From Apophysomyces variabilis (taxonomy: Eukaryota > Mucoromycota > Mucoromycetes > Mucorales > Mucoraceae), in the NCBI GenBank assembly GCA_002749535.1, contig MZZL01000403.1, forward strand, positions 954,209-1,018,208: 64,000 nt of DNA. The letters are read 5' to 3'. Made by a program: the position numbers and the translations under genes. Positions 1 to 64,000 of this stretch are shown one piece after another. Position 1 is the stretch's first letter, and every line of letters starts with the position of its first letter. The notes below the pieces were generated by a model that saw only the letters and a list, made by a program, of their open reading frames with translations, was not told the origin of the DNA and did no database searches.

Positions 1-1149
1 CCGAACAGCATCATCAAGGCAGCTTCTTAACGTCACTAAACAGGGCTATCTTGATACAAAACAATATATGAAGTATACGTTTTGCACAAATCCAAACAGA
101 TGAGAAGCAGTGCTATACATCAATTTGCCAATCGATGAATGAGCAGGAACTGAATGCTCTAGCAAAAAAAAAAAAAAAGAATAAAGAAATCGTTTTAAAT
201 TTTTTCACTGGTACGTGTGTGGTTAATTGGTTTAGCCGTGTTATGCTCTTAGATTTAAACATGAAAACTCGTCCTCGGTGGGGATAAGCAATTCTATGTC
301 CATGCTTTCGACATCCCAAAGCACTTCTTATAAGTCTATCTTGCTGCCATTGTTGTGCGATCTGCGTAACGTCTTACTAAGAAAACGCTAGCTCTTTTTC
401 GCCATCATTTGCCCCGCAATATTCCGGGTAACAGATGAAAGGTGTACTTTGGTTCATGCTCCTCTCCAACTCAAGTTGGCAAGGTGTCAAGGAAACAACG
501 TCACCTTCCTTTCTTTTCATGGAATACTTCATGGATTATCAAGTGAAAGGAATCAACCTCCAACTGTTAATAAAAAGGGGTGCGAGGCCTTTCAGAAGAA
601 CAAGGAAACTTCGAACATTGGTAAATTTTACACTCTGGAAATGAACTAGTTCCTGATATATGCCCTAAATACACCATTTATACCTCTAGAGAGTCGTTTT
701 CTCTAGCAAAACCTGTTTTGTCTGGAGTATTCCTGATTAAGCTTGAAGGAAGTATATGGTTTATAAAATTACTTTTTTCTTTGGTCTATGAGAATACGAT
801 AAATATTACACGCGTTTGTTGGAAAAGTACACCTGGTCGGGGAAAATGATAATTAGCTCTGTTGAAAAAGTACATCTTTTCAAGGTACATATTTTCCGTT
901 AATAGCTTTTATGTTGTTTCTGACAAATAAACAAGCCAATCGGGCGCGGCTTTTGGAAAGCCAACCTCATCAGAGAATGAGCGAACATCAACTGGTATTA
1001 CGGTCGGTACGTCTTGCAATTTTTTGATTTCTACTGTCAAAACGCAAATAGGGGGCAGTCATCGCGTCTTAGGACTCAGATATGTTTTTGATTGGCCACT
1101 ATAAGTTTGATTGACTAGCAACTGTAATGATAGCTTTTCACTGACAGTG
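1..1149. other. intergenic, no supported gene
   Basis: I see no coding region here that survives splicing logic or family recognition. There is a short poly-A tract at about 164-178. Short open frames overlap near 435-649 on the plus strand, but they have no recognisable motif and no convincing splice partners. Confidence 0.5.
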
Positions 1150-3563
1150 ATGAAGAAGAGCTTAACAAAGGCCATATCCGAAAATATCGATAGCGTCGAT
1201 ATTGCAAATATATTAGAACAGTATGATTTTGACACCGTTAGTGATTTACGGGATGCTCTGCAGGCGTCGTTAGAGAATGTCAAAAAGAATGCCAAGTTGG
1301 CCAAGAAATCGCGACGCTTAATCGATGATTTGAATGACGTGTGGCTTCTTTTGCAATAAACCTACAATCACTAAACTAATTTCTTTTTAACATCTTACGA
1401 AAAGAGAGTGTGATCCAATATTTCAGGAAGAAGCAGCTGGATAAAGCGATCGTTGACGAAGAAATCGGTCATCAATTATACTCAAGCGCAGTGAAACGCA
1501 ACTTCTATCAAACGGAAGTAAGATCAAGAAAAGAAAGTACGAAGCACAAGACCAAGATTGATAAAACCTTTTGATATTATAGGCGTCCGCAAGGAAAAGA
1601 AGGATTGTAAGACACTATGACAAGTAACGGACTTGTCTAATCTTCTCATATTTTTCATTGCTCTTTTAGACAATTGCTATTACTACTGAAGAAGTTAAAG
1701 CCGAAAAACAGGAAGATAGCGACCAGAATGATGACACTCTTAACGGTAATCACTCGATCTACATACGCAATGCGTTATAATAATGTTGTGTTTTAGAGAT
1801 TTCTTTTCTCACTGAATCTTCGGACGCCACTTTCCTATCTTCTCGTAGCAGTGAAGATATCATCAGCGAACCACGACGGTACGTCTTATCGTTTGACGAA
1901 GTGGTCCCTATCAAACGTTGCGAGGAATGTCATGAACTAGATGCGTTCTTTGGCTTCGAAGAAAGACTGTAGGCATCTTGCTTAAGGCGAATGAAGTAAA
2001 TAGTTATAGTAAGGCTTATTTAGATCTCTTTCAAGCATCCATTACATGGACAGCAGCGATAGTGTACTAAAATCGGTAGAATTATTGTCTGATACCTACT
2101 GTTGAATAGGAATGTAGACAATAGGGCAATAGACCAGTGATTAACCAGACTAAAAGGTATTGATCAACTTTATTTCTATTGAAGCTTATTTATACTAAAT
2201 GTGAGACACTTTTTTCAATTGAGATCGTAAAACTTTTCATGAGACTTATTCATGATAGCGGACGATCAAGTACTTAGGACGAATCAGATATCCATGGTAT
2301 GACAATAGTTTCCAAGGAACAATAACAGATCCGATCCATTGGTTATATGTACCTGAAACCTAGTTACATAGTAATTGGTACGTTTGATGAATCTGAGTTT
2401 GAATGGCTTAATTGTATTATAATCAGTTGTCTCAGAGTGACAAGCTGTAGTCGAATAACTGACAGTTGTTGTTTCATACTTGGTTAATAGTTAATCCTTC
2501 AGGTATGAATACAACACCTACTCCTTAACCAGGACATGGCGTAGAATAATTCAGTAATTGCCAGTCGGTAAAATAGCTCATAGTTGAATATAATAGGCCA
2601 TCCATCACAACGACGATAGTCTTCTGCTGGTCCCAAAGTGTCGCGACGAAATGCACCTGATCGCTCTGCTTTCTACTGTGTAACGTTTTACTTTTTCTAA
2701 TATGTAGGTCCATTATAACTTCCCTTTTTCTTTATCATAGCTACGCAAATATTCTGCATGACAATGAAGCTATCAGGTTAAACCACAAACACCTCAGGCC
2801 TGAAGCTGTTAAACACAGAGAGCAAGATTTTATCATTAAATATGTTGCACCTTTCATCAATTACTTTTCCAGCATTAACGAAAATATCACGGTCAACTGG
2901 TAAGACATAATATCGTCTGATCATATTCGCTTAAGAATTTGGCTCTCTCTGAACTACAGGGACTCCTGCTCCACAGTGTATGATAACACGCACAGGGATA
3001 TCGTACGCTGTCACCGTCCGGACATTATCTTCATAAGCAAAGATGGTCAAGAAATCGGGAATGGTGAAGTAAAGCCATTCAATTCGGATTTTGCGCTAGT
3101 AGAAGAAGATTATGCTAGTGTCGCAGAGCTGTCAAAGAAGCAGCTACACCAAAGAATGGCGAAGTCAAGGACAAGTAAAGAACACAAAAGGTTTGGTATA
3201 ACGATCTCTGGTAAACACAACGATTTGTAAGACTGATAACTCACTATTTGGTATTTCTTCATAGGTCACTTGGTAACGCTATTTATGATGGAATACAGTA
3301 AAAAAACATATGTCTTTTCAAAAATTGGTGTCTTCACGCTACCTACACTTCACGATACATATACGTCAATGGACACTTCACTAGAGAGCTTTTTATCATT
3401 TAAGGTATCTTCCTCCATAATATGATTGTTGGTAGGTCAATCACTAAGTATCTGTTATTAGGATGCTATGATGGAAAGTCTGCCAAGCAAAGATGAAGTA
3501 ACCAAGCCCTACATGACCAATGTCATCAGACATCTTCAACCAACCATTACCTTTCTCCGTTAA
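1150..3563 (+). CDS. multi-exon unknown protein with PD-(D/E)XK-like signature
   Basis: I do not recognise this protein by name. Hand-spliced exons: 1150-1340, 1427-1517, 1583-1606, 1670-1745, 1797-1968, 2024-2100, then 2741-2899, 2960-3210, 3265-3404, 3462-3563, with stop TAA at 3561. The first part is a lysine-rich, coiled-coil-like segment (ILEQYDFDTVSDLRDALQ...). A CEECHE motif follows at about 1920-1935. The second half contains RPDIIF, then after an 11-residue gap GEVKPF. That P-D ... E-x-K spacing resembles the catalytic core of PD-(D/E)XK nucleases; this is inference from the motif only. Downstream comes a well-conserved-looking stretch (LVEEDYASVAELSKKQLHQR). The junction across 2101-2740 does not keep phase, so the gene may be split or damaged there. 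It ends 135 bp from the convergent Fanzor gene. It could instead be another mobile-element accessory protein. Confidence 0.55.
2101..2740. other. non-coding interruption in the 1150-3563 gene
   Basis: About 640 bp between two good coding halves is full of stops in the plus frames. It ends in a clean acceptor (TTTATCATAG at 2731-2740). It is far longer than every other intron in the window, and the phases on its two sides (1 and 2) do not match. Either an intron has been enlarged by an insertion, or these are two genes. Confidence 0.4.
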
Positions 3564-3698
3564 TAGTCCACATTTGTTTTTCATCACCACCCCTTATTTT
3601 TCGCTGGTGAAACACCATATACGTTATGAGACAAAAATAGCCTATTTTCAGCAATCACTATTTGCTTAATGCGTTTAACTAGGTTAAAGAATAGTATC

Positions 3699-6600
3699 CT
3701 ATAACTGAATACTGTGCGTTGTCTTTGGCCTACGGAACGCGCCTGGGCGTTCATTGTTATGGTCTCTCATATACAGAAATACGTGTAAAATATTTGTTGC
3801 AGCCATTTTGTCTCGATTCCAGAACATCACCGTACATGATTTTTTCTGACATGTCGGTACAGCATGTATAGTCGAGCCTTTGTGGCCTTGTGCATCATTT
3901 TCTTCGTTCGCTTTCTGCAGATCTCAAGTCTGACATGCTGGACAGATTTGGGATGTGAGGTATTCGTCTATGAGAAATACAAATGTCGGAGCCTTTCCCA
4001 TCCATGGTCAACCATAAGCCGATGAAATAACTATATAGCCTACCTTTCGTCTCCTCGCTTGTTGCTGTAGTTCCTTGAAAACCGCCTTGGTAGGTGCAGC
4101 CTTTTTGCCTTTCATACTGCCAGAAAACCCTCCATTTCCATAGGCGACAATGATCGGTTTGCTCTTCTCGTCAGATCGATCGTTCGGAGAAAGAGGAACC
4201 CATTTCGAATCACCTCGCTTAGGTTCCTTTTGCTTACTGCTTTGATCATACTTCTTGCTCCCGTACAGCAATCTCTTGGCTACTTCACTTCGACCTTTCT
4301 GTCGTTGGATATAACACTTGAACTTCAACTTGCTGTATCTGAAAACAAAGCCGACATGGTAGTACGATTAAACATTAAACAATTAACAAACGATTAACCT
4401 TCGGTCACGGCTAAAAAATTCAGAAATATGCTCATAATGTTGCATACAGTACCGGATGGCAGTGATTAAGCTCTCCATGCTGGTTGTCTTCAACGATGGA
4501 ATGTTGTCAATCAGAGTCTTCGCAGCAGGATCGCCCTTCACGTATTTTTCTCGGGACCTGGTAGCATGACTGAATCCACAAAGAGAATAGTACTCTTCAG
4601 TTGTCGTTGAACGAACACCATCGGCGGCGACGAAAATACTTGATACCCCCGGGTCAACACCCCAGACAATCGCATCCTCATACTTCCCTTTTATATCGGA
4701 AGGGGTCAAAGGCTTCTTCTTTGGATCGTAAGGAGTCTTGTACTTTTTAAATATGAATTCGACATCTGTAGCGTCCGTTCGTATTTTATCCCTTAAATAT
4801 CACTGTGAGCCGTACGAGTGATACAGAACTAATTGGTTTACCAGAAAAGAATTTTCTCCGTTTCAAGACTTTCCAGAGTCTTATAACCCATCTTTGACGT
4901 GTCGAATAGTTGGAAGTATTCTTTTCTGACTTCCGTGGCTTTGATAGGCGACATGGTGGAGCGTAAACCAGCTTTCCACATCAGACGGCCGAGCGCCTGG
5001 TTATCAATCGTGACATGACGCATCTGCATGTTATACACGGGTGGCATTGTGAACCTTCTTGCGCCACGGGGATCAGTGTATTTTTCTGGTTTAAATGCCC
5101 CATTGTCAATAGCTTCTCCCGTTCCCTTGATGAAATTCTGTAATTTCAATATCACAGACTTTGGTAAACGGTCAAACTTCTTTGTGAGAAACAGTTCCTT
5201 TCTTCGTCGGATAGCTATTCTGACAGCAACTTCCAGGCTGTTCGTTAAACGCTTTGGCAAGTTTACATCGCCAAGGATCTGTATGACAATTAGACAATAG
5301 AAGCTCAAATAAGTTTTAGTTACCTCTTTTACCATTCAATGTACGTATCCGCTGGATACATTTTTTTGGGACGTTGTCTCTGTGATAAACATTTTTTGTT
5401 CCAGTCGCCTAAGTACTTTAAAAAGCCACGGAAAGAACAGATGTGGTTCATCGTTTAGCTTCTTCTCGTCAATGAAAATAACACCGATGAAATTTTTAAG
5501 AGACTCTACACAAGTCTTGACGTACGCACGATTTTGTTTGTTATCTGGTATAGCTGTAGGCCATCGTGCCTTGGTGCCGCAAGCCTGCTTGTATATAAAT
5601 TCTGCCAGAATCTTTCGGTCTTTCACCAATCCTTTCCATTGAAAAAGTTTGTCGTCTTGATCAGACATACACACTAAAAGGTATTGAATCGTTTTCGGTT
5701 CGAAATTGGCTGTTATATGGCTTCTGATCGATTCTTCGTACTCTTTTGTAGCAGTAGACACTATTGTCATATACCCTTGCGATCTGAACTTTTCTTCATC
5801 AAACTCAGGAATCGAAGTTTTGAAATTTGCGTATACTTCTTGGAGATCATCATCTGCGGACTTCCCTTTACCGGCAATCAACGAAAATAAACGGTAACAG
5901 AGATCATGAGTGATCGGTGGAATCCTACGGTTTTCAGATAACAGCCTGACAAAAAAGGAGTTTGCGAGAAGCGATCCAGCATAGGTAATATCCCGAACGT
6001 GTTTGACGACTTCTTCAACTGCTTCTACAAACTTCACTGATCGACATGTGTTTGTCAGTGACGTCTTGATTACGCTGGTTCGTTTGAAATTTTTTGGAGC
6101 CTTCCTTTTCTCAGTCGGATTCATGCAAAGCTTGCTTGTGCTTCGTTCATGATCTGTCTTGCCGCAAGTGCTGCTTCGTATTTCTTTCCCAGATTGAAGC
6201 ATTGTACTTTTTTTTTCCGTTTGCAATTTCGCTTTCGCCTCGTACTTTTCGCTCCGCTTTGCATAGGCTTTTTGGGCTTTAAGAAACACTTTTGACTTGC
6301 TACTTTGTCAAAGGGGCCTGAACGGAATCCGCACTTGAGCTGAGATGACCTGAAGGGGCTGTGTTCAAGTTAAGGGCCAAAAAATTAAATTTTTAAGATA
6401 CAGTACTTGGCTCCGAGTCATTCTCTTGATTTTTCGTACTTCGTTTTCTTTGAGGTGGAGGAAGCGGTTGGAAATCATCATCAGAGTCGAACGTGGCCTT
6501 TTCTTTTCCCTTCAAACTTCTTGGTTTTTCTTTGGAAGAATTATCCTGAGTAGAGACCATGCTTCAGCTGGGAAGGGTTGAAGGGCCTATCTTCAAGTTA

Positions 6601-6771
6601 AGAATCACAAAACAACATTCAATGTTCAGTACCTGGCTCGGAGTCAGTCATTTGCATCTTCATATTTAATTTTCCTTTGGGTGGAAGAAGTTGTTGGAAA
6701 TCATCATCCGACTGCGTATCTGCAGACGTAGATGCTTGTGGTTTTCCCTTTCTCTTGTTGCGGGAAGCCAT
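3699..6771 (-). pseudogene. Fanzor (eukaryotic TnpB-like nuclease), two lesions
   Basis: Reconstructed order on the minus strand: a first exon (6771-6633, or alternatively 6560-6407), then 6317-5345, 5278-4842, about 4791-4398, about 4340-4044 and about 3994-3699, roughly 800 codons. RuvC-I is seen as VWGVDPGVSSIFVA, followed by IIVAYGNGGFSG, RuvC-II as LIDEYLTSQICPAC, and RuvC-III as WNRDKMAATNI. A CPAC...CQKKSC pair suggests the zinc finger. These are hallmarks of IS200/IS605-IS607 TnpB and its eukaryotic Fanzor homologues, which are RNA-guided DNA nucleases carried by transposable elements. Two breaks are visible. The N-terminal frame (...ALAARQIMNEAQASFA) ends at TGA 6121-6123 and continues in another frame. 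An in-frame TGA lies at 3924-3926, between the zinc finger halves. All three RuvC acidic residues survive, so decay looks recent. The size fits Fanzor rather than bacterial TnpB (about 400 aa). Confidence 0.78.
6407..6771 (-). repeat. tandemly duplicated first exon of the Fanzor gene
   Basis: Two similar units lie side by side. Unit A (6771-6633) starts ATG and ends ...TDSEP then GTACTG. Unit B (6560-6407) starts with its own ATG, has the same SDDDFQ.L.PP core, and ends ...NDSEP then GTACTG. Both are followed by related intron sequence (CTTAACTTGAA.A.AG). Both end in phase 1 and fit the acceptor at 6318 to give ...EP[G/S]PFDKV.... They could be alternative first exons of the same gene, or a decaying duplication. 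Confidence 0.5.
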
Positions 6772-8983
6772 AAAGTGAGTGGGAAAAAAAAGAGAAGGAA
6801 GAAAGAAGCGAAAAACCAAGAGAGGAATCAAGATTTTACGTGATGTGATGCTTTCTAGTAAATGCAATATGTTTGACGACAATTGATATACCAATGTCCC
6901 TGCGTCATCCATGCTCGCTCTATTGATCAGTTAGGTCTATAAAATATCGAATTACGTGTATCAAATAGTAATAATAAAGAGAGACAGATGATAACTGTTG
7001 CTACTTTTAGACCATCTTTATTTCATGCTATTCTGTGGAATCAAGTATATCAGAAAGGTGACAGCAGGCTTTGTGTGTGTGGAAGATCAGCGGTTCCAAT
7101 CAATACTTGAAATTCCCAATTACAGATGAGAATGATTGCTGAAGAAGGAGAGGTCATTAGCAAGAGAGAGGATGATTGAAGAAGATATGATTAAAAAGCC
7201 AAGCTGGACTGGTGCTGATTCTCGATGTAAATCACTGCTTGCATGTTATATGGCCTTATGGCAAGATGAATCAGGCCCTAGTTTTCTAGTATAATCATAG
7301 CTTTTTCTATTCTATCATACAAAGCCTTTCCCCTGCTTTTTCTCTGTGTTCTTGTTTTTCACTTTTTTTGTTGACGTCTTGGTCTTTTCTCTTGCGTTTC
7401 CTTCTTTCCTACAAAAGACTCTCCATTTCTATTCTTTTCTTTTTTCCCTTATACTTTATAAAAACTACTAATTAACCATTACCTCAACATCTTTGTTGTA
7501 TAAAATCCGTCTTTTTTACAAAATCATATACACCTTCCAAGCTTTCTGATCAGTGCCATTGCCTTATGTGATCATTTCGACAACTACCTTTCGCATGAAC
7601 AGACTACAAATGCCATTACTTACCGCTTGCCAAAGTAAACTGTGATCATTAGCTTATCGGTTATCTTGGTGCAAGGGGTTACTACCAGTAGCTACCCACT
7701 GACGCTGAGAGTATATAGTACCATTAAGAGTAGAGGTGAACCAAGTTTAGTTTATGCCCATCTCGAATTCAGATCGAAGAGGAAAGGAGTGATGGTTGCA
7801 GTTAATTGAATTTTGTTTGCCATATGAATAAGCGGTCTTCCGTACGACCTTGAAAACATCACTAAGCATTCCTACTTTCAGTGAATCTTCCCTACTTTAA
7901 GTGAATCCTGCTATCATAGTGCAATGCCATACATTACTGGTCTAGAAGGGACCTCAGGCTGGACATTAGCAGGTGGGCATGGTGTAATCGAATGCATGGA
8001 AGATCGAGATGCAGCTGTAGAATCCGTTGATATACGAGGAGTCATACGATGCATGGGTGGTGGATATGCAATGGCAAGGGAGAATCAAACAACATGGACA
8101 TAAAATGGCACCAGGAGGTACTAAGAATGGATATGGAACGACATTTGGAGGCAAACATGACGAATATGTAATGGTGTAATGCGCTAAAGAAGCTGGACAT
8201 GGAAGGATAGAAGGAAGTCGATACATAGGAATACAGATACTATGGGCTGCAAAGGATTGTATTGATGAGGATTAACGAATTGTATCTGGTCCATATGAGG
8301 ATGCACAGATTTTGAAGAATGTCTAGCCAAGATTGGTCGAAATCGAACCAAACTAACTGGTTGTGACGAAGGGACATTATCCACATAGAGATTATTGTTC
8401 AATTATCTTCAGAGCAACTGTTAAGGTTTGCAGGAATGATAAATAAGAAGCAGACCTGTATAGGAAAGCAGATCCGAAAAAAAAAAGATAACAATAACAA
8501 TGTGGCTTTCAGGAACACTGAAAGATTCTTTTTACCGATATGATGATTTTAAGGCTTATCAAATCAGATCCGAAAATTACACTTTCTTTGCCTTTAGCTT
8601 GGTACTTCATATAAGCAAGGTATTCGTGTCTATATAGCCCGAGGAGACCCCGGACCCCCCAAGGATGCAGTGAATCAAGTCCCGGCACTATCAAATTGCT
8701 TTGACTAAGATAATCATTGGCTCGGCCCTTTGGGCCTCGCTTCGTATATTCTGTCCCACGCGATAATTGACTGATTTTCTCGGCAATAGCGGAGCATATA
8801 GTGAAAACTCCGTATACTCAGAATGTACCGCCCACAAATGATGAGAGCAGAAAAATATCCCAGCATCCCAGCATTCAATCAGGAAAACTCAACTAAATTT
8901 CCAGCTATCAATCACAATGCGTAAAAGCTGTTCATTGAGCCAATGGGAACGCGTAGCTCAGTAACCAAAAGTTATTTCTTTAA
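6772..8983. other. intergenic, no supported gene
   Basis: There is no convincing ORF. Noted items: a near-direct repeat (CCTACTTTCAGTGAATC / CCTACTTTAAGTGAATC) at about 7876-7910, and a low-complexity stretch rich in GGACATGG/ATATGG-like words at 7960-8250. A GC-rich hairpin-like block lies at about 8720-8745 (GGCTCGGCCCTTTGGGCCTCG), possibly another Helitron-type terminus. Confidence 0.4.
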
Positions 8984-10075
8984 CTAGCTGTTTCGCGCTT
9001 CGCGCTTCTGGGGGGCGAAGCCCCCAGGTATAGTAATAGTGGAATTCGATGCATATTTATGTGCTGCATAATGTAATTGGGGATAACTGGGAATAATAGT
9101 TGTACAAAAAAAACCTATTTTACGATGCTGGGAAAGCATTATGATATACAACGTTTTTGGTGATAGGTTCATAGGTATCATTCCACTCACACATGATTCT
9201 CAAGTTGGAGGCCTCAGTCACTCTTGATAGAGCAACATATAGCTGACTATGAGAAAACACGGATTGTGGGAGGTATAAACCAACATGATTAAGGGTCTGA
9301 CCTTGCGCTTTGTTGATTGTCATGGCGAATGCAGGCTTCACTGGAAACTGTCTTCTTGCTATGCTGAAAGGCAAGTTGGTATCAGAAACAATGAGCTTGA
9401 TTCGAGATATAGAAACTTGTGATCTTGCATATCTGCCAGTAGCAATCTCAGCGTCAATGATACGCGGATGTAGAGCTCGAATAATCAAGCGAGTGCCATT
9501 GCAAAGGCCAGCCTTGGGATCCATATTGCGTAAGAGCATGATCAGCATGTTGATCTTAAGATTAAGGGTATGCGGCGGAAGAGCTAAGAAAAATAGGTTC
9601 ACTGCCGGGGATTGGTGAACAGTAGATAAAAGTTACCTGCAGATGATAGTGAATTTAAAAAGTCCACAGGCACTTGATTCTGATGTTCGCGTTTGACAAC
9701 AGTATCAGCGCTGTTGTAAGCGCGGCTCGTTCCTGGGAATAAATTGGTAATAATATTGTTGATCATGTCTACGTGGCGATTTTTCGGTGTGAGGATAGCA
9801 CAATCGGTAAGAAGTTGGGTATCAATGGGAGGGATAACATTGAGTACTGGGTGGTATATAGCGGCAATAAGGTTATCGACGTTTGACCCGGGTATGCACC
9901 ACTGAGGGTTGAGGGGAATATAAGTGGAATTTGGAACTGCATAAATAAGTGAGAAAATGATGAGGTTCATATGATAGAAGAGTACATACCTGGTGGGACA
10001 CGGTCATCACCAACGTTCTAAAGGAACTCGGCAAAGTGATGTTGTTGCTGGGCATGCAGATCAAAGCCATGAAGG
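8984..10075 (-). mobile_element. Helitron 3' fragment with decayed PIF1-like helicase
   Basis: On the minus strand, frames 10070-9970, 9960-9647 and 9612-9120 can be spliced into the C-terminus of a RepHel/PIF1-type helicase. Diagnostic stretches are LLRNMDPKAGLCNGTRLI, FAMTINKAQGQTL and FSHSQLYVALSR (the last helicase motifs). An in-frame TAG sits in FAEFL*NVGDD, so the protein is not functional here. Beyond the stop the minus strand carries a 7-bp-stem GC hairpin (9027-9008) and ends CTAG at 8987-8984 followed by T, as expected for a Helitron 3' terminus (CTRR, host T). The N-terminal Rep domain and the 5' TC end are not visible, so this is a 5'-truncated copy. Confidence 0.75.
9008..9027 (-). 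other. Helitron terminal hairpin
   Basis: CTGGGGG at one side pairs with CCCCCAG at the other with a 6-nt loop. It lies about 20 nt from the CTAG terminus at 8984-8987. A direct repeat of CGCGCTT sits between hairpin and terminus. Confidence 0.6.
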
Positions 10076-10449
10076 TTCTGGTAATTCTTTAATAAGTGTT
10101 TTCTTGTAATAATAAATCAGAAGTTACGTTAACGTCGTTCTGGTCAAAAGTCTGCTGTAATCGTTGGGTACTTTGCACGGGAAATGCTTGGCATAGGTTT
10201 AGTTTCTTGACGTTCTCAGCATAGCTTTCGATTTAATGAGGCTGGTCTTCTTTTTGTCATATAAAGGAATTCACAAAAAGCTCATTCAATCCCGTCCTTA
10301 GGTAAAAAATGCAAGCCATACGCAGATTGTTATAATATACAGATACTATTTGTGGATGTGAACGTGGGAATAGAGCAACACAGCTAGAAACGATCTACAA
10401 ACATGTAACATATTCTATGAAATTTTCTTGCGTCGGCATTACAAGACTG
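10076..10449. other. short intergenic
   Basis: Nothing is recognisable. This is the 3' flank of the lyase gene. Confidence 0.5.
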
Positions 10450-12070
10450 TTACGCCTTGTGTCTTTCTTGTTTGTACTTTTGTAAAACGATATCCACCAT
10501 AGGACCGCTCAATCCCAGATAGTTGGCGGGATCGCAAAGGCTCTCCAGCGCCTCATCGGATAAAACGGCCGTAATTTCCTTATCTTCCTTCAGTAAGTCT
10601 ACCAACATCCTGTCCTCTTTCAACGCGCGTCGACAGTAGTCATAGACCAAGTCATGGGCAGTTTGTCTTCCAAGCTTTGGTCCGAGACCCATCATGACCG
10701 CTTCGGATACGATCAAACCCTTGGTAAGAGCCAAATTCTGTGCCATGCGTTCTGGATGGACTTGAAGACCTGCCATGAGTGTTTTCGTTTGGTTAAGAGC
10801 ACCAGCAGTTAGCACAAAGGCTTCAGGTAGAACGATCCATTCTATCCTTACGAAATGAGCACAGTGATATAACAAGTTGATTTGTTTTCTTGTTTACCTA
10901 TTTCCCACGGACCGGTGGAACGCTCATGGTCCTCCACCATGGCGTCCATCAATGCTGCCGAGTGTTGGCGTACGGTGGCAGCCAATGCATGAATGTAAAC
11001 ACAGCTGATAGGGTTAAATTTGTTTGGCATGGTGGAACTTGATCCTCGATGAGGAACATAGGGTTCAGAAACCTCTCCGACTTCCGTTTGCATCATAAGC
11101 TTTACAAAAAAGAAGGCCGCTGATGCATCAGAACGATCCTATCCGACTAGCCCCAACAAGGATATACGTTACCTTGATGTCCGTAGCATTCTTAGAGAGA
11201 GTTCCACACAGGATGCCCAGAAACGCACCCACTTCAGCAATGCGATCTCGCTCCGTATGCCATGCTATTTCAGGCTGAGCAAGACCGAGCTCACGGGCTA
11301 ACCCAGCCTGACATTCCAGAGCCACATTTGCATCCAACGTAGCAAGCGTACCTGCCGCTCCACTGAATTCAACTGTCAAGACCCGTTTCCGCAATTCAGC
11401 CAGTCTCTCCTTGTGTCTTTGCAAAGTAGCTAACAGTCGAGCCATCTTGAAACCGAAACTTATAGGCACGGCTTGCTGAAGGTTACTTCTAGCCGCCACT
11501 AATCACGAGTCATGCATATGTCAATCTCCTTGTGTTTCATATGACGGATGTCATCCTATTCTTCACTTACTCGGTGTCAAGCGGTGTTCTTCTGCCAAGC
11601 GAGCAACGCTAGCCATGATATGTTCCAAATCGGCCTCTATCACGTCGAGGGAGGCACGGATAGCCAGTACTGTGGCGGAGTCAGTGACATCTTGGGTGGT
11701 TGCGCCCCAATGAACCCATTCTCCGAGGCCGTCGCGGCATAGGCCAACGATTTGTTGTACAACTCCCAAAACGGGGTAACCAATAAGTTCTGTCTTCTGC
11801 TTGAGCTTGTCAAAGTCGATATTCTCGATCTTTGCCTTGTTGATGATCTCGTCTCGCGCTTCCGCGGGAATGATGCCCAGCTTTGCTTGAGCATTGGCAA
11901 GGGCGACTTCCCATTCGAGATAGAAGCCTGTACGAGCTTCATCGGACCACAGATCTACATGGAAAAGGATAAGACAAACAGATCTTTTCAAGAAGTGTTT
12001 ATGGCAGACCTCGCATCTGGGCTGTGCCAAAGATGTCTTTGAAGATATGCGAGTTCACGACGCTGGACAT
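10450..12070 (-). CDS. fumarase/aspartase-superfamily lyase, PcaB-like
   Basis: Five exons: 12070-12010, 11954-11571, 11498-11173, 11099-10898, 10841-10450, about 455 aa. The superfamily signature is clear (GSSTMPNKFNP), as are GEWVHWGATTQDVTDSA and the N-terminal WSDEAR...WEVALANAQAKLGIIPAEA. MVEDHERSTGPWEIEW closely follows the DHERATGPW.xEW pattern of bacterial 3-carboxy-cis,cis-muconate cycloisomerases (PcaB) and relatives, not fungal Ade13 (which has SSAMAYKRNP). The family performs beta-elimination or addition on fumarate-type or muconate substrates. The true substrate here is unknown. It is probably cytosolic, since no targeting peptide is visible. The donor after exon 1 (GTCTGC) is weak but the phase is right. 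The neighbouring VOC gene on the same strand may share metabolic logic, but this is not shown. Confidence 0.85.
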
Positions 12071-12576
12071 AGTGGGAAAAACTGGTGGGATGAAGAGCAA
12101 AGCAAAAGAAACAGCCACAATTTGATCTTCTTATATAGTAAGATACAAGAGCCAACAAGACTTTTGCCTGTTTCATGGGACAAATATCTTCCGAATGAGC
12201 AGTTAGCCAAAGTCGCATAAGCCTGTACGCTTATCAGATCCAATGTACAATTGCATCGAAGGTCTCTCCATTTTTCTCATGCGGAGAAAGCGATAAAAAA
12301 ACAATTTAAGAGTAATGAAATGGATACGATTATCAAGCTTTGTTTCCGGCATGCGGTGAATAGTAGCCAATGAATGCAGTCAATGACATCGTTAGTGTAC
12401 TTTTTTTTTTACGTTATCATTAAAGAGAAGGAGGCATAGCCCTTGTACTATGGAAAGAAGGCTAGAGAAAGGAAAGTCCGGGTGAGAGAGAGGGTAATTC
12501 CCTTTTTTTATTTTAGGCCTGTCTAATCTTTGTTGTGTCCGCATGTAACGCGTAAAAGTATATGCACGGGAAAAAG
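12071..12576. other. intergenic between lyase and VOC gene
   Basis: About 500 bp with poly-T/A runs (around 12410) serves as promoter of the lyase and 3' flank of the VOC gene. No gene is seen. Confidence 0.4.
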
Positions 12577-13096
12577 TTACTCCTCGCGGTAGTTGGAAAC
12601 TTCGATTAAGTGACCATCAGGATCATAAGTGTAAATGGAGTGAATCGGTCCCCGTGCACCGGTACGTTTGACGACATCCTTTTCAACAATGATTTGTTGA
12701 TTGGCTTCCCAATGTTTCTTAAACTCTTCTACAGGCTGATCCGTTATAAGACAGAAATCGGCTGTACCACATCCAGGATTAGTAGCCATTGGTACGACCT
12801 TTGCCCCTTGTTGATGCAAATTAATCTTCTGGTCACCAAAAGTCAATGCAAAGCGCTCTATCTCCGGAGCGGCAGGTGAACGAAATCTTTCAACTTTCAT
12901 GCCCCTGGAATATTTTTAGTTTAAAAAATTTCAACAAGGCGCCTGAATGTATAGACGGAGAAGAAATTACTTACAGCATGGTTTCGTACCACTTGCACGA
13001 CCTCTCCATGTTCGAGACCGTCACCACAAGATGATCAAGAGCTTTTATTCTGGGACGAAACGTAGACTTGAATCGACGAGCAATAGACAACATCAT
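12577..13096 (-). CDS. VOC/glyoxalase-domain protein, GLOD5-like
   Basis: Two exons: 13096-12975 and 12904-12577, joined over a 70-nt intron to give about 150 aa. After a basic N-terminus (MMLSIARRFKSTFRPR) come LDHLVVTVSNMERSCKWYE, FGDQKINLHQQG, DFCLIT and RTGARGPIHSIYTYDPDGHLIEVSNY. This matches single-domain glyoxalase-domain-containing protein 5-type VOC proteins. The H/E metal-ligand pattern is visible (LDHLV, NLHQ, LIEV). VOC proteins handle small electrophiles or isomerise and cleave small substrates; the GLOD5 reaction is not established. The first 16 residues (Arg/Lys/Ser, no acids) look like a mitochondrial presequence, which is inference. Confidence 0.88.
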
Positions 13097-14891
13097 GGTC
13101 TAGAAAAGTCTTGGAGAAGAAAAGGATAAAGAGATAAATAAAAAGAATGCGTTGATGGCGACATATTTATTTCTTTTCATGTGCCACATTGAGCCTATCC
13201 TTCAGAACTCTTGGCGGGAATTGAAAATTATCAGACGCAATCTGTGCTCATACTTCACTTTCATTCACATTGCATCAATCACATGAAAGTTTCTTGTCTG
13301 CTTTACACGAATAATTCCCGCAGATTCACAACATATCAAGCAATAGTACAATTCCAATACAACAATTCAATTTTCCCTCGATTGGCTTCAATACTTCAGT
13401 CATTAAGAACAATTTGCTGCCTGCAAATTACGAAAAGGTCATTTGTCTCATGACTTCCTTCAAAAATGTGGAATTGAGAAAAAAAAAGTATCCGTGATGG
13501 GAATGGCCGTGTTATTGCTTGTCAACCGTTTTAGTCTTCCTTCATCTTGTATTTCGCGGCTCGTGTGATGGTACTATACCACATTGATAGGGGAAAAACT
13601 GCACAAACCTCTATATCGCCTTCCAAAGTTTGTCATGTATTGTGAAGAGCAAAATTAGTTAGTAAATAATCTTTATTGTTTTATTCAAACACAGTGTTTT
13701 GCCCCTGAAAACCGGATTGTGACCTTGGGTAATGTTTAAGTCTCCTTTTCCATTAACAACTTTTAGTAGCGGGCAGGAACATCTTGCTTGTTTGCCCTTT
13801 TGTTTTAATCTTAGATCCGTAAACCGGGACTGGAGAGACAATATATCCCGCTCTTCATTCGGAAAATTAAGATTACAGTCTACGTAAATGCTTCGAAAAT
13901 ACCACAATTTTACTTCAACTGTATTTTGTACTGCTTATATGAACCAAATATAGGCTTTCTCTCTTCTTTCTCTTACTTTGGCGCTTTGCACTCCCTAGCC
14001 ACCCGCTCCTTTTCATGTAGGATGGATGAGAAATCGTGCGGGGTGTCTTCAGGGGAGAGAAGTAACAAACGCACTTGACATCTTCTGAAAGCGGTTAGTA
14101 AGGAGTCTTGAAAGACGGTCAATTCTCCTCAGTGGATATTCAGCAGACGTTACATTGGAAATAAATTAGGTGCTAGTAATTCCAATATAACCTAACTTTG
14201 AAAAGTAGAATAGATCTATTCAAATAACGTACGATTTACTTTCCCTCCTACTGCAATATGACGTTGCGGATTTACTGCTCATGATCACGTTTGCTTTCTT
14301 GGATGATATCATTTGATTTAGCTCATCTTGTCCCTTGCGGCTCAATAACATCATACCATTACAACTATCAGAGAGCTATCTTTCACATTGAAGAAAGTCT
14401 TGTATAATCTGATTCATCCCACATTCTACGAGGTAACATGATCTCTATATTTCCAGTCAAGAGAAAATAGGCTTGGTGTACATACTGCATTGTTTGAAGT
14501 TAACCTTATATTGACCAGATTAAAATATGTCTGTACCGATAGATGTGGACCCTGCTATAAATTCGGGTGTAACAATAGTGATCCTTGAATGTAACTGGTT
14601 TGAATAGCACATATCTTAAAATGCTTTATCAGTATGTCCTTTGCGTCTTCGTAGTACTAAACATGATGTACATAACCAGGTTCCGTTCATCATGCTTCGC
14701 CGTCACTGCCATGTATTGCTTCATTTCAGCAAAACTCTGAGTAAGACGCGCTCTCTGACTATCATGTACATGTGAACCAAAAGTATGCTAAAGCTATGAC
14801 TATGTTCCCTTTCCGTTATGACCCATTCGACACCAGTCCTTTATAATAGTTGAGTGTATTAAACAATACATTGGCTCTATAAGATGAGTTT
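13097..14891. other. intergenic, 1.8 kb, nothing recognised
   Basis: There are only short open frames with no motif or splice support. The region is AT-rich with an A-run near 13480. Confidence 0.5.
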
Positions 14892-16165
14892 CTAATTGAG
14901 CGTCTTTTCTCGCGCAATTAGCCGTAGCTTAAACGAGGCGTAAAATATAAGTGTAAGATAGGACGCGACATAGTCCTTGATCATGTACATGATACCTTGG
15001 TTAAAGAATCCTTTTATGATTTGTGCTCGCATGCCCTTCGTATAAGTGAACTTTATTAATCTTGCTTCATCCCTTTGAATCAATGAACTTACCTTGTAAA
15101 TACCCACCACACCGTCTCTCTTGATGGTGTCTTTCAGGATGTCCCGCATACCCTTCTTCGATTTTTCTGTAACAGGTGCTTTGCCCTTTTCATCTCCCTT
15201 CGATGAAGCAACCATGCTCGTTCGCACAAAGATGAATGGATAGGTAACCATGGTTGCAATACTTTTTGCGATAGCTGAGATGAAGAAGACTTCCAAGGAG
15301 GACAGGCCCGATTTTCGGTTGGCTCGCATATAGAATGCCTTGAATTTTTCGAACACGAAATAGGTGATCGATGGATTCGTTACTAAGATCATCGACGCAC
15401 GGTAACCTTTGTTTCCACAGGCAAATCATGTTAGCGACTTCCAATGATACTCTTTCTTCCTCGCCCTTTTCCTTTCTCTAGCACACTCTCTCATCTTCTT
15501 TCGCCTGTACCTGTCCAAAATCCAGAAACACCTCTTTCGGCATGAATTTCGCGAACCGTCTCGAAGAACCCCTTGCGTTTCTCCTGCTTTCCCGCTGTCT
15601 GCAGACGTGTGGTAACGTTGGATACAGGTGTTGTGAACAGTCGAGAGATCAACGCAGCTTCTGCGCCTAAAAAGAGTTCTTGCGCAATATTCAGTTGAGC
15701 GGTTCTGCCGAGAGACTGATTGAATTTTTCTTGGACATTTCGCAGGGCCGTATAACAGTAAAAATAAATAAAACTCGACAAGACGGTGGCCAGCGTATCT
15801 GCTCCCAAACCCGCATAAAGTCCACGCACGCCTCCCTCCGTCTCGTAGATCTCGAGAATGGTCTCGATCAAACCAGATTTTTCATTCTCAGCTCCCTTCT
15901 TTTTAACAGCATCGAGCTGGAGTCGTGTGGTGGAACTACAAAGCCCAGTTTAGAAATTCTCGTATATAGATTAAAAGTACTGGAATCCTTCGCATGCGTT
16001 GACCATGAGAGATCTTTCTGGCAAACCGCAAACTTACATGTCCAACGGGTAGATGAATAAATTGGCAAAGGTCGATCCCACTGCACCCGAGATGGCATGA
16101 CCAAGAGGTGGCAACTTATACTCTTCCAAAGGGATAATATCCACTTGCTTCGTCGTGTCTGCCAT
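14892..16165 (-). CDS. mitochondrial-carrier-family protein, peroxisomal nucleotide carrier type
   Basis: Exons: 16165-16038, 15935-15511, 15406-15093, 15035-14892, about 336 aa, with three carrier repeats. Signature fragments are YPLDISTTRLQ (repeat 1, PxD..TTRLQ), TTPVSNVTTRLQT (repeat 2) and VTYPFIFVRTSM (repeat 3), plus the paired GLYAGLGADT, GFWTGYRASMIL and GIYKGMRAQII elements. LSPL-type N-terminus (PLEEYKLPPLGHAISGAVG), FISAIAKSIATMVTYP and overall length are closest to PMP47/PMP34/Ant1 peroxisomal ATP-ADP-AMP carriers. Such carriers supply ATP for peroxisomal fatty-acid activation. Assignment to peroxisomes rather than mitochondria is inference by family resemblance. The acceptor before repeat 3 is AAAG and the last intron ends CGAAG. 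Confidence 0.82.
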
Positions 16166-17402
16166 GCCAGTGGAAGGTTTAAAAGAAAAAAAAAGCAAAT
16201 TGTGGGGAAAAGGAATGTGACAAAAAAAAAAGGTTGTGTTTCCATGACACACTTTCACATGTCAAACAGATTGCATAAACTTTTTTGTACGATATCAGGG
16301 AATGAAATTCTCTTCTAGGGATAAAGAAGTCTATGGAGCAACTGCTTGTTGTATACCAATATGACTATGGCAAGTTGTACATGAAATCGTACTTCTTTCG
16401 TTGTCGCAAGACTTGTGCTCTATTATAACGGAGATCAATTGGTACAAACTGGCGGGAAGAAAAAAAAAAGTTAAGAACGAAGATTGAAAGGAGAAGGGAG
16501 AAAGAACGAACGCCAAACGCGACGAACACCTTGCTTACAAACCCAGTTGCAGGAATATCGGACTAAGTCCTAACATTGACACCCGTGCGCAGTGCTTAAT
16601 GAAACGATCTTGCACAAAGCGACGTTAGAGGTATCTATGTATATATACCTGCAATTACTCCCTGGCTGTTGTCAGATTCTGCGACGCCTGCCCCCCCCCC
16701 TTGATGATCATTCAGAATGGTAGTCTATGTTTTTACCGTCTGTTAGGTGAAGATAAGGCAATGCAGGCTGTCAGTTAATCCTATCCGGGTAATGGACAAT
16801 GCAGCTCTCCCATTCACAGAAACACGTGGCAAATCTGCTCCACAAAAGGATAGCATGTGTCGAATGGGACACAATGTTACGCACACGGATGACAGGAGAG
16901 AAAGGCCGACTTGTATCATTCAATTTCAAAATTTGTGTGCTTGTGTATGCGTAACTAAGCGAGTGACAAGCCTGAAGGCAAATCGAAAAATGAATACTTA
17001 GATCTGTCATCTTTCCTTGAAATATAACTGAAGGGATAGTTATCGTATTTACAGAAGTATCCCAAGGTACGATAGCATACATGGATAACTTGCGATATTT
17101 TCCCTCAGCATCCTGTTATCGTACATTCATCTCAACAAGCAATATGCCCGATCTCGAACTTTATACATTAAAGGGGACAAGTCTTGTTTTTTCTTGTTAA
17201 TGCTTTTGTTATTGCTTACAGTAATATAACCAATAATAACAAGCTGAAGTAAAGATTGGGCAATGGAGAGATTAGCGATGTTTGCCACTTAGAAACATCG
17301 AACAAAGTTTTATACAAACTTAATTACCAGATTATTTGTCACTTTGGTTTGCTATTGAGAAGCAAAAATAATAGAAAGCAGACATGGAGCTAAAAATCAT
17401 TT
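16166..17402. other. intergenic between carrier and forkhead genes
   Basis: No supported gene. It contains a run of ten C at 16691-16700 and A-rich tracts near 16185 and 16460 in the carrier promoter. Confidence 0.45.
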
Positions 17403-18355
17403 TTAGTTGAGTAAGTTGTGTATCTGCATGATAGAGGATGGGGAGGATGATGTGGTTGTTTCAGTACAAGAAGGTAAGGGATTTGTTGAATGCGGTGGAG
17501 ATACGGTCATTGGTGATAAGTGTTGCGGTGTTGGTGATGACTGTTGTGATTGTTGTTGTTGCTTTTGGACTACTGGTTTTGAGTCCTCTGAATCGGCTTT
17601 TGATTTGTTCTTTGAGAATCTTCGTCGCATGGATGAGGAACTTCCTCGAGCGAAAGCTCCATCCTTGAATCTTGCCATATGGTTGGGGTCAATGGTCCAG
17701 TAACCGCCTTTTCCATGACATACTGCATCCTTTAATTCCGACTTGGGTACTTTACGAAAGCATTTGTTCAAGGATAAATTATGGCGGATGGTATTCTAGA
17801 GTTATCACCACGGTTAAAGAAGTTCTCGAGCAACGGCGAAGAAATGTCTTTTTTTTTCTTTTTTCCTTTCGTCTTTTTATTTCTTCTCTTCTCTTCTCTT
17901 TTCTTTTCTTTTTCTTTTACCTGCCATCCCGTATCTTCCGCATTATATAGTGCTGGGTATTTTTTTTCAATCCAACTGTATATATCACGCAGAGTCATTC
18001 GTTCATTTTCTGATTCTAGTATGGCCTGTGCAATCAGTGACGAGTAGGAAAATGGAGGCCGCCGTCTTTTCCTAGGTTGGCGTGTCAAATTAGGCGACAT
18101 GGGAATGAATGATTCTGATATTATGTGTTGGTGTAATTGTTGTTGTTGTTCTTCTATTCGATACTGCTTAACCGATCCAACGATGTATGGGTGACGCATG
18201 ACAACTGGTATTGGTGGAAGGTATCCATTAGGTTTGTCATCAGTATCATCCTCTGGCATTGCGCTCGTTTGGAAGTAATGGAAGCTATTGCTATGTGCTA
18301 GCCACCGCAAAGTTGCGTTATCGTTGGAAAGTGAAGCTGAGGTATCGCTTAGCAT
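17403..18355 (-). CDS. forkhead transcription factor
   Basis: Two exons: 18355-17921 and 17795-17403, about 276 aa. The winged-helix domain (residues about 98-195) reads [15 protein letters not shown]...[15 protein letters not shown], then across the intron [25 protein letters not shown]. The intron falls directly before the recognition helix (W-Q | NTIRHNLS) and is 125 nt, with a long CT-rich tract (GA on the coding strand) at 17848-17920. The C-terminus is low-complexity Gln/Ser/Thr/Pro ([15 protein letters not shown]...), a plausible activation or interaction region. A basic stretch RQPRKRRR precedes the domain (NLS-like). Fungal forkheads regulate cell cycle, morphology or stress; which one this is cannot be told. 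Confidence 0.93.
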
Positions 18356-20849
18356 TTGCGGGAGGAAAAAAGATGTACTTTGCCGTAGGTCTCGTGACTG
18401 AGCGGAACCGTTACTTTTTTTTTTTCTGAACGTTAAAAATTTCGCGCGTTCAGGGGAAAACAGTAGGATAGTTGGCGGACCCTCACCTTATTAAGTATGG
18501 TATGTCACAGCCGCGTAAGGAAACTATGGAAGATCCTAGATACTAACTCATCTATTCTATCAAATCTCGATAGCGTTTTATGGCAATCAAGCTCCCGCAA
18601 GAAGTAATTTTTTGGATTGAAGGGTAAATGAAAGCAGATCGGATTTCCATGCAGTATGTTCAACTGATATGGTTGCGCGAGATCCTAATTCTTTTTTTTT
18701 TGGCACCCTCCTGAAAAAAGAAAATAGACATATTATCACTTGAGCTTTTCTCCTTGCTGACAGCACGACTTAAACTCCATGCCGTATCGGCTATTGGTGG
18801 GAGGCTAAAGACAGCCGCATGACACATGTATTTTTCTCGGTCCTATCCAGGGTTATCTAATCAGTTAAAACCTTACCGGTAAAATTGATGCTCCATCTCA
18901 TGGTAGAAGCCAGAGTTTCATTGTTAAGTTTGGGATGTTACTTTCATAATAAGACGGATAGTTTAACATTTGTGTAAAGCCTCTCCTCCTTTTCTACTTT
19001 CGAACCTCATATTGACATTCACTGTACTATAGCTTTATTGAAAATACACAAAGCCGAAATCTGTCTGATTAATGCCCCTTAAACAATGTGCGAGCTGAAT
19101 CCAATGCAAGGATATGAAGTTTATCGCGTACAGATCATACGATATAATCAATTCTATGTGCATTTCTACATGCAATTCTGTTTTTTCACTTTTGGATCGA
19201 AAAGTCTTGATAGCTAATAGTTAGGGAATATCAGAATCTATTAGCAAAAGTTGGTCCGAATGCTGCTGTATTTGTTACTTTCAGGTATTTGTCAATTGTC
19301 GGTGTCAAGGAAGCACATTGACAGCATACGGAGAAACCATAAGTCCGCCATGATGTGTTTACTCCGAGAATTTGTTGATTTAAACGCTGTTACTAATTAC
19401 GACAAATAAACACATCAAGATCTCGTCATATGTGGGAGGTGAGGGGATGACGGTAGTAATTTCTCCTGGTAATACCTGCAATATGTTTTCTATTTGCGGT
19501 TTAGTTCCCGTGCTGTTTGCCTCAGTTATTCCGGAAAATTCAGTTTGCTAAGCCTAGAATGAAAGTTGGCCGTATCTGGTCTGTCCCTTATTTTAGTTTC
19601 CCGGTATTAGACAAAGAAAGTCTCCAAACGTGGTCAAGCATTGTTCACAGAGTAACGGTAACCTTGTGCGAATTCCTTGTCAGATTTCAATGTCGTTGTC
19701 TCTAAAGTGTCTTGTTCCAAAAGCTAGAATCTTATTGTCCGTAAATTGAAAGCAGATCCCAAAATCAATATCCAGTATTGTTGTTCTAACGTAGCTGTAA
19801 CTTTCTACGATGTACAAGCGCATTTCTTTTTCTTGCCTTTTGGGGCCAAACCAATTCACTAAGGGATCCAGAAAATGACATATGTTTGTGCATCACTCAG
19901 TTTAGATAAACGACTTCATTCTCAAGTCAATAACACCAGATAATGCCTCTTTAAAAAGAAGCAGGTACTCCTTGTCACAATTTCCCAAATTGCATAAACT
20001 TAACATATGTTGTACAAAACAAAAAATAAATAGAAATCTCAATGGCAAGTCAGGAGCCAGGATTGACTGTAAAAAGTGTGTAAGTGGACCAATGAATAGT
20101 ACTGTTTATTGCATGGATAATTTGCGCAGTTTAGGGCAACAGAGGGCGCTGATAGAAAAAAGAAATTTACCTCAACCGGACATAACATAGATAAGGGAAT
20201 TGTGAGAATATCACTTGTCTAACAAATGGTTTGTTGCTCATCTTGCTAAGGGGATAACAAAAACTAAGGCAAGATAGAGAAATAAGTCATCAGAAGCTTA
20301 TACCGCGCTACACCGAGTCACGGATATGACACATTGATTTAGCCGAGTTGATACCTTTGGCATACTACATGACGATTTTGGCATAATCATAGACTGTGCT
20401 TTGAAATACCATCAGCTGCAGTGACCTTGCTTATGTCTTTTCTCATGCATGCATGTCAACCTAGAGATACTGCTTCATAAACGCGAGTATAAGCAAATAC
20501 GAACTAATCTGGCAAGTGCAGAATTTATCTATACTCACAGCCAGCAGCTTATCACATCACTCTCTTCTTCTATCTATTTGCTACACTTGCTAACCATTGC
20601 TGCCTTTCCCGTTTATTGAAACGTGCCTATTTGCTCTAAATATCCCCTGTAAAAAAACTTGATGATATGTTTTTCATCATTCAAAAAGGAGCTAAGGGCG
20701 TCAGGCATCTGCCAATGTCGTTTATTACCAATGAATCTCAAATTCGGTTCCGTTAAATTGAAATGAGAGAATTTCGTCGATAGTTAAGCTTGTATGTATA
20801 TATTATCACTGAAATGGAGCGCCAGTGCAACTTCTGCTGTTCTTTGCGC

Positions 20850-20877
20850 TTATATATATATATATATATACATATAT
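20850..20877. repeat. (TA)n microsatellite
   Basis: Uninterrupted TA dinucleotides run for about 20 nt, followed by CATATAT. Confidence 0.95.
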
Positions 20878-21062
20878 TTCTTTTATTTTAATTACGCCTT
20901 GCGTTATGTAGCCTTCTCTTACAGTACTTCTTCCTTCCGTATATACGTATATTCACAAGTTCGTCTGGAAACCGCTGTGCAAATTGGTAGCTCCTAAACC
21001 GTGTCTTTGTCATGCGAGACCGATAAGAACTTGCTGATGTGGGAAGGTTTGGCGAAAGCAGG

Positions 21063-21452
21063 TTACAGAGCATGGTGGCATTCAAATGATGCAGCTTTAC
21101 TTGTAATCACATTCGTCTCATCCGTTGACTGTTTGTGCGCAATGTATTTTTTAGCTATTATGCTCATGCGTTCGGTTGATTCACATCCTGGGCAAACAGC
21201 AGGAGTAGAGCAAGTATTAGCGCTGCTTTCACGCTTGCTCTGTCTGGCACGTTCCTTAGCCATCTTGGAACTCTCAGTTTGAGCATCTGACTGATATTTC
21301 CTTTTGCTTCCAACTACCAATCCTTGTTTAACATGACGGACCGGTAATCGTGAGACAGAATCATTTTTACTTTCTCTTCCTTCAGAAGAATTGTTAGAAT
21401 GTCAGTCTGGATGACCGCTTCGGTCACAATCATTGCATAAACTTTCGCAAGC
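21063..21452 (-). pseudogene. decayed zinc-knuckle fragment, transposon-like
   Basis: Reading the minus strand, one frame gives CNDCDRSGHPD, then TGA, then HSNNSSEGRES...LPVRHVKQGLV and, further on, VCPGCESTERMS. CxxCxxxxGHxxx with the stop replacing the expected fourth ligand looks like a CCHC knuckle ruined by one substitution. The second CPGC cluster could be the next knuckle in decay. CCHC/CxxC arrays of this sort accompany transposon ORFs in fungi (family knowledge); the parent element is not identified. No downstream exons are found. Confidence 0.35.
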
Positions 21453-22882
21453 TATGGTAAGGTTAACAAAGAATATATTCCTTTTTACACAAAGAACACA
21501 CTTAGCTTGTTTGTTCTTGCTTTAGTTGGGACAGCTTCTTTTGCAATTCGAGGTTGTATGCTTTATTTCTTTCTTTTTCAATATATAGGTTCTTGCAGCA
21601 AATGCATTAAGAGACGGCATAAAGCACCATGGGAAATGGGTCCATATGTAGTATTTTTTATTAAGCGAAAATAGTACTTGAAGGAATCGATGTTTCCGAG
21701 TCCCGCTGCAGATTGTAACGTTGGTTCCAGTACACTGTATTCTACTTAATTAACAATATCGGGGACCCCAAATAGCTTGATAGGAATATTATAAACTAGG
21801 CAATAAAGTTTCAAATGACCCATCTCTCATTGCCAACCAGCACAAGTCATCCAATTGGCTGTCGTAGAAAATACATTTCAGCCGTGGCAGTTACCTTGCT
21901 ATAATCTGCCGCCTAATTGCTTGTCAAAGGACAGCAGCACTAGTTACTAGACATCGAAAGGTTGGCTCCATAATCGTTGTAGTGCGTGCCTGGATACAAA
22001 CATGAATACTAGTAGTCGGCATGGCGTTTTGGCTTCAACATAATAAGGTATAAGTTGTTTTATTTAGGGGTGCAAAACGTCGTTTTACTTATACCTCGCA
22101 GTCGACAACAGGATTTCGTTTTAGCATTTTCACAAGTTGGGCGACGCACACCTTCCCCGATATTTTGTCATGCCACTTTCAAACAGCAATAACCGTAAGA
22201 GTGGCTATCCTGTTAACGAGAGATTAAAGGAACTCTCAGAAGTAATTTATTTGAAAAAGTTAAAACCGTATCTAGCAAATTCAGTTGGCGCATTTTGGAA
22301 ACTGGGCTTGACGCTAACAAATCATATTAATTGTAGTATTATAAGAGTTCGAATTGAACCAATTTTACATACCTACCGGAAACTGACGACGCCATAACCA
22401 TCTCCCCACCAAGTAAATGCAAGATGCATATATAGATTTCAATTGGTGAGTAATAGAAGAAAAATAACACTCATTTAATGACACTTACTAAATATCGGGC
22501 GTAAAAGGCCTATCCACTTGACTCGTGAATCATTTTTTGCTTCTTTACTTGTAGCCTCTCAGATCGCCTTAAAGGAGCTCGGACGATTCTTCTCTTTGTC
22601 CTTGATTTTCGTAGGTTTCGAAATTATTTTACTTCCTGTCTATCCAGCGTGCCTAACTGTGATCCGCTCTGACCCAGTGTGACACACCCCTGTTTACGAT
22701 CGCTCTTTTCCAATCGGAAGTTTTCACTTAAATAAAATAGATATGATTGGAAGATATTGACTATATCGGATTTTCAAATTATTCCAAAGTTGACGTCGTA
22801 ATTGTTCGTGGCAGTAGATGTTGAAAGCACTGATTGCAACATTGGGACAGCATTAGTTTGATACGAAGCTCGATTGAAACTC

Positions 22883-25504
22883 ATGGCCAAGGTCGTCGAT
22901 GCCATCAATAGGACTGACGAGTATATCGCATTCATCAACGATCTCAGAAACTTTCACGCTCAGAAGGGGTAGGAAAAAAATAAGTGGCTCTATGACCTAG
23001 TAATTCATAATTTGTTTGTTCAGGACGACTTTGCAGGCCGAACCTGTCCTCGGCGGCAAGAAGCTGGATCTTCTAGTTCTCTATAAGTCGGTGGTAGCTG
23101 CCGGTGGATTTGACCAGGTATGCGTACAGAGAGAATAATAGGTACAAAACAAGTTAGCATATTCACGTGCAGATAGGTTACCAAGAGTCGCAACTGGAAG
23201 CATGTTGGTGATATTTTCAATTTCCCGTCCACTTGTACCAATAGCGCCTATATATTGAAGGGTCTATACATTAGAAACCTGGTAAGTCAATTGTATTATA
23301 AAGAGATCACGAAGGCAAACAGATTTTCGTTATCTAGCTTGGATGGGAGGAAGAAAATGTATGGGGCAAGACTTGGATCCCTCCGAAGGAGCTATTAGGC
23401 CCTAATGCACACAAGGCTTCAACACTTGCTGGCAAGACGTACAAAAATCATCAATGTATGATTATTTATTTGCAAAAATGTTGAATTACTCACGTTCGTT
23501 TCACGTGTTAGCTCAAAAACATTGTCATCATACTACTACAATTTCGCATTCATATACACCCATTAAGCCAGATCAAACATCCCAGCATATTCCAGTCGAC
23601 GTCTTCGCTTGGCCACCAGGATTTCCGGATTCGGCTGCGGCCGATCTCTGCCCGCCATTTGGACAGATTGCTATCACAGATAAACCTCATCAATGCGCTA
23701 TTTCAGAATTGCACCATCAAAGCCAACCTTTACATCACTTTCATTCGCTAGAAGATTCAGCTAATGACCCTGCAGGTAGAGTCGGATATTTTCTTTATTA
23801 AAAGTAGTATTCACTGAATCAGAAATGACGTAGGCCATGTGCTGAATGACAATGATCGACGACAAATCCTTTATTCCCTTCAATCTGGCTCAACCAACAG
23901 TGTGGATTGGGCTCTTAGCAAAGTTGTCACCATTTCCTTCGAATGCCCGGATCAGCTCCGACTAGACCGAGTGCCTATGCTGTTAGACGTTCTATTATCT
24001 TTAGCGGAGCCTGCTTTACAGGCATGCTCTGCAGATGGCACTGTGCCAAACAACAGCGCTACATCGAATGATCATATCCTCAAGATCCTGCACATCGTCC
24101 GCAACTTTTCTTTTATTGATATCAACGCACAAATCCTTGCAACCCATGCTCGTCTGAAAGCGATGATTGTAAAGTCTCTTGTTGGTACCTCGCCACACCA
24201 TAGCCATTGTATCGACATACTCGAAAATATTTCGTCCTATATTGAATTAACAGCATTTGACGAGTATATCTCGTGCCTAGTGAGTTTCGTTTACGCCAAC
24301 GAACGACGGCTCGTGATTGGATCAGTGCGGATTTTAACAACCCTCGCGCTAAACGAAAAAAACCACTTTTATCTCCTTTCTGGTTCAGCACATATAGCGG
24401 AGCGGATTGCACACCTTCTTGTTATGAACGATGAAGAATTAATAGGAACGGCACTAGAGTATCTCTATCAGTACACGCGTATCTCAAGTGTATTTCGTCT
24501 GCAGCTTTTAACGATGCACTCTGGTGCAGATATTGGCATATTAGTCTCATTGTTGATGGCGAAAACGAAATATTTTACCCCTAGAATTATAAGAGAAGAT
24601 CAGGAGATGAGCCCCAGTCCTCCTCAGCCGTTGTCACCCAGAGACTCATTATCTAATATCCATATGCATGGGAACGTTCCGTGTGTTCCGAACCTTGGGG
24701 CTTACCAGCAACTGGATGAACCTTACCGGTGCTTGGGATGGTACTGGTGCATTACTTTATATGGTCATCTCTAACCAGAGTTTGATAGGCTGAAAGATAA
24801 ATTCGAAGTGGCTGACCCAAGCAGTGTACTTTCTCTGGATGATATGTATCTTCTCTATGAAATGCGGTTTGGACATGAGAAGGCGCTTAAAATGAAGGAC
24901 TTCTACACGGTGTTAAAAATAGCCTTTCCCATTGCGTCGAGTACTTCGAAAACTTCACTCGCTACGACAGGTCCTATATTTGAAGGTATTTCTGTAAGAG
25001 GCATCCAGATCAAGATTAGCATTCTTCAGGATGGTAAGGACTCCCTTCATGTAACGTAACACATACTCAGTAACCTAATATATAGGTTCGGAGCTACTTT
25101 GTCAGTGGACGGACTGTTCGCAAACATTTTCAGATGAACTGAATCTACAGCGGCATGTCATCAGAGACCACATTGGAGAGTCGGATAAGTCTTCCGGATG
25201 CATGTGGATTGATTGCGCAGAATCACAAGAATTTCGAGGCAAAGATGAAATGGCAAGCCATCTTTCCACCCATTTTGAGCACGAGCAGGGACCGGTTCAG
25301 ACGTCGCCGACGTTCTACATAGATAACTCAGACATTCAAGGAACCGCGCTGGTAGCTGCCCACTTGCTTCGACTGCTATCGAAAGACGCGCATAGTCACG
25401 TTTATTTTATGCCATACGAAAAAGAATTGACTGTCATCGCACAGCAACGACCTAAATTGGCGCCATACATACGATCTATGTTCTCAAGCTTTTGTCTGGA
25501 ATAA
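22883..25504 (+). CDS. RSC9: ARID2/RSC9-like chromatin-remodelling subunit
   Basis: Eight exons: 22883-22968, 23024-23117, 23177-23281, 23338-23455, 23512-23775, 23834-24740, 24789-25033, 25086-25504, about 745 aa. Order of parts: ARID at the N-terminus (FINDLRNFHAQKG...LDLLVLYKSVVAAGGFDQVT...W), an alpha-helical armadillo-like middle (SVDWALSKVVTISFECPD...), an RFX-type winged helix (LGWLKDKFEVADPSSVLS...YEMRFG...LKIAFP) and two C2H2 fingers (CQWTDC...HVIRDH; CMWIDC...HLSTH). This architecture is that of ARID2/BAF200 and fungal Rsc9, DNA-contacting subunits of PBAF/RSC-class SWI/SNF remodellers in the nucleus. A TAA at 24772 is removed by a 48-nt intron (24741-24788) with a CTAAC branch site; splicing restores LGWLK in frame. 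The start at 22883 is the only Met before the ARID. Confidence 0.9.
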
Positions 25505-26216
25505 AAAAGGATAGCTTTGTACGCGTTTACATTTATATATTTATATATATGAAATAGATCTTTTTTGGGTTTTGCACAGGAAAGGGTGCAGGTTGCTCAC
25601 GAGATTGGCACGGAAGCTGTAAGAAGCCTTGTCATCAAGAAAAGAGCACAAGCCAATAAACGTTTACGCTTTGTTTGCTTCATGTTTTATGTATGTAGAA
25701 GGCGAAGTAAAGTAGAGCATGGAACCAGACTATTTTTAGTATTCTTAGGTAGTACTTATAACGTTGTTTCTATTGATCGACAGTTAATTGCACTCGATTG
25801 CCATATATGCTATACTGTAGGTGATGCATGGCTTTCATATATAAGAGGTGCTGAAAAGAAAAGGGAAATGAGAATAGTAGGGTAAGGAAAGAGTCATATT
25901 TTTTTATGAGAGGCCAAGGCGTGTTGGAGGTAAGTCATGCAAACTCCTGAGAGTTCAACTCAAAATGCAGCCAAAATGACCCATAGACCCACGCCACTTT
26001 CTAAAATAAAGGCGAGAGCTCCTTGAAATTTTTGGCACGCTTTTCTTTCCTTTGTCTCTCTTTCCCAAAGTGAGCGATAAAATATAAGCCAGAAAAATAA
26101 GGAAAAGGAAAAAAAAAGGTTCCCATTCTTTTCGGTTTGTTCCACTACACCTGTAACATTTTCCGCTCAATCCCCCCAAAAACCACTGGGCTTCTTTTTT
26201 TCCCTTTTTTCGTTAC
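25505..26216. other. intergenic, RSC9 3' flank and SH3-RA promoter
   Basis: A T/C-rich tract immediately precedes the next ATG (26190-26212), typical of fungal promoters. An open frame at 25565-25885 has no recognisable features. Confidence 0.4.
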
Positions 26217-28809
26217 ATGTCGAAACCTTTGGTCATCAACACTCAGCTCGATCGTTCTCATGTTGCTTCACAGTGGCAAACTTCGCCTAGGGCAGGTACC
26301 GTTCGAGACGAAGACAGCACTACACTGTTAAAGAAGCGCGCAGTCACTGATACCATTTGCGAGGAGGACGAAGAAGAGGTCGAAGACGAAGAGGAAGAAG
26401 AAGAAGATGATGATGATGATGATGACGAAGACGAAGAGGATAATGATGATGATAGTTCTACTTTTACTTCTTCACCCAGCATCCCAGATGAAAACATTGA
26501 TTTTGATCTTTGCTATACACTCCATACATTTGTTGCCACGGTAGATGGTCAGGCATCCGTTGTTAAGGGCGATGCTATGACATTACTGGATGATTCCAAT
26601 TCATATTGGTGGCTAGTGAAGGTTCTAAAAACGTCCGAGATAGGATATATCCCTGCCGAAAATATCGAGGTAGCCTAGCTTTGATGCACAAACAGGCAGA
26701 TTTATTTACCTGTTTTTCCCTTCTGTTAGACTCCTTTCGAACGATTAGCACGTCTTAACAAACATCGCAATGTGGAGGTAAACAGAAATTTATAAAATGG
26801 AAATGGAATCTTAATACCAATGCAAACTCAGATGACCGCGACCGCGATACCTTCCATTGATACCCCACCAACTAAGAAACATAAGAAAAAGGTCACGCTC
26901 TCCAAGGAATTAAAGATGCAGTCGCAGATCATCTTGACCGGTAAGGACGACGATGACGAGCTCGAGGAGACCTATGAGGAGTGGGAAGAGGAGATGGACG
27001 ACGAGGATGTCGGAGTCGACGACACCAATCAGCGGAGTATGGATATGCACGAACGTGCTTCACCTCAGGAGTCCCAGGGGTGTAGCACCACAGACGACAG
27101 TGATACAGTTGCTGCAGCCCCAGCTCCATCTTGTCAGTCACCTCCTATTACGTCTCCAAAACCGTTGGAAAAAGAAGACAAGAAATCTACTCAAGCCATA
27201 GCTGCAGACACGTTGCGAAGATTCTTTTCGCGCAGTAAAAAAGACAAAGTAGAATCGCCAAAGAAAGCAACACCTATCACGCCAGATGAGTCGGATGTCG
27301 GTTCCTCCTTGTCAGCCTCCTCGACACTTTCGGCCGAAGAAAGTCCAAAACGTGAACGAACTCGTTCAATCATTCGAGTCTACGCAGGAAATATCAATGT
27401 CGGCGCGACCTACAATTCAGTTCTAGTGGACGAAAACACCAATGCCGAGCACTTACTGATGTTAGCCATGGAACGATTTCACATCTCTCAAATCGAAGGC
27501 AAGGCTGCAAGGAGATTAAGCACTAGTGGCATAGAGTACTATCTTACGGTGAAACCTATGGATGGAGGTAATGAAGGAAACATGAAAGAAAAACCTATTT
27601 CTTACGGCTGGGGTACTTCTAGACGAAATCACACTTGCACCTCAAGACAAGCCGTTAGAGATGTTCAACTCTCTTACAACTCATCTTACCACACCAATGC
27701 CGTCTTTAACACATATAAAACAATTATCTCAGCAATTTTCTACAGGTGACTTTAGTAAAGTCTCGAAAGCCAGACAACGAGCAAAAGCACGCTTCGGAGA
27801 AGACACGGCTATTCGATTTTATTTGCATAAGCGAATCAAACGAGTCAACGAACGTGACGGACAAATATACGTTAAGGTCTCGCTGTATGCCGATCCACCC
27901 GCAGAGAAGATAAACGCTGTCAATCGATCGTTTTCAACACGCAGCCTCCGACGTAAGAAACTGCAATACGCCGCTCAGGAACGGATAGACAAAATCATGG
28001 CTATTTCTCCCAACAGCGTTGTATCCGACCTAACTGCAATAGCACTTGAAAAATTCCACGTGCCACATGATACCCGAAGAGAAGATTATCGATTAATGCT
28101 ATCCATCAACGGAAAAGGTAAAGAAGAAATGCGATATCATTAAAAGAATGACTTTTTTACGTTTGTACCTTCAGAGAAACTATTACTTCCAGGTAGTAAA
28201 TTGGCTGAGATATTACACGACGACACCACACCAACTGGCTCAAACGAAAAGTCGTTTATTCTGCGTAAATCAATCTCATCATCTCGATCGAAAGATCAAT
28301 CATCTTCGTCATCCTCGTCTTCATTCTTGTCCAATTCAAGTAAGGTTGCTCCTGCCACTCTTCCAAGCTCACCACCATCCAACCGGCCGATCCCAGTACC
28401 ACATCTTGACGCCGACACCGAAAGCGTCCTGAAACGACTGGATAACGCCCTCTTAGCTCTGGAGAGGGAACGAGGAGTGACACGTCAACCTGCACAGCCT
28501 TCAATGGCTGTTGCACGGAACGCGGAGCAAGGCATTGATATTATTTTGCCACACGGCGTATTACGATCCAAGGTGTGCAACAATGAGGCCCAATATTCAC
28601 TCATGGCACCTGGTCAGGGAACAGTGATGCAGAAAGTAGTGCAGCCTGCACCGACGGAAACCCGTCAAATCGATAGCATCTCGGATGTGGACATAGCGAG
28701 TCTGGTTCGTTACGGCGCCACTTTTCTGGAAACTCGGGAAAAAAGTCCGTTATTTTTTGATCCACAGTCGAGTCTATCCAATATGGACGATCTAGAAAAG
28801 GTCTCATAG
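26217..28809 (+). CDS. SH3 and dual Ras-association domain scaffold protein
   Basis: Exons: 26217-26669, 26730-26777, 26832-27567, 27623-28117, 28175-28809, about 788 aa. A long Glu/Asp run (residues about 50-80) precedes an SH3 domain (LHTFVATVDGQASVVKGD...YWWLVKVLK...GYIPAENIE). The 48-nt second exon gives TPFERLARLNKHRNVE. There follow another acidic and Ser-rich linker, a first RA-like domain (SIIRVYAGNINVGATYNSVLV...HLLMLAMERF...YYLTVKPMDGGDEITL) and a second (DTAIRFYLHKRIK...VVSDLTAIALEKFHV...YRLMLSINGKG). The C-terminus is Ser-rich with a predicted helix (SVLKRLDNALLALERE). SH3-RA fungal proteins couple Ras/Rho-type GTPases to polarity or MAPK signalling; the partner is unknown. It probably works at the cytoplasmic cortex. 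The downstream CT repeat starts about 85 nt after the stop. Confidence 0.83.
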
Positions 28810-28892
28810 ATAGAATGTTGTACGCATTCTAAATGTTTTACTGAACTTGTTCTATAGGAATTACACCGAATTGTCGCCTCTCACGCCCATTG

Positions 28893-28933
<41 letters not shown>

Positions 28934-30024
28934 ATTGCAAAATCGCATTATTTAACATACAAAATTCATTATTTTTCTTTTTATCTTTCTCTCTCTCCGT
29001 TGTATATTTATATAACCTCACTGTCATCTTTTGTTATTTTTACAAATTATAGCCGGATCTTTTGTCTCTACCATTTCCTTTTCTTATAGTTTATTCTTTT
29101 CTTTGCTTTTTTCCGTGTGTGGCTGTGAGCAAGAATTTGCTGGAAGAACGTTCTCAGCCCCTCAAAATGCATAGGTTCTCAAAGTTGTTTAACAAGCATT
29201 GACCAGCTTTTCCTTACAAAACGAATTAGATCTACGAAGTGTTTTATTTGTGTCAACAATTGAGACCAAGGCAAACAAAATTTAAATACGAAGTGCTTGG
29301 ATGCTGTGACACAGGGGGGAACCCAAATTTGTAGGTCACTTCCCGCGCTCCGACCAACGTTCTGTTATTTCTTTTGCATGAAAGCGAGATGAGAGACCTT
29401 GTATTTGCTTCACTGGAACAACTTTTCAGTTGTAACTTGCATCGGCAATTTCCCAAATTATCAAGTAGCTGCAAGGTGTCAGCCATTTTGTTTACGCCAA
29501 CTATTCATTAACTTGTTTGGGTTGAAGCATGCACCGAACGGATCGCCTGCATCGCAACAAACATTACCCCATTTCCAGAAATACAAAGCCTTGTTGATAT
29601 CAACAGTATAAACCAAGTACTACGGTATTTAAAACATGACTGAAAACATTAGGAAATGATCGCGATCTATTGCGACCGGATTATGTAGTTAAACTTTGTT
29701 AATATTTGAAACGGGTAAAATCCGGAAAAAGGATAAGAATAGGAATTTTTTGTTTATTTTTTCAAGTTTGAGCTTAACTGAATGGACCAAGTAGGATAAT
29801 AATAGTAAGTTTTTTAAGGATAGATTAATGTAAGGTTGGCAAGTGTAAATTAAAAATCGAACTAAAGCTGGGCAACGTAATAGGTGCGTAAGTATGGGTA
29901 GCATGAAAGGACTTTGTCAAGCGATGAAATAAGCCTCTCTCGTTTTGTTGTTTTGTTTTGGGGTAAGGATGAAGACCAGCTCAGGGAATAAGATTGAAAG
30001 AGAAGGCGGGGAATTGGTACAAAA
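28810..30024. other. intergenic, microsatellite and 3' flanks
   Basis: No gene is supported. It holds a (CT)n tract (listed) and T-rich sequence. It is the convergent 3' flank of the SH3-RA gene (+) and the MFS gene (-). Confidence 0.45.
28894..28929. repeat. (TC)n microsatellite
   Basis: About 17 uninterrupted TC units lie directly downstream of the SH3-RA gene. Confidence 0.97.
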
Positions 30025-31659
30025 TTAATATTGTTTGTGAATGGCGAAAACGAAGAAAAGAACCCAGGCCACAAGCAAACAACAGCCAAAGAGAACAAGC
30101 CATATGATATTGAAGATCTTGACTTTGGTGTTAGAGTAGGAATCGAGACCTTGTTTTGTCAGGAAGAGTTCCTTGTCGTTGATCTCCTTCATGCGTTCCG
30201 TACGCTCTTTGCGGCTGACTTCAAGCAGATTCTTGAGGAAGACACGCTGGCTGATGAGAAGAGCGACAATCAAGACAAATCCGATACCGGACAGGATGAT
30301 GTACAGTAACAGAACACCGGTGTAGCTCTGCCCCTTGGTATTATCCTGAATGATGCCCGAGATGATGTCGAGAATCGTGGTACCGATGTTGTTGGAGCTC
30401 TTGTAGATGCCAAGACCCGTGCCAATGTAGTCGGAAGGAAGGATCATACCAATCGAGGTAATCATGGCGATGGGGCCGAAGGCGAGAGAGATACTGTAGA
30501 AAACCATACCAACGACGGCATCCACGTAAGTCCAGCCAAGAAGACCAAGACTGAGGAGAAGGAACACGGCAGAGATCAGGAGAATAAGGATACGCCGACC
30601 ATAATAGTCCATGATGAAACCCAAGATGGGGGTGGCGACAATAGGCACGACTTGGGAAGCGGAGGCCTTGTAAGCAGCCAGGACCTGTTTGGTTCCGAAA
30701 TGAACCTGGACAAGCTCGGTGGAGATGACCTGGAACGCGGACCAGACGGCGGCAAAGATGAATTCGATCAAAATAATGTGCCAGTAATAGGTAGGGAATT
30801 TCAAAACAGAATGCCAGTGGAATGTCTTCTTGGTCTTGAGCTTGTGAATTTCTTCCTTGGTCACGATCTCACCACGGAGCTTTCGAACGATCATGGCATA
30901 GATGAAGTTCATCAGAATAGAGAAACCGCAAAGAATGAAGGACAACCAGAAAGCCCAGACCCAGTCATTGGTCGCAATGGCAATTGGGTTGGCTACCATG
31001 GTACCGAGGAAACTCGAAAGGCGAGAGATGGACAGCTGAAGACCGATCGCAATCGAAAGGTGCTGGGTTCGGAACCATTTACTGAGGAGCGATTCTTGCA
31101 TTGTCACAATCAGACCGCTACCGATACCAAAAATGACGCGGGCTGCTACCATCAAGCCAAAGCTGGAATATTTGGCAGCAAGAGCTGTCAAAAGTGAACC
31201 GACGATAATCAGGACATTGACGCCCAGGGTGCCCCAGACAGAACCGAACATGTCAATGAAGATACCCGCAGCAATAGGGAAGATAGTGTTGATGATCGAT
31301 ACGGAGGCCGAAAGGACACCATACTGCGTGTTGTTGATTGCCAATTGCTTTTTAATGGTGCCTTTCATGGCACCTACGGCAGTATGCGCAAAGTGAGAAC
31401 CAACTAAGAAAGAAATTCGGGTTAGTTCATTCTTGGTCTTCTAAGCGATGGAAAATAAAAAGAAAGTGGAGGATATACCGGGCAACATCAACGCTGTGAC
31501 AAGGGCAATGACCTTGTATTTCCAGGGGGCGTTGGCAAAGGCAGTATCACCACCATGAGAAATGACCTGAGGCTCATCTTCCATGGGAACTTTTTCAATA
31601 GAACCCTCTAGGGACTGATCTTTCTCGTTAAGACGACCAGTCTCCGTTTTACTCGACAT
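30025..31659 (-). CDS. MFS transporter, MFSD1-like
   Basis: Two exons: 31659-31479 and 31403-30025, about 520 aa. The cytosolic N-terminus of about 45 residues is followed by about 12 hydrophobic segments. The MFS A-like motif lies after TM2-TM3 (GIFIDMFGSVWG, then RVIFGIGSGL) and the second-half copy is GFIMDYYGRR. The pattern NNTQYGVLSASVSIINTIFPIAAGIFID and QESLLSKWF matches the MFSD1-type group, whose animal member is a lysosomal dipeptide exporter; substrate and membrane here are unknown. The C-terminal half keeps YIGTGLGIYKSSNNIGTTI. The intron sits early, after the first part of TM1 (LMLP | VGSHFAH). A (GA)n tract lies just upstream of the start, in the 5' leader or promoter. A plus-strand open frame of 181 codons inside it is only its antisense shadow. 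Confidence 0.9.
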
Positions 31660-34600
31660 AATGTATGTAAAAGAAGAGACAGAGAGAGAGAGAGAGAGAA
31701 AATAGGAGATCGGTGAATTGGACTCTTTCCACACCACCAAAAAGAAAATCATCAGCGCTTTTTATACGTAAAAAAATTTTTTTCCCTCCTCGCGCTGTAT
31801 AACTTTGACGGTTTGCGATTTCCCGGGATCTGATGATGATGAGTTTCAAAAAAGTTTATCTGATCCAGAAATTCTCATTCGAGTACAAAGAATAACTGCG
31901 TCTATACTTTTCTTTATAGGTATCCGAAAGAAAGAAAAGCACAAAAGCGCCACGATCCTACGTTTGTAGGGAAATAGGCGTTTTACTTACTGCAGTATCA
32001 TTTATGAAAGCATGCCTTGAAAATCCCTTTTGCATGTAACGGATCAAGTTGCTAGGGAATACCATAGTGACTATATTCTTCTTCATTGACTAACAAGGAG
32101 ATTGGTGTGACCTTGATCCGAGAGCCCTTTTATCCCCGCAGATGGTTTGGGTAGTACCAGTCACTGCCTCCCCGTATTCCATCGGCTGCGACAGGGTGGT
32201 ATGTTTTTCGTCCGACAAGCTCTTATGTTGTCCTGTGCGGAGTTAAGGATCATGCAACGCGAGGATATAAAACTCGATGTGGAATGATCTCTCTCAAGTA
32301 GGACAGTGAAAACGTGCAAAATGAAAGAAAGAGAAAAAACCAAAATGCATTGACCGATTTTTCAGTTTTTGCTACAACTTTTGCAATCACCTTAGTGGAC
32401 GGGTCATGTAAACTACACAAAAAAAGGGCGTATATATGCCAAAAATTCTTTTTCTTCATTTTAAAAAAAGGTTGGGTCTAGCTTCATGCAATTCCTTCTT
32501 GACGTTCCAAAGTGATCGCATCAGATAATATAGTGAGAAGAAACAAAGCAAAATAGAATAAAAACGGAGTCCGCTGCTGTAAGACGCAAAAAAAACTCAG
32601 TGGGATAGAAGTCTGAGAAATCAAGGAGCCAAAACGGGTAAAAGAAACATGGCCAAAAGAACAAATTATTCAACAGTTGACTAATAGCTAGTATCAGTAA
32701 CTGAGATAGCACCTATGTTCTACGTATTACGAAATTCATTTATGAAAGAAACATGGTATTCTAATCATCTTATTCTGCACTTTCGGATCATGATACGAAA
32801 GTGTGCCAACATACGTATGCTATTTCCCAGGTGTATCAGTAAAAAAAAATCATATGAAAAAAGACCTCAGAACTCTGGATTTTCCTTCAGGAATTGCATT
32901 GCCAAAATAAGAGTATTTCCAGTGGGGTGAATTGCGATCCAGTGAAGGGAATGTCAAGCTGTTATTATGTGTTTACATCGACCCATTTTCATGGGAAAAA
33001 AAAACACATATGAATCACCTCACAGGTCGCTGAAAAGTATTTGCTTCTTAATTTGTTGATCTCCAAGAGTTCAACATCATAATAGCGAGGCCATTCTATG
33101 TTTGGCGGTGCATTTTGTAAGTCTGTCCATTGTTCATTTTTACATACAGAACTCAACAAACAATATTTGGCATGTTTTCCGATATATATCGACGCCAGTA
33201 AATGCCACTGTTTATTTAAATGATGGACTTTCCGTCTATTGCATCCCTATGTTATTCTGCTACAACCCATCGCCACATCGGAATTTTATCACCCATTTTT
33301 CTCCATAGTGATAATGCAATTTCCCCTCTCCGCTTCCGGTCTGTAGGCCATAAAAGTTAGCTGCAATCCCAGAAAAAATAACTTTGTCCTTTCAACAATA
33401 GTAGACTGATTTCAACTAAAATATACAAGCAGGTTGCTAACAGGAGACATGATGATACCAAGTGGTATTTTACCATGTTATTCGGCGTTATTTTGTTGGA
33501 TGAAAAATAGTTTACATATGTTACTCCTTCGTTCTAGTCTGCTCGGCATTATGTTGAATGGTCATGGATAATCCGTCGGATACGATGGCAAAGCCAGGCA
33601 GCCAGCCGACAATATTTTGTTTTTGTCGAGTACTGCTTATCAAATTATCCCAGCTTTTTCAGTGCACCCTCACTGACAGATCGAGCAATCAGTGGTGCAG
33701 AAAGAGAGATGGGCACCATTACTTTCTATATTTCTTTTGCAAAATTTCTACGGTCGGATTCTCAAATAGTGAGATAATAACTACTACAGAAACAACGCAC
33801 GTACCGGCAGATGTGAATGCCCTCTCCAAACTGTTCAGTCTCTGGATAGTGGAAGCTTTTGCACGATGGGGAGGAAGATTGCTCAAGTTGTATTACTTTT
33901 TATGAACATGTCAATGGGTAGGGACATAGCGCAACAGTTGAACAGGTAGCATCGCCAGATGCTTGCATATCTTGGTCTCGCGAGATGTGTGCTCTTTGAC
34001 CTCTTCCCCCCCCCGCAATAGAATGGCGCCTTGAGTGCCAAATGATGAAAAATGCTGTGAATTACCAGTCAAGATTTAGCCAGTCACAGGCTCTGGGCAT
34101 GCTTGGACTTCACAGTGATTTTCAGCTTGCGCGCTTTTCGAATTCGAAGTTAGCGTTCTTTTGAACTACTTTCCACTGATGAATAGGATAAATTTACCTT
34201 GGCTGAGAATCCTTTTTGCGTCTTAAAGACCAATCTGTACTTTGTATAAAATAGGAAATTGCTACTGTAGCTTTGCTGCTTCCAAGTCGCAGAAACTTAG
34301 GGAAGATCACAGCGATTGGGCTGTATGCGTGCACAAAAATATTTTGAAAGATTTCTTAGGCACTGTTATTCAAAGAGATTTTATATCGAATAATTCGTTA
34401 TAAAGTGTTGGTATCATTCTTCATTATTATAAGATGAAAACACTTAGTCGAATCTATGCTTAAAGACTAATGTTCAGCTCGGTATTCAGGGACATTCTAC
34501 CCAAAACTTGCACGCCATGTAGTATATGCAATTGACCATCGCATACGACTATACAAGATTCTGGCTTTAAGCCATTTTGCTTCTGCAGTTCATGCGTGTG

Positions 34601-37202
34601 ACACATTTCAATTCGACCACGTGAGGAAAGGTGCCTTCATCATTCCATTAATGTGTGACACTATGATCGAACCCTGTTCTCTTCCATGGTTTTCCTTTGG
34701 TTTACCGGCTCAATTGGGTGTGACATAAAAGATTATTGCGCGACTTCTAGAGACGAGTAATTTGAGCCAGGAATGGGAATCTCCCCTCAATGTAGCTACA
34801 GGGAGAAAAAGACAAAACGCTATATGAAGACCTTGTGTTGGAAGCGTAGCTGTAAAAAAAGGATGATGAACGGACAAAATTTGATAGAGCATGTGCAAAT
34901 AGAACGACATTAATTCAAGCTATCCATTGCTAATCAATGGCGAAGGATTATGCAGGCCAACAATGTTAGCGGGAACCAATGTAAAATGCGCAATATAGTT
35001 GGCGACAAGCACGCCCTGCTGACATCTGGATCAAAATACTTTATATCACTTGTTAGACTGATGAAAGCAGAGATGGATCCAAATTGGAGAGAAATTTTCC
35101 AGATTTCTCTATGGAAATTCAGACTTTTGCTGAGATTCAGAAGTGGCAAATTCATCAGTCATGTTGCTATGTTGACAATGAAAGCTGAAAAAACCTGGAA
35201 TCCGCATGTCGTTCATAGCAAAGATATGGTTAAGAGCCAGGCTGCTGATAAAGCATATTTGATTCCATAACTAAAAAAATAAGTTGGCATCAAGGCGTTC
35301 TAGAGTGGGCCTATCATAATATGAGATACATCTCGCTTTATCAAGAGTTTCGTTCATGTAGCAAGCGGGGATTAATTAGCAACCCATTTTAAATGAATGT
35401 TGTTTGATTGTTCTAAGAAGAGTTGAGCATGAATAAGTCTGGACTCATACTGTACCGTTTCCTTCTATCTCTATTGAGTAGGCGTAAATCCAATGCAGTC
35501 TAGGCAACACAATGTGCGTAGTAGGATATCCTGTCAATTGGCGTAAACATACTATAAAGATTAAGCTACCGAAATACATTTGTGCTAATATTTGGCTCGG
35601 CGGTGTTGCCTGTTTCTCCGATAAGAATAGATTATGCAACAGCCAACAACTACAAACCGGTTGATGTATATCGATCAACCATACTTCAGATCCATTTACT
35701 TCGTCCTGGAGTAGAAAATGGCTTCCTGCGCATCTTCTGCGCGATAAGCAATATGTGTGGCTGTGCCAAGCAAAATAACTTTTGCAGCGCAGTCGCAAAT
35801 TCATGACTTCAATCAGGACTAAATTTACCACAATCAATACTGCGGTTCGATAAACACGGTTACTCCCAATCTTTTCCGATAGCAAAAGATCCAAATGTTG
35901 GTACAAGTCAAAGAATAAAACGAGTCTTTTTTTGCCTATGAGATTAACTTAGGATATTGACTGCGCTACTATCCATATGCTGAGCAAATTCTACTGGGAA
36001 AACTTTTCTCCTGGGAATTATAGAGTTTTGAGTCCCAATTAATTAAAGTTGAAGATGGGCAACCAGCACGCCTTTTACATGTGAAAGAAATGAGCACCAA
36101 TCGAATCGAGACGTTGTACACCTCCTTAGCGGCATACTTAATCAAATCACTCAATATCATTCTCTATCTTACAAGCGAGATAATGCCAAGATTGTTGAGA
36201 TAGGAATCGGTTTTCCGAGAAATTTAGGGAAAAAAAATAAAAAACTATCTGTTACTAAATCTGTAATGGAGAACTAGCTTGGCTACTTTAAGCACCTGCA
36301 AAAACAATTGCTTCAGATATAATCATTTAGCTAGTACCTATATCTGATGTTTAGATATCGCCATCTCCTACTATTTGGCACGATATGAATGGGCACCATC
36401 AGGAAACTGTGTGGGTTACGCGCGCAAAATTTCCCCGAATGTCCGACAGGGTTTTTAATGCGCACATACTAGGTTTAATTTTCTGCTTTCCGACGGTTGC
36501 ACCACGATGATTCTTCATAGTTACACCCGCGAATTAGCAGAAACCTTGATCCAATACCCATTATGTTGGATTGTCAATACCTTAACTGTTCAGACAGAAG
36601 CTGTTCAATTCCGTTTATAAGCCTACAAGAAATTAAAGCGCGTAACAAGCAAGGACTTTGTACGTCATAGCTCATCAGCCCCTTTTTTTTTATTAGAAGC
36701 ATGCAGATTAAATCGACAAGTTGCAGGTGGCGCGGATGAACGCTAGCCTTTTGTGCAACAATTTGAGGCCAGTTGGTTACATAAAAAACCTGAAATCCAT
36801 GCTAATCGTGTCATGGTGTAGCCCAAATCAAATAGAATCAGCTCACTGGACAAAGCAAGCTGCTTGTGACTCACATGTTTTCCAATAGTTGATTTGATCT
36901 CCGTGCATTTGAACAAAGGTTTCACTATCAGATAACTCGACGGGAAAAAGATTTCCATGTAAACAGTGGCACAGACACACACAGCCATTGGCAAAACTTG
37001 TTATTTATTTCGATAAAAACCCATCCATGGGCGAATTAGATCAAATAATTACGTACGCCAAGGAACGAAGAAACTTTGCTCTAAAATTTTGCTAACCTTG
37101 ACAAGTAAACTTCTTGTTCTCGTTAATAGACAGTTTTGTATTAATGTGCATAAATGATAAAATTGGTTTTATTGATATTATTCAGGATAAGCAGTTTTGT
37201 TA
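31660..37202. other. gene-poor region, 5.5 kb
   Basis: No gene can be supported on either strand. Open frames of up to 153 codons (for example 34950-35270 and 35445-35906) have no recognisable domain, no splice continuity and no codon pattern like the real genes. A C-run (CCCCCCCC) lies at about 34006-34013. Faint transposon debris cannot be excluded. Confidence 0.4.
31677..31699. repeat. (AG)n microsatellite in MFS 5' leader
   Basis: About ten AG units start about 18 nt upstream of the MFS start codon (CT-rich on the coding strand). Confidence 0.95.
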
Positions 37203-39118
37203 TCAAACAGATCGTTCAAGGATATTTTGTTTGAAATGTTCCTGATTTCTGGGTTCAAATACAACTTTGAAACGCTTCGGTGCTACACTGAATGCTTGAG
37301 CTTTGTGAACGCCAGTAAGAGGGTGAATATCGTAGTCTTGTTCTTGCACATCATCGGATTTACGGATATTGAAGTAGTAAAGAACGTACAAGAAACTTAC
37401 GTACATCTCGCGGGAAGCCAAATGAACTCCGGGACACATACGCCGACCGAGCCCAAATGCAAATAAGTTGGTACCCTGAAGATCATCTTTCATATAACGC
37501 TCGGGTCGGAATTCCCATGGGGAGTCAAAAACGGTTTCATCTGCGCCCTGTTTTTTAGCACCAATCACCATAATATGAAGCAAGCTTACCAAAGTTTAGC
37601 GCCCATGCATTCATGAAGATTGTACTGCCTGACGGAATCACCACGCCGTTCCAAATCGAATCCGCAGTGGTGGCACGAGGAAGACTTAGACGAAATACAG
37701 TAAAATAACGTGAACATTCTTTAACCAGAGCACTAACAATCAGATGTTAGTGATCATTCCTTTCTTCGAAACCAAAAACTTCCTTTACCTGATATATTCA
37801 ACCTTCTCCTCATATGGATCAGGTGCCCGGTCACCATAGACTGCTTCGATCGCTTTTTGGGCCTTTTCCTGGATATCAGGTCTAGCAGCCAAGAGACCAA
37901 CGGACCAGATCATTGTATTGGCAAAGGTGTCTGATATAGAAGGTAAGACATTAGCTCAGTTTTTGTGCTTTTTTCCTTTTTTTGTACCTAATCCGGCAGA
38001 AACCATAGATGCACTGATAGAATCCATTTCGGGGCGTGACAACTCATTTTCTGGATCGCGCAAAATAGAGCTCATAATGCAAGGAATATCTTCGTTCCGC
38101 TTAACTCGCTCAATGACTTCGTCTAAGAAATGGTCCATGAAGACTTTACGGCGTCTACCGTAGTTAGCAGCTTGTGCGCTTGCTTTGTTATTGGGAATGT
38201 ATCTCAGAATTGGTAAATAGTCTTGCAGGGAACCTGTCACAGCGCGAACACTAATTTTTAACCATAACGCTTAGTATGTAGCACGAGGATGCAGTAAATT
38301 ATGCTGCGTTACCCAGCAACCTTGGCTGTCACCTCCGCCACCTCTTTAAACAGAGAATCTTCAACATCGCTGAGACGTGTGCCAAAGTGAACCTCAAGAG
38401 ATGTATTCAAGGCTAAACGCTGGAAATAAGTATAGGGATCAAGTGGTATTTGGCCTGCTTGGCTCATGATATAGATTTCTTTCACGAGCGCATGTGCTTC
38501 AGCTTCAATGATCGGAACATAGCTAATATTTTTGTTTGTTAGTTAGAAAGAGAGATGGTATGCGTCTTTTGCGTACCTCTGTACTTTTGGCTTGTTCATG
38601 GCTGTAGCAACAGCTCGGCGTTTTCGACGAGTGCTGTCATTCCAGAAGGAGGTGCCGATGGTAGGCGCTGCATGATTGGTAAATACACCGTGAAAGGTGT
38701 AGAAGTAGGGGCGAGATGTGTAGGCTGAACCTTGGTCCAAAAACAATGCTTTTGCAGCTTCCACAGTATTCACAACCACCTAGATCAAGTTTGAGAATTT
38801 GATCACAAAACGGTTGAACTGTCATACCACATCGCGGTTTCCCAGCCGTACTTTGTAGACTGGACCAAACGTACGAGACCAGCGAGCAAAGGTTTCAGAC
38901 CAATTCTCCCCTAATTGAAAGAGATTCCCCACAATGGGCCACCCGGTTGGACCAGGTAGATCTAAAGTTGACGAAGACACAGATTTCCATGTCTTCAATA
39001 GCGCAGTTGCTGCCAGCCCTAATCCAACAATAGCAATGGCTGTTCTGGAAGCATCTTTGTCTAGCTTGCTTGAAAGCAACGCTGAATGTATGCTGGATGT
39101 ATAGCTTGTCAATGACAT
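37203..39118 (-). CDS. cytochrome P450 monooxygenase
   Basis: Seven exons: 39118-38828, 38779-38577, 38522-38313, 38250-37988, 37930-37789, 37732-37590, 37540-37203, about 530 aa. It has an N-terminal membrane anchor (TAIAIVGLGLAATALL), a proline hinge LPGPTGWPIVG, I-helix AGLDTFANT (spanning the fourth intron), an ExxR motif as KECSR, a PERF-type FRPERY, and the heme loop FGLGRRMCPGVHLASRE with its Cys ligand. It is therefore a complete microsomal P450 of the endoplasmic reticulum; the substrate is unknown. The acceptor at 37541 is the second of two AGs, the only one that keeps the frame before DETVFDSPWEF. The gene is divergently paired with the PrpF-like gene. Confidence 0.92.
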
Positions 39119-39629
39119 GAGAAAGAACGGGTTTTTTAATATTTAGTAGATTTACAGAAAAAAGAAATTCTTCGCTCTATATCTTTATAACAGAAAAAAT
39201 CTGAAACCTTTTTTTTCGGCGATCTTATCGTTTCAGGAACTAATGATTTTGTCAATGTTATCAACTAACTTTTAAGAGTTGTTGAACATAACCCTGCTAT
39301 CCGGAAAATCTTTTGAATAAAGAAGGCGCGTGGTAACAATATGCAAATCAAAATAGTAATAAAAGGGGAAGTCTTAAAAATTGCCTTAGCAAGCAAATAG
39401 AGAGCTTTTACTGACAGTTGACCTTTGTTTAGACAATTCTAGAATTGATTGCCGCCGGTCGTAGTTTTAGGCGAAAGGGCTTTGGAGGAAAGCGCAAAAG
39501 GAAAAGGAACAGTGGCTTATTACCAGATCAGCTAACATAAATTGGAAAGAAGAGATGAAGTCATTAGGGTACGATAAAGTGTTTGCCTTCTAGCATTTTA
39601 GTATAAAAAGCAGCATTCTATCCTTCCAG
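39119..39629. promoter_or_regulatory. divergent promoter between P450 and PrpF-like genes
   Basis: The start codons lie 511 bp apart, head to head. On the plus strand TATAAAAA at 39602-39609 lies about 20-28 nt before the first PrpF ATG. On the minus strand TTATAAAG (39190-39183) lies about 65-70 nt before the P450 ATG. The arrangement allows shared control; no operator can be named. Confidence 0.5.
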
Positions 39630-41049
39630 ATGCTCTCCCTCAAATCTCGATTTTTTTCCTCCCTTGTCATGAGTGATCTTTATATCGGTAGCCATACTGC
39701 AAGGTCAATGACCGCACGATGTACTCTCATGCGTGGAGGGACTTCTCGTGGTCCATTTTTCCTTGCCAACGATCTACCTAGTGACCCTTACGCTCGTGAC
39801 AAGGCACTTCTTGACCTAATGGGATCTGGCCATGAACTAATGATTGACGGTCTTGGCGGAGGCAATTCTCTAACAAGCAAAGTTGCTATCATCTCGCGCT
39901 CCAAGAGACCTGGTGTCGACGTGGATTATCTTTTTGCTCAAGTCGGTATCAAAAACCGTACGGTGGATATGCAAGCCAACTGCGGAAACATGATGGCAGC
40001 TGTGGGTAAGTTGAACTTGGTACTGCTTATCTATGCATCCTATATTAAACAAATAAACATCTTCTTTGTAATAGGTCCATTTGCCATTGAACGAGGTCTT
40101 GTAAGCGTTTCCCATCCTGAGACCACTGTGCGAGTGTATAATGAAAACACAAACAAATGTACCGACCTAGTAGTGCAGACGCCTGCAGGCCAGGTTCAAT
40201 ACGACGGAGATTGCGCTATCTCCGGTGTACCTGGCACAGCCTCTCCAATCTATATGCACTTCCGGGATGCTATCGGTGCAAAGACTGGAAAGATGCTACC
40301 AACAGGTCATACGGTCGATGTTATTCGCCATAAGCCTGTAAGCTGCCTAGATGTGGGCGTTCCGGTCATATTCTTACGGGCCCTTGATTTTGGATTGACT
40401 GCCACTGAATCACGTACTGAACTGAACAACAACAAGCCGCTATTGACCGAAATCGAGGCTATTCGACGGGAGGCTGGTTTTCTAATGGGCCTTGGAAATG
40501 TAGCTGGTTCTGTCTTGCCGAAAGTAGCTCTTATTGGGTTACCAACGACTGAGGAAGGCGTAGTGGCCGCCCGATACTTTGTTCCAGATTCATGCCACGC
40601 ATCCTTTGCAGTGACCGGTGCTCTTTGTCTTTCCAGCGCAGCAGTATTAAAGGGAACAGTTGTCAACGACATAGCCCAACCAAGGCTCAAACTGGTCGGC
40701 AAAAACCACGTCCCAATGGTGATTGAACATCCCTCTGGAAAGATACAAATTGAAACATTCCTTGATGATAACGGTAACTTCTCTCATGGTTCCATCGTAC
40801 GCACAGCACGCAAGATTTTCGAAGGATCTGTGTTCTACAATGTCCAGATCCCTGTGACACAGGTAAGAAGGAAACATACCAATCTCCCACCCGAAGATCA
40901 CAAAGTCTAACCTATTTTACCTTAGACCGGAAAGCGTCTATCAGAGTCAGAGGTAAGGAATAACATAATAGCTCTATCATTATATCTTATGGATGCAACC
41001 TTAGGCCCCTTTAGATCATTTCCTTTCGCCCACGGCTGTCGCTATTTAG
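39630..41049 (+). CDS. PrpF-family (DUF453) isomerase
   Basis: Exons: 39630-40005, 40075-40863, then probably 40926-40952 and 41005-41049; about 410 aa. The family signature includes CTLMRGGTSRGPFF (N-terminus, catalytic region), GGGNSLTSKVAII, VDMQANCGNM (conserved Cys), DGDCAISGVPGTASPI, and C-terminal EHPSGKIQIE and RTARKIFEG. PrpF proteins catalyse cis-trans or allylic isomerisation of aconitate-type acids, such as 2-methylaconitate in propionate breakdown or 4-oxalomesaconate in ring-acid catabolism. The 69-nt first intron is a multiple of three and stop-free, so unspliced reading adds a false hydrophobic insert. Placing the TATA box about 25 nt before the first ATG favours the second Met (39669, MSDLYIGS) as the real start. 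If the first ATG is used, MLSLKSRFFSSLV could target mitochondria. Confidence 0.88.
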
Positions 41050-44000
41050 GATAATCTCTAAAATGGAATTGCTTTCAATAGCCAATATTAAAACTAGTGA
41101 CAGTATTGCTCGACTATTAGTAGACTTCACAACAAAATAAATAGAAAATGTGCTTCGTATCTTTCACTGCGGATAGCATATACATCGCTTTTTGATAGAC
41201 AACACGCAATATATCATTGCACAGATTACTAATCAATATGTGGTCCTTTTTTCTGCTTTAAAACAATCCCATAGATATTCTAACTAGGACAGACACATAC
41301 GCCATGACATGCTTGCACATTTTCCGAAAGCTCGGAGGCCTTGTTTTGCCATAGCCCTGCTTTTGAAATTTTCCAATCTCTCCTTTTAAAGATAAGCTGT
41401 TGTAAACGGCTCCGTTTTACAAATATTCATATTGTTTGCCTACTAATAATGAAGCCTATGCTCATGCTGTGTTTGTCAAGTAATCCTGCAATCTACAGTG
41501 ATGATGATATGACTCAAAAAATGGATATGAAGCTTTATAATGAGGGTCTGGTGTTATAACAACCTGTAGTTGTTGTAAAGTCTAGAAGGAAATAAGAGCA
41601 GATAGAGACTTCCTATGATCTTCCAGCAAAATTCATGTTGCGTACAAATTCTTTTAAGCGCATTAAATCCTGGTTCTTAGTTAGCACATAAGCAGTTAGG
41701 GCTAAGCAGGCATAGCGACCCAGATTAGCTAAAGTGCTTGTATCATCATCGGGGTAGTATCAACTGCGCCATTTTACCGAAATTAGAAAAATTCGTAGCC
41801 ATCTGGGTGACAGCGCGGGATTTTTAGGAGGCTTTGTGTCAATAACAAGCTAGGTTTTCCCATATGCAAGATGTGAATGAAGCACAGTCCGTTTCCAGTT
41901 ATTTCTGTATAGAGCACAAAGTTTGAGAACTAGTTCAATATATAGTTTTTTCCAGGACAGATTGATGTCCCTGTGATCTCATAGCCTTAAAAATAAGACT
42001 GTTCTGAACTTGTAATACTTCAAGGAAAAGGCATTGACACGTTTAAACATAAATTTAATATAGCAATTGTTGATATTGTTTTTATGAAGAAAGCAGAAGA
42101 AGATAGTCCCATTAAAGGTCCGGAGATCTGATGGATGTGATTTCTGACTGCTTACAATGAACTGATGGTCTTCAAATTTGAAACCTGCATTTGGATTACG
42201 TCTATCCTCCTGTTGTTGCAAAACAAAACAAGGCCGTTGCAAGAACCGGGTACGTGGCGTGTAGGACTGAACCTGGTAAATTAGCTATCATAATCACGAG
42301 AGAACATTACTTATCTCCGTTCCGCGGATCACGCGCTAGCTCCTAATAGTTGACCTCGTTTTCACAATTTCAATCCAGGATAATCTGTTAGCCAGGATAC
42401 CCGATTACGTTTGCCACTAAAGTAGCACAACTGTCCGACTAATAGACATCTACTTTCCTTGTGTCTCCGTATCAGGATTTGCAGGAGGAGTTCCGGCGAG
42501 CGCTAATTTATAACGTTTGGCTATTTTGTCTGTCTGCTGTTGCTTTTTTCCCTTATATGCTGACGCCTTTTCTTTCCTTCGTCAGTTCCATATGGGTTGA
42601 ACTTACAATATTCCAAACCAACAGTGCTCGAAATCATTAACGATATACGATTTCAACACAAAACTGAGCCACGGTGCTACAAAGTAAAGTTTTGAGAGTA
42701 CTATGTATACGAGTTACAAGATCATTAATTCATAAAATTTTTTTCTAAAGTAAGCTACGAGATTTTGAGCGCTTAATAGAAGTTCTATCACCATAAATAC
42801 TTCGAACGATTGCTGTTACGCTTAGTTGGACTGTCTATTGTACACTTAGACTTGTTTAAGTTGCCGGTTTACTTGTCTCTACTCAACATATGCACCATAA
42901 CACAAGGTGAGTCAGCGACGAAGACATGTGGCGTGACAGTGATCGGGTTCTACTTTGATGACATGCGGAGCTCTTTATAGCGGAAAACCTAAAAGAATTA
43001 CGCAGGTACAAACAATTGGTGCGAACTCCCTTAATGATTTTATCCCTTTCAAGTGCTTAACGGCTGCTATTACTGAAGTTGACAGCAAGTAACGCCGTCT
43101 CTAAATATTTAACAAAAAAGGCCATTTATAAATAGACTTTCAAATTGAGTCATTTGCAATTAAACCGATTTTCCTTTAAAAAAGGGCGATCAAAAGATGC
43201 GGCTCCGGAGACGAAGATATACCAAAGCCTAGCATGCTGGGAATATTGTAAATGACTACTATAGTGCGCGTATACTAATCTTTGCTTTCGATTTTAGTGC
43301 AAAATACATAATTTAACAAAACGTTGCTGCAGTTTTGTTGTCGCTGCTTTACATCATTTAATAGAGATTAGCTCGTGAAAACTAAATGGACAAAGCCCAT
43401 TGCGGCAGACAAATGCAACGGTTTACAAGCCGCGTATTTATATTCTAATTTACTATGTCTTGAACTAAATATTGCTTTTCCCAGGCTGATGTTTCAAACT
43501 TTCATTTAGTTAATGAAGGTCCAAAAAATTTATTTGAGACGCTGCCATATGTTAGAAAGTACAATATACATCTCTTTAAACGTTGACCTTGGACAAGCAT
43601 GCGTGCTTGGAAACTTGTTTTATAAAGGAGAAACACGATAATGCACAACTGACATGTTAATCCTCCCATGCATGTAAACAGGTTACATTCCTCTTATTGA
43701 ATCTTGATCTTTCTGCTGCCATATCTTAAGCGTGCAGGCGGATAGGTGCAAGTAAAAAGCAATATCAGGATGAGCATAGATAGGAACCATGAATGTCACT
43801 TCGAAATTCCATCGAGGTTACATAAACAAACAGCAGCGCTACGACATTGCATTTTGCTTATTAAATTCACAGGATCAACGACTCAACGTACCAGGAAAGC
43901 GCCCAATTGCTTTTGTTCCTAAATTGCGTCCGGCGGACGTTCTATTGTGATCACATCTTGGTTAAACCTTTATCAACAAAACACATCACATTGCAAAAGA

Positions 44001-46197
44001 TTTCGGCTGTAATTTTTGCAAGAGAAAAGCCGTGACGAGGATGAGAAGCGTAGGCACATGAGTGCCAGATAACTGCGTACCAGCATTAATAGGATTAAAA
44101 ACCAAGTAAGCGAGATAAGCAATGATGCTGTTCCCCTTTAAAATCAGCTACAGGAGTATGCTCCAAAGAATACGTCAAATAGGTCATCTGTTACTTTACG
44201 TTTAGATTTCACCTCCTAGTTTTCTAGTGTAATGACGTTGAACTACAGACGATGTCAGCATAGATCTTATCGTCTTATTGAAGAAGTTCAAGTGGCAGCC
44301 TGCATTCTGTTTCCTGCTGTACCATCGACATCCTTTCCTACACATAAAGGTGCGATGATGGACATGTGCGTCTCCAAAGATGTTGTGTAATCTGCTGCTA
44401 AATTTAGCGTGATAGGACCTTTGACAGTACTTAATGCTAGCATAAAAAGATAACATATCCTTCCAACAGGGAAGAATAGCGCAGTGATACTGGTTTATCG
44501 AAGGATATCTTCCTGCAAACCATGATGGATGATATAACCAACATTCCAAAACTCATTTGATTTGTTTTGCATGGAGACACATATATTGAACGCTCCGTCT
44601 CGCCGTCAAATTTTTATCGATATCAGCGTGTTTGTTAAAGAAATTGTACGAATCACCTTCCTTAAGACACGTTTTACCCGAGGCAACAAAATCCTGTTTT
44701 CCTTCTGAATACGGGCGACGGGTTGAAAGTCGTCATTATCCATTTCTGCCATGATCCCCCTCATCCCTTATAATTGTCTCCTACATGGATGGAAGCTTTC
44801 TGAAAAATGCCCTGCATTGCCTTGTTATCGTGCAACAGAACGGCTTTCTTAATGTGTGTCAAAGTAGACACATTGGTTACAACTTCGCAGAACATGCATT
44901 TTGCTACATGGTCAATAGAATGATTGTATCCAGATAAAATTGGGCCTGCTTAAAAGAGATGTATTAGAATGAATGAAGCTTATAACAGTTCCACTCACGG
45001 AGAATAGTTCGAAAGAGCTCTGATGTAACTGTTTTCTTTTCGGTTGACAATCAACACAGACTGTTGCTTTTCGCCCAAGTTACAGGTTTTTGCTTTATAA
45101 ACAACATGACAAATGCTTGCATGTATAAGCTAACAGCTGCAGGAAAAAGCGTAAAGCGGTAATTTGGGAGAGAATTGAGCGAAAGAATATCTAAGACTGC
45201 AGTTGAAATGGAGAAATGAGAGTGTTAATGTCTTATACGGCTATGACATGAATCTCTTCTTGGTATCGATAATTACGTACTTTTGCATCGGTCTTATCGT
45301 ATTTTGTATTTTGAACGAGTCCAAGTTCGTGAGCAACAAAGTTAAACTTGCATCATTAAGCTGCTACGTGTTTCCCTTTTTAGTGGTTATATCCGCTTGA
45401 CTCTACTGACTTAGTCTAATTCTTTCACAGGCGTAATTGAGTGGTAAAAGGATTGAATCGCTTAAATAAACACTGTGCATATTACAGCTACTTGTGTCAT
45501 CGTGGAGAAGGTTCGAAATTGCAACTGCGTCGGACACTGTGGATTCTCGCCATACCAAACACAGTTATTTCTGGTTAAAGATATGATAAATGCATGGTCC
45601 AGAAAAGAATTACTGCTCCATGTTGTTCATCATAACTTTCAGTTTTCTTTTCCTAGTTCTTGATGGCTCTAGGAAAACCAGAGACGTCGCCCGTTCAGCT
45701 AAAAAGACGTCTCCTGTCTATACGGATTCAGCAATGCCTTTTACAGACCGTTTGACTGAAATAAAAAAGCGGCGTATCTTGTTTCTTATAGAGACCTAGT
45801 TGGGAAGATAACGTTCTCTCATGACTTCGTTTCTGCTATCTTTTTCATTGTTTGCGCAGGATCGTTCAATGCCGTCGGAACTTCATTTTCTACAGTTCGT
45901 GCGTGGAAAGGGATACCCAACAAGCCGCGGTTCTCACGCCTTCATCATCGGGCTTTCAAAGCTTTGCATTCTTGTTTTATCACAGACGTAAAGCTCCGTT
46001 TCGTCAGATTAATGATGTTAAGAGCATCTACCGTTCGCCAAAACTCGCCTCCCAAGTATAAATACGTCACGTGTGGTACTATTTATCGTAGTTAGAGTCA
46101 GGTTTCATGTGTATTGCTTTTTGCACAACAAAGAAACAGTGTTTCCTTGTTTAATCTCAGGCAACGAAACTTCGCTTTTGTCCCGCACACACACTGG

Positions 46198-46226
46198 TAT
46201 TTTTCTTTTCTTTTCTTTTCTTTTTT
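46198..46226. repeat. (TTTTC)n short tandem repeat
   Basis: Five or so TTTTC units end in a T-run. Confidence 0.9.
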
Positions 46227-46342
46227 GTTTTGAGTAACAAACAGTCAGAATCCAGCCGGTAACACTGCTAGCAGCACGACTAAAGTAACAGAAAACTTTA
46301 GTAATCCATACTTTATGATTGCATATAAATGTCCCATTCTGA

Positions 46343-46364
46343 CATTATTATTATTATTATTATT
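46343..46364. repeat. (ATT)n microsatellite
   Basis: Seven ATT units in a row. Confidence 0.93.
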
Positions 46365-47393
46365 CTGGAAAAGAAGATGACTAACAAAGCCGCAGGTGAT
46401 ACGCGTTTTTCGACGTATGCAATGTATGACATTGAAAGGCGTCGATTACCGCAAGTTGCAACAATGTCCGATCTTGCATGATCAGCTAACAGATCGGCTA
46501 AACTGTCCTTGTCCTATCACCCCTGCATTTTTGGTCCTCTTGAACTAGGAGTTATCCCGTGTTTCGTAGTTAAGAAATTTGGTGCATGACATAGTATGAC
46601 GTCCATCTCTTTTTTTTTTTTGCCTGAAAAAGGTTTTAATTTAATTTAAACTACTGGCAAACCACTAATCATCCTTTTAAATGAGGTAATCCTATTTTCT
46701 ATTCAATTTGTAAATGCAATTCCAGATACAACTTATTTAGCAAATCCATTATTTTGATGGCATTTTTGAGGGTAAAATGCTGACAAGCAAATGGAAACGG
46801 TAAGTTGTTTATCCAGCACTGCGGCTCGAGACGGAATTTAATTGCTCAGGCAGTGGGATTACAAAACAAAAAAGCGATTGTATTGAGAGGTGAAGCATTC
46901 CTCCCGTCTGTCGTCCACAATTACCTAAATTAACACAGATCGGCGTCTTGCATTCAATCTACAGCAACAGTGATACGTTCCCTAAAACTATGTTTGCAAT
47001 TACTTGTATATGACGTAAACAGCATTAGTACCAAAAAGAAATAGACCGATGTTGTAAAACATGAAGTTTCTTGTCAATATGCAATTGAAAAACATGAAAA
47101 AAATTTACCTAAAAAACCCGCAAAATATAAACAATAAATCAAGCAAAAGAAAACCTTAAATTAAAAAGAGTAAGTAAATAGAAAGTCAGGAAATGAGGGA
47201 TCCCAGGGAATCAGGGAGGAGAGTGCGTGTAAATGTTCATGAATAGAAAAAGAAGAAAAGAATGGCATGGCATAAGAAAAAAAGAATAGTCAATGCAGGA
47301 AACGATAAATGTGGATTTTGTGTAATGATGGTTCGTATAAAGTAAAGCTGTTAAAAAAATAGAAAAAGGCATAAGGTATCAATAGAAAAACAA

Positions 47394-48974
47394 TTAAAGC
47401 AATTTGCAAAAGTCATCAACGAGATCTTCGAGCCATTCCCATCGTCTTAGACCGATAACCCATTCACTAGGTAACTGACCATAACCAATGCGGACACCCA
47501 GGAGAGCACCAGCAACGGAAGCGTTGGTATCTGCTTCTCCCCCTTGCATAACTAAATCCATCAGAATCCCCTTGAAGTGATCGGTTTCTCGGCCGGGGGG
47601 AATCTCTCGTGTAAACGCGTAGATACTCGCGCTTAGACATTTGAACGTGTGTTTGCTGTCATCTTTATCTAATTGGAGCCGATCGAGCGTGATTGAATCA
47701 ATAAGGCAATGGTCCAATAGTTGTTGATAATATAGTTTCGTTTGTTCAACATCTGTTTCAGGGCTTCGGAAGAGAGGATCTGTGTTGGGTGCAGTCAGAA
47801 TTCGTTTGTTCGTCTCAATCACTGCACGCACAAGAGCCATCAAAGTGTTATCCGTTGCAAGCGTGTCGATAAAGGTGGTTACTGATTCTACTTCTTCCAT
47901 TGTAGAATCCGACCCTGACGTATCTCTGGCCAATTCATTTTCGATTTCCAAATCCTGACCACGAAGCATTCTGAGTAGGAGAAAAAAAGCCTAATTACGA
48001 ACGGCCCCATAGATTGTGTATTGCTTTTCCTCCCTTACCGTGCCACCAAAGTAGATACAATCACACATGAAATCATACATCGTGGATCAGGATGCGTGAC
48101 GCGACAGCTGTCGGTGGTGTTTTCGATGACTGTTGTACCGTCCCAAAACTTAGGTATTCCAAGAATGGCTGATCGTACCAATGCTCCATTGGCTCCACGT
48201 AGCGTGTTTCTTGATCGCCAGACTTCTGCTGCTGCTTGATGCTACAAACATCAATTACCCATTTTAGTATCACTTTCCCTTTCTTCCTTTTTTCCCCTCC
48301 CCTTTCTAAGCCATAATTCCAAATTTTTTTATCCGGATGCTTACGGGATTCTCAAGAAAGTCGGGACGTTCGAGCACAGCTTTCGTTGTGGGGTTTAAAC
48401 CGATTGGTCTTTTATTGAGACCAGCAAGGCCATTGATACCGTAGTCTTTTAGTCGAGCGGCGAAATCTTTGTAATTAAACACGCCGCCATTTTCCGTGAT
48501 AGATTGTAAAACAAGCAACTGCTGCTCTGAATCATCACCAAAATCGCTACACAACGTAACGCGAAGAGATGGAGTACGCGGGAAATCAGTGTCGGAGTAA
48601 AGAAAAAGCACGGGCGACTCAATCTTACTTGTCTTCGAACAGAGCCCGATATGAATCGCGCAAAAAAGGAACGTGGTTATCCTGATCGTCGTCCATACCG
48701 AAACGGATTGGACCTTGTCCATAAACTTCCTCAACCTCCTTTTTCGTCATGCCTTCCGTCGCCAGTCCGAGACTGTCCCCCAGAATGGCACCTACATAAC
48801 AAAAGAAAAAGCAGACATACGTTAGTTCATCCGAATTTTCTCTCCTCTTTGGCCTTAGTAATTGAAAAGGCGAGGAAAAACGCAAAGACGCACGCTATTA
48901 CCAAAGATTAAGCCCTTGATTTTATCAATAATGACTGGTTTCTTATGATTTGAGCAACCAGATGGAATTCTCAT
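47394..48974 (-). CDS. ADP-ribosylglycohydrolase-family protein
   Basis: Five exons: 48974-48902, 48791-48629, 48546-48345, 48241-48039, 47970-47394, about 405 aa. The fold-defining starts are visible: KGLIFGAILGDSLGLATEGM (N-terminal GxxxGDxxG), DFGDDSEQQLL (metal-binding DDS, normally TDDT/S), NGALVRSAILG (central NG...R.), and GEADTNASVAGALLGVRIGYGQLP (C-terminal metal site, usually GxDxDT). Family members remove ADP-ribose from proteins or nucleic acids, or cleave related N/O-glycosidic bonds, with two Mg2+. Here the metal residues D-D-S and D-T-N are kept (EADTN instead of DTDT), so activity is plausible but the target is unknown. No targeting peptide is evident. Confidence 0.87.
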
Positions 48975-49745
48975 GTTAAGCAAATCAACTTTGGTGTTCT
49001 TGTATCTGAATCATCAACAAATGTTACTCCTCGTTTAATCCATTGCCTTGGCGCTTTTCTTTTTTTCCTTCTTTTCTGCAGCATTCCGTGTGTCTTACCT
49101 GCTTTGAAATTCAAGGAACTGCTTTTTATTATGTGTTTTTGAGAGGAAACGGACGATCGAATGCAAAAGATTATCCTTTGTTCTATATAACTATCTTTTT
49201 CTCTCTCTTTCTCTCTAAATAACACAATAGGTATAGAATAAAAAGTCGAGGTGGAAGGAGAAAAGAAATAAAAGGAAGAAAAGGAAGACAGAAAAACGAT
49301 GCTTATGAGTTCGAAATTTATTCAATTTTCGTTTCCGCTCTTTTCATAGTGATATCCCTGCCGTGCAGGTAGCCAATAGGGCCCGTTCAATGGGATCATC
49401 CTTTGTTTTAAGTAACGGCTATTTCTACCGTAGTCTATACTGATAGTCAGGATGAGCGTCTCGTGTGATTTCGTGCAACAGATACAGAAAAACGCAACGA
49501 TTTCTTTCCGTCCCCGATATTCGGCTCATCCCCGAGCTCTTTTAGTGGCCATGGGAAGTGGACTCACTTTTTTCTTACCTTATTAATTCTCCACTTTACA
49601 GTATAAAAAAACACATATATTCATCATGTCTATTTGCAGAGGATACAGTAGAAAGATATTAAATCTATGATGTAGTAAGTTTTTGGTATAGTTGGTAAGA
49701 GCAAAAGAGGCAAAGCGATACACGTGTAGGTTATCCGCGGAACTT
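48975..49745. other. intergenic
   Basis: A T/C-rich stretch lies near 49195-49217 (CTCTCTCTTTCTCTC). No gene is supported. Confidence 0.4.
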
Positions 49746-51605
49746 TTATGCCATATGGCCGTCTCGAGCCGCTTTCTCTCCGACAATTGGGGGAGTATTC
49801 GCGCCGTTCTGTTGCGGAGGTGGTTGTTGATCGCTGTCCCCGTCATCGATAACCCATGAATTGTCACGTTGAACGTTACCACTTGTCGGGTCTACATTAT
49901 GTTCATAGTTTCGACTGAAAAGAAGTTCGACTAGAAGTCTTAGTCAGTAACACGCTAAACCTTACTAATCTGTGACTCAGCATACCGTAGGGTTTAAGGC
50001 CTCTGTCGAAATTGCGCATTACTCGGATAGCCAGGAAAATGGTGGACTTGGAACAAAAAGAAAAAGATAGTCGTCAGTCAAACCATGCTGTGAAACCGAC
50101 CTGCGTGAACCACAACTTACAATAGACAAAATTATAGCAAGACACACTATAACTTGAATTTAGCACTGATAACAAACCTTAAAAATGCTGTTACCTGCCA
50201 AAACCCAGAACACCCATGACGTCGCGCTCTGTTGCAAGACAACGACAAAATCAACTGCGATTAAGGCCTGTACAAGCAAAAAGAGGTACATCATCCGAGG
50301 ACATTCGGCACATATGCCGTATCGCGCTACAAATATAGCCGGAATTTGCACGATGGTCAATAGTATATGCAAGATATACCATGCCAAACCAGCCTTACTC
50401 GCCTTGAGGTAACCTTCTTGTGTCATCACCTATAAATAAAGAAGGACGTCAGTGTCTCATGCTTAGATCCAATCCTTTCTCTCTTGGTCTATTCTGTTAC
50501 AAACCACAATCCAGAATACAGAAAATATCATGTGGAAAAATGCATCCAGTTTCAGATTCAACAAAAAGATCTGACAAAGCCGGAACCGTGCTGTAAAACA
50601 AAAAAAAAAGCAAACATGAGCAACCTTCAACCTCGCCGTAAAATCTTCTTCATTCGATTCTTCGTACCTTGAAGTTCTAGATCTGCGCCAATACGTTTAT
50701 ATACGTTCCATCCGAACTAGCAGTCGTCGTTTGAATAAATTGATTTTAATTTGCCAGCCTATATACCTGTTGCAGAAGTTTCCAGCACAAAAAGGCAAAA
50801 ACACAAGTCAATACAGCCAACGAAACGGCAAGTCCAATCTCGCGGTGTAGTGCAACGTAGAAATACGTTTCGTCCGTAGATATGTTCGTCTTCTCGTCCG
50901 CTATATTCATTTTTGACCGCCTAACAACCTTAGTTTTAGTGTACCAAATTAACCTCGTTTCGGGTATCACCATCGAATTGTCTCACCCATCTGCGCGAAA
51001 GCAAAGACCATACTTAAAAACTCATTGGCTGTATGGGCCATTAGCTGGATGACGCTTTGTCGGACAATCTACATAAAGTTAGACCCAAAAAGCCTTTTCT
51101 GGTTTTTTTTTGGGCCACCCAAAATAGACTTACTGCGTCGACGCCGAGGTACAGCTGAAAAACTTGGAAAAGAACAAAGAAGACATTTTCATCCTTGAGC
51201 CGCCTTAAAGACACAAGAATATGAAGATATGGATCACTGGCATCTACCCCTGAGCCAAGTGCTGAGTTGACATTTGGATCGTTGCCTGCCATCACGTCTG
51301 ATCCCATGACAACCGCTGCGGCTCTCGTATGAGCATCGGCAATAAGCCCCTCAAGTACGATACAGAGAAGTGTGGAAAACAGAATGATGCTGACATATGC
51401 GATCGTCTCTCGAGATTCCCTTATTCGAACCCACTAAAGCATAGAAATTCCAATTTTTTTGCGTTCGTTTAGTTGAGTACTTTTTGGTGCAATCCCTTCT
51501 TCTTTTGATCCTTTCTACTACCGTAAAATGCAGCACACGATCTAGGAAATGAGCGAATTGTTTCGAAGATTCAGGATTGTTTCGCTGTTCATTTGGACTC
51601 TTCAT
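49746..51605 (-). CDS. UPF0658-type Golgi membrane protein
   Basis: Ten exons: 51605-51522, 51433-51134, 51068-50971, 50920-50767, 50716-50668, 50590-50505, 50430-50195, 50146-50121, 50046-49986, 49930-49746, about 425 aa. Several hydrophobic segments are seen (AYVSIILFSTLLCIVLEGL; AVSLAVLTCVFAFLCW; FHMIFSVFWIVV; LAWYILHILLTIVQIP; LVQALIAVDFVVVL; VCLAIILSI). The core FGWNVYKRIGAD followed by a QIFLLNLKLDAFF-type segment matches the fungal UPF0658 Golgi apparatus membrane family, whose function is not established. The hydrophilic C-terminal tail is Gln/Pro-rich (QQPPPQQNGANTPP). One exon is only 26 nt. The acceptors at 50921 and 49931 are the only ones that keep the frame. Every junction was picked by phase. 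Confidence 0.83.
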
Positions 51606-52206
51606 GATGAAAGCGAGAGAAGAAACGAGTATTATATGAATTCTCAGTCAGCTGTGTTTCTTAAAAATGTCTCTTTTTGAGACTTGCGGGAACAGGCTTT
51701 GGACTACTAAAAACAATGCGCAAAAAAAAGGATATAATTATAGGAATTTAATGATTATCTTTGCGTACTGGCCGGGATAGTTGAAATATGATAGCTTTGG
51801 TTGCTTTCTGTTTTGGATCCAACATGCTTCTGTAGAGTTAATGAAAAAGCAGCGGTTAATTATTTTACCTTAGCAGATATTAAAGGAAAGGTTTGTGTTA
51901 CTTGACGTAGCTTAGTGTCCGGTTTTTTAATGCTCAAGTCATGTTTGCAGGACGTTGTTACCAGCGTGAAAACTAATCTCGCATCACTCATAGATCCATC
52001 ATTTAGCTCAATAATACCTAACTACAATATGTACATCGGATTCGCCTGTACCGCTGCATTAGCAGCAAAATGATTGTGCATTTGTTAAAGCGCAATTTAG
52101 TAATGAAAGGCTGTCGTTATGCATATTTTCCCAAATATGCTCTTTTTTTCTTTTGGATCGGGTATATGAAATTGCTTGTTTATCTTTTATGAAATTATGT
52201 ACACAT
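51606..52206. other. intergenic
   Basis: No gene is seen. It is the promoter side of the UPF0658 gene and the 3' side of the homeobox gene. Confidence 0.4.
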
Positions 52207-53086
52207 TTAAAGCCATGGCCTCCAACTGGATTGGACATGTTCTGTTTCTTCTTTTCGCTGGCGTTTCCTTTCACTCTCCTCCCGTTCTCTCTGTTCTTCA
52301 TCCCATCGTTGCACATAGGCTGCAGCCGTTGCCAAAATATCTATTGAGGTCACACAGAGACGAGAAGGGTATCTTGTTGGTATGGAATCAGTTGATGATA
52401 CAGAAGGTAACGATAGACTGTCGTCATCTTCTTCCTCATAACGACTGTCCCGACAACGTTTGGAGACGTATGGACGATGGGGCGTCGACTGACGGAAAGG
52501 AAATGATGTGCTCACCGACTGCAAATGGACCCTTTTTGGGGAATCAGGCAAGGCGGATTGCTTCGAACTTTGTTCTTGTAGACGTGATCTTTTCGCTCGT
52601 CGGTTCTGAAACCACACCTAACAATAAAAAATTTTGTTTAGAAAACATAGCATGGCAACACGAAGAACTATGTATATCACATGGTTTCCTTAAACAGGAT
52701 TTGGCCGCGGACCAAAGAAAAAAAAATCGCCTTGTTACGTTATTTACCTGTATTTCACGGTTGGTCATATTAAGTTTTTTTGCTAGTTTTTCACGTAATT
52801 CATAATTGGGCGTATCGGTCTGCTCAAATAGTTCCGAGAGTGCACGGAACTGGTCCGGTGAAGTTCGTTTTCGCTTCGCCTTTGTTGGGACTTTACAAAC
52901 TTTGTTAAAAGTTGTACTAAACAAAGACAAGAAAAAGTTACCTTGTGAACGAGGTGACTTAGTAGACTTATATTTATTATCTTCACGTAAAGGTTCTGGA
53001 TTTAACAAGGCGTCGATAGAGGATGATGATTGTTTTTCTTTGATTCCGGTTTCTTGCGATGTAGACTTTATCATAGTATTGACCAT
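52207..53086 (-). CDS. homeodomain transcription factor
   Basis: Three exons: 53086-52942, 52890-52748, 52617-52207, about 232 aa. The homeodomain (residues about 52-108) reads KAKRKRTSPDQFRALSELFE...YELREKLAKKLNMTNREIQVWFQNRRAKRSR, with a typical (non-TALE) spacing and the invariant W-F-N-R of helix 3. The second intron (130 nt) falls exactly at Q | VWFQNRR, a position often seen in fungal homeobox genes. Outside the domain are Ser-rich N- and C-termini and a charged C-terminal helix (QREREESERKRQRKEE). It is nuclear, a DNA-binding regulator; its targets are unknown. The first exon has no other Met than MVNTMIKS. Confidence 0.93.
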
Positions 53087-56045
53087 TGAAAGAAAAAAAA
53101 AGTTAAGAAAGAAAGTAAGAAAAAAGCGAGTTTACTAATGTCGTGCGAGTAGGATATGAGAAGTTTAATGAAATATGTGTGATGAAAAGGGGGGGCTGTT
53201 ATGAAAACTTTTATTCCAGGGGGTCATATAACGGTCTTCAGCGGTAATTTGACGCTAAAGAAAGAGGAGGAAAATATACATACAAACTCATCGGTCAATA
53301 ATTATTGTATCCAATTCATTATCGGAAATCAGCCGAGCTGAAAGAGGGCAATGAAAATTTTGATGCAGCATTTGAAAATAGCGATGTCCAAAATTGGAAA
53401 CCTGACGGTTAGATTTCTCAACTTGCCTGAGAATGGGTCCACCATGTGGGAGGCACAGAAACGAAGGGATATTAGCTTACCATTCGTGGATCAGACATTT
53501 ATCTCATCACAAGTTGAGCGTTGCTAATAAGGGTGGCGTACTTGGCTATGAAGGAATAATTTCTTGTTTCTTTTTTTTCTTATAGAGTCAAGCAAAGGAT
53601 TCCATGTTGACGTCAAACTAAGCCAACTACTGCATATCAGGAGAAAAAAATTGCTTATTGACACGCAGTTTTCTCTCGAAACGGCCAGCAAATACACCTA
53701 TTAGAGATGAACTCCGCAGTGGCATGATTGTGACAAAGTTGAGCGGAAATATTGTTGGCTCCGCAGCTTTCAAACGCATCAATTCAAAGGAATGCGTATG
53801 TAGTTTCTTAGCTTCACTCCTTTATTGTCCAAAGCTAACTTAAACTGATCAAGCTTTCTCGGCCTCCTCTTTAAGTTCGAATGAAGTCGGTGCATAGCAA
53901 GTAGTGAACTTGCCTAAAATGATGCTTTCACCCTTCCTTGGTTTCCATGAGCTCTCCATCTTCCAAGTTAGTATTGTCAATATATATTCAAGAAAAACCA
54001 AAGGGTATTATTATGAGTACACATGCTGCACAATGAAATAGTTATTTGCGCACCTGATATCCGCGTTAAAGTAGAAAAGGTTGGATTTTCAAGTCGACAA
54101 CCACTTGCCTAGGTTATGGTGATCCTTCCGCATCCCATTATCATCAAGATAGTGCTGCGGAAGGGTAAAATACATAGACATTATACTATTATATTCGTTA
54201 AAAGTAAACGAGAATGAGCTTATGGCGGACAGCTCGAAACGGATATTTTCCCTTTATGCATGCTTCTGATGGTATTTTGCGCATTATGATCGTAATCAAT
54301 CAATGAAGACCCTTTGTTTGATATGTGTCTACAGCCTACTTTTGACAATATTCCAAAAAGAGTTCTTATCATACCACATTATGCAAACAAGGGGATTGAA
54401 AGAACCCACTTAATGGGGTTTGTGAAATGCTGAATCGGAGCAAAACTCTGGATGCTATCATCAAATGATTAGGCAAAAGAAAATTAACGTTTTTCGTTTT
54501 AGCTATGATACTTATAAACTAAATGTACTATGAAGTTATGTTGTCTGTTTAAGATACTTTATTTTGCTCTAAGTGCGTGTAAATACACCAATGAATTTTG
54601 ACGCACGTTTGAAAACAAGCAGCACGAACAAGAGGATACAAAAAGCCATGTAAACATACAGGCATAAAATCGATCATATGCAGTTCAACAGGGAGAGCAA
54701 AAAGCGGTTGGAAACAAACGAAAATGAAACTTGTTGGGTGTGTGCGAAGTTGGACTGGAGCACGCCAGTACAGGTGAAGGCCGTGTTGGAGCTCATGGCA
54801 ATCAGATGAACGACATGGCAACGGAAGTGATTACCTACTTGCGTTTCTAACGTTTGTTTCTAAGCCAATATAGTTATTCTTGTTTACCAATTTGATAACT
54901 TCAGTGTCAGAGATGCTATACATATAGGAGCAGCATGCATGAAAACAAACAGATATAAGTGACGGAAATGAACCAGCCTATCTAGTTGTGTTGTTTGACG
55001 TCTCCTTTCTTTGCTCAGACTTCCTGGATACATGGTTGGAGAGTGGTGAAGAAAGCTATGAATAGAAAGGAAAAAGTTAACGTATGAACTGAGAGGATAA
55101 AGTGATTGATATGTTGCTGTTGCGCCGTGGGTTTGCGAAACCCGTTTTTCAGATGCACAATCAAAAGTATGTCATACAAACAAGATTCCGAACATCTTTA
55201 CTGCATAGAAGTTTTCAAAGCTTATTTTCTGTGACGTATGTGAATATTTTGCCTTCCTTTTACGCGGTAACGCCCTTTATTTACGTTACTTACGAGTTCA
55301 CGCATAAGTTATATTGATTTTATGTGGAGATGAATGACGGAAGTATGTTTAATACATGTGTTCCTAAGTATATCATTACAATGTAGCCTTGGCAACAACT
55401 TTTAAAATCCGATAGCTAAAATCAGATCGTATTTGAGGGAAAGAAACAAACGGAAAAAAGAAGGTTTGGTATCACCAAGTTTTCGCAGCCAGCACAAGAT
55501 TTTTAAAGAGGCCAAGTCAGCAAAAGGAAAACGTACTGTATTTTCGTCATCCAATCAAGTACAGGGTCGCCAACTGTCAATCCGCGCCGCCCAATCGTGA
55601 AAAAGTCTTTTTCTTTCCCCTTTTCTACGTTTTCTTTGTCTCTGTCCAAAGAAAAAGATTGTCTTATTGCAACGGCATTCTTCTTTATACTATCTTTCTA
55701 TTATATCTATGCTACATTGAGTGACTCAATTGCACGTTGCTTTACGCCCTCTTTTTTTTTTTTTGCTCTGCTGACACTCACTGGGTTCTCACTTGGTCAC
55801 TCAACCCAAAAGAAAAAGAAAGACACAACAACCCCCTAATACAAAACACCCTTTCCTTGCTTTATATCCTGCCTGCTTCCGGGACATATACACCACGACT
55901 TGTTGAAAAAAGTCACCTGTACACTTGAAAAATACGGAAGCAATTATTTGAGAACAACCGAAAACGGCTTGGGAACCTTTCGTTACGGTTATTTAGACAT
56001 TACGTTTTCCATTCGTAAAAGCGCCTTTTAGTAACCTGAGCGGTT
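53087..56045. other. gene-poor region, 3 kb, includes kinase promoter
   Basis: No supported gene. T/C-rich stretches precede the kinase start (55600-55640 and 55750-55765), typical for a fungal promoter. Confidence 0.45.
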
Positions 56046-59000
56046 ATGAAACGCTCTTTCTCTGGCGACACACAGCACGTAAAAAAGAAAATCTGCGATC
56101 GAAAAAGCACAACGCCGCCATCCCCATCGTCGTCATCCATAACAACATCCGCAAATAGCGATCTCCCCACCAAACAGCAAGACGACCAAATAAATACACC
56201 GACGTTAAAACTGTCTGACTCCTCTACTCCCGCCTCTGACTCACAGCACTCTTTGCCTGCCATGAGTCTTGCCGTCTTAAATCATGTCAAAGATATCGCA
56301 GTTAACCTTGATCAGGGCAAAATCGATTATTGTCTCAGCAACCGTTTACCGCCCGACACACTTGAACGGCTTAGCCCAGAAGATGCCGAAATTGCCAAGG
56401 CCATAGAAACAGCTCTCAAGAGCATTGCGGAACGTCAGTTGCAGCTACAATCCGATAATCTCAGATACCGGATAGCCATGGAACAGCAACGACGACTGTT
56501 AGGCTCACAGTGCGAACATGAGGAGACTCAGTCAGATCAGCAAGATATCGATAGGCCGCTGAAACGGTCACAAGAACAAGCAGAAGACGAAGAAGAAAAG
56601 GAACAGGAAGTCGAAAATGGACATTATCGGCCGGAGTCCTCGTCCTCTACGACTCCTGAACATGGTATCCAAACGATTAAAAACTCTTCTATGCTGAACA
56701 AAATGCAAGCTTACCCTCGCCAAATCATCTCAACATCCGCGCGGAACGATCAGCCAGGTAAGAAACTCAGGAAAGGAATCCGCTCCTGACATTGCTTACA
56801 GACTCATTACTACCCTCATCCTCTTCAATCGCCCCCGCTCCCGCCGCTGGTCTTACGACTGCCTCCTTGTCAACCACGCCTTTCACTGTTTCCTCTACTG
56901 CTATCGCTTATCCCGTTTATTTTGGATCACTCTCTTCTTCGATGCAATTCCCTGCTGCAACCACTCAAAGCTCTGCCGATAACATTGTATGCCCTGACTG
57001 TGTCATTCAAGCTGTCCAAGTCGCCTCTGCCGTCTTTGGTGGCAAACTTGATCAACGTATTGCCTGTAACCATGAACGATGTATTTCCGGCCCCGTCGAG
57101 CCTTCTGCACCCATAAATACCTTGAAAAACGCTGTCAATACCATGGCCGATCATCTAGAATTGATGGCCAAAGAGGTCATGTATGTGGCTCATGAAACAG
57201 CAGTCAAAGGAAAGCTCGGTGTGCAGGCACGCTGTGAAAATGAAATGAACGGTGTCTGGCGCGATTTCGTTGTCAATTTAAACAGCATGACTCGTAACCA
57301 TTTGGAACAAGTTCGTGATATTGCGGATGTATCGACAGCTATCGCTCGTGGTGATCTTAGTAAAGCTATGACGGTGCCTGTCAAAGGTGAAACACTACTA
57401 TTGAAGAACACGTTTAATACTATGGGTAAGTGGCTAATTCATCATTCCAAATAGACTTTTGCACTAACCCTTTTTTAAAGTCAACCAACTAAATCTATTT
57501 GCATCTGAGGTTTCACGTGTGGCTCACGAAGTCGGTACCGAAGGAAAGTTAGGCGCACAAGCCAAAGTCAACGGCGTCGATGGAATTTTGAAAGAATTGA
57601 CTGATAACGTAAATACCATGGCTGCCAATCTTACGAATCAAGTACGCGATATTGCCCAAGTGTCAAAATCAGTAGCTCGTGGCGATCTAACGAAAAAGGT
57701 TACTGTGGAAGTCAAAGGAGAAATGCTGGATTTGAAAAATACGATCAATACCATGGTGGATCAAGTAAAGTCTTTAGTTTTTAAACTCAATGGCTAAACT
57801 AAAAAGTTTAAACCGTTTCATTTAGCTCTCTATTTTTGCTACGGAAGTCACGCGCGTTTCGCTTGAAGTAGGAACGGAGGGAGTTTTAGGCGGTCAGGCT
57901 GTTGTGCAGGATGTCGATGGAACTTGGAAAGATCTGACCGATAATGTAAACATGATGGCTTACAAAATCACGAACCAAGTGCGGGATATCGCCTCTGTTG
58001 CCAAGGCTGTTGCCTGCGGTGATCTTAGCAAAAAAGTAACTGCGAACGCTCAAGGCGAAGTTTTGGACTTGATCAACACAATGAATAGGATGGTAAGGTT
58101 TGGTTAATTCCGTTTCATACAGAACCTAAAAGATATGCTGCAGGTTGACCAGCTGACATTGTTCTCGGCAGAAGTCCGCCGTGTTTCATTAGAGGTCGGG
58201 GTTGAAGGAAAATTAGGAGGACAAGCAGTTGTGAAAAACGTTGGCGGTGCTTGGAAAGATTTGACGGATAACGTCAACACAATGGCAGCGAATCTTACGA
58301 CACAAGTGCGATCGATTGCACAGGTCACCAAGGCGGTAGCAAAGGGTGATCTATCGAAAAAGATTGACGTCGAAGCTCGTGGAGAAATTCTTGATCTTAA
58401 AAATACTGTCAACAACATGGTAGATCAATTGAGTGTTTTCTCGACAGAGGTCACACGTGTTGCAAAAGAAGTAGGTACCGAAGGAAAGCTAGGTGGCCAG
58501 GCCAGAGTGCCGAATGTCGATGGAACTTGGAAAGACCTCACGGATAATGTAAATACCATGGCTACAAATCTCACTACGCAAGTGCGCTCCATTGCAGTTG
58601 TCACGAAGGCAGTTGCCGATGGCGATTTATCGAAGAAAATCTTGGTTAACGTGAGCGGTGAGATTTCGGATTTGAAGGACACTGTGAACAACATGGTAGA
58701 CCAACTGCGAGTTTTCTCCGGTGAAGTCACTCGTGTCGCAAGAGAAGTCGGCACTGAAGGCAAGCTTGGTGGAGAAGCTAATGTCCCAAGCGTTAGTGGA
58801 ACTTGGAAAGACCTGACTGATAATGTGAATACAATGGCAGCAAATCTGACCACCCAAGTACGATCGATTGCTCAGGTGACAAAGGCTGTAGCCAAAGGCG
58901 ACCTGTCCAAAAAGATCGATGTCGAGACTCGTGGTGAAATTTTAGATCTCAAAAACACTGTCAATAGTATGGTTGACCAGCTAAACATATTTGCTGCGGA

Positions 59001-62000
59001 AGTAACGCGGGTGGCCAAAGAGGTCGGAACGGACGGAAAATTGGGGGGACAAGCTCAAGTACCGAATGTGGATGGTACCTGGAAAGACTTGACAGACAAC
59101 GTAAACCAGATGGCTGCCAATTTAACAACTCAAGTACGATCGATTGCGGAAGTCACTAAGGCCGTCGCCAATGGCGATCTTTCGAAAAAGATCGAGGTCG
59201 AAACCAGAGGAGAGATTTTGGATCTTAAAAATATTGTGAATGACATGGTAGACCAACTACGTGTTTTCTCTGGGGAGGTCACCCGCGTCGCCAAAGAAGT
59301 TGGAACGCAAGGTTTGCTTGGTGGACAAGCCGTGGTGCCTAACGTAGGTGGCACATGGATGGATCTAACCGACAATGTCAATCACATGGCGGCCAATCTG
59401 ACAAACCAAGTGCGATCCATTGCCGAAGTTACAAAGGCTGTGGCCAACGGAGACCTATCGAGGAAGATCGAAGTTGAGAGTGGCGGCGAGATACTGGAAC
59501 TGAAAAACATCGTGAATAACATGGTGGATCAGCTACGTGTATTCGCATCTGAAGTAACGCGTGTATCCAAAGAAGTCGGTACTGAAGGAAAATTGGGCGG
59601 ACAAGCTGTTGTACAGGGTGTGGCTGGCACCTGGAATGAGCTTACAAATAATGTGAACATCATGGCAGCCAATCTAACGAACCAAGTACGATCCATTGCC
59701 GAAGTAACTAAAGCTGTCGCCAATGGAGACTTATCAAAGAAAATCGAAGTCGAGAGTGGTGGAGAAATTCTTGAATTGAAAAATATAGTCAATAACATGG
59801 TGGACCAACTGCGTATCTTTGCTTCCGAGGTTACGCGTGTATCTAAGGAAGTCGGTACAGAAGGCAAACTGGGCGGTCAAGCTGTTGTCCAGGGTGTGGC
59901 TGGCACCTGGAATGAGCTTACAAATAATGTGAACATCATGGCAGCCAATCTTACAACCCAAGTGCGATCCATTGCCGAAGTTACAAAGGCTGTTGCTTTA
60001 GGTGATCTTAGCAAAAAAATTGACGTTGAAACACGCGGTGAGATTCTTGAACTGAAAAACATCGTGAATGACATGGTGGATCAATTACGTATTTTCGCAT
60101 CTGAAGTAACGCGTGTATCCAAAGAAGTCGGTACTGAAGGAAAATTGGGCGGACAAGCTGTTGTACAAGGTGTTGCCGGCACCTGGAATGAATTGACAGA
60201 CAACGTAAACATCATGGCTGCCAATCTAACGAACCAAGTACGATCAATTGCCGAAGTCACTAAAGCAGTAGCCAATGGAGACTTGTCGAAGAAGATTGAA
60301 GTTGAAAGTGGTGGTGAAATCCTTGAGTTAAAGAACATTGTTAATAACATGGTGGACCAGCTACGTATCTTCGCATCAGAAGTCACTCGTGTATCGAAAG
60401 AAGTCGGTACAGAAGGCAAGCTGGGTGGTCAGGCTGTTGTTCAGGGCGTCGCCGGTACTTGGAATGAGCTTACCGATAATGTCAACCAAATGGCTGCAAA
60501 TTTGACAAACCAAGTGCGATCTATTGCCGAAGTCACCAAAGCTGTTGCCAATGGTGATCTGTCGAAGAAGATTGAAGTCGAGAGCGGCGGCGAAATCCTT
60601 GAGCTAAAGAATATCGTAAACAACATGGTGGATCAACTACGTGTATTTGCGTCGGAAGTAACGCGTGTAGCGCGAGAAGTAGGCACCGAAGGCAAACTGG
60701 GAGGACAAGCGGTTGTTCAGGGTGTTGCCGGTACTTGGATGGATCTCACAGACAATGTTAACACCATGGCGGCCAACCTAACAACGCAAGTACGCTCTAT
60801 TGCTCAGGTGACTAAAGCCGTTGCTGATGGTGATTTATCCAAAAAAATTGATGTTGAGACTCGTGGAGAAATCCTTGACTTGAAGAATACGGTGAATGAC
60901 ATGGTGGATCAGCTGCGTGTGTTTGCGGCTGAAGTAACGAGAGTATCCAAGGAAGTAGGAACGGAAGGCAAACTTGGAGGACAAGCCATGGTTGAAGGCG
61001 TCGCCGGTACATGGCATGAATTGACAGATAATGTCAACATCATGGCCGCCAATCTCACAAGTCAAGTACGCTCTATTGCTGAGGTCACAAAAGCCGTTGC
61101 TTTGGGCGACCTTAGTAAAAAGATCGAAGTTGAGAGTGGTGGTGAAATCCTCGAACTGAAAAATATTGTCAATAACATGGTTGATCAGTTGCGTATTTTC
61201 GCTTCCGAAGTAACGCGTGTATCTAAGGAAGTCGGTACAGAAGGAAAACTTGGTGGTCAAGCCATTGTACAGGGTGTTGCTGGTACATGGAACGAGCTTA
61301 CCGATAATGTCAACATCATGGCTGCCAATCTAACGAACCAAGTACGATCCATTGCTGAGGTGACAAAAGCTGTTGCCAGCGGTGACCTTTCCAAGAAGAT
61401 TGAAGTGGAAACCAAGGGCGAAATTCTGGATCTTAAGAACATTGTTAATGACATGGTGGATCAACTTCGTATTTTTGCGTCGGAAGTAACGCGTGTAGCT
61501 CGCGAAGTCGGCACCGAAGGAAAACTTGGAGGACAAGCTGTGGTACATGGTGTTGCTGGAACTTGGATGGACCTTACCGATAATGTCAACACCATGGCAG
61601 CCAATCTAACAACGCAAGTACGTTCTATTGCTCAGGTGACTAAAGCCGTTGCCAATGGTGATCTGTCGAAAAAGATCGAGGTCGAAACTCGTGGAGAAAT
61701 CCTTGATTTGAAAAATACAGTGAATGGCATGGTGGACCAGCTGCGTGTATTTGCATCCGAAGTCACTCGTGTATCAAAGGAAGTAGGAACGGAAGGCAAA
61801 CTGGGAGGACAGGCCCTTGTTCAAGGAGTTGCCGGTACTTGGATGGACCTTACTGACAACGTAAATACGATGGCTGCGAATCTTACCACGCAAGTACGAT
61901 CCATTGCCCAAGTGACGAAAGCAGTTGCTCTTGGAGACCTAAGCAAGAAAATCGAAGTAGAAACTAGAGGAGAGATCCTGGAACTGAAAAACATTGTGAA

Positions 62001-64000
62001 TGACATGGTGGACCAACTACGTATTTTTGCTTCCGAAGTAAGTCGTGTATCGAAAGAAGTCGGCACCGAAGGGAAACTGGGAGGACAAGCTGTCGTACAG
62101 GGTGTTGCCGGTACATGGAACGAGCTCACAAACAATGTCAACATCATGGCTGCCAATCTAACGAACCAAGTACGATCAATTGCCGAAGTCACTAAAGCAG
62201 TAGCCAATGGAGACTTGTCAAAGAAGATTGAAGTTGAAAGTGGTGGAGAAATTCTTGAATTGAAAAATATAGTCAATAACATGGTGGACCAACTGCGTAT
62301 CTTTGCTTCCGAGGTTACGCGTGTATCTAAGGAAGTCGGTACAGAAGGCAAACTGGGTGGTCAGGCTGTTGTTCAGGGCGTCGCCGGTACTTGGAATGAG
62401 CTTACCGATAATGTCAACCAAATGGCTGCAAATTTGACAAACCAAGTGCGATCTATTGCCGAAGTCACCAAAGCTGTCGCCAATGGTGATCTGAGTAAAA
62501 AGATCCATGTGGAAACTCGTGGTGAGATCCTGGATCTCAAAATTACTGTCAATAGTATGGTCGATCAATTACGTATCTTTGCATCCGAAGTAACGCGTGT
62601 GGCTCGCGAGGTCGGCACGGAAGGAAAACTGGGAGGACAGGCCGTTGTAGATGGCGTTGCTGGTACCTGGAAAGATCTCACAGATAATGTGAATTTGATG
62701 GCAGGCAATCTTACTACCCAAGTTCGTTCAATTGCTCTTGTGACAACGGCTGTGGCACGTGGCGATCTCTCGAGAAAGATTGTCGTGGAAGTTCAGGGCG
62801 AGATTTTACAGCTAAAGTAAGCGGTAAAGTTTTCCACATTTGCATTCTAATCCGCTGTTATGCTACAGGAATACTGTTAATTCTATGGTGGACCAGCTTC
62901 GTGTCTTTGCAGCCGAAGTAACTCGAGTCGCTAGAGAAGTCGGCACTGAAGGAAAACTGGGAGGACAGGCAACCATCATCGGAGTAGACGGAACTTGGAA
63001 AGATTTGACTGACAACGTCAATTTGATGGCTAGTAATCTAACCGATCAACTGCGAGCCATTGCCGCTGTCTGTAAAGCTGTTGCGCAAGGTGATCTATCC
63101 AAAAAGATTGAAGTAGAGGTGCACGGAGAAATTGCAGAATTGAAGAACACGATCAACACCATGGTGGACCAACTGAGTTCGTTTGCTTCAGAAGTGACAC
63201 GCGTTGCACGCGAGGTCGGTACTGAGGGTAGACTTGGCGTACAAGCTCAAGTTATGGATGTTGAAGGTGTCTGGCGCGAAATCACAAGCAATGTCAATAC
63301 CATGGCGTTGAATCTGACCACACAAGTCCGTGCGTTTGCTCAGATCTCTGCTGCTGCTACTGCAAATGATTTCTCGCGGTTGATTACAGTTGAAGCTTCT
63401 GGTGAAATGGATGCGCTAAAGACAAAGATCAATGCTATGGTTGGCTCACTTCGTGATGCAATTCATAAACATCGACTGGCAAGAGATGCAGCAGAATTTG
63501 CAAATCGTTCCAAGAGTGAGTTCTTGGCCAACATGAGTCACGAAATTCGTACGCCCATGAACGGCATTATCGGCATGACGTCATTGACATTGGAAACCGA
63601 GCTGACTCGTCAGCAACGAGAAAACTTGATGATCGTTTCAAGCTTGGCTAACAGCTTATTAACGATCATTGATGACATTCTGGATATCTCCAAAATCGAA
63701 GCTGGACGCATGACTATTGAATCAATTCCTTTCTCATTACGATCAGCTATCTTTAGCGTATTGAAGACTCTTGCTGTCAAAGCAAACCAGAAGAAACTAG
63801 ATCTGATTTATAACGTGGATAGTTCTATTCCGGACCAGTTGATTGGTGACCCTCTTCGTCTTCGCCAGGTGATCACTAATTTAATCGGAAATGCTGTCAA
63901 GTTTACTACCCGAGGTGAAGTTGTACTACAGACTCGTGTGCTTGAAATGGAAGGCAATTGTGTAAGACTTCAACTATGTGTTAGCGATACGGGCATTGGT
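56046..64000 (+). CDS. NIK1: group III hybrid histidine kinase (NIK1/Os-1 type), giant HAMP array, 3'-truncated by window
   Basis: Exons: 56046-56757, 56802-57425, 57481-57764, 57826-58092, 58144-62816, 62869 to window end; 2,564 codons so far. The N-terminal 250 residues are Ser/Thr-rich and acidic with no membrane segment, so the protein is cytosolic. Then comes a poly-HAMP region of at least 22 units of 92 residues. The HisKA domain follows ([19 protein letters not shown]; phospho-His codon 63539-63541), then the N box ([10 protein letters not shown]) and the start of the G1 box (DTGIG) at the edge. The rest of the HATPase and a receiver domain are expected beyond it. Group III kinases sit above the HOG MAPK pathway, sense osmotic stress and mediate phenylpyrrole/dicarboximide fungicide response through the HAMP region. 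Usual members are about 1,100-1,300 aa with five to nine HAMPs, so this one is more than twice as long. All splice junctions are GT...AG and in phase. Confidence 0.93.
56985..63470 (+). repeat. 276-bp coding repeat array: 22 clear HAMP units plus a divergent first one
   Basis: Each unit follows the scheme [62 protein letters not shown], 92 residues. The spacing of identical words (for example TGGAATGAGCTTACAAATAA at 59632 and 59908) is exactly 276 bp. Counting the GDLS/T-KK core gives 22: one in exon 2, one in exon 3, one in exon 4, 17 in exon 5, and two after the last intron (the final one being NDFSRLI). A degenerate unit (GKLDQRI) precedes them. Outer units are divergent; inner ones are nearly identical. 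Confidence 0.95.

Follow-up and report, generated by a model that had tools for sequence, protein, structure and literature searches.

A putative group III hybrid histidine kinase of Apophysomyces variabilis with 22 tandem 92-residue HAMP repeats

We analyzed a stretch of 64,000 nucleotides (the window) of contig MZZL01000403.1 from the genome of Apophysomyces variabilis (38.7 Mb, 126 contigs). A gene encoding an intact hybrid histidine kinase of 2916 amino acids lies on the forward strand, from its ATG at position 56046 to a stop at window-scale position 65166, with the final 1166 bases past the window end on the same contig. The original prediction, which was made from the sequence of the window, had placed the kinase at 56985-63470 and so gave it too short an extent. 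The gene was spliced by hand at GT-AG sites into eight exons without internal stops: exons 1-3 (56046-56757, 56802-57425, 57481-57764), exons 4-6 (57826-58092, 58144-62816, 62869-64062), the last of which crosses the window end, and exons 7-8, which lie beyond the window. The layout is the same in a protein of Apophysomyces ossiformis. All seven introns are GT-AG introns of 44-61 bases, and the 52-base intron at 62817-62868 explains the seeming break between open frames of 1561 and 387 amino acids. Other genes in the window encode a Ras-association domain protein (26820-27746, forward strand), an MFS transporter (30028-31368, reverse strand) and a PrpF-like protein (39630-40907, forward strand), and a FAD-binding exon is found downstream of the kinase gene on the same contig (L009:6438-6755). 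A tRNA scan found none, and a comparison of 1001 bases with phage sequences gave no match.

The kinase core is complete. A HisKA domain (63509..63706, PF00512, E = 1.3e-19) contains the H box SHEIRTP at residue 2410 (63536-63556), and the start of a HATPase_c domain (63845..64000, PF02518) contains the N box NLIGNAVKF at residue 2524 (63878-63904). The rest of the HATPase domain and the C-terminal receiver domain (PF00072) were detected beyond the window on the same contig. Pfam and motif reading thus agree that HisKA, HATPase and receiver are all present with intact motifs, and the H box and N box follow the array as predicted. The region ahead of the HAMP domains (residues 1-299, 56046..56986) contains a basic KR-x9-KKK motif at residues 2-15, and exon 1 gave no Pfam match. 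In a simple hydropathy scan the maximum was 1.65, inside HisKA, with 1.57 near residue 299. The main protein search was performed with a query of 2564 amino acids and a length filter that excludes short kinases, which were covered by two further searches. The closest protein among the matches listed was A. ossiformis EC973_008076, which is 99% identical within the region searched, and the search with the kinase region listed Mucorales proteins that share these arrays and have names including NIK1 and Os-1. Judged by this similarity to neighbors that bear both group III names and arrays, the gene is probably a group III (Nik1/Os-1-type) kinase. This agrees with the earlier assignment to a group III-type kinase of the Mucoromycota, given the array, the intact core and a closest listed match in the Mucorales.

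The N-terminal part of fungal group III kinases is described as carrying HAMP repeats in tandem, each about 90 residues long (PMC4965123, PMC3848655). A 92-residue repeat profile, built on this gene and the paralogue described below, identified 22 units at residues 360-2384 (57167..63460, forward strand). Three introns fall within units 1-3 or at their ends, and a fourth interrupts unit 20. Twenty of the 21 spacings are exactly 92 residues and one is 93. The canonical cores of the 22 units are GDLSKK (17 units), GDLSRK (two units) and GDLSKA, GDLTKK (unit 2) and NDFSRL (one unit each), which bears out the 22 GDLSKK-type cores at a 92-residue period seen initially. The Pfam HAMP model matched exon 5 alone in 16 stretches (E = 2.5e-167) and exons 2, 3, 4 and the C-terminal exon in one stretch each. 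A count with this model, proposed earlier as a check, therefore recovered 20 of the 22 units and missed the intron-split unit 20 and the degenerate unit 22. Ahead of unit 1 there seems to be a single degenerate HAMP at about residues 300-355 (56987..57154, forward strand); it was called by eye from the alignment and gave no profile match.

The fold of the units was addressed with a structure model covering the final two units plus the start of the kinase (a monomer with mean pLDDT 77 and pTM 0.36, from five models spanning pLDDT 50-77). This model has two helix-connector-helix modules per unit (helices 42-72, 87-119, 134-164, and 179-241, with connectors between), and the second helix of one module continues into the first helix of the next. 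By sequence, units 5-8 match the solved HAMP array 9trk (E = 1.7e-82). In PMC3848655, the five repeats of CaNik1 of Candida albicans are described as nine HAMPs in 92-residue pairs. These three lines indicate that each 92-residue unit consists of two HAMPs, and the 22 repeats together with the lone HAMP would therefore amount to about 45 HAMPs. The 22 repeats behind the first estimate of at least 22 HAMP domains hold, while its units are HAMP pairs; when it set this number against the five to nine HAMP units of known kinases, it confused repeats with HAMPs. That the HAMPs are consecutive and joined by continuous helices, two per unit, is a model-based prediction only, and a rod form of the array is structurally plausible. 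The graded sensor and the altered response to osmotic stress or fungicides that were proposed initially are hypothetical. A profile-profile comparison of the unit halves gave only 13 matched columns, all common to both input pieces, and the best 50 of 350 Foldseek matches were kinase-core structures, with nothing bearing on the array.

The genome has 32 HAMP matches, all of them on contigs C89 and C94. On C94 we identified a paralogue (L010:920-7421), a group III kinase of 2036 amino acids with 13 units. Entries of paralogue size have 13 units in A. ossiformis and 15 in Apophysomyces sp. BC1034, which suggests from sequence that there are two length classes in Apophysomyces, of 13-15 and 19-22 units. 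The two paralogues have their introns at units 1-3 in identical positions and phases. In the window gene these introns (57426-57480, 57765-57825, and 58093-58143) occupy almost identical points within the repeat, as would be the case had the first units been born as exon copies, and units 4-19 are intronless. The intron in unit 20 (62817-62868) is present in the window gene and absent from the paralogue.

For an array of similar repeats it has to be considered that the true gene has far fewer units, some of which were duplicated by the assembler. An exact repeat of 125 bases shared by units 12 and 19, the longest in the array, would fit such an expansion, as would the 19 units of Apophysomyces sp. 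BC1015 (P0047) compared to the 22 of BC1034 (P0010). The units are, however, diverged: any two of them are at most 89.5% identical in DNA, and units 5-19 have a mean identity of 75% in DNA and 85% in protein, with fourfold sites differing at 62%. Moreover, A. ossiformis has 22 units that correspond one-to-one in the same order, with 93-100% identity for units 2-22 and 98% for the unit 1 region. Because of the fourfold divergence, the small dN values given below and the same 22 ordered units in A. ossiformis, we consider an assembly expansion highly improbable. The difference between BC1015 and BC1034 lies between units 8 and 13 and could reflect either a recent real gain or loss of units or a collapse during assembly. 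For ten window-paralogue unit pairs, dN was 0.02-0.10, with dS of 2.3-3.3 in four pairs and saturated, hence not computable, in six; for six close pairs within the array, dN was 0.007-0.066 and dS 0.61-1.01. By these estimates all unit pairs tested, including middle ones, are under strong purifying selection.

To place the array length among relatives, units were counted in the proteins returned by three protein searches, each of which scored about 8000 candidates sharing most words and listed 120 of them; all counts refer to the matches listed rather than to all fungi, taxon groups were assigned from the protein names as given, and the choice of threshold changes a count by one or two units (41, 39 or 40 for P0002). 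The searches returned 289 proteins, 252 of them with at least one unit, and among these 252 there were 31 with more than 22 units and six with 22. The 43 Mucorales proteins listed in the main search (three Apophysomyces proteins excluded, several species present twice) have 17-26 units. A further 32 Mucorales proteins listed in the kinase-region search, again excluding Apophysomyces, have 10-17 units; many of these look like the shorter paralogue class, and part of them show irregular spacings suggesting faulty gene models. Beyond the Mucorales, the matches listed include arrays of 21-30 units in Mortierellomycotina (n = 10), 25-28 in Dacrymycetes (n = 3), 22 and 24 in Dimargaritales (n = 2) and 17-40 in Kickxellomycotina and kin (n = 8; six without H box, several labeled partial), and likewise 17 and 7 units in Umbelopsis (n = 2), 20 and 11 in Basidiobolus (n = 2), 15 in one Mycena and 11 in one chytrid. 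Shorter arrays were listed for Glomeromycotina (7-9 units, n = 9), Entomophthoromycotina (9 units, n = 2), Pucciniomycotina (5-6 units, n = 15), Tremellomycetes (6 units, n = 8) and Ascomycota (4 and 5 units, n = 2); the basidiomycete yeasts among the matches listed have 5-6 units. Eleven named bacterial entries have 14-18 units. The longest arrays listed were found in P0002 of Linderina pennispora (partial, about 40 units) and P0009 of Kickxella alabastrina (33 units). Many short or partial entries (Rhizopus, Mortierella and others) have 1-6 units and were left out of the lineage counts. Several of these may be truncated gene models, and the Rhizopus microsporus protein P0202 (1103 amino acids, 6 units) could be genuinely short. 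The returned proteins and the two genes of this genome together have 3076 spacings in the range of 60-130 residues; of these, 2841 are exactly 92, 100 are 93 and 45 are 97.

With 31 of 252 unit-bearing proteins exceeding 22 units and 43 Mucorales proteins having 17-26 among the matches listed, 22 units is not rare, and the exceptional length initially claimed does not hold. It had been foreseen that orthologues might all have about 22 units; the listed Mucorales proteins with 17-26 units largely agree with this, but a second Mucorales class has 10-17. On the basis of these comparisons, long arrays are a lineage trait and the window gene is typical for its lineage.

Comparison of the units indicated where length varies. 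Units 2-8 of the window gene (57501..59544) are matched in order by units 2-8 of the paralogue with 86-96% protein identity, although unit 7 is by DNA nearer to paralogue unit 8. The end units 21 and 22, directly ahead of the kinase (62909..63460), match paralogue units 12 and 13 at 96 and 91%. Between these ends there are twelve units in the window gene (units 9-20, 59545..62908) vs. three in the paralogue. The best matches in the 43 Mucorales proteins followed a similar pattern. Counted from the N-terminus, units 2-6 keep their index in 39, 39, 37, 37, and 30 proteins, respectively, and units 7 and 8 in 17 and 5. Counted from the C-terminus, units 21 and 22 keep it in 41 and 38 proteins, compared with 23 and 17 for units 19 and 20. 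For units 9-18 the index is kept in 0-12 of the 43 when counting starts at the N-terminus and in 2-9 when it starts at the C-terminus. The Mortierella entries have a single fixed unit, the last one (10 of 10 entries), and this unit is also fixed in seven of eight other fungi and in none of eight bacteria. Similar middle units occur in blocks (9, 11 and 18; 12 and 19; 13 and 16). As raw counts over related proteins and paralogues, in which near-identical middle units are hard to index, these numbers make the contrast between ends and middle suggestive rather than proven. The sequences suggest that in Mucorales arrays the end units mostly hold their place while the number of middle units varies and the unit length stays at 92.

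Group III kinases signal to Hog1 and are required for the action of fludioxonil, and agricultural fungicides act through them. We consider it probable that the window gene encodes an intact, soluble Nik1/Os-1-type kinase in which a dimeric poly-HAMP rod with fixed ends and a spacer-like middle relays a signal to the Hog1 pathway; the dimeric rod, the relay and the link to Hog1 are parts that we infer as the best explanation. The 22 units and the lone HAMP would form a dimeric coiled-coil rod, which fully extended would measure about 0.1 micrometer (about 45 HAMPs of roughly 2.3 nm each, estimated from helix length). A signal would alter the packing state of the rod, and this change would pass on to the HisKA helices and shift the balance between kinase and phosphatase activity, which in turn would set the phosphate flow via the receiver into a Ypd1-type carrier and onward to the Hog1 pathway. 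The end units would act as fixed adapters, and in the spacer-like middle whole 92-residue units could be gained or lost with the helical phase kept. Continuous helices would require a fixed pitch.

Whether array length itself matters is a separate question. It is conceivable, though we put it at somewhat under an even chance, that length drifts neutrally and the number of middle units changes by unequal exchange without affecting signaling, which would fit the wide variation of the middle block and the sets of similar units within it (9, 11 and 18; 12 and 19; 13 and 16). The strong purifying selection on the middle units (the six within-array pairs above) speaks against neutrality, and therefore each unit appears constrained, but this does not extend to the number of units. 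More tentatively, and rather doubtfully at present, the Mucorales kinases could be adjustable-length rods with fixed input and output ends and a middle that evolves by whole units, length being a selected setting of reach or response threshold and the two length classes being maintained as paralogues within one genome; Mucorales arrays would range from about 10 to 26 units, and the Linderina protein would reach about 40. A different role, as a DNA-binding or nuclear scaffold rather than mainly a signal rod, seems unlikely to us. Published work reports that TcsC of Aspergillus fumigatus is nuclear via its N-terminus, but also that its osmotic response is independent of nuclear location (PMC11253588), and that two myxobacterial proteins bind DNA, AskB in vitro and AskA in a pull-down (PMC7643160). 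The window protein has the basic motif at residues 2-15, and HTH_6 and SpoIIID exceed the Pfam cut-off on the array as a whole (58144-62814). No single HTH_6 or SpoIIID stretch passes alone, the score being summed over repeats, and plainly unrelated families match as well, so these matches look like repeat artifacts. The same two families are cited for DNA binding by AskA and AskB in PMC7643160, where the matches may be repeat artifacts too.

Compared to known systems, the layout of the window kinase is shared by A. ossiformis EC973_008076 (P0016; 2923 amino acids vs. 2916 here, with the same 22 units in order) and by the Mucorales orthologues, which differ in the number of middle units. CaNik1, Os-1, Bos1 and TcsC also have tandem 92-residue HAMP pairs, HisKA, HATPase and receiver, and the HAMPs have a role in group III kinases, according to PMC3848655 and PMC3418262. 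In these Dikarya kinases there are five or six repeats vs. 22 in the window gene. Among the matches listed, bacterial poly-HAMP hybrid kinases share this unit, at 64-70% identity within the region searched, in arrays of 14-18 units (11 named entries), with listed domains including GAF (PF13185). The solved arrays 9trk and 9trj (labeled histidine kinase, Gcn4p) and Aer2 are also concatenated HAMPs, but in short chains; 9trk aligns directly with the window units and Aer2 (3vol) weakly. Adjacent HAMPs in Aer2 are described as alternating in conformation and sending opposite signals (PMC3570549). Group III kinases are reported from early diverging fungi in a paper whose main text does not contain the word HAMP (PMC5285503). 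Our search by titles and abstract openings, with most subscription journals outside its scope, found no report of long arrays in Mucorales kinases. Long HAMP arrays were reportedly described by Dunin-Horkawicz and Lupas in 2010, and the general fact of their existence may thus already be published.

The results correct the picture based on Dikarya, with five or six repeats: among the matches listed, arrays with two to seven times as many are common in Mucorales and several other fungal groups. The capped anatomy of the array is the less expected result and the part worth following, and natural length variants with mostly fixed ends would offer a way to test the role of array length in HAMP signaling.
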